A DNA stretch of 64,000 nt, taken from assembly GCF_000374065.1 (NCBI RefSeq), contig NZ_KB893267.1:191-64190 (forward strand). The letters run 5' to 3'. Of the stretch, positions 1 through 64,000 are shown piece by piece (within the stretch, counting starts at the first letter, position 1; each line of letters begins with the position of its first letter). The notes below the pieces were generated by a model that was not told the origin of the DNA, made no database searches, and was given only the letters and a program-made list of their open reading frames with translations. This stretch comes from Spirosoma luteum DSM 19990. GTDB taxonomy: Bacteria; Bacteroidota; Bacteroidia; Cytophagales; Spirosomataceae. Made by a program: the position numbers and the translations under genes.

Positions 1-99
1 AATATCGCCCCGCAACACTTCGTACCGATACTTGGTGCTCCACACGATATGAGCCTGTAGTTGGTGAACACTATGACTACCTTTTCGTAGAGTTTGCAT
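1..99 (-). CDS. tnpA: IS200/IS605 family transposase TnpA, N-terminal part (cut by window edge)
   Basis: Reading the minus strand from the ATG at 97-99 gives 33 codons open to the window edge, beginning MQTLRKGSHSVHQLQAHIVW and continuing STKYRYEVLRGDI. This is the typical start of the small Y1 HUH transposase of IS200/IS605 elements, in which a HIVW-[ST]-KYR[YR] strand is near invariant. The HUH motif and catalytic tyrosine would lie beyond base 1, so activity cannot be judged. The family moves single-stranded DNA and recognises hairpins at the element ends, and one such hairpin lies just upstream (131-156). Confidence 0.85.
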   Translation of the reverse strand, partial: MQTLRKGSHSVHQLQAHIVWSTKYRYEVLRGDI

Positions 100-130
100 C
101 CCCAAATTTAGCCCACATTTGTAGAAGCTA

Positions 131-156
131 AAGCCTTGCCCTAAAGGGCATAGCTT
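131..156. mobile_element. Subterminal hairpin of the IS200-like element
   Basis: An imperfect hairpin (11-bp arms with two mismatches, loop TAAA; arms 131-141 and 146-156) lies about 30 bp upstream of the tnpA start. IS200/IS605 elements carry such subterminal hairpins, which the transposase binds. The exact element boundary, expected slightly outside the hairpin near 160-180, cannot be set from one end. Confidence 0.6.
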
Positions 157-270
157 GCACTAGCGTCTGAGACCAGTCAATTGGGTAGTCAGCTACCAGA
201 TGACTTGTTCTGTCTTTTACTGATTACCTGACTAACCAACGCACCAATTCACAGACTAACCAACTGAAGC

Positions 271-708
271 ATGCCTACCATTACTGCCCGCATTGAACGA
301 ACACCTTACGAAACGCACCTGACAACGGGTACGCAGGTTATTGTTGCCGACGAACCAGCCGACGTGGGCGGTGGAGATAAAGGTATGAAGCCGGGTGAGT
401 TACTGGCAGGTTCGCTGGCTGCCTGCACTGTTATGACCCTGCGGATGTATGCCGACCGAAAAAACTGGCCGCTCGATTCGGCCGTTGTCCATGTCGACTA
501 TACCAATGACCCGGTCACGAAGCGGTCTTTGTTCTCGATTCAACTCATTTTGAACGGCGACCTCGACCAGGAGCAACGCGCCCGTCTGCTCGAGATAGCC
601 GACCGCTGCCCCATACATCGACTCTTGCAGAATCCCATTGATTTTGATACCATTCTGGTCGATGATGCCCGACTGGGAGCCACCAGTAGTATTGAACTTA
701 TCAGCTGA
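271..708 (+). CDS. OsmC-family protein
   Basis: A 145-residue protein of the OsmC/YhfA fold. The helix around residues 40-62 contains the conserved cysteine (C52 in SLAACTVMTLRMYA) and the second cysteine is C113 in ADRCPIHR, the usual pair of OsmC-like thiol peroxidases that reduce organic hydroperoxides. It probably acts in the cytoplasm; no signal peptide is visible. The next gene (Fe-S/CDGSH protein) starts 20 bp after the stop on the same strand, so the two are probably co-transcribed as a redox unit. Many YhfA-type members have no demonstrated peroxidase activity, so the substrate is uncertain. Confidence 0.88.
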   Translation: MPTITARIERTPYETHLTTGTQVIVADEPADVGGGDKGMKPGELLAGSLAACTVMTLRMYADRKNWPLDSAVVHVDYTNDPVTKRSLFSIQLILNGDLDQEQRARLLEIADRCPIHRLLQNPIDFDTILVDDARLGATSSIELIS

Positions 709-727
709 TATAAACATCAAGACCACG

Positions 728-1162
728 ATGAGCGAAACGCCCGACATAACGAAAACCTATACCAACGGTGAAATTACCGTAGTCTGGAAACCCAGCGTCT
801 GCATTCATTCCAAAGTGTGCTGGACCCAGTTAAGCCAGGTATTCAACCCGAAAGAGCGGCCCTGGGTCAAAATGGACGGGGCCAGCACAGAACGCATTGC
901 CGAACAGGTAGACCGCTGCCCATCAAAAGCACTGAGTTATTACCGGAATGAAGACGGCATCAACTCCGAAGACGTACAGGCCGAAAGCCTTGTGGAGCCG
1001 GTACCTAACGGCTCTTTGCTGGTGTACGGTAACCTGCGCATAAAAGATGCCAGTGGACATGAAACCCGGAAAAACAAAGTCACTGCTTTTTGCCGGTGCG
1101 GAGCCAGCAGCAACAAACCCTACTGCGACGGCTCACACCTCAGGATTGGGTTTGTGGGCTAA
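728..1162 (+). CDS. Fe-S protein: divergent mono-cluster domain fused to CDGSH zinc-finger-like domain
   Basis: The ATG at 728 gives 144 residues; the reading frame stays open upstream to 638 but would then overlap the OsmC gene. Residues about 10-75 resemble the divergent 4Fe-4S mono-cluster domain of the YjdI type, with C25, C31 and C64. Residues about 95-140 form a CDGSH iron-sulfur domain with CxC at 122/124, C133 and H137 (YCDGSH), the 3Cys-1His ligand set for a 2Fe-2S cluster. The two-domain arrangement is common in bacteria and its physiological role is poorly known; electron transfer or redox sensing is likely. It lies directly downstream of osmC-like. Confidence 0.88.
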   Translation: MSETPDITKTYTNGEITVVWKPSVCIHSKVCWTQLSQVFNPKERPWVKMDGASTERIAEQVDRCPSKALSYYRNEDGINSEDVQAESLVEPVPNGSLLVYGNLRIKDASGHETRKNKVTAFCRCGASSNKPYCDGSHLRIGFVG

Positions 1163-1175
1163 CGGTTTGTTCGGG

Positions 1176-2525
1176 TCACTTTGGAAGCATCGAACTAATA
1201 TCTGAGCCACGCGTGGGATAGGCAAACAGTGTTTCGCCTAATTCCGTTGCCGGTATGCCGTACTTTATTGCCAGTGTGAACAGGTTGATGAGTTCATCAC
1301 TGCCCGCTCCCAGTAGATGTGCCCCTACCAGCTGCCCGCTTTTTTTGTCAACGAGCGTCTTAAACCCACTGAACGGTTCACCAATCCGTTGGCTGGTGTA
1401 CCAGTCGGACGTCTCCTGAACCGTTACCGTCACTGAAAGTTTTTCTTCTTTGGCTTCCTTTTCCGTCAGGCCAACGGAAGCCAGCATTGGCACCGTAAAC
1501 ACAGCCGACGGAATGGGATTATCGGTGAAGGTTTGCTTGTTCCCATTTAGAATATTTTCGGCCACAATTCGTCCTTCGTACGAGGCCAGGGGCGTAAGAG
1601 GCAGCCCCTTATTAGAGACGTCCCCACAGGCATAAATGGCCGGGTTCGACTCACTCTGGAGGTATTTATTAACCACAATGCCTTTTTTATCGACGGTAAC
1701 GCTGGCTTCCCCCAAATCCAGTTCCGCTACATCGGCCACGCGTCCGGCTCCGTGAACCGCCATCATTGCCGAAACCGTATGGGACTTACCTTTTTGCTCG
1801 TAATGAACTGTTAGTTCACCCTCCCGGCCTGCTACAGCCGTTACTTTGGCGTTGAAAATAAACTTGATGCCAACAGCCTTTAACGCTTTCACCAGCAGAC
1901 CAACCAAATCAGCATCGAAGTTTTCGAGGGGTCGTTTCCCCTGATGAATGACAGTCACTTTGGCCCCCGCCCGGGCGGCAATGTGGGCAAATTCCATCGA
2001 AATATAGCCCCCGCCAATCAGCACAACTTTTTTGGGTAACTGGGGTATATCCAGGAAGCCGGTACTATCCGTCAGCAGTTCTTCGCCAGGAATAGCAAGC
2101 GGTTGTGGTCGCTGTCCGGTGGCAATAACGATGTGGCTGGCCTGCAACGTTTCACCCCCTACGCTGATGGTATTTTTGGTCAGGAACGTGGCCGTACCGT
2201 GAAACGTCGTGATGCCCTGTTTGGCAAATTGAGCTTCGGTGTCTTCCGGAATATCGTCCGTAAAGGTTTTCTTGAACTGCATCAGGTCTGGCCAGGTAAT
2301 GACAGCTTTTGATTTGAGGCCATTTCCCAGCATCTGCTCCACCCGGTCTACCAGTTCCGCGGCTCCCACCAGAACCTTTTTGGGGTCGCAACCCCGCTGG
2401 GAGCAGGTGCCCCCAAACGGTTGCTTATCAATAATGGCTACGGTTTTACCCGCCTTCCGAACGGTTTGGGCCACTGTTTTCCCGGCCGAACCCGTCCCGA
2501 TAACTATAAGATCGAATGATTGCAT
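1176..2525 (-). CDS. FAD/NAD(P)-dependent pyridine nucleotide-disulfide oxidoreductase-like protein
   Basis: A 449-residue flavoprotein with the class I disulfide reductase layout: FAD-binding GTGSAG at residues 10-15, redox-active pair C41 and C46 in GGTCSQRGCDPKK, an NAD(P)-binding GGGYIS near residue 170, an ACGDVSNKG FAD site, and the dimerisation domain from about residue 335. It would reduce a disulfide or quinone substrate using NAD(P)H. The C-terminus reads FAYPTRGSDISSML where glutathione, lipoamide and mercuric reductases have an HPT/HAHPT..E motif, so the usual His-Glu acid/base pair is missing. Ordinary glutathione reductase chemistry should therefore not be assumed. It converges with the preceding Fe-S gene, with 13 bp between the stops. 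Confidence 0.85.
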   Translation of the reverse strand: MQSFDLIVIGTGSAGKTVAQTVRKAGKTVAIIDKQPFGGTCSQRGCDPKKVLVGAAELVDRVEQMLGNGLKSKAVITWPDLMQFKKTFTDDIPEDTEAQFAKQGITTFHGTATFLTKNTISVGGETLQASHIVIATGQRPQPLAIPGEELLTDSTGFLDIPQLPKKVVLIGGGYISMEFAHIAARAGAKVTVIHQGKRPLENFDADLVGLLVKALKAVGIKFIFNAKVTAVAGREGELTVHYEQKGKSHTVSAMMAVHGAGRVADVAELDLGEASVTVDKKGIVVNKYLQSESNPAIYACGDVSNKGLPLTPLASYEGRIVAENILNGNKQTFTDNPIPSAVFTVPMLASVGLTEKEAKEEKLSVTVTVQETSDWYTSQRIGEPFSGFKTLVDKKSGQLVGAHLLGAGSDELINLFTLAIKYGIPATELGETLFAYPTRGSDISSMLPK

Positions 2526-2751
2526 GTTCAGTAATACGTAATGAATGGTCAGCCTTATAACCAGCGACTGAACGGACAGGTTATAAAAACGACTGATTCT
2601 TTTCGTCGACGTATTTTATTGAACGCGTTGCGCAGCTAATCTATAAAAGGCCGACCGCGTGTTCGTTGTTGAACGAGTCAGCTTTTGCGGACAAGCTCAA
2701 TCTTCTTCCGGGCGGACAGGTCGGCAAAAATCCAAGGAAACACGCACCGGA

Positions 2752-3024
2752 CTACGCCAGTTTACTGGTCAATTCATTGATAATATGGCTGTACCGGGTT
2801 GGGAAAAACTGCGGCTTCAACGGAATGCTCTGGTCCTTAACGTGTAGCGTGTACTCGTCCGGGGCAACGTAAATTGTGGCAAACTCGCCGAACTCGGGGG
2901 AGCCGTGCGCTTTGAGTTCATCCAGCAAGGCAGCCAGGTCATCTTTGCTCAGGTCGGCCTCCGTTTCGGCCCGCAGGGTCCGGTCGCCTTCGCGTTTGGT
3001 AAGGGTGAACGTAGTTTGTGGCAT
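2752..3024 (-). CDS. Hypothetical protein, 90 aa
   Basis: A 90-residue protein starting MPQTTFTLTKREGDRTL, with alternating polar beta-type segments and a short acidic helix around residues 24-40 (LSKDDLAALLDELKAH). No signal peptide, membrane segment or metal-binding motif is visible and I do not recognise a family. Codon use and GC match the neighbours, which favours a real gene. It lies alone on the minus strand, downstream of the ATP-grasp genes and 140 bp from them, so a shared transcript is possible but not shown. Confidence 0.6.
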   Translation of the reverse strand: MPQTTFTLTKREGDRTLRAETEADLSKDDLAALLDELKAHGSPEFGEFATIYVAPDEYTLHVKDQSIPLKPQFFPTRYSHIINELTSKLA

Positions 3025-3166
3025 CTGGGTTAGCTGGTTAAATAAGAGAACGATGCAGGGAGAACGGTAAAAAAGAGGTACACTACTGCTAATTAGCAGA
3101 GAAAATTTACTGATTGCGCCTGCTTCTTACACCGTTCCAACTGCGTCTTTCGTTCCCATTTTTCGT

Positions 3167-4129
3167 TTACAAATTCCAAACGCGCCGGTAGTAATTATCG
3201 TGCCCGGAGAGGTATTCGGCCAGCCAGGCAGCAACGGGCTGGCTGGTGTACGATTCGTAATAAGTATAGGCCGGGCAGGGGTTTACTTCAAAACAATATA
3301 CCTCCCCCGTTGGGCTAATCCGCAGGTCGATGCCCGAAAAATTCAAGCTCAGTGCCTGTGACAAACTTACGCAGTTAGCCGCCACATCGGCCTCCAGTTC
3401 GTAGGGAGTCAACGTGGCCGATTCGCCGGTTTGCTGGAGGGCATAGCGGTAATCGGTAGCCTGCGCCGTAATGCGCGTGGCCAGGACCAGTTCGCCAATA
3501 ACGTGTACCCGCACATCGAAGCCATCTACCTACTCCTGAAATTGCACTGGACAATGGCGGATGAGGACTAATTTTTCGGCATCCGTTCGGGGGTTCCAGG
3601 CTTGAACGATGGACCGCACCCCACTAATGGACTTATAAATAACCCGATTTTTATGGCGTTCACAGAAATCCGTCACCAGGTCTGGATTGTTCGTAATCAG
3701 CGTATCGGGCGTCAAAAAACCGTGTTGCTGGATGAACTGCGCCTGATACGGTTTTGAGTTATTGGAAGCCATCGCCGGCATACTATTGACCAACCGGCAT
3801 CCCGACCATTCGGCCCACACACTCAGGTGCTGCATCAACCGCCGGGTGTGTATCCGCAGCGGGTCGTCGGCGGAAAGCTGCTGAAATTCAGGCAGCACCT
3901 CATCGTCCACCAAACGCAGGTAAACCCCGGTTATTTCAGTCAGCGGGTAGGCTTGCCCCTGGTAGGTGAGGGTGCCGCCCAGGTTACCAACAGTATCTAT
4001 CGTCAGTTTTAAATCGGTTTCGGCAAAGTGACGCTGACTAACCGCCACATACGGCTGCCCAAGTACGTCGAGTTCATCAAGCAAACGCCGGATGGGCGAT
4101 TCGCTCGGTATGCCCCAGGTCAGAACCAT
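3167..4129 (-). pseudogene. ATP-grasp (RimK/MvdD-like) ligase interrupted by one in-frame amber codon
   Basis: One reading frame of 320 codons encodes a full ATP-grasp protein, but codon 200 is TAG (3530-3532). The 199 residues before it carry the pre-ATP-grasp region and the lysine-containing strand (RVIYKSISGVRS); they end HCPVQFQE. The frame then continues VDGFDVRVHVIGELV and finishes with the Mg-binding strand FEVNPCPAYTYY. Homologous enzymes usually read QEY[VI]xGxDVRVHV here, so the stop probably replaces a Tyr codon by a single base change. ATP-grasp ligases of this branch join carboxylates to amines, including in peptide-modifying (graspetide) systems. The start overlaps the upstream gene by 53 bp, which implies coupled translation. 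Confidence 0.8.
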
Positions 4130-4841
4130 TGGTCGTTCGGTTTAGGAGGAGATGAATCAGTTCATCACCATAGTGGTGGAAAGTGGGAAACACCGTTGCC
4201 CCTACGAATACGCAGGTGGCATCCTGCCGCATAAAATGTAGTTCGAGCAGGTTAGCCCCGCTCTGCTGGGCCAGGGTAAGACAGGCTTCGGCCGTTATGC
4301 CCGGTGGCACACTTCCCAGCAGTTGACCATCCAGTACCAGCACACGCGCATCGGGTATAGCAGGCCCAACAGACTGAGGGCTTTCGGGCGGGGGCCATTC
4401 TGGCGGAATGGGCAAACCAGCCCGCGCGGCCAGCAGTTGGCACTCGGCGGGTGCCAGATGCCGCCCTCCCAGCGAGACGGGCGTGGGCGGATTGTATAAC
4501 CGGTCGGCTCCCAGCGTATGCAACAGGCTCAGGTACAAGGCATTGATTTCCTGTGAAACATACTGGTATTGACGAGGGTCGGTTTGTTTCCAAACAACCG
4601 GATCGAGGTGATACAACCGATTGATAACGATTGACACATCGTCCTTTTCAATACGCCGGCCATTTTGCAGGGTAATCGAAAAATCATTGCCCTCCCGCCC
4701 AAGCGTATGCCTGACCTCACGGGCAAACAGCAATTCGTCCATACTAAGGATCAGTACGGGCCTGTCGGGGTCAGTCTGCCGCAGCCGCTGGCACAACCAA
4801 ACCGCATCAACATCCTGCAAATGGCAGAGAATTAGAAGCAT
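4077..4841 (-). CDS. Degenerate ATP-grasp-like partner protein
   Basis: A 254-residue protein. Its N-terminal half resembles the pre-ATP-grasp domain of the next gene, e.g. IVINRLYHLDPVVW against ITGVYLRLVDDEVLP. The middle resembles the ATP-grasp lid region (ISQEINALYLSLL, then NPPTPVSLGGRHLAPAE). It ends soon after LLELHFMRQDATCVFVG and lacks the DxRxxV and ExNxxP Mg-binding strands, so it cannot be a complete ligase. Its 3' end overlaps the intact-family ATP-grasp gene by 53 bp. The tight coupling suggests a heteromeric pair in which this subunit recognises substrate, comparable to paired ATP-grasp proteins in microviridin-type clusters. That comparison is an inference. Confidence 0.6.
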   Translation of the reverse strand: MLLILCHLQDVDAVWLCQRLRQTDPDRPVLILSMDELLFAREVRHTLGREGNDFSITLQNGRRIEKDDVSIVINRLYHLDPVVWKQTDPRQYQYVSQEINALYLSLLHTLGADRLYNPPTPVSLGGRHLAPAECQLLAARAGLPIPPEWPPPESPQSVGPAIPDARVLVLDGQLLGSVPPGITAEACLTLAQQSGANLLELHFMRQDATCVFVGATVFPTFHHYGDELIHLLLNRTTNGSDLGHTERIAHPAFA

Positions 4842-4856
4842 AAGCGTTTTCAGTTT

Positions 4857-4940
4857 ACGGTTTATGGTTTTCAGTGAAGTTCAGCAAACGGGGGGGGCAT
4901 TTCTCCTGACCGCTCTGCGCAGCTGAAAACCATAAACCGT
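4857..4940. repeat. Intergenic inverted repeat, 18-bp perfect arms
   Basis: Arms 4857-4874 and 4923-4940 are perfect reverse complements (ACGGTTTATGGTTTTCAG). The 48-bp spacer includes a run of eight G. It fills the gap between the S8 peptidase and the ATP-grasp-like gene. The same TTTACGGTTTATGG-type wording recurs around 53896-53995 and, more weakly, near 42917, so it belongs to a dispersed intergenic repeat family. A stem in the transcript could separate or tune the S8 and ATP-grasp parts of the message. Confidence 0.7.
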
Positions 4941-4944
4941 CTGT

Positions 4945-6711
4945 TTATCGGGCTGCGTTGTCGTGATTCATTTTGTTCATCATGGCATCGTTGGCTTCTT
5001 TGGTGAGTTGGTCGGCTACGCTCTGCCCGGACTGTAAATCGTCTTCGTTAGACAGCGCTCCCTGGCTTAGATCAGGGCGCATGTCGGTGCTGATAAAGGT
5101 ATCCAGCGTTTGTACGTACGCTTCGAGTTGAGCAACCCGGCTGGCCAGATCACCACTCTCTGCTCCGGATGATTCCATCGACTGACCCGGTATAACTGGG
5201 TTGCGAATGGGGTCACGAAACGGGTCTGGTAGAGGAATCGGACCTTCCGGAACGCGCTTTATTACGTCGCGCAGGTCTTTCAGTCGTTTGTTCTCGAACA
5301 ATTCGAGTTTCTCGTTTTTTGTTTCTTTAATCTCGTTCTTTTCAAGTTTAATTTCTTTAATTTCCTTTTTTTCGATCTTCTCGATTTTAGCCTCTTTGAT
5401 AAGCAATTTCGTGAGCCGGTCGTAAGCCCGTTTGGCCCCGATGATACCCGCTCCCGAATGCTGATCCCAGCCAGCCGGGCCAATGTCTTTGGCCGTAGCA
5501 ATCAGGGCTGCTTTGATGCTGTTGTGTGTTGCCGACGGCTTAGCCTGCTTGAGCAGGGCGCACACACCAGCCGCAATTGGCGTGGCAGCCGATGTACCAC
5601 TGTCGGACGTGAAGTAGCCCGTGAAGTGGGTAATACTGCAAAAATCGGGTTTGTGCGGGTCGAGGGAAGCGGGGCCCTGGCTACTGTACCCTACAAACTG
5701 CTCGTTTTTGTTGACAGCTCCTACCGTCATCACCCGCGGGTGGCCATTGGCACCCCAAATGCTATTACCAGGGCCACTGGTGGCGCAACGCCCGTCGGGG
5801 CAGGTATCCCCGCAGTTACCAGCCGCGAACAGTACGATAATACCCTCGTCGATTGCCTCGACCACTTTACGGGTGAATGGGTGGTTGGGATTGCTGGCGT
5901 AATCGGGTGCGGAAGCCGTGTTAAAAATGCCCCAGCTATTGGTCAGTATGTGCGGTGTGCCATTGAGCCGGTGCTGGTTGATGGCCCATTGAAACGCCTG
6001 AAGTGCGTTGGAAACAACGCCTACCGTAGAGGAGGCATCGGCAATGCGCAGGTCGTAAATGCGGCAGTTGGGCGCCATACCCAGCACATCGGTCGAACAC
6101 ATATTGCCATGATAACTCCACGATGCCCCCCGCGTGCCCCAGTTAGCCGTGGGCCAGCCCCCAATCACGTTATTGATGGTACGGGTTGGGGTTTCACCCG
6201 CTGCTAATGGTCGGCCGGTGGCGGTAATCCCCCCATCTACAACGCCTACTACAATCCCTTCCCCCCGCCTACCGGCACTCCATATCTGATTGACGCCTAA
6301 GTAATTGGCCACATCGGTAATGATGCCTTTTGGTGTGGTCGGCGAGCAATCGCAGGGGGGTATGGGGCAGGCAATGGGTTCAATGATCGGGTCTGACCAG
6401 ATCTCAACCACATTCGGATTAGCCATTGCTTCCTTGCGCTGGGCATCCGTCAGGGATGATTTCACCACGATGTGTTCGTTATCTTCGCCGGCGGCCAGCA
6501 TTTCCATCCGTTGCGTGTTTGACGGCCTTACGGGCACCGGACTAAAGTCGGAGTCGATAACGAAGCCCATCGTAGAGGCAAGTGTACCGGCCCGCACAGC
6601 GGCTCCCAGCATAGATTCGGCCTGAGGTACCCGCATCTCAATCAGAACACTCTGGCTCTGTGCGCTCGACGATTCATCCGTTGGCGCCGTAGTTTTGGTT
6701 TGCTTTTTCAT
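4945..6711 (-). CDS. S8 (subtilisin-like) serine peptidase, probably cytosolic, with charged C-terminal coiled coil
   Basis: The ATG at 6711 gives 588 residues beginning MKKQTKTTAP; an in-frame upstream extension has no supporting feature. The catalytic triad is D159 (VVGVVDGGI), H201 (SYHGNMCSTD) and S374 (SGTSAATP), with an oxyanion asparagine in AAGN near 299. There is no signal peptide, so it probably acts in the cytoplasm. Residues about 1-125 form an N-terminal domain ending in a Cys-rich C115-x4-C-x-C stretch. Residues about 418-465 are an almost pure Lys/Glu/Ile coiled coil, followed by a Pro-rich linker and a second helical segment near 520. It heads the minus-strand group with the two ATP-grasp genes, 103 bp away. 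Confidence 0.85.
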   Translation of the reverse strand: MKKQTKTTAPTDESSSAQSQSVLIEMRVPQAESMLGAAVRAGTLASTMGFVIDSDFSPVPVRPSNTQRMEMLAAGEDNEHIVVKSSLTDAQRKEAMANPNVVEIWSDPIIEPIACPIPPCDCSPTTPKGIITDVANYLGVNQIWSAGRRGEGIVVGVVDGGITATGRPLAAGETPTRTINNVIGGWPTANWGTRGASWSYHGNMCSTDVLGMAPNCRIYDLRIADASSTVGVVSNALQAFQWAINQHRLNGTPHILTNSWGIFNTASAPDYASNPNHPFTRKVVEAIDEGIIVLFAAGNCGDTCPDGRCATSGPGNSIWGANGHPRVMTVGAVNKNEQFVGYSSQGPASLDPHKPDFCSITHFTGYFTSDSGTSAATPIAAGVCALLKQAKPSATHNSIKAALIATAKDIGPAGWDQHSGAGIIGAKRAYDRLTKLLIKEAKIEKIEKKEIKEIKLEKNEIKETKNEKLELFENKRLKDLRDVIKRVPEGPIPLPDPFRDPIRNPVIPGQSMESSGAESGDLASRVAQLEAYVQTLDTFISTDMRPDLSQGALSNEDDLQSGQSVADQLTKEANDAMMNKMNHDNAAR

Positions 6712-7017
6712 TGGGCAATGATGTGTTAACGGGTTTATAGCCGTGAGCGGAATGCCCCGGCTAGTACGAAAATAAGGTGTGCCCAATGTCGATTATTCGT
6801 TAAACTGAGCGAACGGTCAACGCACATTATTTAATGGTAAATTCATATTAATTAATCAATTAGTACCTAAAAAGCACAGTTCCTGCCTGCATTATCAATA
6901 AGTGAAACAACGGCCTGTTACCGGCTAACCGGTTCATATATCGGTACATTCGGCCTGTTCGTTCCAATTCTGAATAGTATCTAATCAAAATTACCTGTTG
7001 TACCGCAATTTATGGGT

Positions 7018-7271
7018 ATGAACAAATGGCTCGCCATCCTGGCTATTCATGGCCTGGGCTGTATCCTGTTCCTGCCCTGCCTTACCTCTCCGCCAACGAT
7101 GGCCTGAGCAAACTGGCCGAGTTGCCGTGCAATCCGCACGAACAGCAGAATATGCTTTCCTACGCACTGGTAATCCTGTTTTTTTACCTTGACTATTTTG
7201 TCCTGATTCCCCGGTTTTATTTTCGTAAACAGTATGCTTCGCCGGAAACAGGCACACCAGAACTCGAGTGA
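7018..7271 (+). pseudogene. Remnant of a LytS-type histidine kinase N-terminus (frameshifted, truncated)
   Basis: From the ATG at 7018 the frame reads MNKWLAILAIHGLGCILFLP and stops after about 29 codons. A second frame, entered near 7075, continues ANDGLSKLAEL, a membrane segment (MLSYALVILFFYLDYFVLIP) and RFYFRKQY, then ends at 7271. Together these match the usual first two membrane helices of Bacteroidota LytS/YehU-type sensor kinases, with one base lost near 7075 and everything after the second helix missing. I see no HisKA or ATPase domain. The call is from sequence pattern only; a small unrelated membrane protein in the second frame is the alternative. Confidence 0.5.
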
Positions 7272-7312
7272 TCGCTAATCCAGAGCGGTTCCACCCTAAA
7301 CCAAAAGCAAAA

Positions 7313-8017
7313 ATGGATACATTAACGCAGGCCCAACTCTACCTTTCCGATCAACGCGGGTGTTCGCAAACTGACTTCTTTCGCAGTTACCATGTATTCA
7401 ATTTTGGGCTGTACACCGCCGAAGCCCGCGAACCCTTCGGCACGTTGCGGGTGCTGAATGATAATTCCCTCACAGCCGGGCGTGGGGTAACAATGCGGGT
7501 GGAACAGCCTACGGATGTACTCATTCTACCGCTTTTGGGAGGACTGGAGTACAAAAGCACGATAGGCAATGGCTTCCTGGAAACCGGACAGGCGCAGCTT
7601 TTTTCGTTGAGCAGCGGCATGGACTACACCATCAACAATCCCTACGAAACAGAATCCATTAATTATCTGGAAATATGGCTCACGAATTCCTCACCCGCCT
7701 TTACGCCCACTATTACCCAGATGCCTGTTGACTTAACCGTTGACAACAAACTCCTGTCCCTCTTTCCACTCAACGATGCTGATTCCCAAGGCCAGGGGTT
7801 CATTGGTCGGTACGCTGGTCGGGCGGAGGATAATTACCATCTCCGACAGCTCGAAAACGGTGTATTCGTGTTTGTGCTGAGCGGTGCTTTTGAGGTGCAG
7901 AATCGGCTGCTGCACCAGTGGGATGGCCTAAGCCTGACGAACGTACATAATGGTGAAGTCGACTTCGAAGCGTTGTCAACTGATGCCGTGTTGCTATTAC
8001 TAGGCGTTCCGCAGTGA
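7313..8017 (+). CDS. Pirin-like bicupin protein
   Basis: The ATG at 7313 gives 234 residues (MDTLTQAQLYLSDQRG); the open frame extends to 7268 but without homology-like sequence. The pattern is that of YhaK/pirin-type double beta-barrels: SYHVFNFG near residue 20, then repeated beta strands, with a second cupin barrel from about residue 150. The usual pirin metal motif HPHRGFET is not present: the region reads NSLTAGRGVTMRVEQPTDVLI, so metal binding and quercetinase activity are doubtful. A bidirectional terminator follows at 8201. The role is unknown. Confidence 0.65.
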   Translation: MDTLTQAQLYLSDQRGCSQTDFFRSYHVFNFGLYTAEAREPFGTLRVLNDNSLTAGRGVTMRVEQPTDVLILPLLGGLEYKSTIGNGFLETGQAQLFSLSSGMDYTINNPYETESINYLEIWLTNSSPAFTPTITQMPVDLTVDNKLLSLFPLNDADSQGQGFIGRYAGRAEDNYHLRQLENGVFVFVLSGAFEVQNRLLHQWDGLSLTNVHNGEVDFEALSTDAVLLLLGVPQ

Positions 8018-8200
8018 GGCACTGGGAAATGGAACTGAGCTAGTTCCAACAAGATCCATCAGTCTTCGGGGATATTACCGGGTCGATTTCACCTGACTAT
8101 CTCTCCGCTCATCCGTAAGCTCATATCTCGTTGTCAGGCCTATCCACGCCCGAACTTATCGCTGCGCATTATGTCCGGGAGAGGCAAGGTAAATACAAAA

Positions 8201-8236
8201 AAGCCGCGTCAGGAATTAACTGACGCGGCTTTTTTA
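8201..8236. terminator. Bidirectional rho-independent terminator
   Basis: Perfect 12-bp arms (AAGCCGCGTCAG, 8201-8212, with 8220-8231) and a 7-nt loop. There are T-rich stretches on both sides (TTTTTA on plus, TTTTTTG on minus). It lies between the converging pirin-like and ABC-F genes and can serve both. Confidence 0.9.
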
Positions 8237-8252
8237 TTCCTTTTTCCATTGC

Positions 8253-9899
<1,647 letters not shown>

Positions 9900-9912
9900 T
9901 CAGATTAAGCCG

Positions 9913-9920
9913 CAAAGGTA
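9913..9920 (-). promoter_or_regulatory. Bacteroidota-type -7 box for the ABC-F gene
   Basis: On the minus strand the bases read TACCTTTG, an exact match to the TAnnTTTG -7 consensus known for Bacteroidota sigma factors. It is placed to start transcription about 20 bp before the ATG at 9884. The -33 TTTG element is not clear. Confidence 0.55.
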
Positions 9921-9979
9921 CGAAATTTTAGTGAAAATTTGGGCCAACACCCCAGACAAACCCCGACCCCGCCCGTTCC

Positions 9980-11047
9980 CTACTTATCGCGCACGCAGCG
10001 AAAGCCCAGGTTATTGCTGCCACTGTTTATTTCTCCTTTGCCCCGGCTCCCGGCTTTGTAACGAATACAATAGTCGTCACTGCACAGAAACGAGCCGCCC
10101 CGCTGCACCCGTTTCACGGCACCCGGCTCATCCGGGTCGTAGCTGTCGGCAGGTCCTTGTGGGTCGTTTATAACCAGTTTTGTGTAGTAGTCCGGGCGGT
10201 AAAAATCCTGGCACCACTCCCACACATTCCCATCCATATCGTACAGGCCGTACGGATTTGGCGCGAATGACTGAACGGGAGCGACACCCGTAAACCCGTC
10301 TTCGGTAGTATTCTTATCCGGAAAGTGCCCCTGGTAGATGTTGGCAATCCATTTACCACCGGGCTTCAGCTCGTTACCCCAATAGTAGGTTTGATTTTCT
10401 TTACCGCCCCGGGCCGCAAACTCCCATTCCGCTTCGGTAGGCAGTCGTTTCCCCGCCCAGTTGGCGTAAGCCGCAGCATCGGTGAAACTAACGTGAACCA
10501 CAGGTTCGTTTTCGTGCCCTTTCGTCGTACTCTCCGGGCCATTGGGATGCTGCCAGTCGGCCCCCTTCACGTAGGCCCACCATTGCAGCGGATTGTCGAG
10601 CGATACCTGCTGGGCTGTAGGCGCAAAAACCGCTGACCCCGGCACCAGTTGCTCCACCGGAACGCCCGGAAAATCAGCCGGATTCGGGGCTTGTTCCGCC
10701 ACGGTTTTATAGCCGGTGGCAGCTACAAACCGGGCAAACTCCGCGTTGGTCACTTCATGTTCGTCCATCCAGAAACCTGTTACCGAAACCGAATGGACCG
10801 GTCTTGAGTCAGGAAACTCGTCGGCCCCCATCAAGAACGGACCACCCGGTATCCAGACCATGCCGGTGGTATCGGCCCCGGAGGCTGTGGTTTCCCGAAC
10901 CGGGTCAGCGACGGCCATGGATGTTTGCGCGTCGGATGATTGACTGGTAGACTGGCAGCCAGACAAGAGTATGGCTAACAGGCCGGCTACCGCTACGGTG
11001 TTGGTATAGATAGCCATGCTGAATAATTTTTCAACCTTACATTTCAT
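9980..11047 (-). CDS. Formylglycine-generating enzyme (SUMF1/FGE family), predicted lipoprotein
   Basis: The ATG at 11047 (MKCKVEKLFS) gives 355 residues, with a signal peptide and lipobox LLSG-C31; the ATG at 11017 is an alternative, and the longer open frame would overlap the HNH gene. The FGE-sulfatase domain runs from about residue 62 to the end: MVWIPGGPFLMG, WMDEHEVTNAEF, RLPTEAEWEFAARGG and MDGNVWEWC. The C-terminal RGGSFLCSDDYCIRYK keeps both cysteines (C322, C327) of bona fide FGE, which oxidises a sulfatase cysteine to formylglycine using oxygen. Two sulfatases with CxPSR motifs follow at 12005 and 13692, so they are its likely clients. Confidence 0.88.
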   Translation of the reverse strand: MKCKVEKLFSMAIYTNTVAVAGLLAILLSGCQSTSQSSDAQTSMAVADPVRETTASGADTTGMVWIPGGPFLMGADEFPDSRPVHSVSVTGFWMDEHEVTNAEFARFVAATGYKTVAEQAPNPADFPGVPVEQLVPGSAVFAPTAQQVSLDNPLQWWAYVKGADWQHPNGPESTTKGHENEPVVHVSFTDAAAYANWAGKRLPTEAEWEFAARGGKENQTYYWGNELKPGGKWIANIYQGHFPDKNTTEDGFTGVAPVQSFAPNPYGLYDMDGNVWEWCQDFYRPDYYTKLVINDPQGPADSYDPDEPGAVKRVQRGGSFLCSDDYCIRYKAGSRGKGEINSGSNNLGFRCVRDK

Positions 11048-11055
11048 TGCTTGCG

Positions 11056-11484
11056 TCAACTGTCTGGTGGATGCATCCCAAACGAAATAATACACTGTCG
11101 ATATTCAACCAACTTTTCCCGGTTAAGCCGGAGTTCCTTCACCGTACAACGCCCAATGGCAGTGAGACCAATAATCTGCGTAGCATCCTCACTCCATGCA
11201 AAATGCTCATTCCAGGTATCCTGACGGGGCGAGAATAACGGAAACCATTTTTCAGTGATTGGATCGAAAACGTTTGATTTATTTGATTTTAACCGGTTGC
11301 AGAGAAAGCAGGCATAGGCAAGATTATCGGCATCCGATGTTCCATTCAAACTCTGTGGCTGAACGTGGTCAATCGTGAAAGCCGTAGGAGAGTATTTATC
11401 CTGACTTTTGCAGTATTCACAGCATTTTGAAGCCCTCGACATAACTGCTTCCCGTACGGCAGGAGAAATAGTGAATCTAGGCAT
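11056..11484 (-). CDS. HNH endonuclease
   Basis: The ATG at 11484 gives 142 residues (MPRFTISPAVREAV). It has the HNH/McrA zinc-bound layout: CCEYC at 21-25, FTIDHVQP with D39-H40, DNLAYAC at 53-59, then C59-x2-C62-N and KSNK. This is the beta-beta-alpha metal fold that cuts DNA. Its start overlaps the stop of the upstream gene (ATGCCTAG), so the two are translationally coupled. Similar pairs are scattered in Bacteroidota genomes and the target is unknown; restriction or element-encoded nuclease are both possible. It ends 8 bp before the FGE start, so all three genes may share a transcript. Confidence 0.88.
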   Translation of the reverse strand: MPRFTISPAVREAVMSRASKCCEYCKSQDKYSPTAFTIDHVQPQSLNGTSDADNLAYACFLCNRLKSNKSNVFDPITEKWFPLFSPRQDTWNEHFAWSEDATQIIGLTAIGRCTVKELRLNREKLVEYRQCIISFGMHPPDS

Positions 11485-11851
11485 CGTCAAGATTGATGCC
11501 GAGCTGTTTCATTAGTTCATCCAACGGAACCTGACGGAGTACGGCCAGTTGCGACAAGGCTTTTATCCGTTCAACGCTGAATGACTCATAATCTTCCGCC
11601 AGCCGGAGCGCTTCTGTCTCTTCTTCCTCACTCAACGCGCTAAACTCTGTTTTCCAATCGAGGTATTGTAGTCGCTCCCATTTTTGAGCATCATATTCAT
11701 GATTGATTCGCTCTAACAAAGCAGATTCCGCTGCATCGAGCACGGGAAGCCCATACCGCTGAACACGAAGGGCTGTCAGCGTCTGGTATAGTTTTTCAAA
11801 GCTCTTTGCTTCTAATTGCTTTGCCTTATGGATTATTTCAGCAACAGACAT
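11477..11851 (-). CDS. Hypothetical helical protein coupled to the HNH nuclease
   Basis: A 124-residue, almost all-helical protein (MSVAEIIHKAKQLEAKSFEK) rich in Leu, Glu and Arg, with no signal peptide or membrane segment. Its stop codon overlaps the start of the HNH gene by 8 bp, so the pair is co-translated. It could be a specificity, antitoxin-like or regulatory partner of the nuclease; the sequence alone does not decide. The ending LDELMKQLGINLDDA resembles the acidic tails of small partner proteins. No known domain was recognised. Confidence 0.7.
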   Translation of the reverse strand: MSVAEIIHKAKQLEAKSFEKLYQTLTALRVQRYGLPVLDAAESALLERINHEYDAQKWERLQYLDWKTEFSALSEEEETEALRLAEDYESFSVERIKALSQLAVLRQVPLDELMKQLGINLDDA

Positions 11852-12004
11852 ATCGGTGGTTCATTTCTAACCCGCTTTTAAACGAAAGTACCGAAATTGA
11901 TTGGTCTAAACAAGGCTCACGGGTGTCAGATTACGTATCCGGCAACCGGTCCTTACGTAGTTAAGAAACGATAAATCAGGCAGTGACCATACCGATCAAC
12001 TACA

Positions 12005-13576
12005 TTAGTTGCTCTCCAGAATTTTTAGGGCTTCATCATCTTCGTATTTTTTGATCTGCTGTACCAGTTTCGTTTTCAGGTCGGCCGTGATTGTTTCGTA
12101 GCCTTTCTGACCGTACAGGTTATGCATGTTCTGCGGGTCTTTTTTGATGTCGTACAACTCCCAGAAGTTGTCGGGGCCGTAAAAACGGGCTATGGTGTAC
12201 TGGTTGGTACGCAGGCCAAAATGGGGCGATACGTGGTGCGGCTGCGGGTATTCATAATAATGATAATACGCCTGATCGCGCCAGTTTTTCTTTTCGCCTT
12301 TCAACACCGGCAGGAATGATTCTCCCTGTATATAAGCGGGAATGGTGGTGCCAGTCAGGTTGAGCAGCGTGGGAGCCCAGTCGACATTGGATACCACCTG
12401 GTTCACCCGACTGCCGGGTTTGATTACGCCCGGATAGCGAATGACGAACGGCGTTTTCAATGACTCTTCGTAAATCCACCGCTTGTCGAACCAACCGTGT
12501 TCGCCAAGGTAAAAGCCCTGATCCGAGGTGTAGATGACAACGGTATTTTTTGACAACCCGCTTTTATCCAGGTAATCCAGCAACTTGCCGATGTTGCGGT
12601 CCAGGGAATTGGCCACCGACAGATAGTCTTTCATGTACCGCTGATACTTCCATTCAACTAACGCCTTGCCGCTGAGCTTCTTTTCATCAAATTCTTTACT
12701 GATCTTGGTTTCGTAGTAGTCGTAAAACGGCTTCTTCTGCTCGGGGGTGAATCGATTGTACGTACCATTTTTCTCGTAGTCTACGTGTACTTTCAGGTCC
12801 TCCGGCAGGCGCATGGTTTTGTCGATGCTCATATCCTGCTTCTGGGCGGCAAGGCGTCCTTTGTAGTTATCATAAAAGTTGGGGGGCAGCGGAAACGTCA
12901 CATTATCGTAAGCCCCTAAATCTTCGGCGGCAGGGAGCCACTCGCGGTGCGTTGCCTTATGACCAACGACTAGAAAGAAGGGCTTTGCCGTGTCCCGGTG
13001 CGCCAGCCAGTCGGTCGATAGACTCGTGACAACATCGGTGACGTAGCCCATGTGGCGGGTCGTCTTGTTATTGGAGTCGACAAAATCGGAGTTGTAATAA
13101 TGGCCGTGTCCCGGTAGTATATTCAGGTAATCGAAGCCGTGGGGTAGGCTACCCAGGTGCATTTTTCCAATCCAGGCCGTTTGATAGCCGTTCTTCTGCA
13201 ACTCTTCGGTGAATACCGGCTGGTTGATGTCAAATACTTTCTCGTTTAATTTGTAGCCATTCCGGTGGGAGAACTGTCCCGTCAGCAGGGTGGCCCGGCT
13301 GGGGCCGCAGATGGAATTGGCGACTACGTTATTGTACAGGATAGCCCCTTCCTTCGCAATCCGGTCAATGTTGGGCGTTTTGGCTAGCTTGCTGCCATAG
13401 GAGCTGATGGCCTGGGAGGTGTGATCGTCCGAAATAATGAAGACAATATTGGGGCGGGATGGCGGAGGGGCTTCGGCTTTTTTGACCGTATAGCCCGGTA
13501 CCACCAGCCAGCAGGCAATCAGGGCCGCCAGCCCCAGCAACGATATAGATAATGAATAAAGGCGTTTACGTTTCAT
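12005..13576 (-). CDS. Secreted Cys-type sulfatase
   Basis: A 523-residue sulfatase of the alkaline phosphatase fold. An N-terminal hydrophobic segment (residues about 7-28) acts as signal peptide or anchor. Metal-binding RPNIVFIISDDH lies at 41-52. The active-site motif is C90-G-P-S-R in NSICGPSRATLLTGQ; C90 must be oxidised to formylglycine. Further landmarks are IGKMHLG, GHKATHREW, YTSDQGFYLGEHGWFDKRW and the C-terminal ELYDIKKDPQNMHNL. It likely removes sulfate from polysaccharides outside the cytoplasm. The FGE gene on the same strand, with the HNH pair between them, would supply the oxidised cysteine. Confidence 0.92.
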   Translation of the reverse strand: MKRKRLYSLSISLLGLAALIACWLVVPGYTVKKAEAPPPSRPNIVFIISDDHTSQAISSYGSKLAKTPNIDRIAKEGAILYNNVVANSICGPSRATLLTGQFSHRNGYKLNEKVFDINQPVFTEELQKNGYQTAWIGKMHLGSLPHGFDYLNILPGHGHYYNSDFVDSNNKTTRHMGYVTDVVTSLSTDWLAHRDTAKPFFLVVGHKATHREWLPAAEDLGAYDNVTFPLPPNFYDNYKGRLAAQKQDMSIDKTMRLPEDLKVHVDYEKNGTYNRFTPEQKKPFYDYYETKISKEFDEKKLSGKALVEWKYQRYMKDYLSVANSLDRNIGKLLDYLDKSGLSKNTVVIYTSDQGFYLGEHGWFDKRWIYEESLKTPFVIRYPGVIKPGSRVNQVVSNVDWAPTLLNLTGTTIPAYIQGESFLPVLKGEKKNWRDQAYYHYYEYPQPHHVSPHFGLRTNQYTIARFYGPDNFWELYDIKKDPQNMHNLYGQKGYETITADLKTKLVQQIKKYEDDEALKILESN

Positions 13577-13691
13577 GATTTCGGTTAAGAGTGCGCGACG
13601 ATTTTACCCCTAAATAAGCAGTGTTGTAGCGGCCTATACTTCTTTATGCCCGGCTGTTCCGGTTGTCACCAACTAATTTTCGTTACCGACG

Positions 13692-15347
13692 TTACTCACT
13701 GAAGGTAACTTCTTCACTCGGCATATACCCAATGCGGTGGGCAACAACCCGCAGCGACTCGCCGGGCTGGAGCGTTAATTTTTCGCCACTGTACACTCGC
13801 CAGCCCTTCACCGGGCTGCCGCCATGCGTTAGCTGATAGCCGATGGATGCCCCCGGCGTGGCGCAACGTATGGCCACTATTTTACCGGAAACGAGCAATT
13901 CAGGCTTAGCCGTTTCGGGTGGCTCAATGCCGCCGTTCCACATCTGTTTCACCATCTCGGCTTCGGGTATAGCAGCCCTGTCCCCCACGCGTTTCAGCCA
14001 GGCGTCCATCTGGCTTCGTAGCTCCTGTAGTTTGGTCTTGTAGCCGGGCGTATTCACCAGGTTCATGAACTCGTTGGGGTCGATCCGGGTATCGCAAAGC
14101 TCTTCGGCGGGTTTGGTTTGCCGGAACCACCGCATCTGCGTAGCGTTCAGCTTACCAGCATCCCGAAGTTGCAGCAGTTCGGTCATCATGGGAATGCTGA
14201 GCCGGTAGCCAATATTCTGGTAATACGGTTTTTCGGGCATGAAATTCCGGTAGTATTTGTAGCGGCCATCGCCCACGGTACGCACCCGGTCCAGCTCGGT
14301 ATCCATCCGGTCGCGACCTGCAAAGATATACTTCCGGGCCGATGGCGCTTCCTGCTCACCCAGAAATGCCTGACCCTGTATGTAGGCCGGTACCGGCACG
14401 CCAGCCAGCGAGAGCACCGTTGGGGCCAGGTCCACAAAGCTAACGAGCCGATCTTCCACATTTCCGGCGAGTCGACTACCCTTAACCCTGAATTGCTCCG
14501 GAATCCGCACAATCATCGGCACCCGCAGGCCCCGGTCATATACTTCCCGCTTCACAAATGGTAGTCCGTCGCCATGGTCGGAGTAGAAAAAAATGATGGT
14601 ATTGTCGTACAGGTCATCGTCTTTCAACTGCCTGATAATCGTACCCACGATGGAGTCCATCCGCATTACGTTGGACAGGTTACGGGCAATATCGTGCCGG
14701 ACGGTTTTGGTATCCGGATAGTAAACGGGAACGGTTACATCCTCCGGTTTCACCAGCAGCGGCTCTTTTTCCCGCATCCACACCTGCGACTCATGCGTGA
14801 TCATCAGGTTAAAAATGGAGAAGAAAGGACTATTGGCCTGGGGCCTTTGCCGCCAGTGTGCCTCCGGGTTGCTCTCGTCCCATACCGTTACGGGCGGCAC
14901 AAACTGGTAGTCTTCCTTGCTGTTGTTGGTACAATAGTACCCCGCCTTCCGCAAAAACTCCGGGAAACAGCGCACCAGCTCCGGCAGCACAGCGGAGTAC
15001 GACTTTGTGGGCGACGACTTATGCGGATACGGGTCGCCCTGGAGGGTACGCATGTGCATCGTACCGATGGAATTCTGGTACATACCCGTAATGATGGACG
15101 ACCGGCTGGGTGCGCATACCCCCGCCGTGGAGTACACGTGCGAATACCGAACACCCTCAGCGGCCAGCTGGTCGAGGTTGGGTGTTTTTACTTGTTTATC
15201 ACCAAAGCAGCTCAGGTGATAGGACATATCCTCGCAGGTAATCCAGAGAATATTAGGCTGAGCCGCCGGTGGCCGTACGGGTTGACGCTGATGGAATGAC
15301 AGCGTTAGTCCACTCAACAGCAACATAACGATGACTACTAATTGCAT
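13692..15347 (-). CDS. Secreted Cys-type sulfatase, heparan N-sulfatase-like
   Basis: A 551-residue sulfatase with a signal peptide (VVIVMLLLSGLTLSFH). Key sites are PNILWITCEDMS with metal-binding acids at 39-41, C78 in GVCAPSRSSIITGMY as the formylglycine precursor, and FFYSDHGDGLPFVKREVYDRG. Its short central region and LCDTRIDPNEFMNL ending recall the heparan N-sulfatase (SGSH-like) branch. About 75 residues follow the sulfatase core as a beta-rich C-terminal domain (ISYQ-like GASIGYQLTHGG, GWRVYSGEK). It is separated by 115 bp from the second sulfatase downstream and probably forms one polysaccharide-desulfation unit with it. Confidence 0.92.
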   Translation of the reverse strand: MQLVVIVMLLLSGLTLSFHQRQPVRPPAAQPNILWITCEDMSYHLSCFGDKQVKTPNLDQLAAEGVRYSHVYSTAGVCAPSRSSIITGMYQNSIGTMHMRTLQGDPYPHKSSPTKSYSAVLPELVRCFPEFLRKAGYYCTNNSKEDYQFVPPVTVWDESNPEAHWRQRPQANSPFFSIFNLMITHESQVWMREKEPLLVKPEDVTVPVYYPDTKTVRHDIARNLSNVMRMDSIVGTIIRQLKDDDLYDNTIIFFYSDHGDGLPFVKREVYDRGLRVPMIVRIPEQFRVKGSRLAGNVEDRLVSFVDLAPTVLSLAGVPVPAYIQGQAFLGEQEAPSARKYIFAGRDRMDTELDRVRTVGDGRYKYYRNFMPEKPYYQNIGYRLSIPMMTELLQLRDAGKLNATQMRWFRQTKPAEELCDTRIDPNEFMNLVNTPGYKTKLQELRSQMDAWLKRVGDRAAIPEAEMVKQMWNGGIEPPETAKPELLVSGKIVAIRCATPGASIGYQLTHGGSPVKGWRVYSGEKLTLQPGESLRVVAHRIGYMPSEEVTFSE

Positions 15348-15404
15348 GGAAAAGGAGTTCTGGAGAATGTAAGGATACCGCCAAAAGGAGGCCGATACGG
15401 TTGT

Positions 15405-16331
15405 TTACTGAATCAGCTTCGCCAGCTCCTGCCACGAAATCAGGCCAATGGCCACAACGGCCAGGGCCAGCCCAATTTTATTGGCACTGGAGAGGTGCTC
15501 CCGAAAAAACAAAGCGGCCAGCAGGGCCGCCAGCAGAATAACACCAATGTTGTAAAGGGGATACACGAAGGCCCCGTTCCCGGCAAAGGCTGTCAACGCC
15601 AGCAGCAGGGTATAAAAGCTCAGGAAGTTAGGCACCCCCAGCGTAACGGCCCCTGCCAAACTCTTCCTGTCAAACTGTTCCTTCCCCTGCATCATTCGGA
15701 TTCCCAGCATTAGTATCCCGGCTATAACAGCTCCCAACACCATCGTCAGCGTGACCTGAATCGTTTTATCGGCAGGAATATAGTGCAGATTCATGTAGTT
15801 GATCATGGTGTTGGTGGCCCCATACAACAGGAACACGCCAACGGGTAACAGCACAGCCAGCCCCAGTCGGCGAGTGGGGGTCTGGACTGTATCTCTTGTA
15901 GTCGGCTCCGTTTTGTAGGTACTCAGGACCACGGCGACGATAGCCAGCCCCAGCCCCAGGTAGTTCAGCGCATCAAAGCCGGCAGCGGCACTGCCCGCCT
16001 GAAAAACGAACAGACTGAAGCAGACCGGAATCACCAGCGAGAGGTTATTGGCCAGTGACGTAACCGTGATGCCCATGCGCTGTGTAGACGCCCCCGACAG
16101 CATGAACGTCAGGATAAAACCTACCCCAAGTCCAAGGGCCAGCCAGGTCCAGGTTTGAGAGAGATCAATACTAAATGACTGACCAGCGGGTAACAACAGC
16201 AAACCCGTTAGAAAACAAACCGGGTAGTTGAACACAATGGCCTGAAACGTATTGACTTCGTAGCGGGGAAATAAGCGAAAATTCAACAGTAACAGCACCG
16301 ACAGCACGATGCTAAGACCAAGAAAGAGCAT
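15405..16331 (-). CDS. EamA/DMT-superfamily permease
   Basis: A 308-residue polytopic protein with about ten hydrophobic segments and two internally similar halves (from residues about 1 and 150), the drug/metabolite transporter plan. It starts MLFLGLSIVLSVLLLLNF and ends in a helix after KIGLALAVVAIGLISWQEL. The substrate cannot be read from the sequence. It lies 57 bp upstream of the second sulfatase on the same strand, so co-transcription is possible, but a role in sulfate or sugar export is speculation. The ATG at 16331 is the first plausible start. Confidence 0.85.
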   Translation of the reverse strand: MLFLGLSIVLSVLLLLNFRLFPRYEVNTFQAIVFNYPVCFLTGLLLLPAGQSFSIDLSQTWTWLALGLGVGFILTFMLSGASTQRMGITVTSLANNLSLVIPVCFSLFVFQAGSAAAGFDALNYLGLGLAIVAVVLSTYKTEPTTRDTVQTPTRRLGLAVLLPVGVFLLYGATNTMINYMNLHYIPADKTIQVTLTMVLGAVIAGILMLGIRMMQGKEQFDRKSLAGAVTLGVPNFLSFYTLLLALTAFAGNGAFVYPLYNIGVILLAALLAALFFREHLSSANKIGLALAVVAIGLISWQELAKLIQ

Positions 16332-16424
16332 AAGACAGACAAGTATAACCGGTAATTTGGGTCGAAGTTAACCGTCGGATTTGGTTGAACGCGTATCTTG
16401 CCGTCCCGAACGACTCATTTCGTT

Positions 16425-17096
16425 ATGATCAGGAAGCTGGCTTTTCTCGTTACGCTCGTTTTGTTTACCAGTACCTTTTCATGGGCGCAACCGACTCTAT
16501 CCGTATCGGCAACCGGTTCACCAACGTTCGCCCGCACCGTTTACCGATACCGCTTTTTTTATCCCGAAAGCGATGGACAAGTCGTAGAACCGGTGTACGT
16601 AAATGGACCCCGCTGGGCAACGGGCTATTCGGCGGGTTTATCCGTCCGGTACGAATACACGCCCGGATGGTCCGTTTCGTCGGGTATCTGGTATCAGTCG
16701 ATAGCCTCTCAGCAGGCTCGGCAGCCCTCGGCAGGTGAGGGCACCGTAACGCTCCGCAACCGGGTTATTCGCTTTCCGATTCTGTTGAACTATGCCTTAT
16801 CCAGCAAACGCCTGTCCCCTTATTTTTCGCTGGGTTTCATGGTCGATTTACCGTTAACAGGACGGGTGGTAGTGACGCGGGGAGCGGAGCCAACGCAGAA
16901 CCTGCGGTTAAAAACAGCACCGCGCCCCGTTTTCCTGGGGATGCTGGGGGCAGGCATACAGTACAAACTGATGAATCGGTACACACTGCTGGCTCAACCG
17001 GTCTGGACCTACACTTTTGGGCAGTTGGGCGGAGCCAGTATAGACGATCCAACCGTTGAACTGAGTTTGCTTACGCAGGTAGCGTATTCATTCTAG
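16425..17096 (+). CDS. Outer-membrane beta-barrel protein
   Basis: The ATG at 16425 gives 223 residues with a classic signal peptide (MIRKLAFLVTLVLFTSTFSW) cut after WAQ. The rest alternates amphipathic strands separated by short turns (YSAGLSVRYEYTPGWSVSSG, ILLNYALSSKRLSPYFSLGF) and ends with aromatic F (VAYSF), the hallmark of outer-membrane barrels of the PorT/OmpW-like size class. It is divergently placed from the DMT permease with a 93-bp shared upstream region. No specific function was recognised. Confidence 0.8.
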   Translation: MIRKLAFLVTLVLFTSTFSWAQPTLSVSATGSPTFARTVYRYRFFYPESDGQVVEPVYVNGPRWATGYSAGLSVRYEYTPGWSVSSGIWYQSIASQQARQPSAGEGTVTLRNRVIRFPILLNYALSSKRLSPYFSLGFMVDLPLTGRVVVTRGAEPTQNLRLKTAPRPVFLGMLGAGIQYKLMNRYTLLAQPVWTYTFGQLGGASIDDPTVELSLLTQVAYSF

Positions 17097-17163
17097 CATA
17101 CCCCAGCAAGCCCAACTGCCCCGCATCGGCTCTTTACCCCACCAAAACCTTACCCCTTCTTTT

Positions 17164-18309
17164 ATGCACACGCACCCTACCTGCCTTATCACCCCCAATC
17201 AACTACTGGCCCTGCTGATTGGCCTGCTACCGGTGTATGGTATGGCGCAGCCCATTCAGCCGGAACGCCAGCCTGCTCAGTTTGACCGGTTCATGACCCA
17301 ACTCATGGATAGTGCCCAGGTGCCGGGGCTGTCCATCGTCCTTTTGCGCAACAATACGGTTGTGTACAGCCGGGGCTATGGCCTGACCAACGCGGACTCA
17401 ACCCAGCGCGTAATGCCCACTACTGTTTTTGAAGCGGCCTCGCTCAGCAAACCCGTATTTGCGTATGCGGTGCTGCAACTGGTGGAACAGGGTTTGCTGG
17501 ACCTGGACAAACCCCTGTATGCATACCTGCCCTATCCGGATGCGGCCGCCGACGCACGATACCAGAAAATTACGGCCCGGATGGTGCTGAGTCACCAGTC
17601 CGGTTTTCCCAACTGGCGCAAAGACCGGAAACTACCCCAGCTTGCCATGGCTTTTACGCCCGGCGAACGCTTCGGCTACTCGGGCGAAGGCTATGTGTAT
17701 CTGCAAAAGGTGGTTGAGAAAATTACCGGCCAACCGATCAACGCGGTTATGGAATCGCGCGTGCTGAAGCCGCTGGGCATGATGAATAGCAGCTTCGTCT
17801 GGAAACCCGATTTCAACACCCACGTAGCCATGCCGCACAACGAAGCCGGAGAGCCGGAGCAGAAATACCAGCCGGGGCAGGCAAACATGGCCTACTCCCT
17901 GCATACTACCGCTGAGGATTACGCCCGCTTTATTCGAGCCATCTTTACGCCTACCGGCCTCAAGCCTGCCACTATCAATCAGCTACTGACGCCAACCAGC
18001 AAACTCCCAACCCGCTTTTCGGGCGATACGTTATCCACGAATCTGTACTGGGGACTGGGCATCGGACTGGAGCGGATGCCGGACGCTACCTGGTTCTGGC
18101 ATTGGGGCGATAACGGTTCCTTTAAGTGCTTCGTACTGGCGAATCAAGCCCGACAGGATGCGGTAATCTACTTTACTAATTCCACCAACGGGCTGGACAT
18201 TGCCGACCGGATAGTAGCGCAAACCCTGGGCGGACAGCACCCCTCGCTACCCTTCCTGGGCATCAGCGCTGACGAGTTCTTCCGCAAGCATCCCTACAAG
18301 GGTAAGTGA
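17164..18309 (+). CDS. Serine hydrolase, class C beta-lactamase / PBP-like family
   Basis: A 381-residue protein with an N-terminal signal peptide (about 1-28, GMAQ). The catalytic SxxK tetrad is S93-L-S-K96 in FEAASLSKPVFAYAV. The second motif reads YSGEGY, a YxN-like site near residue 173, and the third is HWGDNGS in place of the KTG triad, usual for this esterase/beta-lactamase family. It lies 67 bp after the barrel gene on the same strand. Family members include peptidases, esterases and true beta-lactamases, so the substrate is open; resistance should not be assumed. Confidence 0.88.
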   Translation: MHTHPTCLITPNQLLALLIGLLPVYGMAQPIQPERQPAQFDRFMTQLMDSAQVPGLSIVLLRNNTVVYSRGYGLTNADSTQRVMPTTVFEAASLSKPVFAYAVLQLVEQGLLDLDKPLYAYLPYPDAAADARYQKITARMVLSHQSGFPNWRKDRKLPQLAMAFTPGERFGYSGEGYVYLQKVVEKITGQPINAVMESRVLKPLGMMNSSFVWKPDFNTHVAMPHNEAGEPEQKYQPGQANMAYSLHTTAEDYARFIRAIFTPTGLKPATINQLLTPTSKLPTRFSGDTLSTNLYWGLGIGLERMPDATWFWHWGDNGSFKCFVLANQARQDAVIYFTNSTNGLDIADRIVAQTLGGQHPSLPFLGISADEFFRKHPYKGK

Positions 18310-18322
18310 CGCAGTACCAATA

Positions 18323-18763
18323 TCACTTTATCTTCATTCCCGGCACCAGCGGATCGGTCTCTACCAGTTCCAGCGACTTGACCATGTCCTTCGTGCCATT
18401 CTTGTATTTCAGGAAATGAGGGGTTTGCAGGTGCGCCCGGTACGCAGCCGAATCGGCGTAGATTTCCAGGATGGTGAAGTGGGTAGGGTTATTTTTCTCA
18501 GATACGGCATACAGGGTCAGTACGCCCGGCTCCACGCGCACCGCCGTTTCGGCACCTTCTTTCAGTGCGGCTTTGTAGGGCTCCAGTTGGGCCGGGTCAA
18601 TAACGAGTTTAGCCAGCCGGACTATCTGTTTTTTCTCCTGGGCTGATGCGTTACCGACAGCACACATGGTCAGCATTCCTATGGCAAGCAGAACACACAG
18701 ACCGTGCCTGAACTTGGACAGATTCCTGAATTTCTCAGTCGGAAAGACTTTTGTCAGACTCAT
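18323..18763 (-). CDS. Secreted antibiotic-biosynthesis-monooxygenase (ABM) domain protein
   Basis: The ATG at 18763 gives 146 residues (MSLTKVFPTEKFRN); a longer open frame runs into the decayed AraC gene upstream. A hydrophobic signal segment (GLCVLLAIGMLTMCAVGNAS) ends in ASAQ. The mature part is a dimeric alpha/beta-barrel ABM fold: RLAKLVIDPAQLEPYKAALK, VEPGVLTLYAV, FTILEIYADSAAYRAHLQTPHF and KSLELVETDPL. Such small proteins include heme- or quinone-degrading enzymes and many of unknown role. Export is atypical for monooxygenases but common for Bacteroidota members of this family. Confidence 0.85.
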   Translation of the reverse strand: MSLTKVFPTEKFRNLSKFRHGLCVLLAIGMLTMCAVGNASAQEKKQIVRLAKLVIDPAQLEPYKAALKEGAETAVRVEPGVLTLYAVSEKNNPTHFTILEIYADSAAYRAHLQTPHFLKYKNGTKDMVKSLELVETDPLVPGMKIK

Positions 18764-18812
18764 ACCTTTCTCCTGTTTAAGTGAGCAGTCGATGGGCGTA
18801 AAGTTACGCAAC

Positions 18813-19078
18813 TCATCCTTTTCTGAATTTCAGCGGACTGAGATGTATATGCTTTTTGAAGAAGTTATTAAAATGGGGGCCCTCGTTGAAGCCAGGGGTA
18901 CAGGTAATTTCCGATATTCCCCAGGCGCTGTGCTTCAGCAAGGTTTTGCTTCCGGCAACATCCGACCGATAATCAGTTGCGTGGTTGTTTTCTGCGTCGT
19001 TTCCTTCACCGCCCGGTTAAAAGGGTTGACATGGTCATTCAACTGAGTGGCAAAGTCCAGAGTCTGGTGGTTCGAGAT
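18813..19078 (-). pseudogene. Decayed AraC-type regulator, C-terminal DNA-binding part only
   Basis: The minus strand translates in two frames to an AraC-type HTH ending. One frame reads DFATQLNDHVNPFNRAVKET and RMLPEAK. After a shift near 18945 the other reads TLLKHSAWGISEI, GFNEGPHFNNFFKKHIHLSP and LKFRK, then a stop at 18813-18815. Only the last ~85 codons of the family remain, with at least one frameshift and no sensor domain. It lies upstream of the ABM gene it may once have controlled. Confidence 0.75.
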
Positions 19079-19234
19079 TCATAAATGAACGCATTTTTTT
19101 GTCGTTTCAGCGTAACAGGGGTGGTTCAACTGAAATCAAAAACGTTTTCATGTTATTTTCTATGAATTTATTGCCATAGTTAGTCTAAATTCTGAACTTA
19201 CTGACTCCATCCAGCCTATGTAATTTACTCCTGT

Positions 19235-20383
19235 ATGAAAACCTGGTTATTTCTGATTGTAGGAATTGCGTGTATCACTAAACTACAGGGGCAGTGCATC
19301 ATTTTTCAGGAGAAAAATGGACAGGTGTATACCACCTGCGATGTGTATTCTTCAGCCGTACGGCCGCAGTCCTCTTTGGCAGCCACGTATAATCAGGTAA
19401 CTTACCAGGGCACTCAGTTTTCTACCTTTCCCATTTGGCAGGCCGGTAGTTTTCGTCTGGACACTAAAGGGGAAGAAATTAATTGTCAGCTGGCCTACAA
19501 CCTGTTTGCCAATGAAGTACTCTGCAAACTCGCGGGCGACTCGGTAACGCGAACAATAACACCTGCGCAATTCACAATCAATGGTATTGACTATACCCGG
19601 CAGGCAGCAAACTTGCCAGGTATCGCCAACTTCATCTACTTCAGTAAACTTTACAGCGGACCTACTGCGTTGTTAGTAAGCTCAGGCAAGAAACTGGTAC
19701 CCGTTCAGTCGGGCGGGAATGGCTACGAGAAGCGGGAAACGGTTAGTGGAGCGTATCAGATTTACCGGAATTACTTCATTCAGAAAGGAAACGCCAGGCC
19801 CGAGTTTATTACCCTGACAAAAAAGTCGCTGTTGGCTGCGTTCTACGACCAGGCAGACGAAATGGCCCGGCAAATTCCCGATAAAGACCTTACGCTGAAT
19901 GATGTGATACAGGTTCTCACCTATTACGACAGCGTATCCATTGGCAGTCAGGCCAACAGACATCCGTTGCGCAACGATGGGGTGTTCAATCAGGAGCTTC
20001 ATAACAAAATCATCTATCCCAGTGCTGCCTGGAGCCAGGCCGTTTACAGCCGGGTGTACGCCGGTTTTGAGGTAACTGAACTGGGCGATGTAAAAAACAT
20101 TACTATCCTCAGCCCCGAAAATGCCGGATTCGGCTTTGCCGGGGAGGTCAGACAGGCCCTGGAAAAAATCCCCCGTTTGGGTCCGGGTCTGGCCGGCACC
20201 TATGCGCTACCCGTTGCGTTCACCTACAAAAATTCCGAAGAGAGATCAGAGACGCACTGGCCCATCAATCAGTTGGCAGACAGTTACCTGAATGGCCGTA
20301 CGCTTCTGGAGGAGTTTGTTGTTCCTATTGTTGTCGCTAAACCCGTAATCGGCAGTCGGGAGGTTTGGGGCTATTATAAGTAA
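19235..20383 (+). CDS. Secreted protein with TonB-like C-terminal domain
   Basis: A 382-residue protein with a signal peptide (MKTWLFLIVGIACITKLQGQ). Residues about 25-170 are beta-rich. Residues about 255-345 look like an energy-transducer C-terminal (TonB_C) domain: YAGFEVTELGDVKNITILSP, then FAGEVRQALEKIPRLGPGLAG and YALPVAFTYKN. Such domains without a membrane anchor appear in many secreted Bacteroidota proteins of unknown role. There is no clear operon partner; the next gene converges. Confidence 0.7.
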   Translation: MKTWLFLIVGIACITKLQGQCIIFQEKNGQVYTTCDVYSSAVRPQSSLAATYNQVTYQGTQFSTFPIWQAGSFRLDTKGEEINCQLAYNLFANEVLCKLAGDSVTRTITPAQFTINGIDYTRQAANLPGIANFIYFSKLYSGPTALLVSSGKKLVPVQSGGNGYEKRETVSGAYQIYRNYFIQKGNARPEFITLTKKSLLAAFYDQADEMARQIPDKDLTLNDVIQVLTYYDSVSIGSQANRHPLRNDGVFNQELHNKIIYPSAAWSQAVYSRVYAGFEVTELGDVKNITILSPENAGFGFAGEVRQALEKIPRLGPGLAGTYALPVAFTYKNSEERSETHWPINQLADSYLNGRTLLEEFVVPIVVAKPVIGSREVWGYYK

Positions 20384-20403
20384 CATCGGCTTTACTGCGC
20401 CAC

Positions 20404-20991
20404 TTACTTTACCGAAGCGGTTGTAGCCCTGTCAGCTGCCGCAATCCTGATTTTCAGACCGTAATCCTTGCCTTTCGATACATCGCTCAGGGTAACAGTT
20501 TCCCCTTTCCTACTGGTCCAGATGGTGCCGCCACCGCCGGACTTCGGTGGGCCGTATCGGGCGGTGAAGTAGGGATTCAGGTCTTTTTGATAATCACTGA
20601 CAGACTGACGGCTGTTAAGAAACAGGTCAATGTCGATAGCCGACACTTTTTTAGCGGTCTGGTAATAGAGTACATCGGCTGTTTCGAGCTTTTCCAACTC
20701 AATGGTGTAGCCACTGTGTTCAGTATCGCGCTCAAACGGTTCGCCCTTTTCAACGGCCCCCACCTGTGCGAAGGCATCCCCAATGTTAACACCCCGCCAG
20801 TCGCTGGTAGCCGTCAGGCCCAGCTTAGCCAGGCGTTCCGTAATGACAATATCATCCGGCGATACCGGTTCGGCTTCGGTAGCAACAGCCGTTGAGTCAG
20901 CCCCCTGCCCCGTCGTCTGTTGACGGTTTTTACAGTTAGTCAGAAAAAGCAGCAGGAACAAAGCCGCTGTAGCCGGGAAATTTCGGGTCAT
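20404..20991 (-). CDS. Hypothetical lipoprotein
   Basis: A 195-residue protein with a lipoprotein signal peptide (FPATAALFLLLFLTNC, Cys at about 20). A Thr/Gln/Ala-rich spacer follows, then a single globular domain from residue 48 (DIVITERLAKLGLTATSDWR, ending KDYGLKIRIAAAD). No family was recognised. It probably sits in the periplasm or outer-membrane inner leaflet, with no D-D retention signal after the Cys (CKNRQQ). It converges with the TonB-like gene. Confidence 0.75.
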   Translation of the reverse strand: MTRNFPATAALFLLLFLTNCKNRQQTTGQGADSTAVATEAEPVSPDDIVITERLAKLGLTATSDWRGVNIGDAFAQVGAVEKGEPFERDTEHSGYTIELEKLETADVLYYQTAKKVSAIDIDLFLNSRQSVSDYQKDLNPYFTARYGPPKSGGGGTIWTSRKGETVTLSDVSKGKDYGLKIRIAAADRATTASVK

Positions 20992-21210
20992 ATCTATCCA
21001 GATTAGTTGGTCAAAAGTAATGCTTCGCCCTGATTTCCCAACTGGCTTTACCTACAGGCCACGTACGCGGTCAAAAAATAATAACTAACCCTGATAGTAA
21101 CTTTTTCACGCTAGAATAGTACTATTTCAATAAAAAGACGGCACAAATGAACTGAAATTTGTTAATAGAGTTGGTAGGGTATAACCTGTTACCAATAACT
21201 AACTACCCGT

Positions 21211-22146
21211 ATGCCTTTTTCCTTATTCGGTGCCGACAAGATTTCAATGGCAGACATTGACTCTATCGGGCACAGCATACCTAACATCATTTTGTGGGCC
21301 GTACCTTTTATGCTCTTCTTCACCGTGCTGGAGATGGCGGTTACATACTACCAGGATCATGAGTTCTATGAGAAGAAAGAAACGATTGGCTCTATTCTGG
21401 TAGGTGTGGGAAACCTGGCCGTTACGGCGGTAATCAAAATCGGGCTGCTTTATTTTTTCATCTGGCTCTACAACCTGCTTCCGTGGCGCATGGAATTGAA
21501 CTGGTGGACGCTCCTTCCGTGCTACGTCATTCTTGATTTCTTCAGTTACCTGGCACACCGCGTATCGCACAGTCAGCGGTTCTGGTGGGCTACCCACGTT
21601 GTGCATCATACCGGCGAGCGTTACAACCTGACGGTTTCGTACCGGCTGAGCTGGATTCAGCACATAAAAATCATCTTCTTTATCCCGGTAGCGCTAATCG
21701 GTTTCCACCCAATCGTTTTCTTCGTTACCAATCAATTAGCGGTGTTGTTCCAGTTTTGGGTACATACCGAATACATCCGCCGAATGCCCGCCTGGGTTGA
21801 GTATATTTTTGCAACGCCCTCCAACCACCGGGTACACCACGGGTCGCAGGAGAAATACATCGATAAAAACTTCGGTGCTACCTTCATTTTCTGGGACCGG
21901 ATTTTCGGCACTTATCAACCCGAAGAAGAGCAGGTTATTTACGGCGTGACGACCAATTTGACTGGCAATAAAGCCGACCCGTTCTTCATCAACTTTCATG
22001 AAGTAAAGGAAATGATTGCCGATGTGAGGCAGGCGAAAGGATTCCGCAAAAAATTCTTCTATGCATTTGGCAGCCCGGTAGCTATTGCGCTGGAAAAGAA
22101 AGCGATGGAGGCTCGGGCTTCTGAGCGTGTCGAAGTAGCCGCCTGA
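21211..22146 (+). CDS. Sterol desaturase / fatty-acid hydroxylase family membrane enzyme
   Basis: A 311-residue membrane protein with four main hydrophobic helices (about 25-45, 65-90, 100-120, 150-190). It carries the histidine clusters of the di-iron hydroxylase superfamily: HRVSH, HVVHHTGERYN, HTEY and NHRVHHGSQEKYIDKNFG. It would hydroxylate or desaturate a lipid with molecular oxygen. Bacterial members act on carotenoids, hopanoids or ornithine lipids; the context does not decide. A strong hairpin follows the gene. Confidence 0.88.
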   Translation: MPFSLFGADKISMADIDSIGHSIPNIILWAVPFMLFFTVLEMAVTYYQDHEFYEKKETIGSILVGVGNLAVTAVIKIGLLYFFIWLYNLLPWRMELNWWTLLPCYVILDFFSYLAHRVSHSQRFWWATHVVHHTGERYNLTVSYRLSWIQHIKIIFFIPVALIGFHPIVFFVTNQLAVLFQFWVHTEYIRRMPAWVEYIFATPSNHRVHHGSQEKYIDKNFGATFIFWDRIFGTYQPEEEQVIYGVTTNLTGNKADPFFINFHEVKEMIADVRQAKGFRKKFFYAFGSPVAIALEKKAMEARASERVEVAA

Positions 22147-22202
22147 TGGAATGGCCCGTCTATAGTAGTCGGTAAGGCCACTGACTTTATTCCTTGTTTG
22201 CT

Positions 22203-22250
22203 CACCCCACCGCAATCCCTGATTAGAAAGGATTGCGGTGGGGTGAAATT
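22203..22250. terminator. Strong hairpin terminator between converging genes
   Basis: Perfect 16-bp arms (CACCCCACCGCAATCC at 22203-22218, partner 22230-22245), an 11-nt loop, then AAATTTTG on plus. It lies between the sterol-desaturase-like gene and the end of the ABC exporter on the minus strand. The U-tract is weak on either side. Confidence 0.75.
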
Positions 22251-22262
22251 TTGTACTATAAC

Positions 22263-24025
22263 CTAGCTACTTCGCTTGTTGTGTAGCAGCCTGTCTACTG
22301 CGTCACTGAGTGAACCGGCGCGGGTAACTTCACCGGCGTTGATAAAAAATATCTCGTCGGCTGTTTCGATGGTGTTCAGCCGGTGGGCAATGATGATTCG
22401 CGTAGTAGTTTCGGGCAGGTTTTGCAGGATTTCGTCCAGCAGCTGCTCCGTTACGGTGTCTATATTGGCAGTGGCTTCGTCCAGAATGAGCAGTTCAGGA
22501 TTGCGGAGTACAGCCCGCATAAAAGCAATGAGCTGTTTCTGCCCCAGGCTAATCGCATCCCCGCTGGCCTGTACTTTCGTATCCAGACCATCATCAAACC
22601 TTTCCAGTAGTCCGTCCAGATTAGCCCGCCGGATGGCTTCGGCCAGTTGTTCCTTTGACTGATTCTGGTAGGCCTCATTCCCATACAGGATGTTTTCCCG
22701 AACGGTGCCGGTAAACAAAAAAGGCTCCTGCAAAATAAACCCTATTTTACGGGTGCGCTCCTCAGCACTGTACGTACGAATATCTTTTCCGGCGAGTATA
22801 ACGGTTCCGGCGGTGGGGTCGTACAAGCGGGCCATCAGCGAAGCCGTTGTCGTTTTTCCGCCCCCGTCGGGCCAACAAGCGCGTAGGTTTTACCCCGTTC
22901 CAGGGCAAAGCTAATGTTGTGCAGCACCTCCTGCCCATTGGGGTAACTGAACGATACGTGTTGAAAAGACAGCAGTGAATCGGTTGGAAGCGTTGGCGGA
23001 TTGCCGATAGTTTTTAGGTTTGTCTGCATGGCCAGCAGGTGCGAAATCCGGTCCCAGCCCGCCAAGGCAACCTGGAAATTGGCCCATAAGGCAGCCAGTT
23101 GCCGGAGCGGGTTATACACGTTCGTTACGTAGGAGAAAAAACTGATTAACAGCCCCACCGTAAAATTCCCGGTCGAAATAAGGTAAATGCCAAAGGTCAG
23201 CACAATCAGCTGACCCATATTGGCGGCCATGCCGTACACGGGCATAAAAACGTTATTGGCCAGTCCGGCGCCAATGGCTGTCTGGTAATTTTGCTGGTTG
23301 GCTTCGTCGAAGCGTTGGCGAAAGTAATCGCGCCGGTTGAAGGCCACCACGACCTTGAAGTTATCGAGGCTTTCCTGAATTTCGGCACTCAGGTTACCTA
23401 CGCTTTTTAGGTTCACCGCATTTTTCCGCTTCACCCAGGCAGCTGTTACGTTGGTGAACAGCAACAACAGCAACGTTGGCGAGAGGGCCGCTGCACCGAG
23501 GGGTAAATCAATGAACAGCAGAAACAAACCCGCCCCGGTCATGATGAAAATACTCCCTACGAACTGCATCAGCGACTGCGAGAAAAACTGGTTTAGCTTG
23601 TCGGTGTCGTTATTGATGCGGGAAATAAGATCACCTGCTTTGTTCTGGTTGAAGAAAGCAACGGGCAGTTCCTGTAGTTTATTGAAGACCGCGTTCCGGA
23701 GTTTGAACAGGGTGCGCTGCCCTACCCCACCCATCAGGCGGGTCTGGAGGTAGTTGGTACCGAAAGCAATGACGTAGATAACCAGCAGAAAACCAGCGTT
23801 CCGCACCACCCCGTCGAACTGCTTCGTCTGAATATAGGTATCGATAGTCCGGCCAATGACCACCGGCCCAACCAGGGTTAGCCCCGAGTTGACGACAATG
23901 GCGACAAAGGCCAGCAGGAGCGTTCGGCGTTCATCGTCAATCAGTGCCAGCAGCTTTCGGAGCGCCTTATACGTCGCATTCTTTTCGGCTTTCGAACTGG
24001 TAGCGTGGTTTAAATCGTAGTTCAT
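22263..24025 (-). pseudogene. ABC exporter subunit (catalytic half of a heterodimer) frameshifted in Walker A
   Basis: The first frame (24025 to 22835) encodes six membrane helices and the start of the ATPase domain up to ALVGPTGAEKRQRLR and a stop. The second frame (22835 to 22263) carries the rest from MARLYDPTAG: Q-loop FILQEPF, signature ISLGQKQ (in place of LSGGQ), Walker B LLILDEATANID with catalytic Glu, and H-loop IIIAHRL. One extra G at 22857-22866 restores GPTGAGKTTTASLMARLYDP, so a single base is missing in the P-loop. Joined, the protein is about 587 residues. The partner subunit starts 15 bp upstream. Confidence 0.85.
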
Positions 24026-24039
24026 CGTGGTAAACCGGG

Positions 24040-25788
24040 TTAGTTTACGTATTGGTTGGTACTGCGCTGCGACTGGTAAATCTGAACGTATTCGGGGGTA
24101 TTTGCCATCAGTTCCGTGTGGGTACCTTTGGCAATAAGCTGACCTTCCATCAGCAGGATAATCTGTTCGTATTCCTCAACGGGCGCAATTTTCTGGGTGA
24201 CAGAAATGAGCGTCAGGCCGGGGTAATTCTGCTGCACATTCGCCAGGATTTTCTGCTCGGTCTGCGTATCGACCCGCGCCGTAAAATCATCCAGCAACAG
24301 TACGGTAGGATTGAGGGCCAGGGCGCGGGCCAGCATAATCCGTTGCTTCTGCCCACCCGACAAACTCGCGCCCCGCTCAGAAACCACGGTTTGCAGTTTG
24401 TCCGGCAGCGCGTCGATGAAGTCGCGTAGTTCGGATGTGTCGATGGCCTTTTCCAGGGCTGCGTCCGTTACGGTTTCGCTAAAGGCAATGTTCTCCCGAA
24501 TGCTTAAATTGAATGTAATACTGTCCTGAAACACGAAACCCACCTGCTGGTGAAAGGCTTCCTCCTCATAGTCGCCGATGGATCGGTTATCGTACAGGAC
24601 CGTTCCCGACGTGGGGGTTATCAGGCCGGTCAGCAAAAAAAGGAGCTGGCTTTTTCCAGCCGCCGTTGGCCCTACGATGGCCGTTCGGGTGCCTGCTTCC
24701 ACCGAGAAGGAAACGTGCTGAAGGGCCGGTTTATCGCCGTAATAAACCGACACATCCCGCAGTTCGATATCGCCGTTCAGGCGGACGTTTACCGTGCCGG
24801 TCTGGACGGTTTCGGGTGCCATCAACACGGCGTTGACCCGCTCGTAGGAAGCCGATGCCTGGGCAATCACGTTGCTCATAAAGCCGATAACGATGATCGG
24901 AAAAACCAGTAGCGCCAGGTAACTGCTGAACGCGGCATAATCGCCCAGCGTCATGCTGCCGATGATAACAAAGTGCCCGCCCAGCACCAGAATAATCAAG
25001 CCCGCCAAATTGGCCGTAAAACTGATAACCGGAATCAGACCCGCAAACAGCCGCAGTATTGACATGCCTATGTCTTTGGCATCGGTATTGGCAGCCAGAA
25101 ACTTTTCGTATTCAAGCTGTTGCGAGTTAATAATCCGAATGAGGGCCGAGCCGAGTATGCTTTCGTTGATTACCTTGTTGAGCCAGTCGATCACCTCCCG
25201 CCCCCGCATAAACAGCACCCGCACTTTTTTCATCAGGGTATAAAACGTAATCCCGATAATGGGTACAATGGTCAGCACGGCCAGCGCCAGTTTCCAGTTG
25301 ATGCTGATGAGCAGGATGGCGGCCCCAATGATGATGCAAAGCGACGACACGATGGAGACGATAGCCTGCGAAACAAACAGCTTGACGGAGTCAATGTCCG
25401 AGGTCAGGTTGGTTAGCAGTTTGGCCGGGTTGGTTTGCTGGATATACGCAAAACTCTGCCGCGATATTTTGGCGGCCAACTGCGTCCGTAAATCCCGCGC
25501 CACCCGCTCCGACGCGTAGGTCTGAACAACGCTTTGCCAGTAGGAGAAAACGAAGATAAGCCCGGTTGCCGCCAGGAATTCAATGAGAACGGTACGCAGC
25601 ACAAATGTCCCCGCCGAATAGTTGTCGATGCCCCGCGAGATAAGCATGGGCAGCACCAGGTTTATTCCGTTGCTCAGCAAGGCCAGGAGAACCAGCCCCA
25701 GAATCATGCGAGTGTAAGGCTTCAGCAAGACCAGCAGGGGCATAGATGGTTTTTTAGTGGCTTCTTTCGGAGGGATTGTTTTGGCCAT
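24040..25788 (-). CDS. ABC exporter subunit, degenerate half of a heterodimeric transporter
   Basis: A 582-residue fused membrane/ATPase exporter half. The six-helix domain spans residues about 20-310. The ATPase domain has Walker A GPTAAGKS (373-380) and a perfect signature LSGGQ (476-480). Walker B is LLLDD, so the catalytic Glu is Asp at 501, and the H-loop reads VTQKI with Gln532 in place of His. These are the marks of the degenerate site in heterodimeric exporters such as TM287/288 and BmrCD. The downstream partner carries the complementary canonical residues but is frameshifted, so this subunit may have lost its engine. The substrate (drug or lipid) is unknown. Confidence 0.9.
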   Translation of the reverse strand: MAKTIPPKEATKKPSMPLLVLLKPYTRMILGLVLLALLSNGINLVLPMLISRGIDNYSAGTFVLRTVLIEFLAATGLIFVFSYWQSVVQTYASERVARDLRTQLAAKISRQSFAYIQQTNPAKLLTNLTSDIDSVKLFVSQAIVSIVSSLCIIIGAAILLISINWKLALAVLTIVPIIGITFYTLMKKVRVLFMRGREVIDWLNKVINESILGSALIRIINSQQLEYEKFLAANTDAKDIGMSILRLFAGLIPVISFTANLAGLIILVLGGHFVIIGSMTLGDYAAFSSYLALLVFPIIVIGFMSNVIAQASASYERVNAVLMAPETVQTGTVNVRLNGDIELRDVSVYYGDKPALQHVSFSVEAGTRTAIVGPTAAGKSQLLFLLTGLITPTSGTVLYDNRSIGDYEEEAFHQQVGFVFQDSITFNLSIRENIAFSETVTDAALEKAIDTSELRDFIDALPDKLQTVVSERGASLSGGQKQRIMLARALALNPTVLLLDDFTARVDTQTEQKILANVQQNYPGLTLISVTQKIAPVEEYEQIILLMEGQLIAKGTHTELMANTPEYVQIYQSQRSTNQYVN

Positions 25789-25863
25789 ACAGGAACCAGG
25801 AAGGCGATGCGTGAAGGGAAGTCAAAGGTAGGAAAAATGAAGAAGATAGCGCGAATGAGCAGT

Positions 25864-26317
25864 CCGCGCTAAGCCAGCACACCAGACGATGAATCAATCG
25901 GATACCCGTCGTTCCACAACCGTATGGTAAACTCGGCGTCAACCAAGGTAACTTTTCCAGCCACTATCTTGTATATACCGGTCCTGTATCCTATTCTTAC
26001 AATTGAATCAGGGTTGAACAAATGTTTGCCTAAAAATAAGAACAGTTCATTAAGCGCTTAATATAAACTATCTGACTTTCATTGACTTGATAGTAAGCGA
26101 CTTTACGTACATATAATTGTTGGGTGGTGTGCTTCACTCTGCTACGCGCTGCACTCGTTTGCCGGTTAAATCCGGCAGCCTACTTGGGGAGTGTGCGGAG
26201 TTGTTAGCTTTTGTCTATACGCGGGGTAAATCCGGCAGGGGAGTTGGTGAGTATACAATTAAATTATGGACTAATAAAAAAAATAACGCTTTTAACTTAT
26301 TGAGAAAATAATTGTTC
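25864..26317. other. Gene-free stretch at the left edge of an AT-rich island, with a 60-bp-spaced repeat
   Basis: No convincing gene is present. The 12-mer TAAATCCGGCAG occurs at 26167-26178 and again, exactly 60 bp on, at 26227-26238. The first copy lies in a 6-bp-arm hairpin (26160-26177). Sequence becomes visibly AT-rich from about 26240. The direct repeats could be recombination or element-end remnants, or operator sites of the following TA operon. Confidence 0.45.
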
Positions 26318-26325
26318 TACCTTTG
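26318..26325 (+). promoter_or_regulatory. Bacteroidota-type -7 box for the toxin-antitoxin-chaperone operon
   Basis: TACCTTTG is an exact TAnnTTTG match ending 14 bp before the GTG start at 26340. Transcription would begin near 26332, giving an almost leaderless toxin message. A -33 TTTG is not evident. Confidence 0.55.
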
Positions 26326-26339
26326 AAATTAACTTATAA

Positions 26340-26804
26340 GTGAAATTTGAAATAAAATTTTATGAGGCATTTCCTAAATTGTGCTTGTATGCTGTACATA
26401 TAAAGGGTAAAGAAGATTGTGAGGTAGATATTTTTTTAAAGAAATTTATTGATAATCAGGCGTTTAGGCAAGATGTGCAAGAAATAAAGGCAATTTTAGT
26501 AAAAATGGGCAAGTTTGGTGCCCACGAGCAGCGTTTCCGACCAGAGGATAACATACATGCACTTCCAAAGACTCATAACAATTTGAGGCTTTATTGCATC
26601 AGATGTACCTCAAATACGGTTATTCTATGCGGAGGGGGCCATAAAACGAGCCAAAGAGTTCAGGATAGCCCGGATTGTTATCCCCATTTTAAGTTTGGCA
26701 AGATAGTTGAGAAATTTTTTCGAGACCGGGTTAGCACTGAAGATATTAGGTATAATGGATGCTTTTTAGATGGAGATTTAGCTTTTGACACCGAACTGAT
26801 TTAA
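26340..26804 (+). CDS. RelE/HigB-like toxin of a TA-chaperone operon
   Basis: GTG start at 26340; 154 residues beginning MKFEIKFYEAF. The core (KFGAHEQRFRPEDN, then NLRLYCIRCTSNTVILCGGG and HKTSQRVQDSP) looks like the RelE/HigB ribonuclease beta-sheet with its basic strand and a GGGHK turn. It is longer than minimal HigB by a C-terminal extension (about 115-154). Such toxins cut mRNA on the ribosome. The antitoxin gene starts 4 bp after the stop. The AT-rich codon use unlike the neighbours suggests transfer. The family call is from pattern and operon order, not a search. Confidence 0.65.
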   Translation: MKFEIKFYEAFPKLCLYAVHIKGKEDCEVDIFLKKFIDNQAFRQDVQEIKAILVKMGKFGAHEQRFRPEDNIHALPKTHNNLRLYCIRCTSNTVILCGGGHKTSQRVQDSPDCYPHFKFGKIVEKFFRDRVSTEDIRYNGCFLDGDLAFDTELI

Positions 26805-26808
26805 AACT

Positions 26809-27222
26809 ATGAGTTTTCTATTGAATAACATTCCTGTTGACCCGATTATTGAACGCTTTATAGAGCTGTCTTATGGAGTTAGTGAGCGCATAATTCGCTT
26901 GCTTGACGAAAAGGGTTTACTGCAACGTGACTTAGCGTTGAAGTTAGGAAAAAAAGATTCAGAGGTTAGCAAGTGGCTTCAAGGGAACCATAACCTTACC
27001 TTGAAAACAATAGCGACTATTGAAATAGCCTTGAATGAGAAACTAATCAAAGTGCAAGGACTGGATTCAACAAATATTTTCACTGACAGAATGAGCAAGC
27101 CAGCGAATTTACTTGTATCAAAATCGTCAGGCGAAGAGAGTTTGCCACAATCCCTTAAATCAAACAGTGCCGAAGATTTCAGGGGAGAAAAGGTATATTC
27201 AATTCATTTTACTCAATCTTAA
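26809..27222 (+). CDS. XRE-family HTH antitoxin with C-terminal tail
   Basis: A 137-residue protein. An XRE/Cro HTH covers residues about 30-85: LLDEKGLLQRDLALKLGKKD, SEVSKWLQGNHNLTLKTI and ATIEIALNEKLI. The remaining ~45 residues (from TDRMSKPANLL) are polar and low in predicted structure. In the M. tuberculosis TAC system a comparable antitoxin tail (ChAD) binds the SecB-like chaperone, and this tail may do the same; that is an inference. The gene sits between toxin and chaperone with 4-bp gaps on both sides, and would repress its own promoter as HigA antitoxins do. Confidence 0.8.
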   Translation: MSFLLNNIPVDPIIERFIELSYGVSERIIRLLDEKGLLQRDLALKLGKKDSEVSKWLQGNHNLTLKTIATIEIALNEKLIKVQGLDSTNIFTDRMSKPANLLVSKSSGEESLPQSLKSNSAEDFRGEKVYSIHFTQS

Positions 27223-27226
27223 ATAG

Positions 27227-27712
27227 GTGGAAGGCCAAGCGAAAAATCAACCCGTAGAGGCTCAGGTACGCTTTATGAGCATTCAAGATCGGGAGCTAAT
27301 TTTAGCTGATATCAGCGAATTGGTAGCTAAAAAGTTTGATTTTAAAAGCTTTACTCAAATACAGATGAAGGGCCAACATCGCGTAATTCCAAAGGCTAAG
27401 CAGTTTGAGATGATATTTTCAATTGCCTTCTATAAAGAAGCAACAGAAGATGATCCGGCAAAAACCTTATTATCATTCACAACTTTGACAACATTTGATG
27501 TTGTTAACTTCTCGGAAGTCTTTCTGACGGAAGACGATATACATTTTGATATACCTAATGAATTTCTAATAAGGATCGTTGATATTGTTGTTTCTACGAT
27601 GAGAGGAATGATAGTAGAAAAGACAGCAAACTCGGACTTTAGAAAGTTATACGTACCTCTTATTGACCCAAAAGTGGTATCAGAATTTATATTTGGCGAG
27701 AGAGAATCGTAA
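27227..27712 (+). CDS. SecB-like chaperone of the TA operon
   Basis: GTG start at 27227, 4 bp after the antitoxin stop; 161 residues. The order of segments follows SecB: a polar N-terminus, strands around FEMIFSIAFYKE (compare SecB YEVVLRVTV), LLSFTTLTTFDVVNF, then a Pro-Asn turn and long helix IPNEFLIRIVDIVVSTMRGM (compare the SecB CPNILFPYARECITSM), ending RKLYVPLIDPKVV (compare LNLAPVNFDALF). SecB folds bind unfolded chains. Next to a HigBA-like pair, the expected role is to fold or protect the antitoxin, as Rv1957 does. The similarity is distant and should be tested. Confidence 0.6.
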   Translation: MEGQAKNQPVEAQVRFMSIQDRELILADISELVAKKFDFKSFTQIQMKGQHRVIPKAKQFEMIFSIAFYKEATEDDPAKTLLSFTTLTTFDVVNFSEVFLTEDDIHFDIPNEFLIRIVDIVVSTMRGMIVEKTANSDFRKLYVPLIDPKVVSEFIFGERES

Positions 27713-27740
27713 TGTGAATAGGATTTACCAGGCCCCTAAC

Positions 27741-27893
27741 CTACCCAACCCCCACACTCTCAAGCACCTTATCAACAATCGCCCTAGCTTCCTGCTCACT
27801 CATTCGCGGCATAGCCTGAATCTGTTTCATCATTGCCCGTTCGCTCACAGTAGTGCGTTTATAGAGTCGTTTGGGGTTGGTTGCGTATGCCAT
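27741..27893 (-). CDS. Small hypothetical protein, 50 aa
   Basis: The minus strand gives an ATG at 27893 and a stop at 27741: 50 residues, MAYATNPKRLYKRTTVSERA then MMKQIQAMPRMSEQEARAIV. The N-terminus is basic and the rest is a single amphipathic helix-turn-helix-like stretch. It lies head-to-head against the TA operon end, and no family was recognised. It is under the usual ORF length cutoff but has a clean start and helical periodicity. Confidence 0.4.
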   Translation of the reverse strand: MAYATNPKRLYKRTTVSERAMMKQIQAMPRMSEQEARAIVDKVLESVGVG

Positions 27894-28243
27894 TGTTTGG
27901 TTAGTTATTGTGCTGTTAGCGGGCGGTAGCCAGTAGCCAGCACGGCAGTTGGTAAGCCGTACCGTCCTGTATACGCCGGTTTTTGGTCAGCAGGGCACTG
28001 GGAGAGATTGCGACGTTCGCACCCAACAAAGCGGGGTCGAAAAGGGCGAAAGCCACAAATGTTCAGGCAGCTTGTTTACGGCCCATCAACACACGGGTTC
28101 GTCGAGTGAACCAGATAAATCGTTCCGGTGGTGCAGCGTTGCAGCAAGCAGTTGACACGAGGGAATAAATGGGCCGTACAAGCAAGGCCGACCTTGATTC
28201 CCGCCAGCTAGGTCCCCTCATAATGACGCAACAGGAAGCCTGA
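27894..28243. other. Intergenic stretch at the right edge of the island
   Basis: No gene is supported. A plus-strand open frame (27983-28168) of 61 codons, rich in Arg, Ala and Asn, is the only candidate and has no recognisable motif. The sequence is back to the GC level of the chromosome, which marks the end of the AT-rich island. Confidence 0.4.
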
Positions 28244-29680
28244 TTAAAACTCCTGCGCCAGATTGAAGAAGAAGCCGGTATTCCCCTGCACGTTTACAGT
28301 ACCACTAAACCGCATCACCAGGTTATAGAACGAAACCACATCGACGCTCAACCCCGTGCCAGCCAGCAGTTGGTTAGCCAGTCTGCTTTGGTACTGTTCG
28401 GCAACCGTACTGCTCACGTAGCCCGCATCGCCAAAAGCCGTCAGGTAAACCGCTATCGGCACGGTATTAAACTGCCGGACGTGCAGCCAGTTCAACTGTT
28501 TCCGAATGTTGAGCAGCTGGTACCGGAAGCTGTTTCGCCAGATAGCCGTCCGCTGTCCATCAATGACGTAGAGTTCATAGCCCCGCACCATATCGATGGA
28601 ACTGCCCAGGCCACGCAGGTTGAAGTAGGGTTGCCGGGTAGGCCAGGTAGCACGGACGCGCAGGCTCCCCGCCCCGTAGAATCGCCCCCCCATCGACCAG
28701 TAGCGGGTCATTGACGCCGATAGATCCAGAAAGTGAAAATTATCGGATGGCAGGATGCCCGATACGCCTACGGCTGCCGTAAATAACTTGCCTATCAGCG
28801 GGAAAACCACATTATCCCGCCGGTCGTACCGGTAGCTATAACTCATGGCCAGAAACTGCTGCCGGGTACGCCCATCCAGAAAATAATCCGGGTTGAGCCG
28901 GGCAATGGTATCGGCAATGGTGTTTCTCGTATAGCGCGTATCGACGGTGTGGTAATGATATAATCCGCGCCGGTTGGTCAGGGTTAGGCTGGCGTAAGCC
29001 CGCTCCCGGAGCACATCCTCCGATTTGGTGTACACCCACTTATCGAACTGGGTCCGGTACGGTATTTCCTTGTTGGTGGCGTAGCCAACATCAACCCGTA
29101 AACCGATTTTCTGGGCCTTATCGATATAGGGTTTGGAATACGACAGGATGGTGCGCTGGAGAAACCCCCGTTCAATAACCACCTGGAGCCGGTCGTTGGT
29201 ACCCGTTACGTTCCGGTAACTGAGTCGCCCCCCGTAGATAACCCGTCGAAAATCGCGCCCCCGGTCGTACCACCATTCGTTGAAATTACGGTCGGCCAGG
29301 TCAAAAACGGGGTAGGCAATGATGTACCAGCGTTCTTTCATCACCACGGTCAAATCGAGCCGGGCCAGTTGAGTCGAATCGGTAGCCGGGGTAATCCGGG
29401 TAGCGATATCGACCGTTACGAAAAGGGTTGTGTTGTTGATGTTGCGCTGGTCCCATTGAACCCGGCCGGGCAAATCGGCCAGCCGCACGGAGTCCCCGAT
29501 GTGAAGTGTCATTTCGCGAAGAATGATCCGATCCTTCGTTTTAACGTTTCCCTCCAGCGTAACAGAATGCACGATTACCAACTGCGATGAGTCAGTCTGG
29601 GCATAGGCAGATATGACCTGAGAAGATACCAAAAATACCGTCAGCACCAGACTAGCTATTGGCCATTTTTGGGGAATCAT
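28244..29680 (-). CDS. Omp85/BamA-like outer-membrane protein with POTRA domain
   Basis: The ATG at 29680 (MIPQKWPIASLVLTVF) gives 478 residues with a signal peptide ending SAYAQ. A single POTRA-like domain follows (VHSVTLEGNVKTKDRIILRE near 35-55). The rest is a 16-strand-type barrel with the Omp85-like GRLSYRN, GLRVDVGYA, RYDRRDNVVFPLIGK and FNLRGLGSSIDMVRGYE (VRGY) signatures, ending in a terminal F (NLAQEF). With one POTRA it is shorter than BamA and resembles surface-antigen (D15) proteins. Substrate or partner is unknown. Confidence 0.85.
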   Translation of the reverse strand: MIPQKWPIASLVLTVFLVSSQVISAYAQTDSSQLVIVHSVTLEGNVKTKDRIILREMTLHIGDSVRLADLPGRVQWDQRNINNTTLFVTVDIATRITPATDSTQLARLDLTVVMKERWYIIAYPVFDLADRNFNEWWYDRGRDFRRVIYGGRLSYRNVTGTNDRLQVVIERGFLQRTILSYSKPYIDKAQKIGLRVDVGYATNKEIPYRTQFDKWVYTKSEDVLRERAYASLTLTNRRGLYHYHTVDTRYTRNTIADTIARLNPDYFLDGRTRQQFLAMSYSYRYDRRDNVVFPLIGKLFTAAVGVSGILPSDNFHFLDLSASMTRYWSMGGRFYGAGSLRVRATWPTRQPYFNLRGLGSSIDMVRGYELYVIDGQRTAIWRNSFRYQLLNIRKQLNWLHVRQFNTVPIAVYLTAFGDAGYVSSTVAEQYQSRLANQLLAGTGLSVDVVSFYNLVMRFSGTVNVQGNTGFFFNLAQEF

Positions 29681-29802
29681 GCTCGAACGTATGTCTATAC
29701 AAAAAAATAAGCCAACAATATCTCTGTATCCTTCAAATAGCACCGTATTATTGTTAGCCCTTCAGGGACACCTGTGATAACAGTTTAAAGATACGATAAT
29801 CT

Positions 29803-31188
29803 ATGCAAACGGGAAGCACTCAAAACGCATCCGCGAAGGTCAGACCTACCCTGAGTTTCTGGCAGATATGGAACATGAGTTTTGGTTTTTTCGGGATTCA
29901 GTACGGGTTCGGCCTGCAGCAGGCCAACATGAGTCCTATCTTCCGATACCTCAACGCCGACGAAGCGAACATCCCGATTTTATGGCTGGCGGGTCCGGTT
30001 ACGGGTCTGATTGTGCAGCCCATCATTGGCTCCCTGAGTGACCGGACCTGGTCGCCACGTTGGGGTCGGCGGAAGCCGTTTTTCCTGATTGGTGCGCTGG
30101 TTACCAGTTTAGCGTTGTTTTTGATGCCCAACTCGTCGGCGCTGTGGATGGCAGCCAGCCTGATGTGGATACTGGATACCGGCCTGAACATCACGCAGGA
30201 ACCCTTCCGGGCGTTTATAGGCGACAAACTCACCGAAAAGCAGCGGGGACTTGGCTTCGCCATGCAGAGTTTCTTTGTGGGTTTTGGGCAGACACTGGCC
30301 AACCTGATGCCGTATATTCTGCCCATTTTTGGGGTTACCCTGCTCCAGACCAGCAACGGCGGTACCATTCCCGACTTTGTCAAGTATTCGTTTTACATCG
30401 GTGGGGTAGCCGTTGTTCTAGCCGTACTCTGGACGATATACACCACCGACGAATACCCCCCCGACGATATGGAAGCGTTTGAGGAGCAAAAAAAGGAGGG
30501 TGCGGGTATTGGGGGGATGTTGATGGAACTGGGTATGGCGCTGAAAGAAATGCCGACTACCATGAAGCAGCTCTGGTGGGTAAAGTTTTTCACCTGGTAT
30601 GGTTTACCGCTGATGTGGCAGTTTCTGTCGCTGGCCGTGGCCCGGCACGCGTTCAATGCACCCAATGCCACCAGCAACCCACTTGGCTTTGCCGAGGGAA
30701 CCCAATGGGGTAGTTTGTGTCTGGCTATCTTTAACGTTGGCTGTTTTACCATCTCCTTTTTTTTACCCGGCATTGCCGACCGCATCAGTCGTCGGGGTAC
30801 CCATGCGTTATTCCTGACCATCGGGGGAATCGGTTTCCTGTCGATGCTGCTGTCGAACGACAAATACATCTTCCTGTTTGGCATGGGTCTGGCCGGGCTG
30901 GCCTGGGGGTCTATCCTGTCCATGCCCTATGTGTTACTGGCTAATTCGGTCCCAAAACAGCGGATGGGCGTATACATGGGCATTTTTAACGGCTTCATTG
31001 TGGTGCCTCAAATTATCAATAACACCACGGTCAAGTACATTTATGGGCCGCTGCTGAACAACGACCCGCGTAATGCACTAGCCCTGTGCGGCATCTGTAT
31101 GCTGCTGGCTGCCGGGTCCTGCTTCCTGGTAAAAGAGACAAGGCGCAGCGAAGAAGCGGCCTTCCCCATCGAACCTGGTGGAAACTAA
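29803..31188 (+). CDS. MFS transporter, SLC45/GPH-like sugar carrier
   Basis: A 461-residue, 12-helix transporter. The loop after helix 2 is PIIGSLSDRTWSPRWGRRKP, the form seen in SLC45-type sucrose/maltose carriers. WILDTGLNITQEPFRAFIGD in helix 4 and the FVGFGQTLANLMPY loop also match that branch. It probably imports a sugar with protons. A PfkB-type sugar kinase follows on the same strand after a 43-bp hairpin, so the pair plausibly imports and phosphorylates a hexose or disaccharide. The sugar cannot be named from sequence. Confidence 0.85.
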   Translation: MQTGSTQNASAKVRPTLSFWQIWNMSFGFFGIQYGFGLQQANMSPIFRYLNADEANIPILWLAGPVTGLIVQPIIGSLSDRTWSPRWGRRKPFFLIGALVTSLALFLMPNSSALWMAASLMWILDTGLNITQEPFRAFIGDKLTEKQRGLGFAMQSFFVGFGQTLANLMPYILPIFGVTLLQTSNGGTIPDFVKYSFYIGGVAVVLAVLWTIYTTDEYPPDDMEAFEEQKKEGAGIGGMLMELGMALKEMPTTMKQLWWVKFFTWYGLPLMWQFLSLAVARHAFNAPNATSNPLGFAEGTQWGSLCLAIFNVGCFTISFFLPGIADRISRRGTHALFLTIGGIGFLSMLLSNDKYIFLFGMGLAGLAWGSILSMPYVLLANSVPKQRMGVYMGIFNGFIVVPQIINNTTVKYIYGPLLNNDPRNALALCGICMLLAAGSCFLVKETRRSEEAAFPIEPGGN

Positions 31189-31220
31189 TACGCAATCAAT
31201 TTTCTCTTTCCTGTTCTTCT

Positions 31221-31263
31221 GAGTAGCTTTCCAGCCGTAAACCCATACGCTGGAAAGCTACTC
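31221..31263. terminator. Intercistronic hairpin between sugar MFS and PfkB kinase
   Basis: Perfect 15-bp arms (GAGTAGCTTTCCAGC, 31221-31235, with 31249-31263) and a 13-nt loop. A T-run (ACTTTTTG) follows about 9 bp later, so it may be a partial terminator or an mRNA-stabilising stem that separates the two genes. Confidence 0.6.
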
Positions 31264-31281
31264 AACGAATACTTTTTGTCG

Positions 31282-32229
31282 ATGACAGATTCAACCCGCC
31301 CTTTCGCTGTTCTTTCAGTTGGTGAATTACTGGCCGATTTAATTGGGCACCATGTGTCAGCCAGTTTGCTCGATGCCCAGGATTTTCGACGTTATCAGGG
31401 CGGCAGCCCGGCCAACATGGCGGCCAACATGGCCCGCCTGGGTGGCAAAGTTGCCCTGGTTGCCTGCGTTGGCAACGACAATATCGGCAAATACCTGACC
31501 CGGCAGGTAGAAGAAACCGGCGTCAACGTTGACTATGTTACGGCCGATCTGCAGGAGCCTTCTACCATTGTTGTGGTGTCGCGTACGGCAGGTACGCCCG
31601 ATTTTGTGGCCTATCGCCATGCCGACTGCCACATAAAGCCCGAACAATTACCCGATTCCCTGTTGGCCCAGGCGCAGCTATTTCACACCACCTGCTTCGC
31701 CCTGAGTCGACAGCCCGCCCAGGATACAATTATTGATGCGTCCCGGCGTGCCCGTGCGGCTGGTTGCCAGGTTAGTATTGATGCCAATTATGCCCCGACG
31801 ATATGGCCCGACCGGGATCAGGCCTGGCGTGTTCTGGCGGACTATTTTGCCTCCGGCGCCCTGGTAAAAGTAAGTGAGGATGATGCCGAGCGGTTATACG
31901 GAGAACCGCAGGAACCGGAAAAGATCCTGAGCGACTTTCATCAGATGGGTGCCTCCGTAATCTGCCTGACACTCGGTCCCGATGGCAGTATGGTATCCTA
32001 CGATGGCGGGGCTAAACAAGCCCGGATACCCGGCAAAAAACTAGATATCGTCGATGTTACGGGGGCTGGGGATGCGTATTGGGCCGGATTCCTGACGGCC
32101 TATCTGGATGGGTACGCGCCCGGAAACTGCGCCCATGCCGGAGCCACTTTGGCCAAAATGAAACTAACCCGCCAGGGTCCTTTACCGGATAAAGTCGACC
32201 GAAAAGTAATTTACCAGGATTTTGAATAA
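31282..32229 (+). CDS. PfkB-family carbohydrate kinase (fructokinase-like)
   Basis: The ATG at 31282 (MTDSTRPFAVLSVGELLADL) gives 315 residues; a TTG two codons earlier is less likely. The ribokinase-family signature GGSPANMAANMARLGG lies near residue 40 and the anion-hole/catalytic motif VTGAGDAYWAGFL with catalytic Asp near 258-270. Such kinases phosphorylate fructose or related sugars with ATP. It follows the MFS carrier, and together they suggest sugar uptake with trapping by phosphorylation. The last residues (KVIYQDFE) do not match a known regulatory extension. Confidence 0.9.
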   Translation: MTDSTRPFAVLSVGELLADLIGHHVSASLLDAQDFRRYQGGSPANMAANMARLGGKVALVACVGNDNIGKYLTRQVEETGVNVDYVTADLQEPSTIVVVSRTAGTPDFVAYRHADCHIKPEQLPDSLLAQAQLFHTTCFALSRQPAQDTIIDASRRARAAGCQVSIDANYAPTIWPDRDQAWRVLADYFASGALVKVSEDDAERLYGEPQEPEKILSDFHQMGASVICLTLGPDGSMVSYDGGAKQARIPGKKLDIVDVTGAGDAYWAGFLTAYLDGYAPGNCAHAGATLAKMKLTRQGPLPDKVDRKVIYQDFE

Positions 32230-32338
32230 ATAAAATGATATTGACATAAATAGAATGATTACATTAACCTTAGTGAATACGACTTAAGTTAACCGTTTCC
32301 ATTTTTCAACATTTTATCAATCTTTCAACCGATTCTCA

Positions 32339-33736
32339 ATGAAAAACAACGTAACGTTTCGGATTGCTCAGGTCGCGGCACTAGCCCTCACGGCAACAGT
32401 ACTCCTGGTAGGTTGTCAACCCGTAGACACGGACACCTCCCTTTCACCCGTCACACATTCAGCTGCTAATGCCCGGTTAAAGGCAGATGTGGACTATGTA
32501 GATGGTGAGCTTTTGGTACAGTTTGATGAAAATGCTACTGACGATGTCAAAAACAAGGCCCTCGACAAAGTGAAAGGTATCCCTGCCGAAAAAATTCTGA
32601 CGAAGGCCATGGAAAAGGCGGGCAAAAAAGAGGGACTCATGGTCGTGAAAGTAAACAAGAATGTACTGGAAGCCATTGCCGACCTTAACAGTACAGCCGG
32701 GGTAGCCTTTGCCGAGCCTAACTTTATTTACACGCACAGTGCCGTACCAACTGATCCTTTTTTCACGAATGGCTCGCTGTGGGGAATGTACGGCCCGGCC
32801 ACATCGCCCGCTAATCAGTATGGCAGTAATGCGGCCGCAGCCTGGGCAGCTGATAAAACGGGTTCTGCTTCGGTATACGTTGGTATCATCGATGAGGGTA
32901 TTCAACTAACGCATCCCGACCTGAGCGGGCAGGTTTGGGTGAACCCGAACGATCCGGTGGATGGGGTAGATAACGATAAGGACGGCTACGTGGATGATAC
33001 GAACGGCTGGGACTTTGATGGTAATGACCGGACTATATACGATGGAGGAACGCGGGGTAGTTCTGATGACCACGGTACCCACGTATCCGGTACGATTGGT
33101 GCCAAAGCCGATGGTAAAGGGGTTGTGGGGGTTAACTGGAAAATTACCCTGATTTCGGCCAAATTTCTGGGAAAGCGGGGTGGTACTACGGCCAATGCAA
33201 TCAAAGCTGTTGACTATCTGACTACCCTCAAAAACAAGGGCATCAATATTGTAGCTTCTAACAATTCGTGGGGCGGTGGCGGCTATTCACAGGCGCTGTA
33301 CGATGCCATTAGCCGGGCCAATACGGCCGGTATTATGTTTATTGCGGCTGCGGGCAACAGCGGCACCAACAATGATGCTACTGCCAGTTATCCATCTAAT
33401 TATGACTTACCCAACGTTATTGCCGTAGCGGCTATCGATAACACCGGAGCATTAGCCAGTTTCTCGCAATATGGCGCCACCACGGTTGATTTGGGCGCAC
33501 CCGGTGTAGCCATCAACTCGACAACAGCTTTTAATACCTACTCGTCCTACAATGGTACGTCTATGGCAACGCCCCATGTAACGGGAGCCGTTGCGCTGTA
33601 TGCCTCGACTCACCCCGGTGCTACGGTTGCCCAGATTAGAAACGCGATCCTGTCCAGTGCGGCACCAACTCCATCCCTAAGTGGCAAGACGGTGACCGGT
33701 GGGCGGTTGGATGCCAATGCGGCTTTAGCTAGATAA
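32339..33736 (+). CDS. S8 family peptidase (subtilisin-like), predicted lipoprotein
   Basis: A 465-residue protein with a lipoprotein signal peptide (lipobox LVGC, C26). An I9-like propeptide spans residues about 50-130 (ELLVQFDENATDDVK, EGLMVVKVNKN, AGVAFAEPNFIY). The catalytic domain has D185 (VGIIDEGIQLTHPDL), H245 (DDHGTHVSGTIGA) and S408 (NGTSMATPHVTGAVAL), the full triad. It is therefore an active-looking secreted or surface protease, quite unlike the cytosolic S8 protein at 4945. A very strong terminator follows. Confidence 0.93.
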   Translation: MKNNVTFRIAQVAALALTATVLLVGCQPVDTDTSLSPVTHSAANARLKADVDYVDGELLVQFDENATDDVKNKALDKVKGIPAEKILTKAMEKAGKKEGLMVVKVNKNVLEAIADLNSTAGVAFAEPNFIYTHSAVPTDPFFTNGSLWGMYGPATSPANQYGSNAAAAWAADKTGSASVYVGIIDEGIQLTHPDLSGQVWVNPNDPVDGVDNDKDGYVDDTNGWDFDGNDRTIYDGGTRGSSDDHGTHVSGTIGAKADGKGVVGVNWKITLISAKFLGKRGGTTANAIKAVDYLTTLKNKGINIVASNNSWGGGGYSQALYDAISRANTAGIMFIAAAGNSGTNNDATASYPSNYDLPNVIAVAAIDNTGALASFSQYGATTVDLGAPGVAINSTTAFNTYSSYNGTSMATPHVTGAVALYASTHPGATVAQIRNAILSSAAPTPSLSGKTVTGGRLDANAALAR

Positions 33737-33749
33737 AATTACCTAAGCC

Positions 33750-33795
33750 CTAAACAAAGAAAGCCGAAGCACATGCTTCGGCTTTCTTTGTTTAG
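33750..33795. terminator. Very long perfect hairpin, bidirectional terminator
   Basis: Arms of 21 bp (33750-33770 and 33775-33795) are perfect reverse complements around an ACAT loop. It lies between the converging S8 peptidase and hypothetical lipoprotein genes and would stop both. The stem contains the T-rich TTTCTTTGTTT tract. Confidence 0.88.
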
Positions 33796-33803
33796 GGAAG
33801 TGA

Positions 33804-34430
33804 TTACTTCATGTCTTCCAGTTTATCCAGGTCAATGTCTTCCAGGGCCGCTTTGATTTTGTCCATGCTCACCCCTCGCCCTTTGGCAGTGATAACAAAC
33901 CGTTTGTTGACCAGCACGTTCAATTCGCCATCTTTATCGGCACTGTCGTATTTTTCATAGGCCTTGTTATCCCCTAGTGTGGTGGTCTTTTCGTATCCAT
34001 GTTCGGTTTCCTTATCCACCTCTATCATGGACCAGGCGGCCAATCCCATCATCATGGGTGAGCCGCCCCCATCCACAATCGATAACTCGATACGTTCAGT
34101 GCCGTCTCCGTTTTCGTACTTGCCCGTTGCGGTAGAAATCGTGAATCCCATGGCTCCGTTCTTTTCGCCGGTAGCCTCCTTACGTGCCAACCCATCGGCA
34201 TCGGCTGGAAGCAGTTCTTTCAGCTTGCGGAAGTCAACTGTTGCTACGGAGCCATTTTTCTGCATGTCCTCCATCTGCGATGCCATCTCTTTCATGGCAC
34301 TGGCGGCCCCCATCACCGATACCGATTCGTCGTCTTTTTTCTCCTCTTCTTTTTCTTTGTTGCTCCCGCAACCAATGAGCAATAGCACCGGGAGTAGTCC
34401 GGCCCAAAGTACATTTCGATTTGTACGCAT
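33804..34430 (-). CDS. Hypothetical lipoprotein
   Basis: The ATG at 34430 (MRTNRNVLWAGLLPVLLLIG) gives 208 residues with lipobox LIGC. A Lys/Glu-rich stretch (NKEKEEEKKDDES) follows the cysteine, then a helical region (SAMKEMASQMEDMQKNG) and a beta-rich C-terminal domain with YEKTTTLGDNKAYEKYD and NVLVNKRFVITAKGRG. No family was recognised. It probably faces the periplasm. Confidence 0.75.
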   Translation of the reverse strand: MRTNRNVLWAGLLPVLLLIGCGSNKEKEEEKKDDESVSVMGAASAMKEMASQMEDMQKNGSVATVDFRKLKELLPADADGLARKEATGEKNGAMGFTISTATGKYENGDGTERIELSIVDGGGSPMMMGLAAWSMIEVDKETEHGYEKTTTLGDNKAYEKYDSADKDGELNVLVNKRFVITAKGRGVSMDKIKAALEDIDLDKLEDMK

Positions 34431-34536
34431 AGTTTTTTGGCGATAAGAATGGAACATGAACCAACCTACAGGTAAGGTACACTTTCCTCCTATACAGCCG
34501 CCAAAGTTTTGAGTAAACGTACCACGTACTGTTCGT

Positions 34537-36189
34537 TTACTCAGCTACCTGCTTGCTCAACACGTAGTAATTCGCGTCAATCGTAAGCGTCTTCACGCCC
34601 CTGGCCGACAGTTTTTTCCACTGTGCCGTGGGTTGAATAGCCTGATACGGCCCCGACTCGCCCAAACACACCCGCACCGGCATGGCAAAGCCGGGCACCG
34701 TATTGGCCCAGCGATACTGAAAGTCATCGGCTACCGGACGATACTCGAGCACAGGTATTCGGGTATCGCGCAGGTACTGGTCAAACACGGGTTTTAAATT
34801 CAGACCCGATTGTTGACTCATGTAGTGCTCAATCTGGTTCGTGGTTACGGTTTGGTGGTAGAATGTTTTGTTCAGCCCCCGCAGCATTTGTCGCCATGTG
34901 GTGTCGTTGCCAACCAATTGCCGAATCGTATGAAGCATATTCCCCCCTTTGTAGTACATATCGCCCGACCCTTCATTATTCACATTATAGGTACCAATGA
35001 TGGGTTTGTCGTTACGGATATTGGCCCGGCAACCAATCACATATTGCGCCCCGGCGGCTTTACCCCAGTAGTACTCCGTAAAAAGACACTCCGAATAGTT
35101 GGTAAAACTCTCATGAATCCACATATCGGCCACATCCCGGTAGGTGATGTTATTGGCAAACCACTCGTGCCCCGATTCATGAACGATGATAAAATCCCAC
35201 AGCAATCCCCAGCCCGTTCGGGAAAGGTCGCGGCCTAGGTAGCCGTTCCGGAAGTGATTCCCATAGGTTACCGAACTCTGATGCTCCATACCCAGGTAGG
35301 GCGTTTCGACCAGTTTGTAGCCGTCTTCGTAAAAAGGATACGGCCCAAACCAGTGCTCGAATGCCTTCAGCATTCTGGGTACCTCGTTGAACTGGGCTTT
35401 AGCCGAATCGAGGTGCTCAGGGAGTACGTAATAATTGAGCGGAAGTTTCCCCTTTTCGCCGGTGTACTCCTCCGACCAGTGCTCGTATCGGGCAATGTTC
35501 AGGTTTACACCATAGTTGTTGATGGGGTTCTGCACGTACCAGTCGAAGGTGCGGGTATGGTCGGCATTGGTAGTTACCTGGCGGAGCTGTCCGTTCGACA
35601 CATCCATCAGGTCTTCAGGAACGGTTACCGAAATAGCCATCGAATCCGGCTCGTCGTACATGTGGTCTTTGCAGGGCCACCACGCGCTGGCACCCAAGCC
35701 CTGGCAGGCAGTGGCAATGAACCAGTTACCGGCCTTGTCATGCGACCAGACCAGGCCTCCATCCCAGGGGGGGCGTTTGGCTACGCGGGGCTTGCCCCCA
35801 TAAAACACCGTTATTGCTTCGGTCTGCCCGACTTTCTGGGCTTTGGCCAGGGTAACGAAGTAGGCGTTACCATCCTGCCGAACGGCTAGTTGTTTTCCAT
35901 CCTGCTCAACCCGTAGCACCCGCAGCGGCTTTTGTAAATCCACCTGCATCACCTGCTCCGGTTTCAGCACCCGATACCGGATGAGCGTTGAGCCAGTCAG
36001 GGTACTATCGGTGGGTTGCACCCGAACCCGCAGGTGATAAAACGCCAGATCCCACCAGGCCCGTTCGGGCGTGATAGACCCGCGCAGGGTATCGGCGTGC
36101 GTAAAGCGGGTACGCTGCTGCGCAAAAGCGGGGATTACCAGAAGCAGCGTTAGTAGCTGAAGGAGTGCTAGTCTGTTTTTAGATCGCAT
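34537..36189 (-). CDS. M1 family metallopeptidase (aminopeptidase N-like)
   Basis: A 550-residue protein with a signal peptide (LALLQLLTLLLVIPAFAQQ). The gluzincin zinc site is complete: H337-E338-SG-H341 followed by E360 (HExxH-x18-E) in IIVHESGHEWF and MWIHESFTNY. The exopeptidase GxMEN motif is replaced by LGMEHQSS at 299-306. It is shorter than classic APN and lacks the large helical C-terminal domain, as in other Bacteroidota M1 proteins. It would trim peptides in the periplasm, and the S9 peptidase upstream on the same strand suggests a shared peptide-degradation role. Confidence 0.9.
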   Translation of the reverse strand: MRSKNRLALLQLLTLLLVIPAFAQQRTRFTHADTLRGSITPERAWWDLAFYHLRVRVQPTDSTLTGSTLIRYRVLKPEQVMQVDLQKPLRVLRVEQDGKQLAVRQDGNAYFVTLAKAQKVGQTEAITVFYGGKPRVAKRPPWDGGLVWSHDKAGNWFIATACQGLGASAWWPCKDHMYDEPDSMAISVTVPEDLMDVSNGQLRQVTTNADHTRTFDWYVQNPINNYGVNLNIARYEHWSEEYTGEKGKLPLNYYVLPEHLDSAKAQFNEVPRMLKAFEHWFGPYPFYEDGYKLVETPYLGMEHQSSVTYGNHFRNGYLGRDLSRTGWGLLWDFIIVHESGHEWFANNITYRDVADMWIHESFTNYSECLFTEYYWGKAAGAQYVIGCRANIRNDKPIIGTYNVNNEGSGDMYYKGGNMLHTIRQLVGNDTTWRQMLRGLNKTFYHQTVTTNQIEHYMSQQSGLNLKPVFDQYLRDTRIPVLEYRPVADDFQYRWANTVPGFAMPVRVCLGESGPYQAIQPTAQWKKLSARGVKTLTIDANYYVLSKQVAE

Positions 36190-36197
36190 TTTATTTG

Positions 36198-36293
36198 TAG
36201 CCTAAACTTTAGTCCGGGTAGCCGTCAGGCTATTTTTCTACGTACTGGCCATTGCAACGTAGCCTACAGATACCCGGACAAAAGTCCAGGCTA
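36198..36293. repeat. Intergenic inverted repeat (REP-like), 23-bp arms
   Basis: Arms 36198-36220 and 36271-36293 are reverse complements with three mismatches (left arm starts TAGCCTAAACTTTAGTCCGG), around a 50-bp spacer that itself holds short complementary parts (ACGTAG / CTACGT). It sits in the gap between the S9 and M1 peptidase genes. The structure is that of a REP/MITE-like element or an intercistronic stem; copies elsewhere in the genome would confirm a repeat family. Confidence 0.65.
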
Positions 36294-36298
36294 CCCTG

Positions 36299-38500
36299 CT
36301 ATCGCGCCCCCGGCGGGCAGTTTTTCAGTAGGTAGTTAGTGTATAGAGTTCGCAGGTGCAACGTGGTTCCCTCGCCCTCATAAATACCGTGCGAGCGGTT
36401 GGGATACGGCATCATTTGAAACTGTTTATTATACTTAACCAACTCATTAATAAGCACCTCGGCATTATCATACTGCACATTATCGTCGCCGGTACCGTGA
36501 ATATAAAGCAGGTTACCCTTCAGGTTTTTAGCGTAGGTTATGGGTGAACCCGCCACAAAATCTTCCCGGTTTTCCTGCGGTAGTCCCATATACCGTTCCT
36601 GATAAATATTGTCGTAAAACAACTGGTTGCCCACGGCAGCAATGGAAATGCCGGTTTTGTAGATGTCAGGGTGCTGGAACAGCAGGTGCAGGGTGGTAGA
36701 CCCTCCCCCACTCCAGCCCCAAACGGCCACGCGGCTGGTGTCGATGTAGTCATGTTGGGAAAATAATTTCCTGGCCCCCATGGCCTGATCGCGGATGTTA
36801 AGCCGGCCAATTTTACGGTAGATGGATTTCCGCCATTCGGCTCCTTTCAGGTTGGGCGTCCCCCGATTATCGAGGGCCACGTATAGGTAACCCGCTTTGG
36901 CCATATCACCCTGAAACAGGCGGTTTTGCCCGGTCCCGAATACATCGTTGACCGTAGTTGCCGCTGGTTCGCCATATACGTAAAACACAATTGGATACTT
37001 CTTGGTACTGTCAAAATCAACTGGTTTAGCCATCCAGCCATCCAGACTCACGCCATCATCGGTAGTTAATTTGAAAAAGCTGACATTCGATTTATCGACA
37101 GGTTTCATCCGTTCGGCAATGCTTTCGTCTTTGTTAACGGGGGTATGGTCGGGCAGGCTTACCCACTCCCGCACGTTGGGGGTGTAGTAATTGGTGAACG
37201 AATGCCGGGCCAGCTTACCCGTAGGCGAAATCGCGTAATCGTGCGTCCCGACGAGGTCGCCGGGGGTTACCCGTTCGGCCTTCCCCTTCCCATCCAGGCT
37301 GGTGCGAAACAGGTACCGCTGATTGGTATTTTTGGGGGAGGCAATGAAATATACCTGATTACCCGGTTCATCAATCAGGCTGATAGTTTCAATATCGTAG
37401 TCGCCGGGGGTAAGCAGGGTTTCTTTTTTTCCGTCGGTAGTCACCTTGTAAATATGCCGCCAGCCATCCTTTTCAGATACCCACACGAAGGATTTGCCGT
37501 CATCGAGCCACTCCCACCCGCTGGGGTCATCGTCGTTCCAGCGACTTTTCACATCAATCCAGGTATTGTTGGATTCGGTATGGATGGGGGTAACGGCCTG
37601 CGTAGCCGGATTGCAGACGAACACGATGCTCTCATTCTGCTTACGGTTCAGCTGCTGAACAATCAGCGTATTCGCTTTGGGTAACCACGCCATTCGGGTC
37701 AGGTAGTGCTGCTGCGCATCGCCGGGGATGGGTAACCAGTTGGTTTTACCCCCCGTGGCAGCTACCACACCGATGCGGGCGGGCGACGGACTCACGCCTA
37801 CCTTCGGGTATTCGACTGGCACCGTATAGGAGTAGTTGGAATCCGTAGTGTTCAGCATCAGGTAGTCCGGAATTTTGGTCGCGTCGATTTGCCAGTAGGC
37901 GATCTGTTTGCTATCGGGACTCCACCGGAAGCCATCCCGGCAACCGAACTCCTCTTCGTAAGCCCAGTCAAAGGTACCGTTGATGCGTTTGCGGGTGCCA
38001 TCGGTGGTGAGTTGAACGGCTTTCCCGGTCGCTACGTCTTCTACAAACAAGTTGTGCTCACTCACATAAGCAACACTGCGGCCATTGGGCGACAGTGTTG
38101 CGTACAGCAGCGACTGCGCCGGACGGCTTTTGCCCACGGGCCGGGCCACGCCCGATTTGCGGTCGACGAGGTAATAATCGCCCCGCGTATTGTACCGCCA
38201 CACGCGGGCAGTGTTGGTAAAAATCAGCACCTGTGCACTATCGGGCGTGAAGGCAAAATCCGTTACGGGCATGGACTGCTGCGTGCCGGGCTTGTTGAGT
38301 TTTTCTTTCGGCAGAATGACACTTTTGCGGCCGGAACGAATGTCGATACTTGTCAGGCCGTTCGGTTCTGGCACCGTATAGGCATTACCATCGGCTGACC
38401 AGTGCATTTGCCGACCGGGAACCTGCGCTACTGCGGTGTGGAGGCTGCCAACTACTAAAGCGGGGAGAATGAACCGGGAAAATGAAGAAAATGAGGACAC
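36299..38500 (-). CDS. S9 family peptidase, DPP-IV-like
   Basis: A 733-residue protein with a signal peptide (ALVVGSLHTAVAQ). The N-terminal beta-propeller domain covers about residues 30-470 (DYALSPTGK-type blades, DGFRWSPDSKQIAYWQID with the substrate-binding EE near YEEEFGCRDG). The alpha/beta-hydrolase domain has S597 (GWSGGGS), an Asp in GTGDDNVQ and H704 (RSHGI). The EE in DWAYEEEF is typical of dipeptidyl peptidase IV. It likely removes dipeptides from the N-terminus of peptides outside the cytoplasm. The M1 peptidase follows on the same strand after the inverted repeat. Confidence 0.93.
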   Translation of the reverse strand: MSSFSSFSRFILPALVVGSLHTAVAQVPGRQMHWSADGNAYTVPEPNGLTSIDIRSGRKSVILPKEKLNKPGTQQSMPVTDFAFTPDSAQVLIFTNTARVWRYNTRGDYYLVDRKSGVARPVGKSRPAQSLLYATLSPNGRSVAYVSEHNLFVEDVATGKAVQLTTDGTRKRINGTFDWAYEEEFGCRDGFRWSPDSKQIAYWQIDATKIPDYLMLNTTDSNYSYTVPVEYPKVGVSPSPARIGVVAATGGKTNWLPIPGDAQQHYLTRMAWLPKANTLIVQQLNRKQNESIVFVCNPATQAVTPIHTESNNTWIDVKSRWNDDDPSGWEWLDDGKSFVWVSEKDGWRHIYKVTTDGKKETLLTPGDYDIETISLIDEPGNQVYFIASPKNTNQRYLFRTSLDGKGKAERVTPGDLVGTHDYAISPTGKLARHSFTNYYTPNVREWVSLPDHTPVNKDESIAERMKPVDKSNVSFFKLTTDDGVSLDGWMAKPVDFDSTKKYPIVFYVYGEPAATTVNDVFGTGQNRLFQGDMAKAGYLYVALDNRGTPNLKGAEWRKSIYRKIGRLNIRDQAMGARKLFSQHDYIDTSRVAVWGWSGGGSTTLHLLFQHPDIYKTGISIAAVGNQLFYDNIYQERYMGLPQENREDFVAGSPITYAKNLKGNLLYIHGTGDDNVQYDNAEVLINELVKYNKQFQMMPYPNRSHGIYEGEGTTLHLRTLYTNYLLKNCPPGAR

Positions 38501-38534
38501 GGAAAATGCGCTATGATTGATGAATGATAAACGT

Positions 38535-38542
38535 CAAAAATA
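38535..38542 (-). promoter_or_regulatory. Bacteroidota-type -7 box for the S9 peptidase gene
   Basis: On the minus strand the bases read TATTTTTG, an exact TAnnTTTG match, about 35 bp before the ATG at 38500. Confidence 0.5.
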
Positions 38543-38570
38543 CAGCATTTTATGCATTCTGGTGTTTCCA

Positions 38571-38599
38571 AAAAAAAGCCCCGGCATTCAGGCCGGGGC
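38571..38599 (-). terminator. Rho-independent terminator of lgt
   Basis: GCCCCGGC (38578-38585) pairs with 38592-38599 around a 6-nt loop. In the minus direction the stem is followed by seven T. It lies 40 bp after the lgt stop. Confidence 0.9.
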
Positions 38600-38639
38600 A
38601 GGTGATACAGGGTATGCGTCGTAATAGGCATGTGTGTCG

Positions 38640-39485
38640 TTACGATTCAATCGCTCTCGACTTCTCCTCAGCGGGCACCACCACCGGATTCCGGTAGCTG
38701 CGAACAACGAAATAGATACCCAGCAACACGATAGGAATGCTCAGAATCTGCCCCATGTTCAGGGCCAGATTATCTTCAAACGCCACCTGATTTTCTTTCA
38801 GGTATTCGTAGAAAAAGCGCAGGGTAAAAATCCAGACGAGAAAAATACCGAGCATACTACCCGCTGGTGTCCTCTCTTTGTTCCGGTTCCAGAACCACAG
38901 CAGGATAAAGAAAAGAATCAGGCACGAAATGGATTCGTACAACTGGGCGGGGTGGCGCGGTATTTTGGCGTATTCGTTGTTATTCATGAACACAAACGCC
39001 CAGGGCACATCCGTGGGGCGACCCACAATTTCGGAGTTCATCAGGTTGCCAAATCGGATGCAGGCTCCCGCCAGCGCTACCACAATGGCAATGCGGTCGG
39101 TCACCCAAAAGAACGTCTGGTTGGTCAGTTTGCTCTCTTTCCGGCGCGAGTAAAGCCACAAACCCAGCAAAATACCAATAACAGCCCCGTGACTGGCCAG
39201 ACCCGCAAAGGGTGGCGTAATGACCGTGAGCGGGTGGTGCAGCAAAACGTCCGGCTCATAGAACAGAAAATGACCAAACCGCGCACCCAGAATGGTGGAT
39301 ACTACCATGTAAATCAGCAGGGAATCGGTATCGGCAACGGGTTTATTTTCTTTTTTGAAGATGTAGCCCATAATCTGCATACCAATCAGGAAACCCAGCG
39401 CGAACAGGAGTCCGTACCACCGCACCGAGAAAGAGCCAATGTGGAAAATTTCGGGATCAACCTCCCAGATAATGAATTGCAGCAT
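38640..39485 (-). CDS. lgt: Prolipoprotein diacylglyceryl transferase
   Basis: The ATG at 39485 ([20 protein letters not shown]) gives 281 residues with seven membrane helices. The Lgt signature is clear: [53 protein letters not shown] (the conserved GNFxNxE-like loop) and HPAQLYES. It transfers diacylglycerol to lipobox cysteines, the first step for the many lipoproteins of this window. The terminator downstream and a promoter-like box upstream (39504-39511) indicate a monocistronic unit. Confidence 0.96.
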
Positions 39486-39503
39486 AGAAAAGCGATATAT
39501 CGG

Positions 39504-39511
39504 CAAAGATA
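39504..39511 (-). promoter_or_regulatory. Bacteroidota-type -7 box for lgt
   Basis: On the minus strand the bases read TATCTTTG, an exact TAnnTTTG match 19 bp before the lgt ATG. Confidence 0.55.
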
Positions 39512-39555
39512 CGGATTGCGGGAAAGATTTTGGGCGTTTTGCTGTTTATGCGTGT

Positions 39556-39768
39556 ATGATGCGAACAATTCTGGTCGGATTTGTAAAAGTATATCAGGCC
39601 GTTGTATCCCCTTATTTTCCGAATGCCTGTCGGTATACCCCTACCTGTTCGCAGTACGCCATTGAGGCAATCCATAAACACGGGGCCTGGCGGGGCGGGT
39701 GGCTGGGGCTGAAACGCATAGCCCGCTGCCACCCCTGGGGCGGACATGGCTACGATCCGGTGCCATAA
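39556..39768 (+). CDS. yidD: Membrane protein insertion efficiency factor YidD
   Basis: The ATG at 39556 (or 39559) gives 70 residues: [20 protein letters not shown] then [19 protein letters not shown]. The CR(Y/F)xPTCSxYA signature and the [20 protein letters not shown] ending are diagnostic of YidD, a small membrane-associated helper of YidC-dependent insertion. The longer open frame upstream overlaps lgt and has no supporting homology. It is divergent from lgt. Confidence 0.93.
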
Positions 39769-39920
39769 GCAGTTCATGAGTCAATTTATTGGTGCGTTAT
39801 CGTTACTGACAAGTTGACCTGTATACTAATCCCGCCCGATTTTTGCTACCATGTTGCCAGGCGACCACTAAAAAGACGCCGGGTATTACCGGGACCGCCC
39901 GTTCGGTCTCTACAAAATGT

Positions 39921-40295
39921 ATGATAGAAATTACTGCTGATAACAAACTAAAACGCCTGATTGTAGTGGGCGACCGGGTACTCATCAAACCCAAAGACCC
40001 CTCCGACCGGACATCCAGCGGGTTGTATTTACCGCCAACGGTGCAGGAAAAAGAAGAAATCCGGACGGGTTACGTCATAAAAGTAGGGCCGGGTTACCCC
40101 ATTCCCAACCCTACCGAAGACGAACCCTGGAAGGAAACCGAAGAGAAAGTAAAGTACATGCCCCTCCAGGCCCAGGAAGGAGATGTAGCCCTGTACCTCC
40201 AGCGAAACGCCATCGACGTGCAGTATGAAGGGGAACAGTACGTGATTGTGCCCCAGGGGTCCATCCTGATGCTGGAACGGCTGGAAGAGTTATAG
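39921..40295 (+). CDS. GroES-family co-chaperone-like protein
   Basis: The ATG at 39921 (MIEITADNKLKRLIVVGDRV) gives 124 residues. The GroES fold is visible: VGDRVLIKPKDPSDRTSSGLYLPPT with the mobile-loop region, EIRTGYVIKVGPGYPIPNP, GDVALYLQRNAIDVQYEGEQ and YVIVPQGSILMLE. It is about 30 residues longer than a standard GroES (~95), with the extra length in the middle (DEPWKETEEKVKYMPLQAQE). No groEL lies nearby, so it may be a paralogous GroES-like protein rather than the housekeeping partner of GroEL. Confidence 0.85.
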   Translation: MIEITADNKLKRLIVVGDRVLIKPKDPSDRTSSGLYLPPTVQEKEEIRTGYVIKVGPGYPIPNPTEDEPWKETEEKVKYMPLQAQEGDVALYLQRNAIDVQYEGEQYVIVPQGSILMLERLEEL

Positions 40296-40401
40296 AAGCG
40301 TACCTTCCTATTAAATTTTGAGCCGCAGCCCTGGAATCAGTGTTGCCAGGCCTTGCTTCATGAGCCTGCAAACGAAGGCTGGTTTCTGCCTGCGTACTAC
40401 C

Positions 40402-40424
40402 ATACCCCTTTCGGGGTATTTTTA
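40402..40424 (+). terminator. Short rho-independent terminator
   Basis: ATACCCC (40402-40408), loop TTTC, GGGGTAT (40413-40419) and then TTTTT. It is about 107 bp after the GroES-like stop. Confidence 0.65.
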
Positions 40425-40492
40425 AACCGGCAGTCATTCTCGTTCTTTGTATCCATCCACACCCTGTCGCACCACACAACGGTATTTCTGCG

Positions 40493-42370
40493 ATGAAAAC
40501 ACGTTGGCCATTAGCCTGTTTTTTACTACTCGCTGCCAACGGCATGGGGCAGACTGCGTATAAAATTCAGACTGATTTCAGAACTGTTACACTCAGGAAT
40601 CCATTTTTACTTCAGCTTCGCCAGCCGGTTCAGGCTATACAGTCTCCCAGTGCGTTACCCGCTGAATTGGCGCAGTGGGAACCGGTCGAGAGTATCAATT
40701 ACGGGCGTCTTCACTACGTTGGCTGGGCGCGGTTTACGGTCCGCAGCGAATCGGCCCGAACGGTCTGGCTCGAACTGACAACGCATTTTCTGGACTCGTT
40801 ATCGGTATGGACGGCGCAGGGCACTACCCCACCCGTTCCCGTCCGGGGACCGGCTACTTACCGCCAACAGGCTACCCATCTGGCCCCCGTCAATCATCAT
40901 TACTTCCTGCACGCGCTGAACCTCCCCGCCCACCAAACCACCACCGTCTGGGTAAGAGGTCAGGTTATACCGGGCGACGCCATGAAATTCGACGTCCGGC
41001 TGTGGGCACCCCGGTACTTCCTGACGGCTCAGCAGCGCGACATCTGGGGGTGGGCGATATTCGCGGGGATTGTCCTTTCCATTTTGGGCGGGGTGCTAAT
41101 CGCGTTCTTTTTTTACCAGCGAACAGTGTATCTGCTCTACGCCTGTTACGTCATTTGCCTGTCGGCTTACGCCCTGCTCAATGATGGCTGGGGTGCCTTT
41201 TTACCCGATTCATTGGCGGGATTTGACAGTATCACCAGCATCGTACACTGGCTTAACATCGGTTTTGGGGCCTTCTGCCTGTTTAGCAGACGGTTTCTAC
41301 GGGTTTCCGGGCAACAGAATCGTTCGGTATACCGATGGCCGGAACTGCTCCCGATGCTAATTATTGCCGGGGCTACATTCCTGGCGCAGTGGGCGCAGCG
41401 CCAGGAGCAGGAATACATCGTAAAAACGGCTTACGTAATTGGGTATGCTGGTTTTGCCGGATACGGACTTATCTGGTTACGCTACGTAGTGGAAGCCGTT
41501 AAGCGCCAGAACCATTTGGTATGGCTACTGATTGGGGCCGTATCCACGCTGCTGATTTTTTTCGCGGTTAACTCATTTCTCATCAACCTGGGCGTAATGC
41601 GAAACCCCCTACCCGATATGGTAGCCCTGCGTATCGCGCTACTGGCCGAGTTGACGATACTATCAGCCGGTTGGCTCTACCGCCGGAAACTGGTACAACT
41701 GGCCCGTCAGCAACTCGAAATTCAGAACCGTACCTTACAGGCGGCTTTGATTCAAACCCAGGAGTCGGAACGGCAACGCATTGCCGCCGACCTGCACGAC
41801 GACCTCGGTGGTACGCTGGCTACCCTGCGTCGGCGCATATCCGACCTGTACCAGTATTTGCCCAACGCGCTGATGACCGAACAGATCGATCTGTTGGTTC
41901 CCCTCACGCAAAAAAGTAGTGACGACCTCCGGCGCATTGCCCATAACCTAATGCCGCCCGAGTTTTCCCGGATTGGCCTTCGTCACGCGCTCGAACAACT
42001 CGTTGGCAGCCAACCGGCTCACCCTATTCAGTTCTCTTTTGTGGTGTCAGGAACGGAGCAAAAACTACCCCTGGACACTGAACTGAATGCCTACCGGATT
42101 GTATCGGAACTGATCCATAACATCCATAAACACGCACGGGCTAACCGGGCAGCGATCCAGTTGCTGTACCTGGATAACCGGCTTTCTATAACGGTCGATG
42201 ACGACGGGGTGGGTAATCAGGCTGATTCATTACCCCACCAACCGGCGGGCATAGGCCTGAAAAACAACCACTTGCGGGCCGAATACATTGGCGCTACGTT
42301 ATGGCACCATGTAAGCGAAGCGGGCACGTTAGTCATTCTGGAGATTCCCTATCCGTCAACAACGGAATAG
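40493..42370 (+). CDS. 7TM-DISM sensor histidine kinase (HisKA_3 type)
   Basis: A 625-residue kinase. A signal peptide (ACFLLLAANGMGQ) precedes an extracellular beta-jelly-roll (about 30-190, 7TMR-DISMED2-like). Seven membrane helices span about 190-400 (IWGWAIFAGIVLSILGGVLI onward). A dimerisation/phosphoacceptor domain follows with H435 in ERQRIAADLHDDLGGTLATL, then the ATPase with N (ELIHNIHKHA), DDDGVGNQ and GIGLKNNHLRAEY. No response regulator lies next to it. NarL-type regulators usually pair with HisKA_3 kinases, so the partner is presumably elsewhere. Confidence 0.93.
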   Translation: MKTRWPLACFLLLAANGMGQTAYKIQTDFRTVTLRNPFLLQLRQPVQAIQSPSALPAELAQWEPVESINYGRLHYVGWARFTVRSESARTVWLELTTHFLDSLSVWTAQGTTPPVPVRGPATYRQQATHLAPVNHHYFLHALNLPAHQTTTVWVRGQVIPGDAMKFDVRLWAPRYFLTAQQRDIWGWAIFAGIVLSILGGVLIAFFFYQRTVYLLYACYVICLSAYALLNDGWGAFLPDSLAGFDSITSIVHWLNIGFGAFCLFSRRFLRVSGQQNRSVYRWPELLPMLIIAGATFLAQWAQRQEQEYIVKTAYVIGYAGFAGYGLIWLRYVVEAVKRQNHLVWLLIGAVSTLLIFFAVNSFLINLGVMRNPLPDMVALRIALLAELTILSAGWLYRRKLVQLARQQLEIQNRTLQAALIQTQESERQRIAADLHDDLGGTLATLRRRISDLYQYLPNALMTEQIDLLVPLTQKSSDDLRRIAHNLMPPEFSRIGLRHALEQLVGSQPAHPIQFSFVVSGTEQKLPLDTELNAYRIVSELIHNIHKHARANRAAIQLLYLDNRLSITVDDDGVGNQADSLPHQPAGIGLKNNHLRAEYIGATLWHHVSEAGTLVILEIPYPSTTE

Positions 42371-42432
42371 ATTATGGCTTACATAAACCGTTTGGCTAAA
42401 CTGCGGGTTGTCTACACATAACGGTAAACACT

Positions 42433-42870
42433 ATGCAAAATCACTGGTTCATTAATCTGATAGTCCTGCTAATGGGGCTTACCCTTACTATGGAAAGTAT
42501 AGCAAATCAACAGAAATCGCTCAAAGCGATGCTGCACGAGAAAAAAGACAAACGGCGTGTACTACTCGTTTACGGGCGTGACGATGCCCAGCATTATACC
42601 ATTGAGCAACAGGAGAGCCTGAACGAAGACAAAACTGGATTGGCCGATCGTGACCTGGATGTGATTGTCCTGATCGCTTCCCAGGTGCCGGAACCTGACC
42701 GGCAGTTTCTTATGCACGACTACAAACTGAACCCCTCCACTGAGTTTGTGGCCTGGCTAATTGGCAAAGATGGCGGGGTAAAAGAAACCTACGAAAAGCC
42801 GGTTTCCACTAAAGACCTCTTCGGACTGATTGACAAAATGCCCATGCGCAGGCAGGAAATGAAAAACTAG
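42433..42870 (+). CDS. DUF4174 domain protein
   Basis: A 145-residue protein with an N-terminal hydrophobic signal segment (INLIVLLMGLTLTMESIA). The rest fits DUF4174: LHEKKDKRRVLLVYGRDDAQ, ADRDLDVIVLI, FVAWLIGKDGGVKETYEKPV, ending LFGLIDKMPMRRQEM. The family has a thioredoxin-like fold but no redox cysteines here, as is usual. It follows the histidine kinase by 62 bp on the same strand. Confidence 0.85.
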   Translation: MQNHWFINLIVLLMGLTLTMESIANQQKSLKAMLHEKKDKRRVLLVYGRDDAQHYTIEQQESLNEDKTGLADRDLDVIVLIASQVPEPDRQFLMHDYKLNPSTEFVAWLIGKDGGVKETYEKPVSTKDLFGLIDKMPMRRQEMKN

Positions 42871-42961
42871 TATATGATATGGTTTAGGTGTTTGTGGTCA
42901 GGGCAACATCGGCACCGTAAACTATAAATACTCAAACCACGAGCGAAAGCCCATATACTAC

Positions 42962-43014
42962 CAACGAAAAACACCGCCTTCTCAACAATTGAGCAAAGGC
43001 GGTGTTTTTCGTTG
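42962..43014. terminator. Perfect 19-bp hairpin terminator, bidirectional
   Basis: Arms 42962-42980 and 42996-43014 are exact reverse complements, with TTTTT inside each arm. The loop folds further (CTCAA CAA TTGAG). It lies between the converging DUF4174 and barrel genes. Confidence 0.88.
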
Positions 43015-43064
43015 TATCTGCTATAATCGGGTAAAGAGTTTTCTCGTCTTTATTGCGTAAGCTA

Positions 43065-43931
43065 TCAGCGCCCTAAACGGCTTTTTCCCTGTATGTTCAA
43101 AACCTTGGCCTGATTGCGCTGGGTAGAAAAGGAGTAGCGGAGTGTAACACCATAGCTCATGCCCGAACCCGTTCCCTGTAGGGTAGCCATTTGTGGTGCT
43201 TCACGGAGCGCCGTATACGTCACGTTAGTCGTTACTACATCGGTAAGGCCCCAGAGTTTACGAGCCGACAAGCCCAAATCGAAGGAATTACTAAGCCGTA
43301 CGTTGTATTCAACGCCCAACTCAGCTAAAGCAGCTGTTTGCGACTGAACGGTTGTCTGGCTGGTTAAACGGAACGGTTCGTGCGTTTCCCACTGGGAATG
43401 ATACCGGTAACCGCTGGCGGAGAAATTAGTTGTTGGCTGGTTATTACCGGGCAGCATCCACATACCGCCACTAACCCAGAAACCCGACCGAAGCCAGGGC
43501 TTACTGGTCGACAGGACAAGACGCTTCGCGCGCAGGGTAAAGGCGTTACGCACGTCGATAGACCGGATCGAAACCGATGGATTGGTTTGGGAAATAGCCA
43601 GTTGCGTATGTATAGGAATCCGGGAATAGCTTCCTTCAACAGCCCACGTTTCGCGGTGAGACCAGCCGAGCGTAACGCCCCCACTTGCCTTACCCACGGC
43701 ATTGGTTTCAATCAGGCCATCATAGGCGTTATCAAGCTGGGCGCGGTCGGTCTTGATAAAGCCATCAAGGGCAACATACCAGCGGTCACGAATCTGCGGA
43801 CCACCATACCGACTCAGTAACCGCTGATACTGCTGGTGGATCTGAGTAACCCGGTAATAGTCCGTAATACCCTGCCCACTGGCGGGTAGTACAGCCAAAC
43901 CGATTAGTATATACAGTAAGTAGTGTTTCAT
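43065..43931 (-). CDS. Outer-membrane beta-barrel protein
   Basis: The ATG at 43931 (MKHYLLYILIGLAVLPASGQ) gives 288 residues with a signal peptide; a longer open frame and a Met one codon earlier exist. Strands of barrel type fill the rest (ALDGFIKTDRAQL, GGVTLGWSHRETWAVEGSYS, LAELGVEYNVRLSNSFDLGL, GMSYGVTLRYSFSTQ). The terminal residues (KSRLGR) follow the last strand instead of ending in an aromatic residue, so the barrel has a short tail. The function is unknown. Confidence 0.75.
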   Translation of the reverse strand: MKHYLLYILIGLAVLPASGQGITDYYRVTQIHQQYQRLLSRYGGPQIRDRWYVALDGFIKTDRAQLDNAYDGLIETNAVGKASGGVTLGWSHRETWAVEGSYSRIPIHTQLAISQTNPSVSIRSIDVRNAFTLRAKRLVLSTSKPWLRSGFWVSGGMWMLPGNNQPTTNFSASGYRYHSQWETHEPFRLTSQTTVQSQTAALAELGVEYNVRLSNSFDLGLSARKLWGLTDVVTTNVTYTALREAPQMATLQGTGSGMSYGVTLRYSFSTQRNQAKVLNIQGKSRLGR

Positions 43932-44111
43932 CATGCAGCATCCAAAAAGTCCTATTGCAAATAACGATATAATCATTTGTTTGTTAACCACTTACGGTAT
44001 TTATTTTCACCAGTGGTCAATATTACCCTTATTTTCATCGTTTGTGGCCTTTTCCAACCAATTTCCAGTCAAAAAACGCCTGATTTCATCCCATTTAGCC
44101 GGGGCATAAAA

Positions 44112-44146
44112 AAGCGAAACCCGGTCTGACTGACCGGGTTTCGCTT
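44112..44146 (-). terminator. Rho-independent terminator of the DUF2911 gene
   Basis: Perfect 15-bp arms (44112-44126 with 44132-44146, AAGCGAAACCCGGTC) around a 5-nt loop. The minus-strand reading continues into six T. It is 28 bp after the stop of the DUF2911 gene. Confidence 0.9.
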
Positions 44147-44173
44147 AACCTATTTCCGTTACGCTGGTTCGTC

Positions 44174-44707
44174 TTACGAACCGTGCTTCATGACCGGAAC
44201 CGAAACGGTCATGTTGTCCCAGGCAATAGCGATGCTGTTGTTGGCCGGGGTAATGGTCATTTTCTCGATGGGTGTCTTATTCATGGACACCGGCACTTTT
44301 ACCATGGCCACATCGGTACCCTTGATTTTGTCGTAATCGAAAGCACCCCACTGGCCCAGTGTGCTGTTCAGAATAACACTCCACTCTTTTTCGCCGGGGA
44401 TGGTGTACAGCGTGTAGGTACCCGCTTTCACCATTTTTCCACCGAACATAACGTCACTTTTGAAGGTCACTTCGGTGGCGTTGTTGGCACCGGTACGCCA
44501 CACTTTTCCGTACTTCTCCAGACTGGCCGACCCTTCGGGACCAAAAATAACCCGTCCTTTTTTGGAGGGCTGGCTGTAAACCACCTGAATGTTTTTGTCA
44601 GGACTTTCAACGGTTAATTTCGGACTGGCGGGTGCTTTTTTATCCTGTGCCTGTACCAGTGAAACCATCGTCAGAAATAAAGTGAATGCTGCAATTAAAT
44701 TTTTCAT
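44174..44707 (-). CDS. Secreted DUF2911 protein
   Basis: A 177-residue protein with a signal peptide (MKNLIAAFTLFLTMVSLVQA). It contains the DUF2911 core: VVYSQPSKKGRVIFGPEGS, GKVWRTGANNATEVTFKSDV, AGTYTLYTIPGEKEWSVILN. The family is frequent in Bacteroidota periplasm and its role is unknown. It is flanked by a strong terminator downstream. Upstream a CAACTTTG box (44713-44720) is close to the TAnnTTTG promoter element. Confidence 0.9.
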   Translation of the reverse strand: MKNLIAAFTLFLTMVSLVQAQDKKAPASPKLTVESPDKNIQVVYSQPSKKGRVIFGPEGSASLEKYGKVWRTGANNATEVTFKSDVMFGGKMVKAGTYTLYTIPGEKEWSVILNSTLGQWGAFDYDKIKGTDVAMVKVPVSMNKTPIEKMTITPANNSIAIAWDNMTVSVPVMKHGS

Positions 44708-44785
44708 GATTGCAAAGTTGGTTGGTTTGATAATCAGTTAATAAACGTTATAAATCCCGGTATAGTTTTTTCGGGTATATTAACG

Positions 44786-44813
44786 TTGGTTTAAAAACGA
44801 TAAATTAGCTTTT
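44786..44813 (+). promoter_or_regulatory. Possible promoter of the acyl-CoA dehydrogenase gene
   Basis: TTG at 44786-44788 and TAGCTTTT at 44806-44813, with a 17-bp spacer, resemble the -33/-7 pair of Bacteroidota (the last -7 base is T, not G). It is 50 bp before the ATG. Confidence 0.4.
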
Positions 44814-44862
44814 CGTATCCGTTCAGCCGTCAACTGGTTTTATCCCATAAACAACGCCCACT

Positions 44863-46656
44863 ATGGCAACCACTTATTTCAGCAAACGTAATCTACACTT
44901 CCTGCTCCACGAAGTATTCAAAGCCGAAGAACTTACCAAATACGCCTATTTCAGTGCCCACGACCGCGAAACATTCAACCTCGTGCTGGACTCGGCTACC
45001 TACATTGCCGATACGCTCATGCATCCGTACCTGAAAGAGGTAGATAGAAATCAGCCCGAACTGAAAAATGGGCAGGTGACGGTGCATCCCAAAGTGAAAG
45101 AATACATAAAAGCGGTGGGCGAAGCCGGGATTATCGGGGCAGGATTTCCGTTTGAACAGGGCGGCCAGCAACTTCCCGAAATGATCAGTTCCTGCATCGG
45201 ATTTATCCTGATGGCAGCCAACAACGGGATGATGTACATCGGTCTTACCTCGGGGGCGGCTCACCTGGTCACGTCCTTCGGCACCCCCGAACTCATCGAA
45301 ACATACGTGCCTAATATGCTGAATGGCAAATGGCAGGGTACTATGGCCCTTACGGAACCACAGGCCGGCTCGTCGCTGTCGGACGTAACCACGTCAGCCA
45401 CGCCCCAGCCCGATGGATCGTACAAAATCAGGGGGCAGAAAGTGTTTATCTCGGCGGGCGACCATGATGCTACCGACAATATCATTCACCTCATGCTGGC
45501 CCGCATCGACGGGGCACCGAAGGGTACGAAAGGTATCTCGCTGTTCGTGGTGCCCAAATACCGCCTTGATGGACAGCCCAACGATGTGACGTCCACGGGG
45601 GTGTACCACAAGATGGGCCAGAAAGGCGTGCCCGCCATGCACCTCACGATGGGTTCCAATGACGATACCATTGGGTACATCGTCGGTGAGCCGCATCAGG
45701 GATTGCCTTATATGTTCCAAATGATGAACGAAGCCCGAATTGGGGTGGGCATGACGGCAGCCGCCATCGCTACGGCGGCTTATCACGCAGCTCTGGAGTA
45801 CGCAAAAGAACGCCCGCAGAGTCGGCGATTGAACCAGAAAGGGCAACTGGATGCGCCCCAGACGGCTATCATCAACCACCCCGACGTGCGCCGGATGCTT
45901 CTGTTCCAGAAAGCGGTAACGGAAGGTTCGTTATCCCTGCTGATTGAAGCGGCCCGGCTGTACGACATCAGTCAGGTGGCCGAGGGCGAGGAGAAAGAGA
46001 ACGCGTTTCTGCTGCTCGATTTGCTGATGCCGGTGGCCAAATCGTACCCCTCCGAAATGGGTGTTCAGTCGGTCAGTCAGAGTTTGCAGACGTTCGGCGG
46101 GTACGGCTTCACGGAAGATTTCCCGGTGGAACAACTCTACCGCGACATTCGCATTACGCCCATTTACGAAGGCACTACCGGTATTCAGGCGCAGGATTTA
46201 CTCGGTCGCAAAATGACGATGAAGGGCGGAAAGGCCCCGCAATTGCTGTTTGCCGAAATGCAGCGAACTATTGCCGAAGCCAGCACCCACAACGACCTGA
46301 AACGCTACGCTGACCAACTCTCGGACGAACTAAGCCGGGTGCAGGACGTGATGAAAAGCCTGATGCCCCACGTGATGCAGGGCGACATGGAACGGTACCT
46401 CTCCGATGCGACCTTATTCCTGGAGTTTTTCGGGATTGTGGTGGTGGCGTGGCAGTGGCTAAAGCAAGCCGTAGTGGCGCAGGAAACTCTACTCACCCAA
46501 AACCCGCAGGGCGATGAACTGGCCTTTTACGAAGGCAAGCTGCACACCATGAAGTTCTATTTCCACTACGAAGTCCCTAAAACGCTGGGCCTCGCCGTGC
46601 GGTTGAAAGACCCGGAAGTGCTGACCATCGTAACAGAGAAAGAGCTGGCCTTGTAA
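44863..46656 (+). CDS. Acyl-CoA dehydrogenase family protein
   Basis: A 597-residue flavoprotein. The middle domain carries TEPQAGSSLSDVTTSA, and the catalytic-base region reads YRDIRITPIYEGTTGIQAQD with the Glu of YEG. About 130 residues follow as the long C-terminal domain seen in the ~600-residue branch (LLFAEMQRTIAEAS onward). It oxidises acyl-CoA esters with FAD. The N-terminus (YFSKRNLHFLLHEVFKAEEL) also fits this Bacteroidota branch. No other beta-oxidation gene lies near, so its chain-length range is unknown. Confidence 0.93.
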   Translation: MATTYFSKRNLHFLLHEVFKAEELTKYAYFSAHDRETFNLVLDSATYIADTLMHPYLKEVDRNQPELKNGQVTVHPKVKEYIKAVGEAGIIGAGFPFEQGGQQLPEMISSCIGFILMAANNGMMYIGLTSGAAHLVTSFGTPELIETYVPNMLNGKWQGTMALTEPQAGSSLSDVTTSATPQPDGSYKIRGQKVFISAGDHDATDNIIHLMLARIDGAPKGTKGISLFVVPKYRLDGQPNDVTSTGVYHKMGQKGVPAMHLTMGSNDDTIGYIVGEPHQGLPYMFQMMNEARIGVGMTAAAIATAAYHAALEYAKERPQSRRLNQKGQLDAPQTAIINHPDVRRMLLFQKAVTEGSLSLLIEAARLYDISQVAEGEEKENAFLLLDLLMPVAKSYPSEMGVQSVSQSLQTFGGYGFTEDFPVEQLYRDIRITPIYEGTTGIQAQDLLGRKMTMKGGKAPQLLFAEMQRTIAEASTHNDLKRYADQLSDELSRVQDVMKSLMPHVMQGDMERYLSDATLFLEFFGIVVVAWQWLKQAVVAQETLLTQNPQGDELAFYEGKLHTMKFYFHYEVPKTLGLAVRLKDPEVLTIVTEKELAL

Positions 46657-46729
46657 GGATTAGTCAGGCCATTTCCAGCAGTATATCAGCCGGTATATCC
46701 AGTCGGATAGATAGTACTTTACCCGCCGA

Positions 46730-47938
46730 CTAAAAGCCATAGCGAGGCAATTCAATTCCATTTAGCTGATTTTCGTCCTGGACGGTAGACGGTCTGAAAC
46801 GATTCATGACCTTCTTGACGGCCTTGCTGGATATCAGGCCCGCCAGTTTATTTATGATGGCCACTCCGGTGGCGGTGGTTGGGTAGAGTAAATGGGGAAC
46901 ACCGGGTGGTAGCCGTTGCACCGATTCAACATAAGGGCGCATGAGTTTTTCGTAACTGGCAAACGCATCCTGATACCGCTCATGGCGCGATAATTCACCA
47001 GCGAGTAGATAAGCTCCTACCATCGCCAGGGTAACTCCTTTGCCCGTAAGGGGTGAGGGGCAATAGGCCGCATCGCCAATCATGCCCAGACGGCCCCTGA
47101 ACCAATGAGGAGCTTTAATCTGACCGATACCATCGAAATAATATTCCTCCCCTTTTTCGAGGGCCTCCGTCAGTCGGGACGCTTCCCAACCGGCATCGGA
47201 TAGCTTTTGTACCAGCAATTGTTTCTGATCATGCGGGTCCAGCTTCTCAAAGGCTGCTGGCGGATAAAGAAAGAAAAAGGACGCCCTGGTCGTTCCCTTG
47301 CTATCCGGCCGAAGCAGTAGTATCCGCGACTTATTAGCCGTATACCAGCGGGCCCAGCTGGTATCGGTCTCCGTTCTGGGAATGGTCAGGTAAGCGACAC
47401 ACAGACCCAGGTACTTGAAAACCGATTCGTCGTTGAACATCAGTTTTCTGGTTTTAGACCGAATGCCATCGGCGGCAATGACTAACTCGTAGGTTTCCTG
47501 TTGTCCATCCGAAAAGGTGACCCTTACCTGCTCGTCGTTCTGTTCCAGCTGGCTAATCTGGGTGTTGAACCGGTACGTTACGTTTTGCCTGGTGTGTTCA
47601 TAGAGTATATTGACCAGATCTCCTCTCAAAATCTCCATCTCATCGGTTATACTGAGCGGGTGGTCTCCGGCGAAAGCAGCCGCGACCCGGTTATGCCTGT
47701 CAACCCATTGAATACCAACTTCGTTTGAGCCGACCGCTCGGATTTCATCCTCAATTCCCATCCAGCGGGCAATCGGCCTGGCAGGTCCGCTGGCATCAAT
47801 ACTTTGTCCGCCCAATCGGAGCGAAGGTGCCTTTTCAACGATGGTAACCTTAAATCCGTGTTTGTGTAGCCAATACGCTAACGTTGGTCCCGCAATACTG
47901 GCCCCCGAAATAAGAATTCTAGTCTTTTCCTGTGTCAT
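46730..47938 (-). CDS. FAD-dependent monooxygenase (PHBH/TetX-like fold)
   Basis: A 402-residue flavoprotein. The FAD-binding GxGxxG is present as ISGASIAGPTLAYWLHKHGF (about 10-30). IVEKAP and IAADGIRSKTRKLMF follow (DG motif), then LGMIGDAAYCPSPLTGKGVT (GD motif). This fits the group A monooxygenases that hydroxylate aromatic or polyketide substrates, including tetracycline-inactivating TetX. The substrate cannot be inferred. The small gene 47919-48059 overlaps its start by 20 bp and may be cotranscribed. Confidence 0.9.
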   Translation of the reverse strand: MTQEKTRILISGASIAGPTLAYWLHKHGFKVTIVEKAPSLRLGGQSIDASGPARPIARWMGIEDEIRAVGSNEVGIQWVDRHNRVAAAFAGDHPLSITDEMEILRGDLVNILYEHTRQNVTYRFNTQISQLEQNDEQVRVTFSDGQQETYELVIAADGIRSKTRKLMFNDESVFKYLGLCVAYLTIPRTETDTSWARWYTANKSRILLLRPDSKGTTRASFFFLYPPAAFEKLDPHDQKQLLVQKLSDAGWEASRLTEALEKGEEYYFDGIGQIKAPHWFRGRLGMIGDAAYCPSPLTGKGVTLAMVGAYLLAGELSRHERYQDAFASYEKLMRPYVESVQRLPPGVPHLLYPTTATGVAIINKLAGLISSKAVKKVMNRFRPSTVQDENQLNGIELPRYGF

Positions 47939-48059
47939 AATCGCCTGACAAATTATCGATTGTTTTTTGAGGCTTAATTCCTGTGTGACAAAAAGGACAC
48001 CTATCAGGTGCCCCTATAATCGTCAAATCTCCTGTTGAATGCCGGACTGTATAGTCCAT
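47919..48059 (-). CDS. Small hypothetical protein with a CxxC pair
   Basis: The ATG at 48059 gives 46 residues (MDYTVRHSTGDLTIIGAPDR, then CPFCHTGIKP) and overlaps the start of the monooxygenase by 20 bp. The single CPFC motif and following H resemble half a zinc ribbon, so it may be a truncated piece of a longer zinc-ribbon protein. It may also be a real mini-protein coupled to the monooxygenase. Confidence 0.4.
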   Translation of the reverse strand: MDYTVRHSTGDLTIIGAPDRCPFCHTGIKPQKTIDNLSGDYDTGKD

Positions 48060-48454
48060 TTCGCATTTTTTAATACTCACCAACGCCAATATCGCCCGCA
48101 AGCTACCCTCTGTTTCACCGTTTTACCCGCCCTTCTGATAGAGCGTCGTTCTACAGGCATGGGATCTAAAGAGCGGACACCCCGCATATTCTCCCTGCCG
48201 GATTTGGCTCAATCAGGCGGGTATAGCGCAGCAGAGTATAGCCGGAAACCGCACTACATATTATTGTGCGCGATTTTGTGAAATCATGCACGAATAATTC
48301 ACTGGTTACTACCACCTTTCAGCTTGTTGAACTCTCAAAAATGCTGTCTTATATTCGTATCAAAATTAAAGAAATGACTCCATTTTCACACATCCAAACC
48401 CGTTTCATCCTGTTTACCTAACGGTAGTAAAAGCTCGGAATTCTGCTTGCTCCC
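48060..48454. other. Intergenic stretch between the small CxxC gene and the AddB-like nuclease end
   Basis: No supported gene. An 80-codon plus-strand frame (48039-48281) lacks any recognisable motif and runs antisense to the small CxxC gene. The stretch from about 48250 to 48420 is AT-richer than its neighbours, but no clear promoter or terminator hairpin was found. Confidence 0.4.
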
Positions 48455-51400
48455 CTACCGCCCGCAGATGCCTTTGAAATCGCAGTATTGGCAGGTATCC
48501 AGTTTATCGGTTTTGCGAAAAGGTTCGTTCACGTCGAGGAGCCGGTGGATTAATTGTTGCAGCAGGGCTTCCGAATCCCGGATGTACTGGTCGGGGTCGT
48601 CGTTGCTGTCGAAGCGAACGGGGTTAGTCTTGAAGCCCCCCTGTACATCCCGGAAGGAGTAAAAACCGGCTTCTACCGGCATGCCTTGTGCGGGGAAAAT
48701 ATCTAGTTTGGCCCGGTCGCGGGGCAGGCCGCCGTGTTCCTGAATGTTTTTCAGGGCCAGGTAGCGGTAAAGCCATACCTGCCGCATCTTCTCCTGCGCC
48801 CCGTCGCCCAGCAGTTTTTCCAGCAGGTCTTCTTTCTTCACGTCCGGCAATTTGACGCTACCGGTCTTATAGTCGACAATACGAATGATATCGCCGTACT
48901 GCTCAATGCGGTCTACCTTGCCCGCTATCCGAACCCGGATGGTGTCGCCCCCGTCCATTGGCACGGTCAGGTAGGTTTCCAGCGTTTGTTCCGTACCAAT
49001 TACCGTCAACCCAGTCAGTTTGCCCTGCTCCTGCTGAAAATCGAGCATCAGCTTCTGGGCCAGTTCATAGAGCAGCAGGTTCATGCCCGACTCGATTACC
49101 CGCCCTTTCATGGACTTGTTGAACTCTTCGGCCAGCAGGTTCCGGATAATCGTCTCGTCAACAGGCTTGTTCAGCAATTTATAGTCCTGGTCCAGCCGTT
49201 CCAGCACCTTGTGGACCCAATCGCCAAACTGGGCCACACCCATTTTTTCCTCGATGTCTTCCTCCTCGCTGATCTTCACAATCCGGCTGAAGTAAAACCG
49301 CATGGAGCAGGAAATAAACTGGTTCAGGTAGGACGGATATAGCCCTTTTCCGGTTAGGGTCTTGATGAGTTCGGCGCGAATGGTTTCGGTTTTGGGCACG
49401 CTCAGCGTCGATAAATCAGCGACTTTACTATCGCCCTTCCGGCCAAAGCGTACCGTTGGTTTGATCAGCTGAATGCGCGGATGCCGGAGTCGGGTGGCCT
49501 CTTCCAATCGTCCTTCGCTAAACAGCGTTTCCCGTTCCGTTTCCGACAGCCGGTTCGCTTTCTCAACCAGTTCATGTTCCAGTTGCCGGATATAGCGGCT
49601 TGGCTCCCCTTTACTGTTGCCGTACGCATCGGTCGAGGTGGTGTGTAGTAGCACAATATCGGTAGCCCGTTGCAGCAGCCGGTAGAAGTGATAGGCCATC
49701 ACGGCTTCCTGCTCGCGGTAGGTGGGCATCTTCAGTTCGGCGGCAATATCGAACGGAATCAGGGAGTTGAGTTTCCGCGACTGGGGCAATATACCTTCGT
49801 TGACCGACAGGATAATGACCCGCTCAAAATCCAGCGCCCGGGTTTCCAGCATCCCCATAATCTGCAACCGGCTTTTGCCTTCACTCGTAAACGGAATGCT
49901 CGTTTGCCGGATGAGTTCGTACAGAAACTGCCGGAAACTCTTCACCGTCACGGGCGTACCGTCTTCCAATTCGGCCTGCCGGTCCAGCGTGGCTTCCAGC
50001 TGCTTGAGCAGGGTAAAAAACAGGTACAGGTACTCGATTTCGATGGCATCCTGGCTCACCCGATACACATCCCGCAGTTGTTCAATGAGGTCGTAGAACA
50101 GTCGGATAGCCCGCATGGGGTCTTCGTTCGGCCAGCGCGCAAACAGAATCTGCACTAGCGGATCGTCCTGCCCTAACTCCCTTATTTCCTGTTCGGTCAG
50201 GTACACGCGCTGCTCCTTCACGATTTCTTTGGCAATCCACTGGAACAGCGGCTCCGGTGGCAGCACCTCTCCCGTTTCCGCAAAGCCACCCGGCCATGTC
50301 AGGTTCCTGATACGTTCGTACTGCTTCACAAACGGGTGATTCAGCACTTTTACGACGTGGCGGTGGTGGTATTTGGGAATGCGCAGGTCGCGCCCGTCTT
50401 TCGTTCGGAACTCGTGTACCGTCCGCTGCATCTCGAACAGCGTGTCCACCAGCGTGAACAGTAGCGACGATTTGAGCGACAGGCCCATCGTAACGTTCAG
50501 GTCAACTACGCTTTCGTCCAGGGCGTAGAGCACCGGAATCAGCAGGGTTTCGTCGGCGAGAACGATGGCGGTTTTGGGTGAGCGACGGGCTGTTGCCGAT
50601 GCCGGATCGAATCCGTTCGTGTCGTATTGCTCCTCGGCTTTCCACTCGCTTAAGATCTTCCCGGCCACCTTCGCCTGCATACTGGCGTTGGGCACCCCGA
50701 CGATACGGATGTTTTTTTCGGTCCCCAGCAAATCGTTAGACAGATCGTTATTATTCTGAGCGGAGAACAGCCAGCCCTCCTTCCGGTACCGGCGCAGGAA
50801 TTCGCCGGACTCCTGCCGCCAGTCGTTGATATAATACTGGTCGGCATCCCAGAAAATTTCCGCCTTCTGCGCATTCAGCAGTATCTGAATGATGTGCTCT
50901 TCGGCACGACTCAGGGCGTTGAAACCCACGAAATACACCCGTTCGTAGGCCAGGTTATCCCGAATCTGCGCTTCCACATTTTGGGCCAGTCGCCGGTAGG
51001 CCATGCCCCGGTAGGCCAGCCCCTGCCGGTCAAGCCGCTCTTGTAAGGCCTTGTAGGCAGTGTGCAGGTTCTCGAAGAGTTTGAAATAGCGCGCCGTACC
51101 CGCCGTTTCCAGGATGGGAGCCGCCTGGGGAGGGGCGTTCACCTGCCAGCGTTTCAGGGCCTCGGCCGCCGTCAGGTAACTGAATAGTTCGGATGGGCTG
51201 ACGAGGTACTGGTCAATGCGGTCAAAATCGGCGAGCAGTACGGTGGCCCAGCCAATAAACTGCTCAAACTCGACCAATGGGTCAATCGCCCGGAAAACCT
51301 CGTAGAGTTCAAACAACAGGCTGACCGAGTCTATTAACTGCACTCCGGCAGCCTGGGTAATAAAATCATCGACGGCTAGAGCGTGGGGAGCCAGAAAAGG

Positions 51401-51535
51401 CCGGTCAGACAACGCCGACAGTTCGTCCAGAAAGACCGAAACGGCCCGGCGTGTGGGGAGTATCACCCAAATCTCGCTCATGCTTTCGCCGTGAGCATCA
51501 AAAATTCGTTGAGCAGTTTGCTGTAAAAACGTCAT
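48455..51535 (-). CDS. AddB-like helicase-nuclease with PD-(D/E)XK domain
   Basis: A 1026-residue protein. The N-terminus reads TFLQQTAQRIFDAHG, then PTRRAVSVFLDELSAL, without a canonical Walker A, so this is the AddB-type inactivated helicase. The C-terminal PD-(D/E)XK nuclease has IRIVDYKTGSVKLPDVKKED (D-x(n)-YKTG). An Fe-S-type cysteine set fits AddB: FISCSMRFYF near residue 745, and TCQYCDFKGIC at the end. Such proteins pair with AddA to process double-strand breaks; no addA lies in the window. The last residues are GICGR. Confidence 0.85.
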   Translation of the reverse strand: MTFLQQTAQRIFDAHGESMSEIWVILPTRRAVSVFLDELSALSDRPFLAPHALAVDDFITQAAGVQLIDSVSLLFELYEVFRAIDPLVEFEQFIGWATVLLADFDRIDQYLVSPSELFSYLTAAEALKRWQVNAPPQAAPILETAGTARYFKLFENLHTAYKALQERLDRQGLAYRGMAYRRLAQNVEAQIRDNLAYERVYFVGFNALSRAEEHIIQILLNAQKAEIFWDADQYYINDWRQESGEFLRRYRKEGWLFSAQNNNDLSNDLLGTEKNIRIVGVPNASMQAKVAGKILSEWKAEEQYDTNGFDPASATARRSPKTAIVLADETLLIPVLYALDESVVDLNVTMGLSLKSSLLFTLVDTLFEMQRTVHEFRTKDGRDLRIPKYHHRHVVKVLNHPFVKQYERIRNLTWPGGFAETGEVLPPEPLFQWIAKEIVKEQRVYLTEQEIRELGQDDPLVQILFARWPNEDPMRAIRLFYDLIEQLRDVYRVSQDAIEIEYLYLFFTLLKQLEATLDRQAELEDGTPVTVKSFRQFLYELIRQTSIPFTSEGKSRLQIMGMLETRALDFERVIILSVNEGILPQSRKLNSLIPFDIAAELKMPTYREQEAVMAYHFYRLLQRATDIVLLHTTSTDAYGNSKGEPSRYIRQLEHELVEKANRLSETERETLFSEGRLEEATRLRHPRIQLIKPTVRFGRKGDSKVADLSTLSVPKTETIRAELIKTLTGKGLYPSYLNQFISCSMRFYFSRIVKISEEEDIEEKMGVAQFGDWVHKVLERLDQDYKLLNKPVDETIIRNLLAEEFNKSMKGRVIESGMNLLLYELAQKLMLDFQQEQGKLTGLTVIGTEQTLETYLTVPMDGGDTIRVRIAGKVDRIEQYGDIIRIVDYKTGSVKLPDVKKEDLLEKLLGDGAQEKMRQVWLYRYLALKNIQEHGGLPRDRAKLDIFPAQGMPVEAGFYSFRDVQGGFKTNPVRFDSNDDPDQYIRDSEALLQQLIHRLLDVNEPFRKTDKLDTCQYCDFKGICGR

Positions 51536-51614
51536 TAACTAAGTACTGTGGAAAGCATCGTACAGTAAAGTTAACCCATTACCCGGCGACTACGGCCGAC
51601 CCGGCAAACTATTC

Positions 51615-52211
51615 TTAATGCATCCGGTCGCTCCGCAAGCCCAGTGACTGCATAATGCCGGCTTCTTCGACCAGGAATTCTTTCCACCGCTCCCGAACGC
51701 GCTGGGCGGGTACGTACGTTTCGGCTAGTTCGATAAAACTACGGTAATGCCCCGCTTCCGAAATCATCAGTTCGTGGTAGAACTTCCGAAGTCCGTCATC
51801 AGCAATGTGTTCCGAAAGCAGTTTGAACCGTTCGCAGCTTCGGGCTTCAATCAGCGCGTTCATCAGCAGGTTGTCCATCATCTGTTCCAGGTAGTCGTTG
51901 ATAGACCGGCGCAGGCGGCTTCGCAACTGATTGACGTATTCGTCCTTCCGCGGCCGTCCGAGCGGGATGTCGCGTTTGTGAAGTTCTTTCAATACCCGCT
52001 GAAAATGTCCCCACTCCTCGGCTACAATGGGGGTGAGTACGGCAATCAACTGCGGCTTATCGAAATACTGGACAATGAGCGAGATGCAGGACGAAGCCGC
52101 TTTCTGTTCGCAGTAGGCATGGTCGATCAGGATTTCGCCGATATTCATTTCGGCAATGTTGACCCAGCGCGGGTCCGTGGGCAGTTCAAGCCCCAGCGTA
52201 GTCAGTGACAT
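51615..52211 (-). CDS. miaE: tRNA-(ms2io6A)-hydroxylase
   Basis: The ATG at 52211 (MSLTTLGLELPTDPRWVNIA) gives 198 residues. The di-iron four-helix bundle of MiaE is visible: ILIDHAYCEQKAASS, PIVAEEWGHFQRVL, LIEARSCERFKLL and ISEAGHYRSFIELA, giving the E, ExxH, E and ExxH ligands. The enzyme hydroxylates the isopentenyl group of ms2i6A37 in tRNAs reading U-starting codons, using oxygen. The longer open frame to 52268 has no support. Confidence 0.9.
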   Translation of the reverse strand: MSLTTLGLELPTDPRWVNIAEMNIGEILIDHAYCEQKAASSCISLIVQYFDKPQLIAVLTPIVAEEWGHFQRVLKELHKRDIPLGRPRKDEYVNQLRSRLRRSINDYLEQMMDNLLMNALIEARSCERFKLLSEHIADDGLRKFYHELMISEAGHYRSFIELAETYVPAQRVRERWKEFLVEEAGIMQSLGLRSDRMH

Positions 52212-52298
52212 ATGGCAGCGAATCAAATCCAAAGATAAAGCTTTGCCAGCAAACGGGCGATTTCGCAACCTCCGGCCCTGGTTTTGTGTTCATTCGAT

Positions 52299-52985
52299 AT
52301 GAAATCAACGTATCGCTATTTTCTTGTTCCCCTATTCCTTTTCGGCCTGTTTGGACTGGTCGGTTGTCAGCAACAGTCATCCAGCGCCACAGTAGCCAGT
52401 ACGGACACCAGTCCGGCTACCCTGCCCACGCTGCAACCCGGCGAAGCAGTGGCTACCTTTGCCGCTGGCTGTTTCTGGTGTACCGAAGCCCAGTTCGAAT
52501 CCCTGCGGGGTGTGCGTGAAGTAGTGTCGGGCTACGCCGGTGGTGAGCTGGACAAGCCAACGTATGAGCAGGTCGGCAGCGGGCAAACGGGTCACGCCGA
52601 ATCCTTCCAGGTGTATTATGACCCAAAGGTTATTCCGTTCGACACCCTCGTCAAAGCGTTTTTCATTGGGCACGATGCCAGTTCGCTGAATCGGCAGGGG
52701 CCGGACGTGGGTACGCAATACCGCTCCATTGCCTTCTACCGGACACCCGCCGAAAAAGCCGTTATCGAAGCCGCCATTCAGCGCGAAAACGCATCCGGGC
52801 ACTACAGTCGCCCCGTTGTAACCCAGGTTTTACCGTTCAAGGAGTTCTTTCCGGCAGAGGTCTACCACCAGGGTTACTACTACAGTCACCCCAGTGAGCT
52901 ATATGTCAGCAGCGTTTCGAGGCCCAAAGTCGAGAAGTTCCGGGACCGGATGGCGAGCTGGCTGAAACCGGATGTAAAAAACTAA
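52299..52985 (+). CDS. msrA: Peptide-methionine (S)-S-oxide reductase, lipoprotein form
   Basis: The ATG at 52299 (MKSTYRYFLVPLFLFGLFGL) gives 228 residues with a lipoprotein signal peptide (lipobox LVGC, C23). MsrA signatures are AAGCFWCTEAQFESLRGV (catalytic C58 of GCFWC), SGYAGG, YEQVGSGQTGHAE and FKEFFPAEVYHQGYY. Export as a lipoprotein suits repair of oxidised envelope proteins. MiaE upstream is divergent, with an 87-bp gap. The only cysteines after the lipobox are C58 and C61, and MsrA resolving cysteines usually lie in the C-terminal tail, so reduction may use another partner. Confidence 0.92.
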   Translation: MKSTYRYFLVPLFLFGLFGLVGCQQQSSSATVASTDTSPATLPTLQPGEAVATFAAGCFWCTEAQFESLRGVREVVSGYAGGELDKPTYEQVGSGQTGHAESFQVYYDPKVIPFDTLVKAFFIGHDASSLNRQGPDVGTQYRSIAFYRTPAEKAVIEAAIQRENASGHYSRPVVTQVLPFKEFFPAEVYHQGYYYSHPSELYVSSVSRPKVEKFRDRMASWLKPDVKN

Positions 52986-53170
52986 TTGTTTCAGACATTC
53001 GGCCCGCCCTGGGGCATTTTGTCAGGTCCCGCAACCGTTCGGCCAAATCTGATATTGCGGGAATGAACCGAACCTCGTAACATTGTTCAGTAATTCAACG
53101 AACGGATTGCCCCGCATGGAGTGCCCAGCATGGAGTGCCCAGCGGGATTTCCGGTAACTGACTGAATACA

Positions 53171-53881
53171 ATGCCTGAACCAGACAAATCCATTGGCCAG
53201 AAAATCCTGAGCTTCTTTGTGAAGGAGGATGAACCGGGCGTTGCCACGGGTACGCCCCCGGCTCCTGCTGCAGCCGCAACACCCCGCCCCGCCCCGGTGC
53301 CCGACCAGATCCAGCCCGGCTCCACATCTTCTACCGCCCCCCCTTCGGAAGCAGTCGACGCAAAGTTTGCCGAACACCTCGCCAACGTACTCGCGCAGAG
53401 TAATCCGCCGGGACCCGATTATTTCGAGTTTCGCGAAACACTCCGCAGCCTGAATAACCTCGGCCTGTCCGAAGAAAAGCAGTTTCAGGCGGCCTGGGCA
53501 AGTTTCAAAGCGCTCGCCGGGCCAAATGGCCCGGCTGACGTAAATACGTTGACGAGCACGGCAAATGGGTATATTGCGGCCCTGAACAAGGACCGGGATG
53601 GGTTCGGCAAGAGCGTGGAGGCAGCGCTGGCGGATCGGGTTGGTGGCTTGCAGAACGAACAGAAACGCCTGCAATCGGAAAACGAAGCCCTGGCGAAGCA
53701 ACTGGTTGAGATTCAGAAACAAATCGATACCAACAAAAACCGGCTCACAGCCATTGAAGGCGATATTAGCGAACAAAGCGCGAAGATTACACAGAACCAA
53801 CAGCGGTACGAGTCGACCTTTGCCCACTTCCAGAACCAGATTAAAGGCGATATTAACAAAATGACACAGTATCTAAAATAA
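53171..53881 (+). CDS. Coiled-coil protein, first gene of a three-gene cassette
   Basis: A 236-residue protein: a short amphipathic start (SIGQKILSFFVKEDE), a Pro/Ala/Thr-rich linker (about 22-60), a helical domain (about 60-130; FRETLRSLNNLGLSEEKQFQ) and a coiled coil (about 150-235; NEQKRLQSENEALAKQLVEI). There is no signal peptide or membrane segment. No known family was recognised. It is followed 121 bp later by a membrane coiled-coil protein, then a membrane-anchored Ppx-like protein, all co-directional. Confidence 0.75.
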   Translation: MPEPDKSIGQKILSFFVKEDEPGVATGTPPAPAAAATPRPAPVPDQIQPGSTSSTAPPSEAVDAKFAEHLANVLAQSNPPGPDYFEFRETLRSLNNLGLSEEKQFQAAWASFKALAGPNGPADVNTLTSTANGYIAALNKDRDGFGKSVEAALADRVGGLQNEQKRLQSENEALAKQLVEIQKQIDTNKNRLTAIEGDISEQSAKITQNQQRYESTFAHFQNQIKGDINKMTQYLK

Positions 53882-53895
53882 GGTATGAGGTATTC

Positions 53896-53961
53896 AGTTT
53901 ACGGTTTATCGTTTTTGGTTGGCTGGCTCCAGCCTAAGCGATCCAATACAAACCGTAAACT
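53896..53961. repeat. Intergenic inverted repeat with AAACCGTAAACT arms
   Basis: Perfect 12-bp arms (53896-53907 and 53950-53961, AGTTTACGGTTT and AAACCGTAAACT). The spacer contains a second perfect hairpin GGCTGG-CT-CCAGCC (53921-53934), and more ACCATAAACC/CGTAAACC copies follow up to 53988. It belongs to the same repeat wording as 4857-4940. Confidence 0.7.
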
Positions 53962-54001
53962 ATAAATCGTAAACCACAAACCATAAACCTAATTCCAATC
54001 A

Positions 54002-55015
54002 ATGGCAACTCCCGATTTTTCTCAACTTGGCGGTAGAACGGACACCGAAAAACGGTCGTTCTGGAGCCGTCCCGAAGGTATTCTGGGCATGATTGTGCTG
54101 GCCGGTGTGGCTGGCTTCGGCCTGGTCTACTTCAACCGGATCATTGAATTTCTGATTCGGGCAACGTCCAATATTCTCGAACTTGGCCTGTTGCTGGGTG
54201 CGCTGGGCGTATTGATTTTTCTGTTCACCAGCAAAGACGTTCGCACCGCTGTTTTCTTCCTGTTCAAGTCGATGATGCGGAGCATTACGGGCACGGTTAT
54301 CCAACTGAATCCCATTGCGATCATGAAAATTTACGTGCAGGATTTGCGTGAAAAGCGTGAAAAAATGCAGGGACAGATTAACACGCTGGCGGGTCAACTG
54401 GTGAAACTGAACAAGAAAATCAACGAGAACAACGAAACCATCAAGCAGAAGTTTGCCGAAGCCAACAAAGCAAATTCCCTGAGCGACAGGCCCGGTATGC
54501 GGGAGTCGGCCCAGCTGGCCACCATTGAGGGAGCAGGCTTGCAGGAGATGAACGAAAAGCTGTTTCCGCTGCAACGCAACATGAAGCAGGTGCTGGCCTT
54601 TATGGAAAAAGTGAACCAGAGCGCCGACTACATCATCAAGGAAACCGAGATAAAAGTCCGCCTGAAAGAAACCGAATACCAGATTGTAAAGGAGAGCTCA
54701 AACGCCCTGAAAACGGCGGTCAGCATCTTCAAGGGCGACCCCGACAAGAAGTTTTACTTCGACCAGTCGATGGAATACATTCAGGACGACATGAGCCAGA
54801 AACTCGGCGAAATGAAGCGGGCCATGGACCTGTCGATGGATTTTATCAACGGCGTCGATATTCAGAACGGCATCCTGTCTGACAAAGGCGTAGCCCTGTT
54901 GGAAGCTTACAACAAAGGTGAATTCAAAATGGTCCAGTTGGATGCACCAGCTCAACCCGTCATCCTCGGCCCCACCCCGGCGAAAGACGCCGGGTACAAA
55001 AATTTGTTAGACTAA
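54002..55015 (+). CDS. Membrane coiled-coil protein, second gene of the cassette
   Basis: A 337-residue protein with two hydrophobic segments (about 28-46, LGMIVLAGVAGFGLVYF; about 58-75, LELGLLLGALGVLIFLF). A long coiled coil with mixed charge follows (about 112-260; REKREKMQGQINTLAGQLVK, RPGMRESAQLATIEGAGLQE). The last third is less charged (FDQSMEYIQDDMSQKLGEMK, ending AGYKNLLD). No catalytic motif was seen. The two membrane segments suggest a hairpin with both ends in the cytoplasm. It lies between the cytosolic coiled-coil gene and the Ppx-like gene. Confidence 0.75.
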   Translation: MATPDFSQLGGRTDTEKRSFWSRPEGILGMIVLAGVAGFGLVYFNRIIEFLIRATSNILELGLLLGALGVLIFLFTSKDVRTAVFFLFKSMMRSITGTVIQLNPIAIMKIYVQDLREKREKMQGQINTLAGQLVKLNKKINENNETIKQKFAEANKANSLSDRPGMRESAQLATIEGAGLQEMNEKLFPLQRNMKQVLAFMEKVNQSADYIIKETEIKVRLKETEYQIVKESSNALKTAVSIFKGDPDKKFYFDQSMEYIQDDMSQKLGEMKRAMDLSMDFINGVDIQNGILSDKGVALLEAYNKGEFKMVQLDAPAQPVILGPTPAKDAGYKNLLD

Positions 55016-55023
55016 ATTCAATA

Positions 55024-55137
55024 TTGAATGAGTGAATTTTGACTGATTGAATAGAAACGAATAGCTATTCTTTCATTCGACCTTTCACCGCACGAGCGGC
55101 CGGCACTTATTCACTTATTCGCAATTGACTCATTCAA
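55024..55137. repeat. Intergenic inverted repeat with TTGAATGAGT arms
   Basis: TTGAATGAGT (55024-55033) and ACTCATTCAA (55128-55137) are perfect 10-bp inverted arms, and longer partial pairing (GTGAATTTT / AATAAGTGAATAA) surrounds them. It fills the gap before the Ppx-like gene, in the same position as the repeat after the first gene of the cassette. Confidence 0.5.
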
Positions 55138-55150
55138 AACTAATATTCCT

Positions 55151-56215
55151 ATGCAACGTTTAACCGTGGCCGGTCGGCTGCTCATCACGGCCCTCGTTCT
55201 GGCCGGTATCTTCTTCGCGTTCCGCTACTTCGGTGGTAATGAAGCCCTGCGCAAACTGTCGCCCAAAGAACAGGAAACCGCCGAGTCCCAAACACTACCC
55301 AGCCCGGACAACCAGACAACGGATGGCTCATCCGACGAAGCAACGTCTACCGCATCGTCCTCCGACAAGTCGGGTTCATCGGACAATACAGCCACCGATC
55401 AGCCAAAGCAGGCGTTCAGCTACACTGCCCCCGAACCCCAAAACGGGCAACTGAAGGGAGTGGTTGAACTGGGAGCCAGCGGCTTCAATTCGTTCATTAT
55501 CCGGGTAGATGGCCAGAAACGCTGGAAACTGGAAAAAGCGGAGTTCAACAACAGCCTTGTGCTGGAAAACATGGCGACGGACAATGACATTCGGATGGGT
55601 TTGAAAAGCTACATCGGCAAGATGCTCGACTTTGGTGTGGGTGGGCGCAACATCCACTTTGTGGTCAGTTCAGGGGCGCAGAAAGCCGAGGGGACGCAGA
55701 AAATCACCCGCGTACTGAAATCCCTGAACTACGTTGTCAATACCGTTACGGCGGAGCAGGAAGGTTCCCTGGCGTTACGGGCGGTGTTGCCATCTGAGTT
55801 TTACAGCAACTCCTTCGTAACGGATATTGGTTCGGGCAACACCAAAATTTCCTGGAAAGAAGGCAGCTCGACCAAAGCACTGGAAACGTATGGGGCCAAG
55901 TACTTCCAGAACGGCACCTCTGCCGAAACCGTAGCGACCGAAGTACAGGCGAAAGCCAAACAGGTGCCTGCCGACCATCGCAAAACCTGTTTTATCATCG
56001 GGGGCGTACCGTTCGAACTAGCCAAAGCCGTTCGGAACGGGAAAGAGCGTTATACCATACTCGATGCCCCATCGGATTACACCAAAATGGAAGACGCTAA
56101 ATCGAAGGCAGGTCTGACCATTTACAAAGCCATTGCCGACGCTACGGGCTGCAACCAGTTCGTGTTCGACTGGGATGCCAACTTCACCATCGGCTACCTG
56201 CTGACGCTGAATTAA
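55151..56215 (+). CDS. Membrane-anchored Ppx/GppA-like ASKHA-fold protein, third gene of the cassette
   Basis: A 354-residue protein: one N-terminal membrane segment (9-25, RLLITALVLAGIFFAFRYF), a Ser/Thr/Asp-rich flexible linker (about 40-90), then a domain from about 100 with ASKHA/Ppx-like marks: LKGVVELGASGFNSFIIRVD (phosphate-1-like), NTVTAEQEGSLALRAVLP, and SFVTDIGSGNTKISWKEG (phosphate-2-like, where Ppx has DIGGGS). NYVVN and FIIGGVPFELAK follow. Ppx/GppA enzymes hydrolyse polyphosphate or pppGpp; several catalytic positions here look altered, so a binding or structural role is also possible. Confidence 0.7.
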   Translation: MQRLTVAGRLLITALVLAGIFFAFRYFGGNEALRKLSPKEQETAESQTLPSPDNQTTDGSSDEATSTASSSDKSGSSDNTATDQPKQAFSYTAPEPQNGQLKGVVELGASGFNSFIIRVDGQKRWKLEKAEFNNSLVLENMATDNDIRMGLKSYIGKMLDFGVGGRNIHFVVSSGAQKAEGTQKITRVLKSLNYVVNTVTAEQEGSLALRAVLPSEFYSNSFVTDIGSGNTKISWKEGSSTKALETYGAKYFQNGTSAETVATEVQAKAKQVPADHRKTCFIIGGVPFELAKAVRNGKERYTILDAPSDYTKMEDAKSKAGLTIYKAIADATGCNQFVFDWDANFTIGYLLTLN

Positions 56216-56230
56216 CTTACGAACGTACCG

Positions 56231-56275
56231 CAAACGAAACCGGGGTAGCACGCTGTGCTACCCCGGTTTCGTTTG
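56231..56275. terminator. Perfect 21-bp hairpin terminator
   Basis: Arms 56231-56251 and 56255-56275 are exact reverse complements around a 3-nt loop. It lies between the converging Ppx-like and aminotransferase genes and can serve both; the T-run is within the arm. Confidence 0.85.
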
Positions 56276-56302
56276 TATGAATTGTATCTGCACTATCTAT
56301 TC

Positions 56303-57445
56303 TTACGAAATCACTTTGAGTCCGTCGGCAAAGGCCTGCATCTGGGGCATGGTGCCCAGACTCACGCGGCACCAGTACTGCCCGTCGAATTTCCACTGAC
56401 GGATGCTCACCCCCTGATCCATCATGCGGGTTACGAAATCCTCCCCCTTCATCCGAATCGGGAACATCACGAAGTTGGCCCCCGACGGCAGCGGCTCATA
56501 GGTATGCTCCTTCAATACGCCGTACAGATACTCCTTCGACTCTTTGGTTTTACCGAGCGAATAATTCACAAAATCCGTATCCTGCATACTAACCATAGCG
56601 GCCCGCAGCGTGGTCATACTCAGACCACTCCCACCGGTGGAGAACTTAGCGATCTCCTCCAGAATTTCGGGTTTGGCAATCATATACCCCATCCGCAAGC
56701 CAGCAAAACCGTGTACTTTCGAGAAGGTCTTGGTCACGATTACGTTGCTCCCTTTCATCACCATATCCACCATCGAATAGGCTTTTGGGTCGGGCGTGTA
56801 ATGAATGTAGGCTTCGTCTACCAGGATGGGTGTTTTGGCACCAACGGCAGCGCAGAAAGCGCGCAGCTTAGCCGGGTCTACCGTTATGGCGGTTGGGTTG
56901 TTGGGGTTACAGAGGTACACCATACCCGTCTGACTGCCTACCCGCTCATTCAGTTTGTTCAGATTGATGTCGTACCCATCGGCCGCAACCAGTGGAACCT
57001 TGTCCATGCTGATACCATGCTTAAGCGACGTGCGGGGCAGGGCATCAAACGTAGGGTCGGGGGCAACGATGGTACGGCCCGCGTTGGGCCGGTAAGCCGC
57101 CCAGAGAGAAGCCGCTGTCAGCAGCTCACCCGAACCGGCACCCAGCAGTACGTACTCTTCCGGAACACCCTCCGTTTCGGCTACTTGCTTGCGGAATTTC
57201 CGGGCGTATTCCATGGCGTACAGATAGCCATCGGGCGCGGCCTCCGTAATGGTTTTCAGTGCTTTGGGCGAAGGACCGTAAGGGTTTTCATTTGCCGATA
57301 GCCGGGCCTTTAAAACACCTCCTTTCGGGGGTAGATAGCCTGCGGGAAGTTCGGGTTCCGGCTCACAAAAAGCAGCCGGAGCAGCCGCTAAACTCAAGCC
57401 TGATAACAGACTGGTCCGAAGCCAGTCACGACGATTGATTGCCAT
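56303..57445 (-). CDS. Histidinol-phosphate-type aminotransferase with Tat signal
   Basis: The ATG at 57445 gives 380 residues beginning MAINRRDWLRTSLLSGLSLA, a twin-arginine (RRDWL) signal with cleavable hydrophobic region ending AAFC. The PLP fold type I follows: RLSANENPYGPSPKALK, VLLGAGSGELL, NPNNPTAITVD, VDEAYIHYTP and the Schiff-base lysine in KTFSKVHGFAGLRMGY. This is the HisC-like subgroup, acting on histidinol phosphate or aromatic/amino substrates. Export of a PLP enzyme through Tat is uncommon. The longer open frame upstream is unlikely. Confidence 0.88.
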   Translation of the reverse strand: MAINRRDWLRTSLLSGLSLAAAPAAFCEPEPELPAGYLPPKGGVLKARLSANENPYGPSPKALKTITEAAPDGYLYAMEYARKFRKQVAETEGVPEEYVLLGAGSGELLTAASLWAAYRPNAGRTIVAPDPTFDALPRTSLKHGISMDKVPLVAADGYDINLNKLNERVGSQTGMVYLCNPNNPTAITVDPAKLRAFCAAVGAKTPILVDEAYIHYTPDPKAYSMVDMVMKGSNVIVTKTFSKVHGFAGLRMGYMIAKPEILEEIAKFSTGGSGLSMTTLRAAMVSMQDTDFVNYSLGKTKESKEYLYGVLKEHTYEPLPSGANFVMFPIRMKGEDFVTRMMDQGVSIRQWKFDGQYWCRVSLGTMPQMQAFADGLKVIS

Positions 57446-57940
57446 AGATGAACGTGTATTTATGCCGTTATACGTAAACTGGAAACACTGTTTTTTGCGG
57501 GGGCAGATGCCAGACGTGGTAAAAGAAGACAATCACCTGGCATACAGAACAAATATAAGATACTAGCCGACTCTATCAAGCTATAATTTATCCAGCACAT
57601 CTTTTCGACACATAATATTCTGTATTATACAATATTTTCAGAATAAAATTATAATTGCTAACTCAATTTCGTTTCGCCATAAATCCGGGCCAGGGTTGGC
57701 TTATGGAAAGTGACGAACAAATTCCGGATATATCAGCAGAAACCCTTCAGCCTATTGAAGGAGGCCCGCTGGCCAGTACGACAGGCCAGTTGTTTACCAG
57801 ATTTACCGGCCGCCAAAAGTCGCTGGTGGTTGGTATTGAGGATACGCTGGGACGGTAGTGGGGAGCCAAGATTTGACAACTACGGTAGCACCCCGTTTTG
57901 TTGACTAAACCAGCAGGAAAATAATGTACGAAGAAGCGGC
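57446..57940. other. AT-rich intergenic stretch with an inverted repeat and a possible 51-codon ORF
   Basis: No established gene. ATTCTG (57617-57622) and CAGAAT (57639-57644) form a short inverted pair in the AT-rich part. A plus-strand frame at 57703-57858 (51 codons, MESDEQIPDISAETLQPIEG) has a Gly-Gly pair after an acidic leader-like half. It might be a peptide precursor or just an open frame; the stretch otherwise shows nothing recognisable. Confidence 0.4.
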
Positions 57941-58977
57941 TTACGACGAAAAAGACTGGTTAGTCATTTTTTGGGGTACAATCGGAGCATAATTGATGTA
58001 CTGGACAAAGCGGGGTTCGTTGGCCGTGTTTGGACTGCTGCCGTGGGGTAAGGCATGGTGCCAGAGAATAAAATCGCCGACACTGGCCGCAATGGGTACT
58101 GGTCCCAAAGCAGTGAGGTCCTGCATTTGAGGGTCTTCCTGGGGAGGCAGTTCAGCTAACCAGTTGGCTAACCGGTGCTGGAAAGCGGGTACCAGGGTGA
58201 ATGCTCCCTGATGCGCCTGCGTATCCGATAGGTAAAGCAATCCCTGCAAGCCAAAAGAAACGGGCCGACCGGCCGCACATCCCAGTGAAGACGGGGACCC
58301 GGAAACGACCAGTTTGTTGTTTCGGGTGGATTGAACCCTACCCGGTCGGTGGTGACCCACAAATCAGTACTCCCCCACAACTGCTCATACGCTCTCCGGA
58401 TGCGGGATGATTCGCGGTTCCGGGTCAAAAGGGGGTGTTGAAATAACTGAACCATGATACCCTGCTTTCCGGGATGGGCATTGTACCAGGTATCCGGACG
58501 ATGACGGTCTATCGCCAGAAAATCGCAGATCAGCTCAACGGTCTGGTCGCAATCCTGCCAGGGAACAGCATTTTTAACCACCACGTAGCCATACCGATCC
58601 CAATGAACAAGATCATCAGCCGACAGGGTTGAGGCTGTTTCCCCGTTGACTGGTTCAGTCTGTGAAGTGCCCGATAGCTGGGCATTAAAAGTCACAACGT
58701 TGCCGGCATTGGGAAGCCCGCCAATGGTAGCCTGAATCCAGTCCTCAAATTCAGCGAAGGTCGGAGCCGTAAGGTACAGATACTGAATGGTTGGTTCAAG
58801 GCCCAGGTTGAGGGCACTCAGAAGGGCAGTATCCAGATCGCTTTCCCCGTCGACCAAACTGCTGTCCAGCCGCCCCTGCCGGTTGGCCATCGCTTTGGCC
58901 CAGTAGCGTTTCAGCTGCATGATGCCTAACCGGCTCATTTCGGTCGAAGCGGCTAATTCGCTGGGTGGTGCTGGCAT
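57941..58977 (-). pseudogene. Phytanoyl-CoA dioxygenase-like (PhyH) enzyme, frameshifted
   Basis: The ATG at 58977 opens a frame with helical N-terminus (QLKRYWAKAMANRQGRLDSS, LGLEPTIQYLYLTAPTFAEF) and a jelly-roll dioxygenase start (DDLVHWDRYGYVVVKNAVPW, ending PGPRLHWDV). The correct continuation RPVSFGLQGLLYLSDTQAHQ lies in the neighbouring frame, up to 57941, where DFILWHHALPHGSSP and RFVQYINYAP follow. The HxD iron pair (LHWDV) is thus separated from the distal His and Arg. One base lost (or two gained) near 58280-58295 explains it. PhyH enzymes hydroxylate with 2-oxoglutarate and Fe(II). Confidence 0.8.
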
Positions 58978-59067
58978 ATTCTGAGAAATTAGGGCTGTAA
59001 GGGTAGAAAACAAGGCTGACCGGGGCTGGTTTTACTGCGTAGCTGGAACCCTGACCTTTTAGTTTGT

Positions 59068-59556
59068 TTACGGGCGCAACCAGCTTGTCATTTGTGGGAA
59101 GCCTCCTGCCACTGTCTGGTCCAGCGTCATACCCATCCAGACCAGCAGGGGTAACCCCACATACGTTTCCTGCGCAAACAGGCCAAGCAACCACTCACTG
59201 TCACCTTTGTAACCCGCCGGGTGAAAAACCACCGCTGCGGGGATTCCTATCTGCTGACAGGCGGCATAGGTCCATAAAATCACCGCCAGTTCGTCCCCCT
59301 GCTTGTCAGGCCGTCCGAGGGTAACGTCTTCGTATAACGACCAGCGTTCGGCGGGCAGGGTTACGGCTATATGGCCCGCTTCGTGGAGCAGGTTGCCCGG
59401 ATACAGTAGTTTTGCTGGATCGACCAGTAACCGGCCCTGGTCAATCAAAATACCCGGCACAAAGGTGGACTGGCTTAGGGTTGTTTCACTAACCGGAATA
59501 CCGATTTCGGCCAGAAAGGCATAAATCTGATCCAGGATGAAGGCTGAGGTATTCAT
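59068..59556 (-). CDS. Small HEAGH putative metallopeptidase-like protein
   Basis: A 162-residue protein. LLHEAGHIAVTLPAE gives H58-E59-xx-H62, a zincin-type motif, and D89-E90 in KQGDELAVILWTYAACQ could give the third ligand. The rest is mixed alpha/beta with a hydrophobic C-terminal part (LLGLFAQETYVGLPLLVWMG). It is shorter than typical secreted zincins and has no signal peptide. Its stop is 91 bp before the PhyH start and its start is 10 bp after the sulfotransferase stop, so it is embedded in the modification run. Whether it is a protease or a metal-binding structural member is unknown. Confidence 0.6.
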   Translation of the reverse strand: MNTSAFILDQIYAFLAEIGIPVSETTLSQSTFVPGILIDQGRLLVDPAKLLYPGNLLHEAGHIAVTLPAERWSLYEDVTLGRPDKQGDELAVILWTYAACQQIGIPAAVVFHPAGYKGDSEWLLGLFAQETYVGLPLLVWMGMTLDQTVAGGFPQMTSWLRP

Positions 59557-59565
59557 GGTTCGTTA

Positions 59566-60558
59566 TCAATCTACCGAAGATGTTCCTTTTTTCTGGCTTA
59601 CCAACTGCTGGTAAAGTTGCCTGACCGGCTCCATATACGAACCGGGCATTGTCTGGGGTACAGCCTCCTGAAAGGGCTGATCGGGGTACTTGCTGTGGTA
59701 CTGACTCCGCTGCTTCATGGCAGTCCGTTCGGCCGGAGTAGCATCTATCGTTACCAGCGTAGTGAGCTGCCCCAGCATGGCTACCCCACTGTCCTGATAA
59801 GGCAACGGATAAACATTTTCGTCTACCTCCTGTATGGCCAGCATCTGCTGAAAATAGCGTTCAAGCACCGCGGCCGTGTAGTGATCCTGATTCATGTGCC
59901 GGGTAAGGGCTGGATCAAACCCAAACAGTTCGGGTTCAATCAGGCCCGGAACGGCCTGCATCCCCCGGCGTTTCTGGTGGGACCGAATCACGGCGTCGGG
60001 CGAGCGGAACAACAGGATGAACGGAACCGTTGGGTACAGTCGGCGGAAAGTATCGTAGAACAGCAGATGCCAGCTATCCAATTTGATGAAGAATCGCGTT
60101 TCATTTCCCGTTCGCTGGCTGCCTATCAGGCGAATAACTGCTTTCAGCGCAGCATCCCGTTCATCAGGCGATAGGGAGATGGCAGGCTCACGGTAGGGTA
60201 ACCGTAAAATCTCGTCAAGCAACGGCATTTCGGATAGCGTAATGTGCCGCTCGGGCAACCCCAGCAATTGAGAAAGCAGGGTGGAACCGCAACGGGATAT
60301 GTGAAAGATAAAGGCGTTGGGCGAAATACTAACGCTTCCCTGAGCCGCCTGGATCAGACCATCCAGCGTAGTGGCCGAATGCCAGCCCGTAACGTTGACC
60401 GGATAGCTCTTGCAGCGGATGACTGTTTCCTCGAAAAAAGGCTCCGTAAAGCGGTGAGTACCCACGTAGAGCCACCGGAAAAGAAGTTGCTCGTCTACCA
60501 CGCGTAGCTGGTAGGGAATCCAGTTCTCTAGCGGCTCATCCATCCATTCATTCGGCAT
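59566..60558 (-). CDS. Sulfotransferase family protein
   Basis: A 330-residue protein of the cytosolic sulfotransferase fold. The PAPS 5'-phosphosulfate loop is AFIFHISRCGSTLLSQLL (near 80-97), and the 3'-phosphate-binding region is FILLFRSPDAVIRSHQKRRG (near 180-200). No membrane segment is visible. It transfers sulfate from PAPS to an OH or NH acceptor; the acceptor cannot be read. An APS kinase, the PAPS-making enzyme, is divergent at 61329. The hydroxylase is 23 bp upstream and the HEAGH gene 9 bp downstream on the same strand, so coupled hydroxylation-sulfation is a natural model. Confidence 0.88.
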   Translation of the reverse strand: MPNEWMDEPLENWIPYQLRVVDEQLLFRWLYVGTHRFTEPFFEETVIRCKSYPVNVTGWHSATTLDGLIQAAQGSVSISPNAFIFHISRCGSTLLSQLLGLPERHITLSEMPLLDEILRLPYREPAISLSPDERDAALKAVIRLIGSQRTGNETRFFIKLDSWHLLFYDTFRRLYPTVPFILLFRSPDAVIRSHQKRRGMQAVPGLIEPELFGFDPALTRHMNQDHYTAAVLERYFQQMLAIQEVDENVYPLPYQDSGVAMLGQLTTLVTIDATPAERTAMKQRSQYHSKYPDQPFQEAVPQTMPGSYMEPVRQLYQQLVSQKKGTSSVD

Positions 60559-60581
60559 CTGTTTGTACCGTTACGTTTGGT

Positions 60582-61292
60582 TTACTCCGTTTGTCCCGCC
60601 GACAGTTTATCCATTAACCGGCGGGCGGTATCGGTATTGTGCCTCGCCAGTTCTGCCATAATCTGCCGGGTCAGTTCCAGAGAATGCGGATGGACCCGCT
60701 GTTCGGCGGCAAAGTCGTAGCCCGCTTTCAGGAAAAGCGCATCGGACCAGGCATTGCGCCGACAGTCGAGTACCAGATGCACCCGATTTGTCAAACCATC
60801 GTTACGGACGCTGTGCAACAGATCGAAGTTCGCGTACCAGCATTCGCCTTCGGCCATGGGCAATGCCTGACCGTCTACCCGGAAGGCCACTTCACTTCCT
60901 GTTTGAATGAGAACGTGCAGCCGAAAAAATCCGTGCTCATAACTGGTATTCCCATCCCGATGCTCGTGAATAACACTACCCGGTGCCAATGCCAGCAGCC
61001 GGACCGACTCCTGCTGACACTGAAACTGGCTCAGGACTGTCTGAAAATAAGGGCACTTTGCCAGCAGGGGCGTATCGGCATACTCACCCGGATGCGCGCG
61101 GATATCGATTTCGCTTCCCGATGCAGACCGCAACGCAATGCTGGTCCAGCGCCCCGAGAAATCGGCCCGGTTAAAATGACTGGGCCAGTCAAGCTGCTGG
61201 CATACGAGTAAATCGTCTGCTAAACGAACGGGATCGAACAGAAAAGGTAACCGAAAGAAGCGATTATCAGGATGTACGGTTAGATCAGTCAT
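60582..61292 (-). CDS. Aspartyl/asparaginyl beta-hydroxylase-like 2OG dioxygenase
   Basis: A 236-residue jelly-roll protein. Landmarks are RLLALAPGSVIHEHRDGNTS (H109, H111, D113), FRLHVLIQTG, ECWYANFDLLHSVRNDG (H160) and RVHLVLDCRRN (R170, H172), the typical HxD, H and R pattern of this family; the exact iron ligands should be confirmed in a structure. Such enzymes hydroxylate Asp or Asn side chains in proteins or peptides. The last ~45 residues are helical. It begins the minus-strand run with the sulfotransferase, 36 bp from the divergent APS kinase start. Confidence 0.85.
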   Translation of the reverse strand: MTDLTVHPDNRFFRLPFLFDPVRLADDLLVCQQLDWPSHFNRADFSGRWTSIALRSASGSEIDIRAHPGEYADTPLLAKCPYFQTVLSQFQCQQESVRLLALAPGSVIHEHRDGNTSYEHGFFRLHVLIQTGSEVAFRVDGQALPMAEGECWYANFDLLHSVRNDGLTNRVHLVLDCRRNAWSDALFLKAGYDFAAEQRVHPHSLELTRQIMAELARHNTDTARRLMDKLSAGQTE

Positions 61293-61328
61293 GGTTCAGC
61301 CTTCGGATACTGGTTTGATGGTAGTATT

Positions 61329-61862
61329 ATGGTTTTTGTTCAACTAACGGGCTTGTCGGGTGCCGGTAAAACGACGCTGGCTTACGGGGTTCAGAAGCGA
61401 CTACAGCGCCTGGGCTACTCAGTGGAGGTGCTGGACGGCGATGAGTGCCGGAGTGCGTTCTGGCCTGAGCTGGGTTTCTCGCCGGATGATCGCCAGGAAA
61501 ACCTGCGCCGAATGGGGTTGCTGGCTCACTGGCTAACCCGGCACGGAATCCTTGTGCTGCTGGCTGCCATTAACCCGTACCAGAAAGCTCGTGACGAACT
61601 GAGCCGCCAAAACCAGCCCGCCAAAACCGTTTTCGTCGATTGTGGACTGGAAACGCTTATCCAACGGGATACAAAAGGCTTGTACGCCCGTGCTCTACTG
61701 CCCGATAATCATCCGGATAAACTACGCAACCTGACGGGCATCAACGCCCCGTACGAAGCGCCAATTACGCCTGATCTGATTATTCAGACCGACCAGTACA
61801 ATCAGAACGACTGCGAGGAACAATTGTCTTTGTTTATTCTGACGGCCTTGAATAACACCTGA
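61329..61862 (+). CDS. cysC: Adenylylsulfate kinase (APS kinase)
   Basis: A 177-residue P-loop kinase. GLSGAGKTT (8-16) begins the fold, then EVLDGDECRSAFWPELGFSP (DGD-x-x-R), DDRQENLRRMGLLAHWL, KGLYARA and NLTGINAPYEAP, all diagnostic of CysC. It phosphorylates adenosine 5'-phosphosulfate to PAPS. No sulfurylase (cysDN or sat) is in the window, so its APS must come from elsewhere. Its divergent position next to the sulfotransferase run suggests a dedicated PAPS supply. Confidence 0.92.
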   Translation: MVFVQLTGLSGAGKTTLAYGVQKRLQRLGYSVEVLDGDECRSAFWPELGFSPDDRQENLRRMGLLAHWLTRHGILVLLAAINPYQKARDELSRQNQPAKTVFVDCGLETLIQRDTKGLYARALLPDNHPDKLRNLTGINAPYEAPITPDLIIQTDQYNQNDCEEQLSLFILTALNNT

Positions 61863-62442
61863 ACGCTACCTCTAGTGATACTTTTGTTTAGCAGGTTTCC
61901 TGTTACTACTGCGTGGTAAAGACTATACCGTTTAATAAGTTTTGCTAATAGAATACAATTTTAAAGAAGTAACTAAGAATCCGGTGTGCCTTTAGTTAAT
62001 CATGAAGGTGCTTTCCGGTTAGTGTCTTCTATCAAAAGCGTAACGTTTATCAATCCTGTCTTAGGGGGTGTTGACAATTAGCTAAAGATAAGGCTGGTCT
62101 GCAATTTTGTGAATGCGTCGTTATGGGTGTTCTTCTTCCAACGGGGCGATTTTACACGCTAAGCAACTAAACACCTAGTTTTTTTTGGGGATCCCGAAGC
62201 GGTCGCCAATGATCCGAGTCGAATGGTGCAGGGTTGGAAAACGAGTCCTTACCCAGTCAGTTGATGTGTTCAAAACGGCCGGACGACAAGTACTCAAAAT
62301 GAGCCCTAAATCTGTCAAGCTATTTCAGGGATATACACATTTTAGAACACTACCAATTTTTAAACATGTTGTTAATAAATTCCAAACTATTAGGTAAATA
62401 ATTGTTTTTTACTCTACATTTAGTTCTAATAACCCCTGGCTC
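61863..62442. other. 580-bp gene-free stretch with a possible IS-end-like motif
   Basis: No supported gene. GGGGGTGTTGACAATT (from about 62067) resembles IS5-family element ends (GGGTGTTGACAAA type), and the following 80 bp on the minus strand translate to a short basic stretch that could be a transposase remnant; this is weak. Another AT-rich part (62330-62410) may hold the promoter of the next gene, but no TAnnTTTG match was found. Confidence 0.35.
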
Positions 62443-63093
62443 GTGAAAAGAAGAACCTTCCTCTGCGCCTCCATACTCAGTGTAGCCGGTGCAGTCAAAG
62501 CATTAGCCACACCTGTCAGTTTTCTGCCCTTACAACAGCAATGGCTAGCTAAGTACCTGGTCGCCGTTGGCGCTCATCCGGTAAATCATTGGCTGGCACC
62601 GGATCAGGACCTGAACAGGCAGCTACAGACCGCTTCGGCTTCGTTTTTAAAATCAGGCTATCGGGCCTTAGGTACCACACACTACTATTGTAATAACGAC
62701 CAGGTTGCTGTTTTTCCTCTGGCGCTGCATGCACCGGAGACGGGTATGATTGATCTGGCTGTTTTATTTTTTACAAAAAATACTGCCACCCACAGCTGGA
62801 AATATACCCATACGTTTTCGGGCTTTGATCTGGAGGCTGTAGGCAAGGTTATGGAGCGGCTCGGTATGCCGACCCATGAGCAGCAAGCCATTGATCGGTT
62901 CGTACCGGTATATCAAGTGCCTCATCAGAGACGGCCTTTTACCTTTCAGACTGCTGCAGGGATGCTTCAACTGAAAGTAATCCTGGAATCGCAGGAAACC
63001 TGGCTGGATGTAAAAGTAGTCGAAGACCGTACTACTTTGCTGGATTCTCGTTTCATTTCTAGGCATACCCTACATAACACCACAGTAGTGTGA
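62443..63093 (+). CDS. Secreted hypothetical protein upstream of the collar genes
   Basis: GTG start at 62443; 216 residues. The N-terminus KRRTFLCASILSVAGAVKAL is a signal peptide with a twin-Arg-like KRRTFL, possibly Tat. The mature part alternates strands and loops with several aromatic residues (YCNNDQVAVFPLALH, NTATHSWKYTHTFSGFDLEA) and ends with VKVVEDRTTLLDS. No family was recognised. The collar gene begins 33 bp downstream on the same strand, so it is probably part of the same unit. It lies between the APS kinase and the collar genes. Confidence 0.65.
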   Translation: MKRRTFLCASILSVAGAVKALATPVSFLPLQQQWLAKYLVAVGAHPVNHWLAPDQDLNRQLQTASASFLKSGYRALGTTHYYCNNDQVAVFPLALHAPETGMIDLAVLFFTKNTATHSWKYTHTFSGFDLEAVGKVMERLGMPTHEQQAIDRFVPVYQVPHQRRPFTFQTAAGMLQLKVILESQETWLDVKVVEDRTTLLDSRFISRHTLHNTTVV

Positions 63094-63125
63094 CAAATCA
63101 ACTATAACCTAAATACTTTGAAATC

Positions 63126-63641
63126 ATGGCTGAACCTTTTCTTTCGGAAATACGCATGGTGAGCTTCGAGTTTGCTCCTAAAGGGTGGGCCCTCACCAAC
63201 GGGCAACTCCTGCCAATTAACCAAAATCAGGCTTTGTTTTCTCTGCTGGGTACTACTTATGGCGGAGACGGTCGGGTTAACTTTGCCTTGCCGGACTTTC
63301 GCGGACGCACGCCCATTCACGTCGGAAGCGGGCATACCCTGGGCGAACGGGGAGGGGAACAGGCGCATACGGTCTCCATTGCCGAAATGCCCACCCATAC
63401 CCACGCGCTCCAGGCCGTAGTTCCCGCCGACCCCATTACCAACGTAAACAACCCGGGGGGGGCATTTCTGGCTACCTCTGCTCCTACTACCCTCTACCAA
63501 TCGGGTAGTGCCCAACTGGTAGCCACGGCTTCTAATACGGTAACTAGCACCGGAAGCAGTCAAGCGCATCTTAATATGCAGCCATTTCTGACGCTTACCT
63601 TCTGCATAGCCCTGCAGGGTATATTCCCTAGTCGTAACTAG
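63126..63641 (+). CDS. Phage tail-collar domain protein (MdpB-like)
   Basis: A 171-residue protein. The collar domain (about 6-62) is complete: FLSEIRMVSFEFAPKGWALT, NGQLLPINQNQALFSLLGTT, YGGDGRVNFALPDFRGRTPI. The middle (about 75-95) has the usual His-rich HTVSIAEMPTHTHALQ segment. The end reads HLNMQPFLTLTFCIALQGIF. Such proteins occur as phage fibre ends and as free-standing chromosomal genes in many bacteria, including cyanobacterial MdpB-type proteins. No capsid, terminase or tail-tube gene is near, so a complete phage is not indicated here. Confidence 0.9.
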   Translation: MAEPFLSEIRMVSFEFAPKGWALTNGQLLPINQNQALFSLLGTTYGGDGRVNFALPDFRGRTPIHVGSGHTLGERGGEQAHTVSIAEMPTHTHALQAVVPADPITNVNNPGGAFLATSAPTTLYQSGSAQLVATASNTVTSTGSSQAHLNMQPFLTLTFCIALQGIFPSRN

Positions 63642-63679
63642 TATCGGTTGATTTTTCAAACAAAAAAGAACCTAAAAAA

Positions 63680-64000
63680 ATGGCGCAACCTTACGTTGGT
63701 GAAATCAGGATGTTCGCGGGCAATTTTGCGCCCGCCGGATGGATGTTTTGTGAAGGGCAGCTCTTACCTATTGCCGAAAACGAAACGCTCTTTCAGCTAA
63801 TCGGCACTACCTATGGGGGCGACGGGCAAAGTACCTTTGCGCTACCAGACATGAGGGGTCGGCTACCCGTACATCAGGGTAGTGGTTTTGTACTGGCCGA
63901 AACGGGCGGAGCTGAAGAAGTTACGCTTACTGTCAATCAGATACCTGCCCACTCGCATCCATTTCTAGCCACTACGTCGGCAGCTGATTCACCCAACCCG
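63680..64000 (+). CDS. Second tail-collar domain protein (partial, runs off the window)
   Basis: The ATG at 63680 opens a frame of 107 codons that is not closed at the window end. It reads MAQPYVGEIRMFAGNFAPAG, then WMFCEGQLLPIAENETLFQL, IGTTYGGDGQSTFALPDMRG and RLPVHQGSG, the collar fold again, then IPAHSHPFLATTSA. It is a paralogue of the preceding gene, 38 bp away on the same strand. Tandem sets of such genes are common in Bacteroidota; a third copy may lie beyond the window. Confidence 0.88.
   Translation, partial: MAQPYVGEIRMFAGNFAPAGWMFCEGQLLPIAENETLFQLIGTTYGGDGQSTFALPDMRGRLPVHQGSGFVLAETGGAEEVTLTVNQIPAHSHPFLATTSAADSPNP

Follow-up and report, generated by a model that had tools for sequence, protein, structure and literature searches.

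To our knowledge, protein sulfation in bacteria is known from few cases. In one of them, the RaxX-RaxST system of Xanthomonas, a dedicated sulfotransferase with its own client and PAPS supply sulfates a small secreted peptide on Tyr. Peptide-modifying dioxygenases have reportedly been surveyed by Iyer and colleagues in 2010; described enzymes that share the PF05118 family or its fold include human AspH, which carries a TPR domain and acts on EGF-like clients, and L-proline cis-4-hydroxylase, which acts on the free amino acid. Flagellin glycosylation loci are surface-protein modification islands in which the enzymes are encoded beside the target gene in a subset of strains. The locus described here, in Spirosoma luteum DSM 19990, has elements of each. 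Compared by description, it resembles RaxX-RaxST in its dedicated sulfotransferase, candidate client and PAPS supply, but the sulfotransferase is paired with a hydroxylase and the proposed client is a phage-type collar protein with no invariant Tyr. It is like the flagellin islands in having accessory enzymes beside the gene of the putatively modified surface protein in a subset of strains, and unlike them in that the modification would be hydroxylation and sulfation and the proposed site is the last residue. None of the literature matches listed, mostly outside subscription journals, concerned C-terminal hydroxylation creating a sulfate acceptor, and nothing relevant on collars plus these enzymes was found among the matches listed.

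The window, that is the whole 64,000-nucleotide stretch of contig NZ_KB893267.1 that was analysed, ends within the locus, which comprises the following features.

57941..59013, minus: PhyH-type 2OG dioxygenase, frameshifted; frames 57941-58360 and 58168-59013 overlap (PF05721, 26.8 bits, one piece)
59068..59556, minus: HEAGH protein, 162 aa, with a HExxH-like motif (motif and homologue conservation)
59566..60558, minus: sulfotransferase (ST), 330 aa (Sulfotransfer_3, 22 bits, cut-off 27; family assigned by homology)
60582..61292, minus: AspH-like Fe(II)/2OG hydroxylase (AspH), 236 aa (PF05118, 66.3 bits, cut-off 22.6)
61329..61862, plus: APS kinase (PF01583, 140 bits; TIGR00455, 161.5 bits, cut-off 138.7)
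62443..63093, plus: secreted protein with an RR-type N-terminus (signal judged by eye)
63126..63641, plus: collar protein 1, ending -FPSRN (PF07484, 93 bits)
63633..63638, plus: codons for the last two residues of collar 1, Arg-Asn, where modification is proposed (-RN tracks AspH and ST across genomes)
63680..64000, continuing to L004:8374, plus: collar protein 2, ending -FPSPT (PF07484, 101 bits)
L004:8445-8963, past the window end: collar protein 3, ending -FPPRG (PF07484, 101 bits)

Every gene named in the first-pass annotation is present (a broken PhyH type, HEAGH, ST, AspH, APS kinase, secreted protein and collars), but the two tandem collars it described are three, the third lying just outside the window. 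Beyond collar 3 follow a GNAT gene, a DUF6916 protein and a giant Ig-like surface protein of more than 1703 aa that is still open at the contig end (L004). The combination recurs over many genera and is therefore more than chance; a merely fortuitous neighbourhood is ruled out by the co-occurrence of ST, AspH and collar genes across genomes. The collars match PHROGs tail families. They share PF07484 with the collar region of phage T4 gp12, to which the PDB match is weak (E 0.027); the match to the long tail fibre 8kec is better (E 3.4e-5). Unlike T4 gp12 they are chromosomal, about 170 aa long, arranged in tandem and encoded next to a giant surface-protein gene. No phage gene other than collars scored above the Pfam cut-off among the scanned neighbours, a subset of the ORFs.

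The PhyH pieces, searched singly, match residues 249-352 and 3-246 of a 352-aa Spirosoma spitsbergense homologue (L005), and the frame is therefore broken between them; with PhyH genes in 18 of 80 ST loci, PhyH is an optional member of the module, broken in this genome. The HEAGH protein, encoded in 33 of these loci, has no family match in Pfam or NCBIfam, and its residues H58, E59, A60 and H62 are at least 95% conserved over 32 aligned sequences. The secreted protein likewise lacks a match in Pfam and NCBIfam, and similar N-termini are found on proteins adjoining collars in some relatives; as a general client it is ruled out, since related forms occur in few loci.

AspH retains the HxD...H plus Arg signature of PF05118 (H111, D113, H160 and R170, invariant in 24 sequences) and shares its Pfam family or its fold with human AspH and L-proline cis-4-hydroxylase. 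Its fold is nearest to the latter, human AspH appearing from rank 8. It has neither the TPR domain nor the EGF-like client of human AspH, and its proposed target is a C-terminal Asn of a protein, in contrast to the free substrate of the proline hydroxylase. That its nearest solved relative hydroxylates free proline would nonetheless fit a reading in which AspH and ST make a small hydroxylated, sulfated metabolite or a surface lipid or glycan, the collar being a lectin-like receptor and not the substrate. Two further observations point the same way: at 17.9 bits against a cut-off of 500, AspH very weakly matches the NCBIfam model of the lipid A hydroxylase LpxO, and a formyltransferase-like gene, which fits sugar or small-molecule chemistry, recurs in 34 of the 80 ST loci. 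We consider such a product unlikely: it would leave unexplained both the change of the collar's last residue with the enzymes and the -RN ends that accompany AspH without ST, described below. The APS kinase, a curated equivalog match above cut-off and the genome's only strong match of its kind, is divergent from AspH, with 36 nt separating the start codons.

ST has 682 homologues at E 1e-3, and its SRCGSTL motif is invariant in 19 aligned sequences. Tyrosylprotein sulfotransferases (TPST) rank first in both comparisons of its predicted fold, in one of them at Z 14.7 to 13.7 against 13.6 for polyketide sulfotransferases, a lead of about 1 Z unit. Human TPST2, on which RaxST was modelled (excerpt of PMC6637879), also ranks high. 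In a profile match to TPST1 that is itself below significance (E 0.07), R89, E110 and S193, none of which varies among the 19 sequences, align with the Arg, Glu and Ser of that enzyme, and K159 falls one position away from the aligned TPST Lys. The same excerpt (PMC6637879) names residues of these three types as essential to sulfotransferases, and ST has the PAPS-binding Arg and Ser motifs with a His/Glu base between them that mark the TPST/RaxST type. The proposed acceptor differs from that of the human enzymes: over the collar tail, which is the part compared, no Tyr is invariant; of 104 collars, 84 have Phe at position -5, 19 have Tyr and one has Trp. Tyr at -5 was accordingly set aside as the main site, as was the Ser at -3, where 85 collars carry Ser, 10 Ala, 6 Pro and 3 Thr. 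Neither Tyr nor Ser, both offered as sites in the first-pass annotation, is invariant near the collar end. A viral origin of ST is judged unlikely, as no relative was found in the viral contig collection.

Across 80 ST loci from Bacteroidota and Burkholderiales, AspH is found in 72, APS kinase in 47, a collar in 58 (within the fetched flanks) and the giant protein in 47. AspH and ST lie within 150 nt of each other in 51 of 69 loci and are fused in three (L021, L044, L050) and in P0108. Where no collar was linked, collars were found elsewhere in 19 of the 21 ST genomes searched, which brings the total to 77 of 79 examined ST genomes with collars and two in which none was found. Among 192 genomes of the window's own order, 6 of 7 ST genes lie no more than 8 kb from a collar and all 10 genomes with a strong AspH have collars, as do all AspH genomes in Burkholderiales (3/3) and Chitinophagales (11/11). 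At the level of gene content, these comparisons establish ST and the putative hydroxylase as a conserved, sometimes fused pair that lies beside short collars or shares a genome with them. The first-pass annotation, which proposed hydroxylation followed by sulfation with a collar as possible substrate, had drawn the collar link from proximity, and had held that it would fail if most related genomes kept the enzymes without collars or the reverse. The link gains from the rarity of ST without collars and from the change in the collar C-terminus that accompanies the enzymes; the reverse was found, ST being absent from 51 of the 58 collar genomes of the 192-genome set, which counts against a strict link. 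Because most collar genomes lack the enzymes, we read these as an accessory module on an apparently older collar-giant locus. The link of enzymes to collars is well supported by the genomic comparison; the modification site and its chemistry are what we infer.

The last residue differs most, by two measures, of the 184 collar alignment columns when enzymes are present versus absent. A C-terminal Asn is found in 109 of 112 collars with the enzymes and 17 of 67 without (a difference of 0.72, the next column reaching 0.40), the latter falling to 10 of 58 after removal of nine collars of G092 and G175, genomes with the enzymes elsewhere. Of the 104 collars of the ST loci, 103 have Asn as the last residue and 100 have Arg-Asn (RN) as the last two, with at least one RN collar in all 58 collar-bearing loci; where a genome has AspH and ST, the typical collar ending is -(F/Y)P(S/A/P/T)RN. 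The pattern extends to ST genomes with unlinked collars, where RN was read on 39 of 45 collars and at least once in each of 19 genomes. HEAGH is doubtful as its cause: in a single case, G069, HEAGH without AspH accompanies the ending -ARS. Where AspH shares a contig with a collar and ST is absent, RN ends 5 of 5 collars, from three genomes (G109, G153, G175). This, and the giant protein in 47 of the 80 loci, would suit an arrangement in which AspH modifies the collar C-terminus and ST has a different target within that surface structure, for instance the giant protein or its glycans. That division of labour seems decidedly unlikely, since the fusions and the close spacing of AspH and ST suggest consecutive steps on one substrate.

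In the three orders examined, RN ends 24 of 34 collars in AspH and ST genomes and 27 of 154 elsewhere (14 of 14 genomes against 24 of 68; Fisher 4.4e-6). Three AspH-only genomes were set aside from the collar comparison. Seven genomes with a divergent or distant AspH contribute 19 of the 154 collars, and RN ends 20 of the other 135. Collar ends were read within fetched stretches only. The collars used were 130-290 aa long with their stop inside the fetched stretch and, for these tests and the single- and several-collar counts, carried [FYW]P close to the end; usable collars came from 35 of 58 collar genomes in the window's order (39 fetched, mostly by high collar score), 26 of 32 in Burkholderiales and 31 of 34 in Chitinophagales. 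The 80-locus and order sets overlap and are dependent (L013 = G179, L016 = G092 = G198, L023 = G034, L017 = G213, L052 = G207, L082 = G487).

It is conceivable, if highly doubtful, that RN is a marker of lineage or locus type, the module riding with collar subtypes that were already RN without any chemical link. The RN collars without the pair would fit this, and among genomes with several collars at least one is RN in 21 of 44 without the pair and 9 of 9 with it (every copy in 2 of 44 and 4 of 9, respectively). So would the single RN collar of the window, one of three (collar 1, -SRN), which alone proves nothing, and a Chitinophagales replicate at a loose threshold (any AspH hit, E 1e-8), which failed its advance prediction of 90% of collars and all genomes, with RN in 14 of 29 collars and 8 of 11 genomes. 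Restricted post hoc to AspH near ST, the replicate gave 7 of 9 collars and 4 of 4 genomes; two of these (G207 and G487) had been read before the prediction, and the new ones (G472, G497) gave 4/4. Against a mere marker, the association was reached in 0 of 20,000 tree simulations and within-order permutation gave p = 5e-5. These claims rest on Brownian-threshold and permutation tests because a two-state tree model, set aside, gave an unrealistically low equilibrium RN frequency. Genomes with a single read collar are RN in 5 of 5 cases with the pair and 3 of 24 without (p = 0.0005), and RN extends to ST genomes whose collars are unlinked and, beyond Bacteroidota, to Collimonas.

The reading towards which we lean, if only slightly, is that the enzymes form an accessory modification module in which AspH hydroxylates the C-terminal Asn of the collar and ST sulfates that hydroxyl with locally made PAPS. 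It is held less firmly because the sample sets overlap and because RN is frequent in several-collar genomes without the pair. AspH, with Fe(II), O2 and 2-oxoglutarate, would recognise the Asn of full-length collar proteins, along with the Arg before it and the free carboxylate, and hydroxylate the Asn side chain, and ST would move sulfate from PAPS, probably supplied by the adjoining APS kinase, onto the new hydroxyl. T4 short tail fibres are trimers; modified collars, perhaps also trimeric, would present a cluster of negative charge at their C-termini and may act at the cell surface with the downstream giant Ig-like protein, for instance by mediating adhesion or recognition. Collar 1 alone carries the motif in the window, and collars 2 and 3 would thus be its unmodified partners.

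The covariation of collar ends with the enzymes points to a precise and cheap test, a single C-terminal peptide with masses of +16 and +96. If the proposed modification is correct, it would provide a function for tandem collar genes found outside phages.

The putative hydroxylation and sulfation genes described here lie in a 6.6 Mb source genome of 68 contigs, and the locus continues past the end of the window:

57.9 to 64 kb, minus strand: a frameshifted PhyH-type dioxygenase, a HEAGH protein (with an HExxH-like motif), a sulfotransferase (ST) and an Asp/Asn-hydroxylase-like enzyme (AspH)
57.9 to 64 kb, plus strand: an APS kinase, a secreted unknown and collars 1 and 2 (PF07484 phage-tail-like proteins)
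Past the window end, in this order: collar 3, a GNAT protein, a DUF6916 protein and a giant surface protein

The two PhyH fragments match separate portions of a 352-aa homologue, and AspH and the APS kinase are divergent, with start codons 36 nt apart. The giant protein carries Big_9, He_PIG and cadherin-like domains and its ORF runs off the contig. The APS kinase reaches 140 bits; the sole further match genome-wide, at 22.2 bits (curated cut-off 21.1) over positions 2-44 of a 441-aa frame, probably reflects P-loop likeness only. PF01507, the family of CysD and CysH, has two strong matches that are neighbours on another contig, and there is a third, weaker match, so the cell probably handles APS. 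The window's APS kinase gene is probably the main source of PAPS.

The first-pass annotation tied these enzymes to the collars by proximity. An ST profile search (alignment A1) of the named-genome collection gave 240 confirmed places, the best 80 of which (L005-L084) were compared by profiles and by unbiased clustering, with family names from Pfam. They span Bacteroidota (Spirosoma, Mucilaginibacter, Pedobacter, Chitinophagaceae, Emticicia and others) and Burkholderiales (Collimonas and one MAG); the closest ST among the named loci listed is that of Spirosoma spitsbergense (80% identity). Flanks are complete in 43 of the 80, contig ends cutting many of the rest. AspH is present in 72 loci, collars in 58, the giant protein and APS kinase in 47 each, a Peripla_BP_6-like protein in 36, a formyltransferase-like protein in 34, HEAGH in 33 and PhyH in 18. 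A PKHD-type 2OG hydroxylase (2OG-FeII_Oxy_3), found in 11 of the 80 (e.g. L018, L041, L063), is an additional optional oxygenase of the module. The median distance from ST to the nearest collar is 2.2 kb (maximum 8.2 kb, 56 loci measured), AspH and ST lie at most 150 nt apart in 51 of the 69 loci with separate genes, and AspH-ST fusions occur in L021, L044, L050 and the homologue P0108. Twenty-two loci lack a linked collar; with the genome of L077 left out, whole-genome searches found collars elsewhere in 19 of 21 genomes and none in the other two, so collars occur in 77 of the 79 ST genomes examined. The gene set is almost certainly real and conserved. By eye, the AspH frame at L260:7403-9547, adjoined by ST and three collars, has a long protein methyltransferase-like N-terminal extension, and the AspH proteins of L108 (14581-15516) and L259 (9713-10510) carry an additional C-terminal stretch resembling a Nif11-type leader domain.

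Collars from enzyme loci (112) were compared column by column with 67 collars whose loci have neither AspH nor ST, and the comparison was rerun over 184 columns with two symmetric measures. By both measures the greatest difference falls at the last residue, which is Asn in 109/112 versus 17/67 (difference 0.72; runner-up column 0.40). Collars of enzyme loci typically end in -(F/Y)P(S/A/P/T)RN. Among the best 80 ST loci, 103 of 104 collars have a C-terminal Asn and 100 of 104 end in Arg-Asn (RN); all 58 collar loci encode at least one RN collar, and 54 encode RN collars only. Where ST and collars are unlinked, RN ends 39/45 collars read, with at least one in 19/19 genomes, and the match therefore holds in trans too. 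It is likely that collars are clients of the enzymes. The C-terminal Asn is the somewhat favoured candidate for the hydroxylated residue, and transfer of sulfate onto its hydroxyl is proposed tentatively, at slightly under even chances.

In the window's order, RN ends 17/22 collars in AspH-positive genomes (10/10 genomes) versus 5/65 in AspH-negative ones (5/25 genomes); genome G153 was picked out through its AspH, and its collar, read only afterwards, ends in -PSRN. In Burkholderiales the counts are 5/8 versus 6/39. A prediction set beforehand for Chitinophagales failed when any AspH hit was counted, with RN in 14/29 collars and 8/11 genomes, versus 9/42 collars and 9/20 genomes without AspH. 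Seven of those 11 genomes have AspH hits that are divergent or stand apart from ST and collars, and in one of the seven, G492, there is a weak match to ST as well (78 bits) at another place. A post hoc subset with AspH near ST gave RN in 7/9 collars and 4/4 genomes; it includes G207 and G487 (= L082), both read earlier, and the newly read genomes, G472 and G497, gave 4/4 collars. Chitinophagales collars commonly end in -SRS instead of -SRN (G370, G397, G494, G509, G388, G417, G465), in some genomes with divergent AspH paralogues and in some without, possibly a second specificity.

Across the three orders, RN ends 24/34 collars in the 14 genomes with both AspH and ST versus 27/154 in 68 others, and at least one RN collar occurs in 14/14 versus 24/68 genomes (Fisher 4.4e-6). 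Within-order permutation of genomes gave p = 5e-5. On a collar tree that omitted the last seven residues, a difference as large as the observed one was never seen in 20,000 Brownian-threshold simulations, whichever of four strengths of phylogenetic signal was used. Genomes with a single read collar gave RN in 5/5 versus 3/24 (p = 0.0005). Multi-collar genomes had at least one RN in 9/9 versus 21/44, and all RN in 4/9 versus 2/44; thus a single RN copy in a set is weak evidence. Three genomes in which AspH lies near a collar and ST is absent have RN in 5/5 read collars, pointing to AspH as the enzyme that would read the collar end.

At the window's locus, collars 1-3 end in -SRN, -SPT and -PRG, so collar 1 is the sole would-be client. 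Enzyme-negative relatives with the GNAT-DUF6916 layout (L090, L092-L095) end in -SPN or -SQN, then -SPT, then -PRT/-PRP/-PRS, and it is the Arg that sets the collar 1 motif apart from theirs. The window on its own would not suffice for a claim of C-terminal modification. According to PMC6749341, hydroxylation, sulfation and a C-terminal Asn are also features of plant peptide hormones that receptor kinases perceive, a likeness that may be coincidence.

Collars are far more frequent than the enzymes: of 192 genomes from the window's order, 7 have ST, 11 have AspH (ten above 200 bits, one at 44) and 58 have collars. Collars accompany ST in 7/7 genomes and strong AspH in 10/10, and ST is absent from 51 of the 58 collar genomes. 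AspH and ST are both absent from 33 of 40 loci fetched from this order, and in 30 of these 33 a giant-protein match lies close to the collars. Among three relatives' giant proteins compared with T9SS sorting domains, one scored above the curated cut-off and two just below. In the collar-giant locus the enzymes thus form an optional module. Between collars and giant protein there is often one of three alternatives, GNAT plus DUF6916, PBP-like or formyltransferase-like genes (L090, L092-L095 and L004:8982-9816, on the stretch reaching past the window), and these intervening genes may encode additional systems that modify or chaperone collars.
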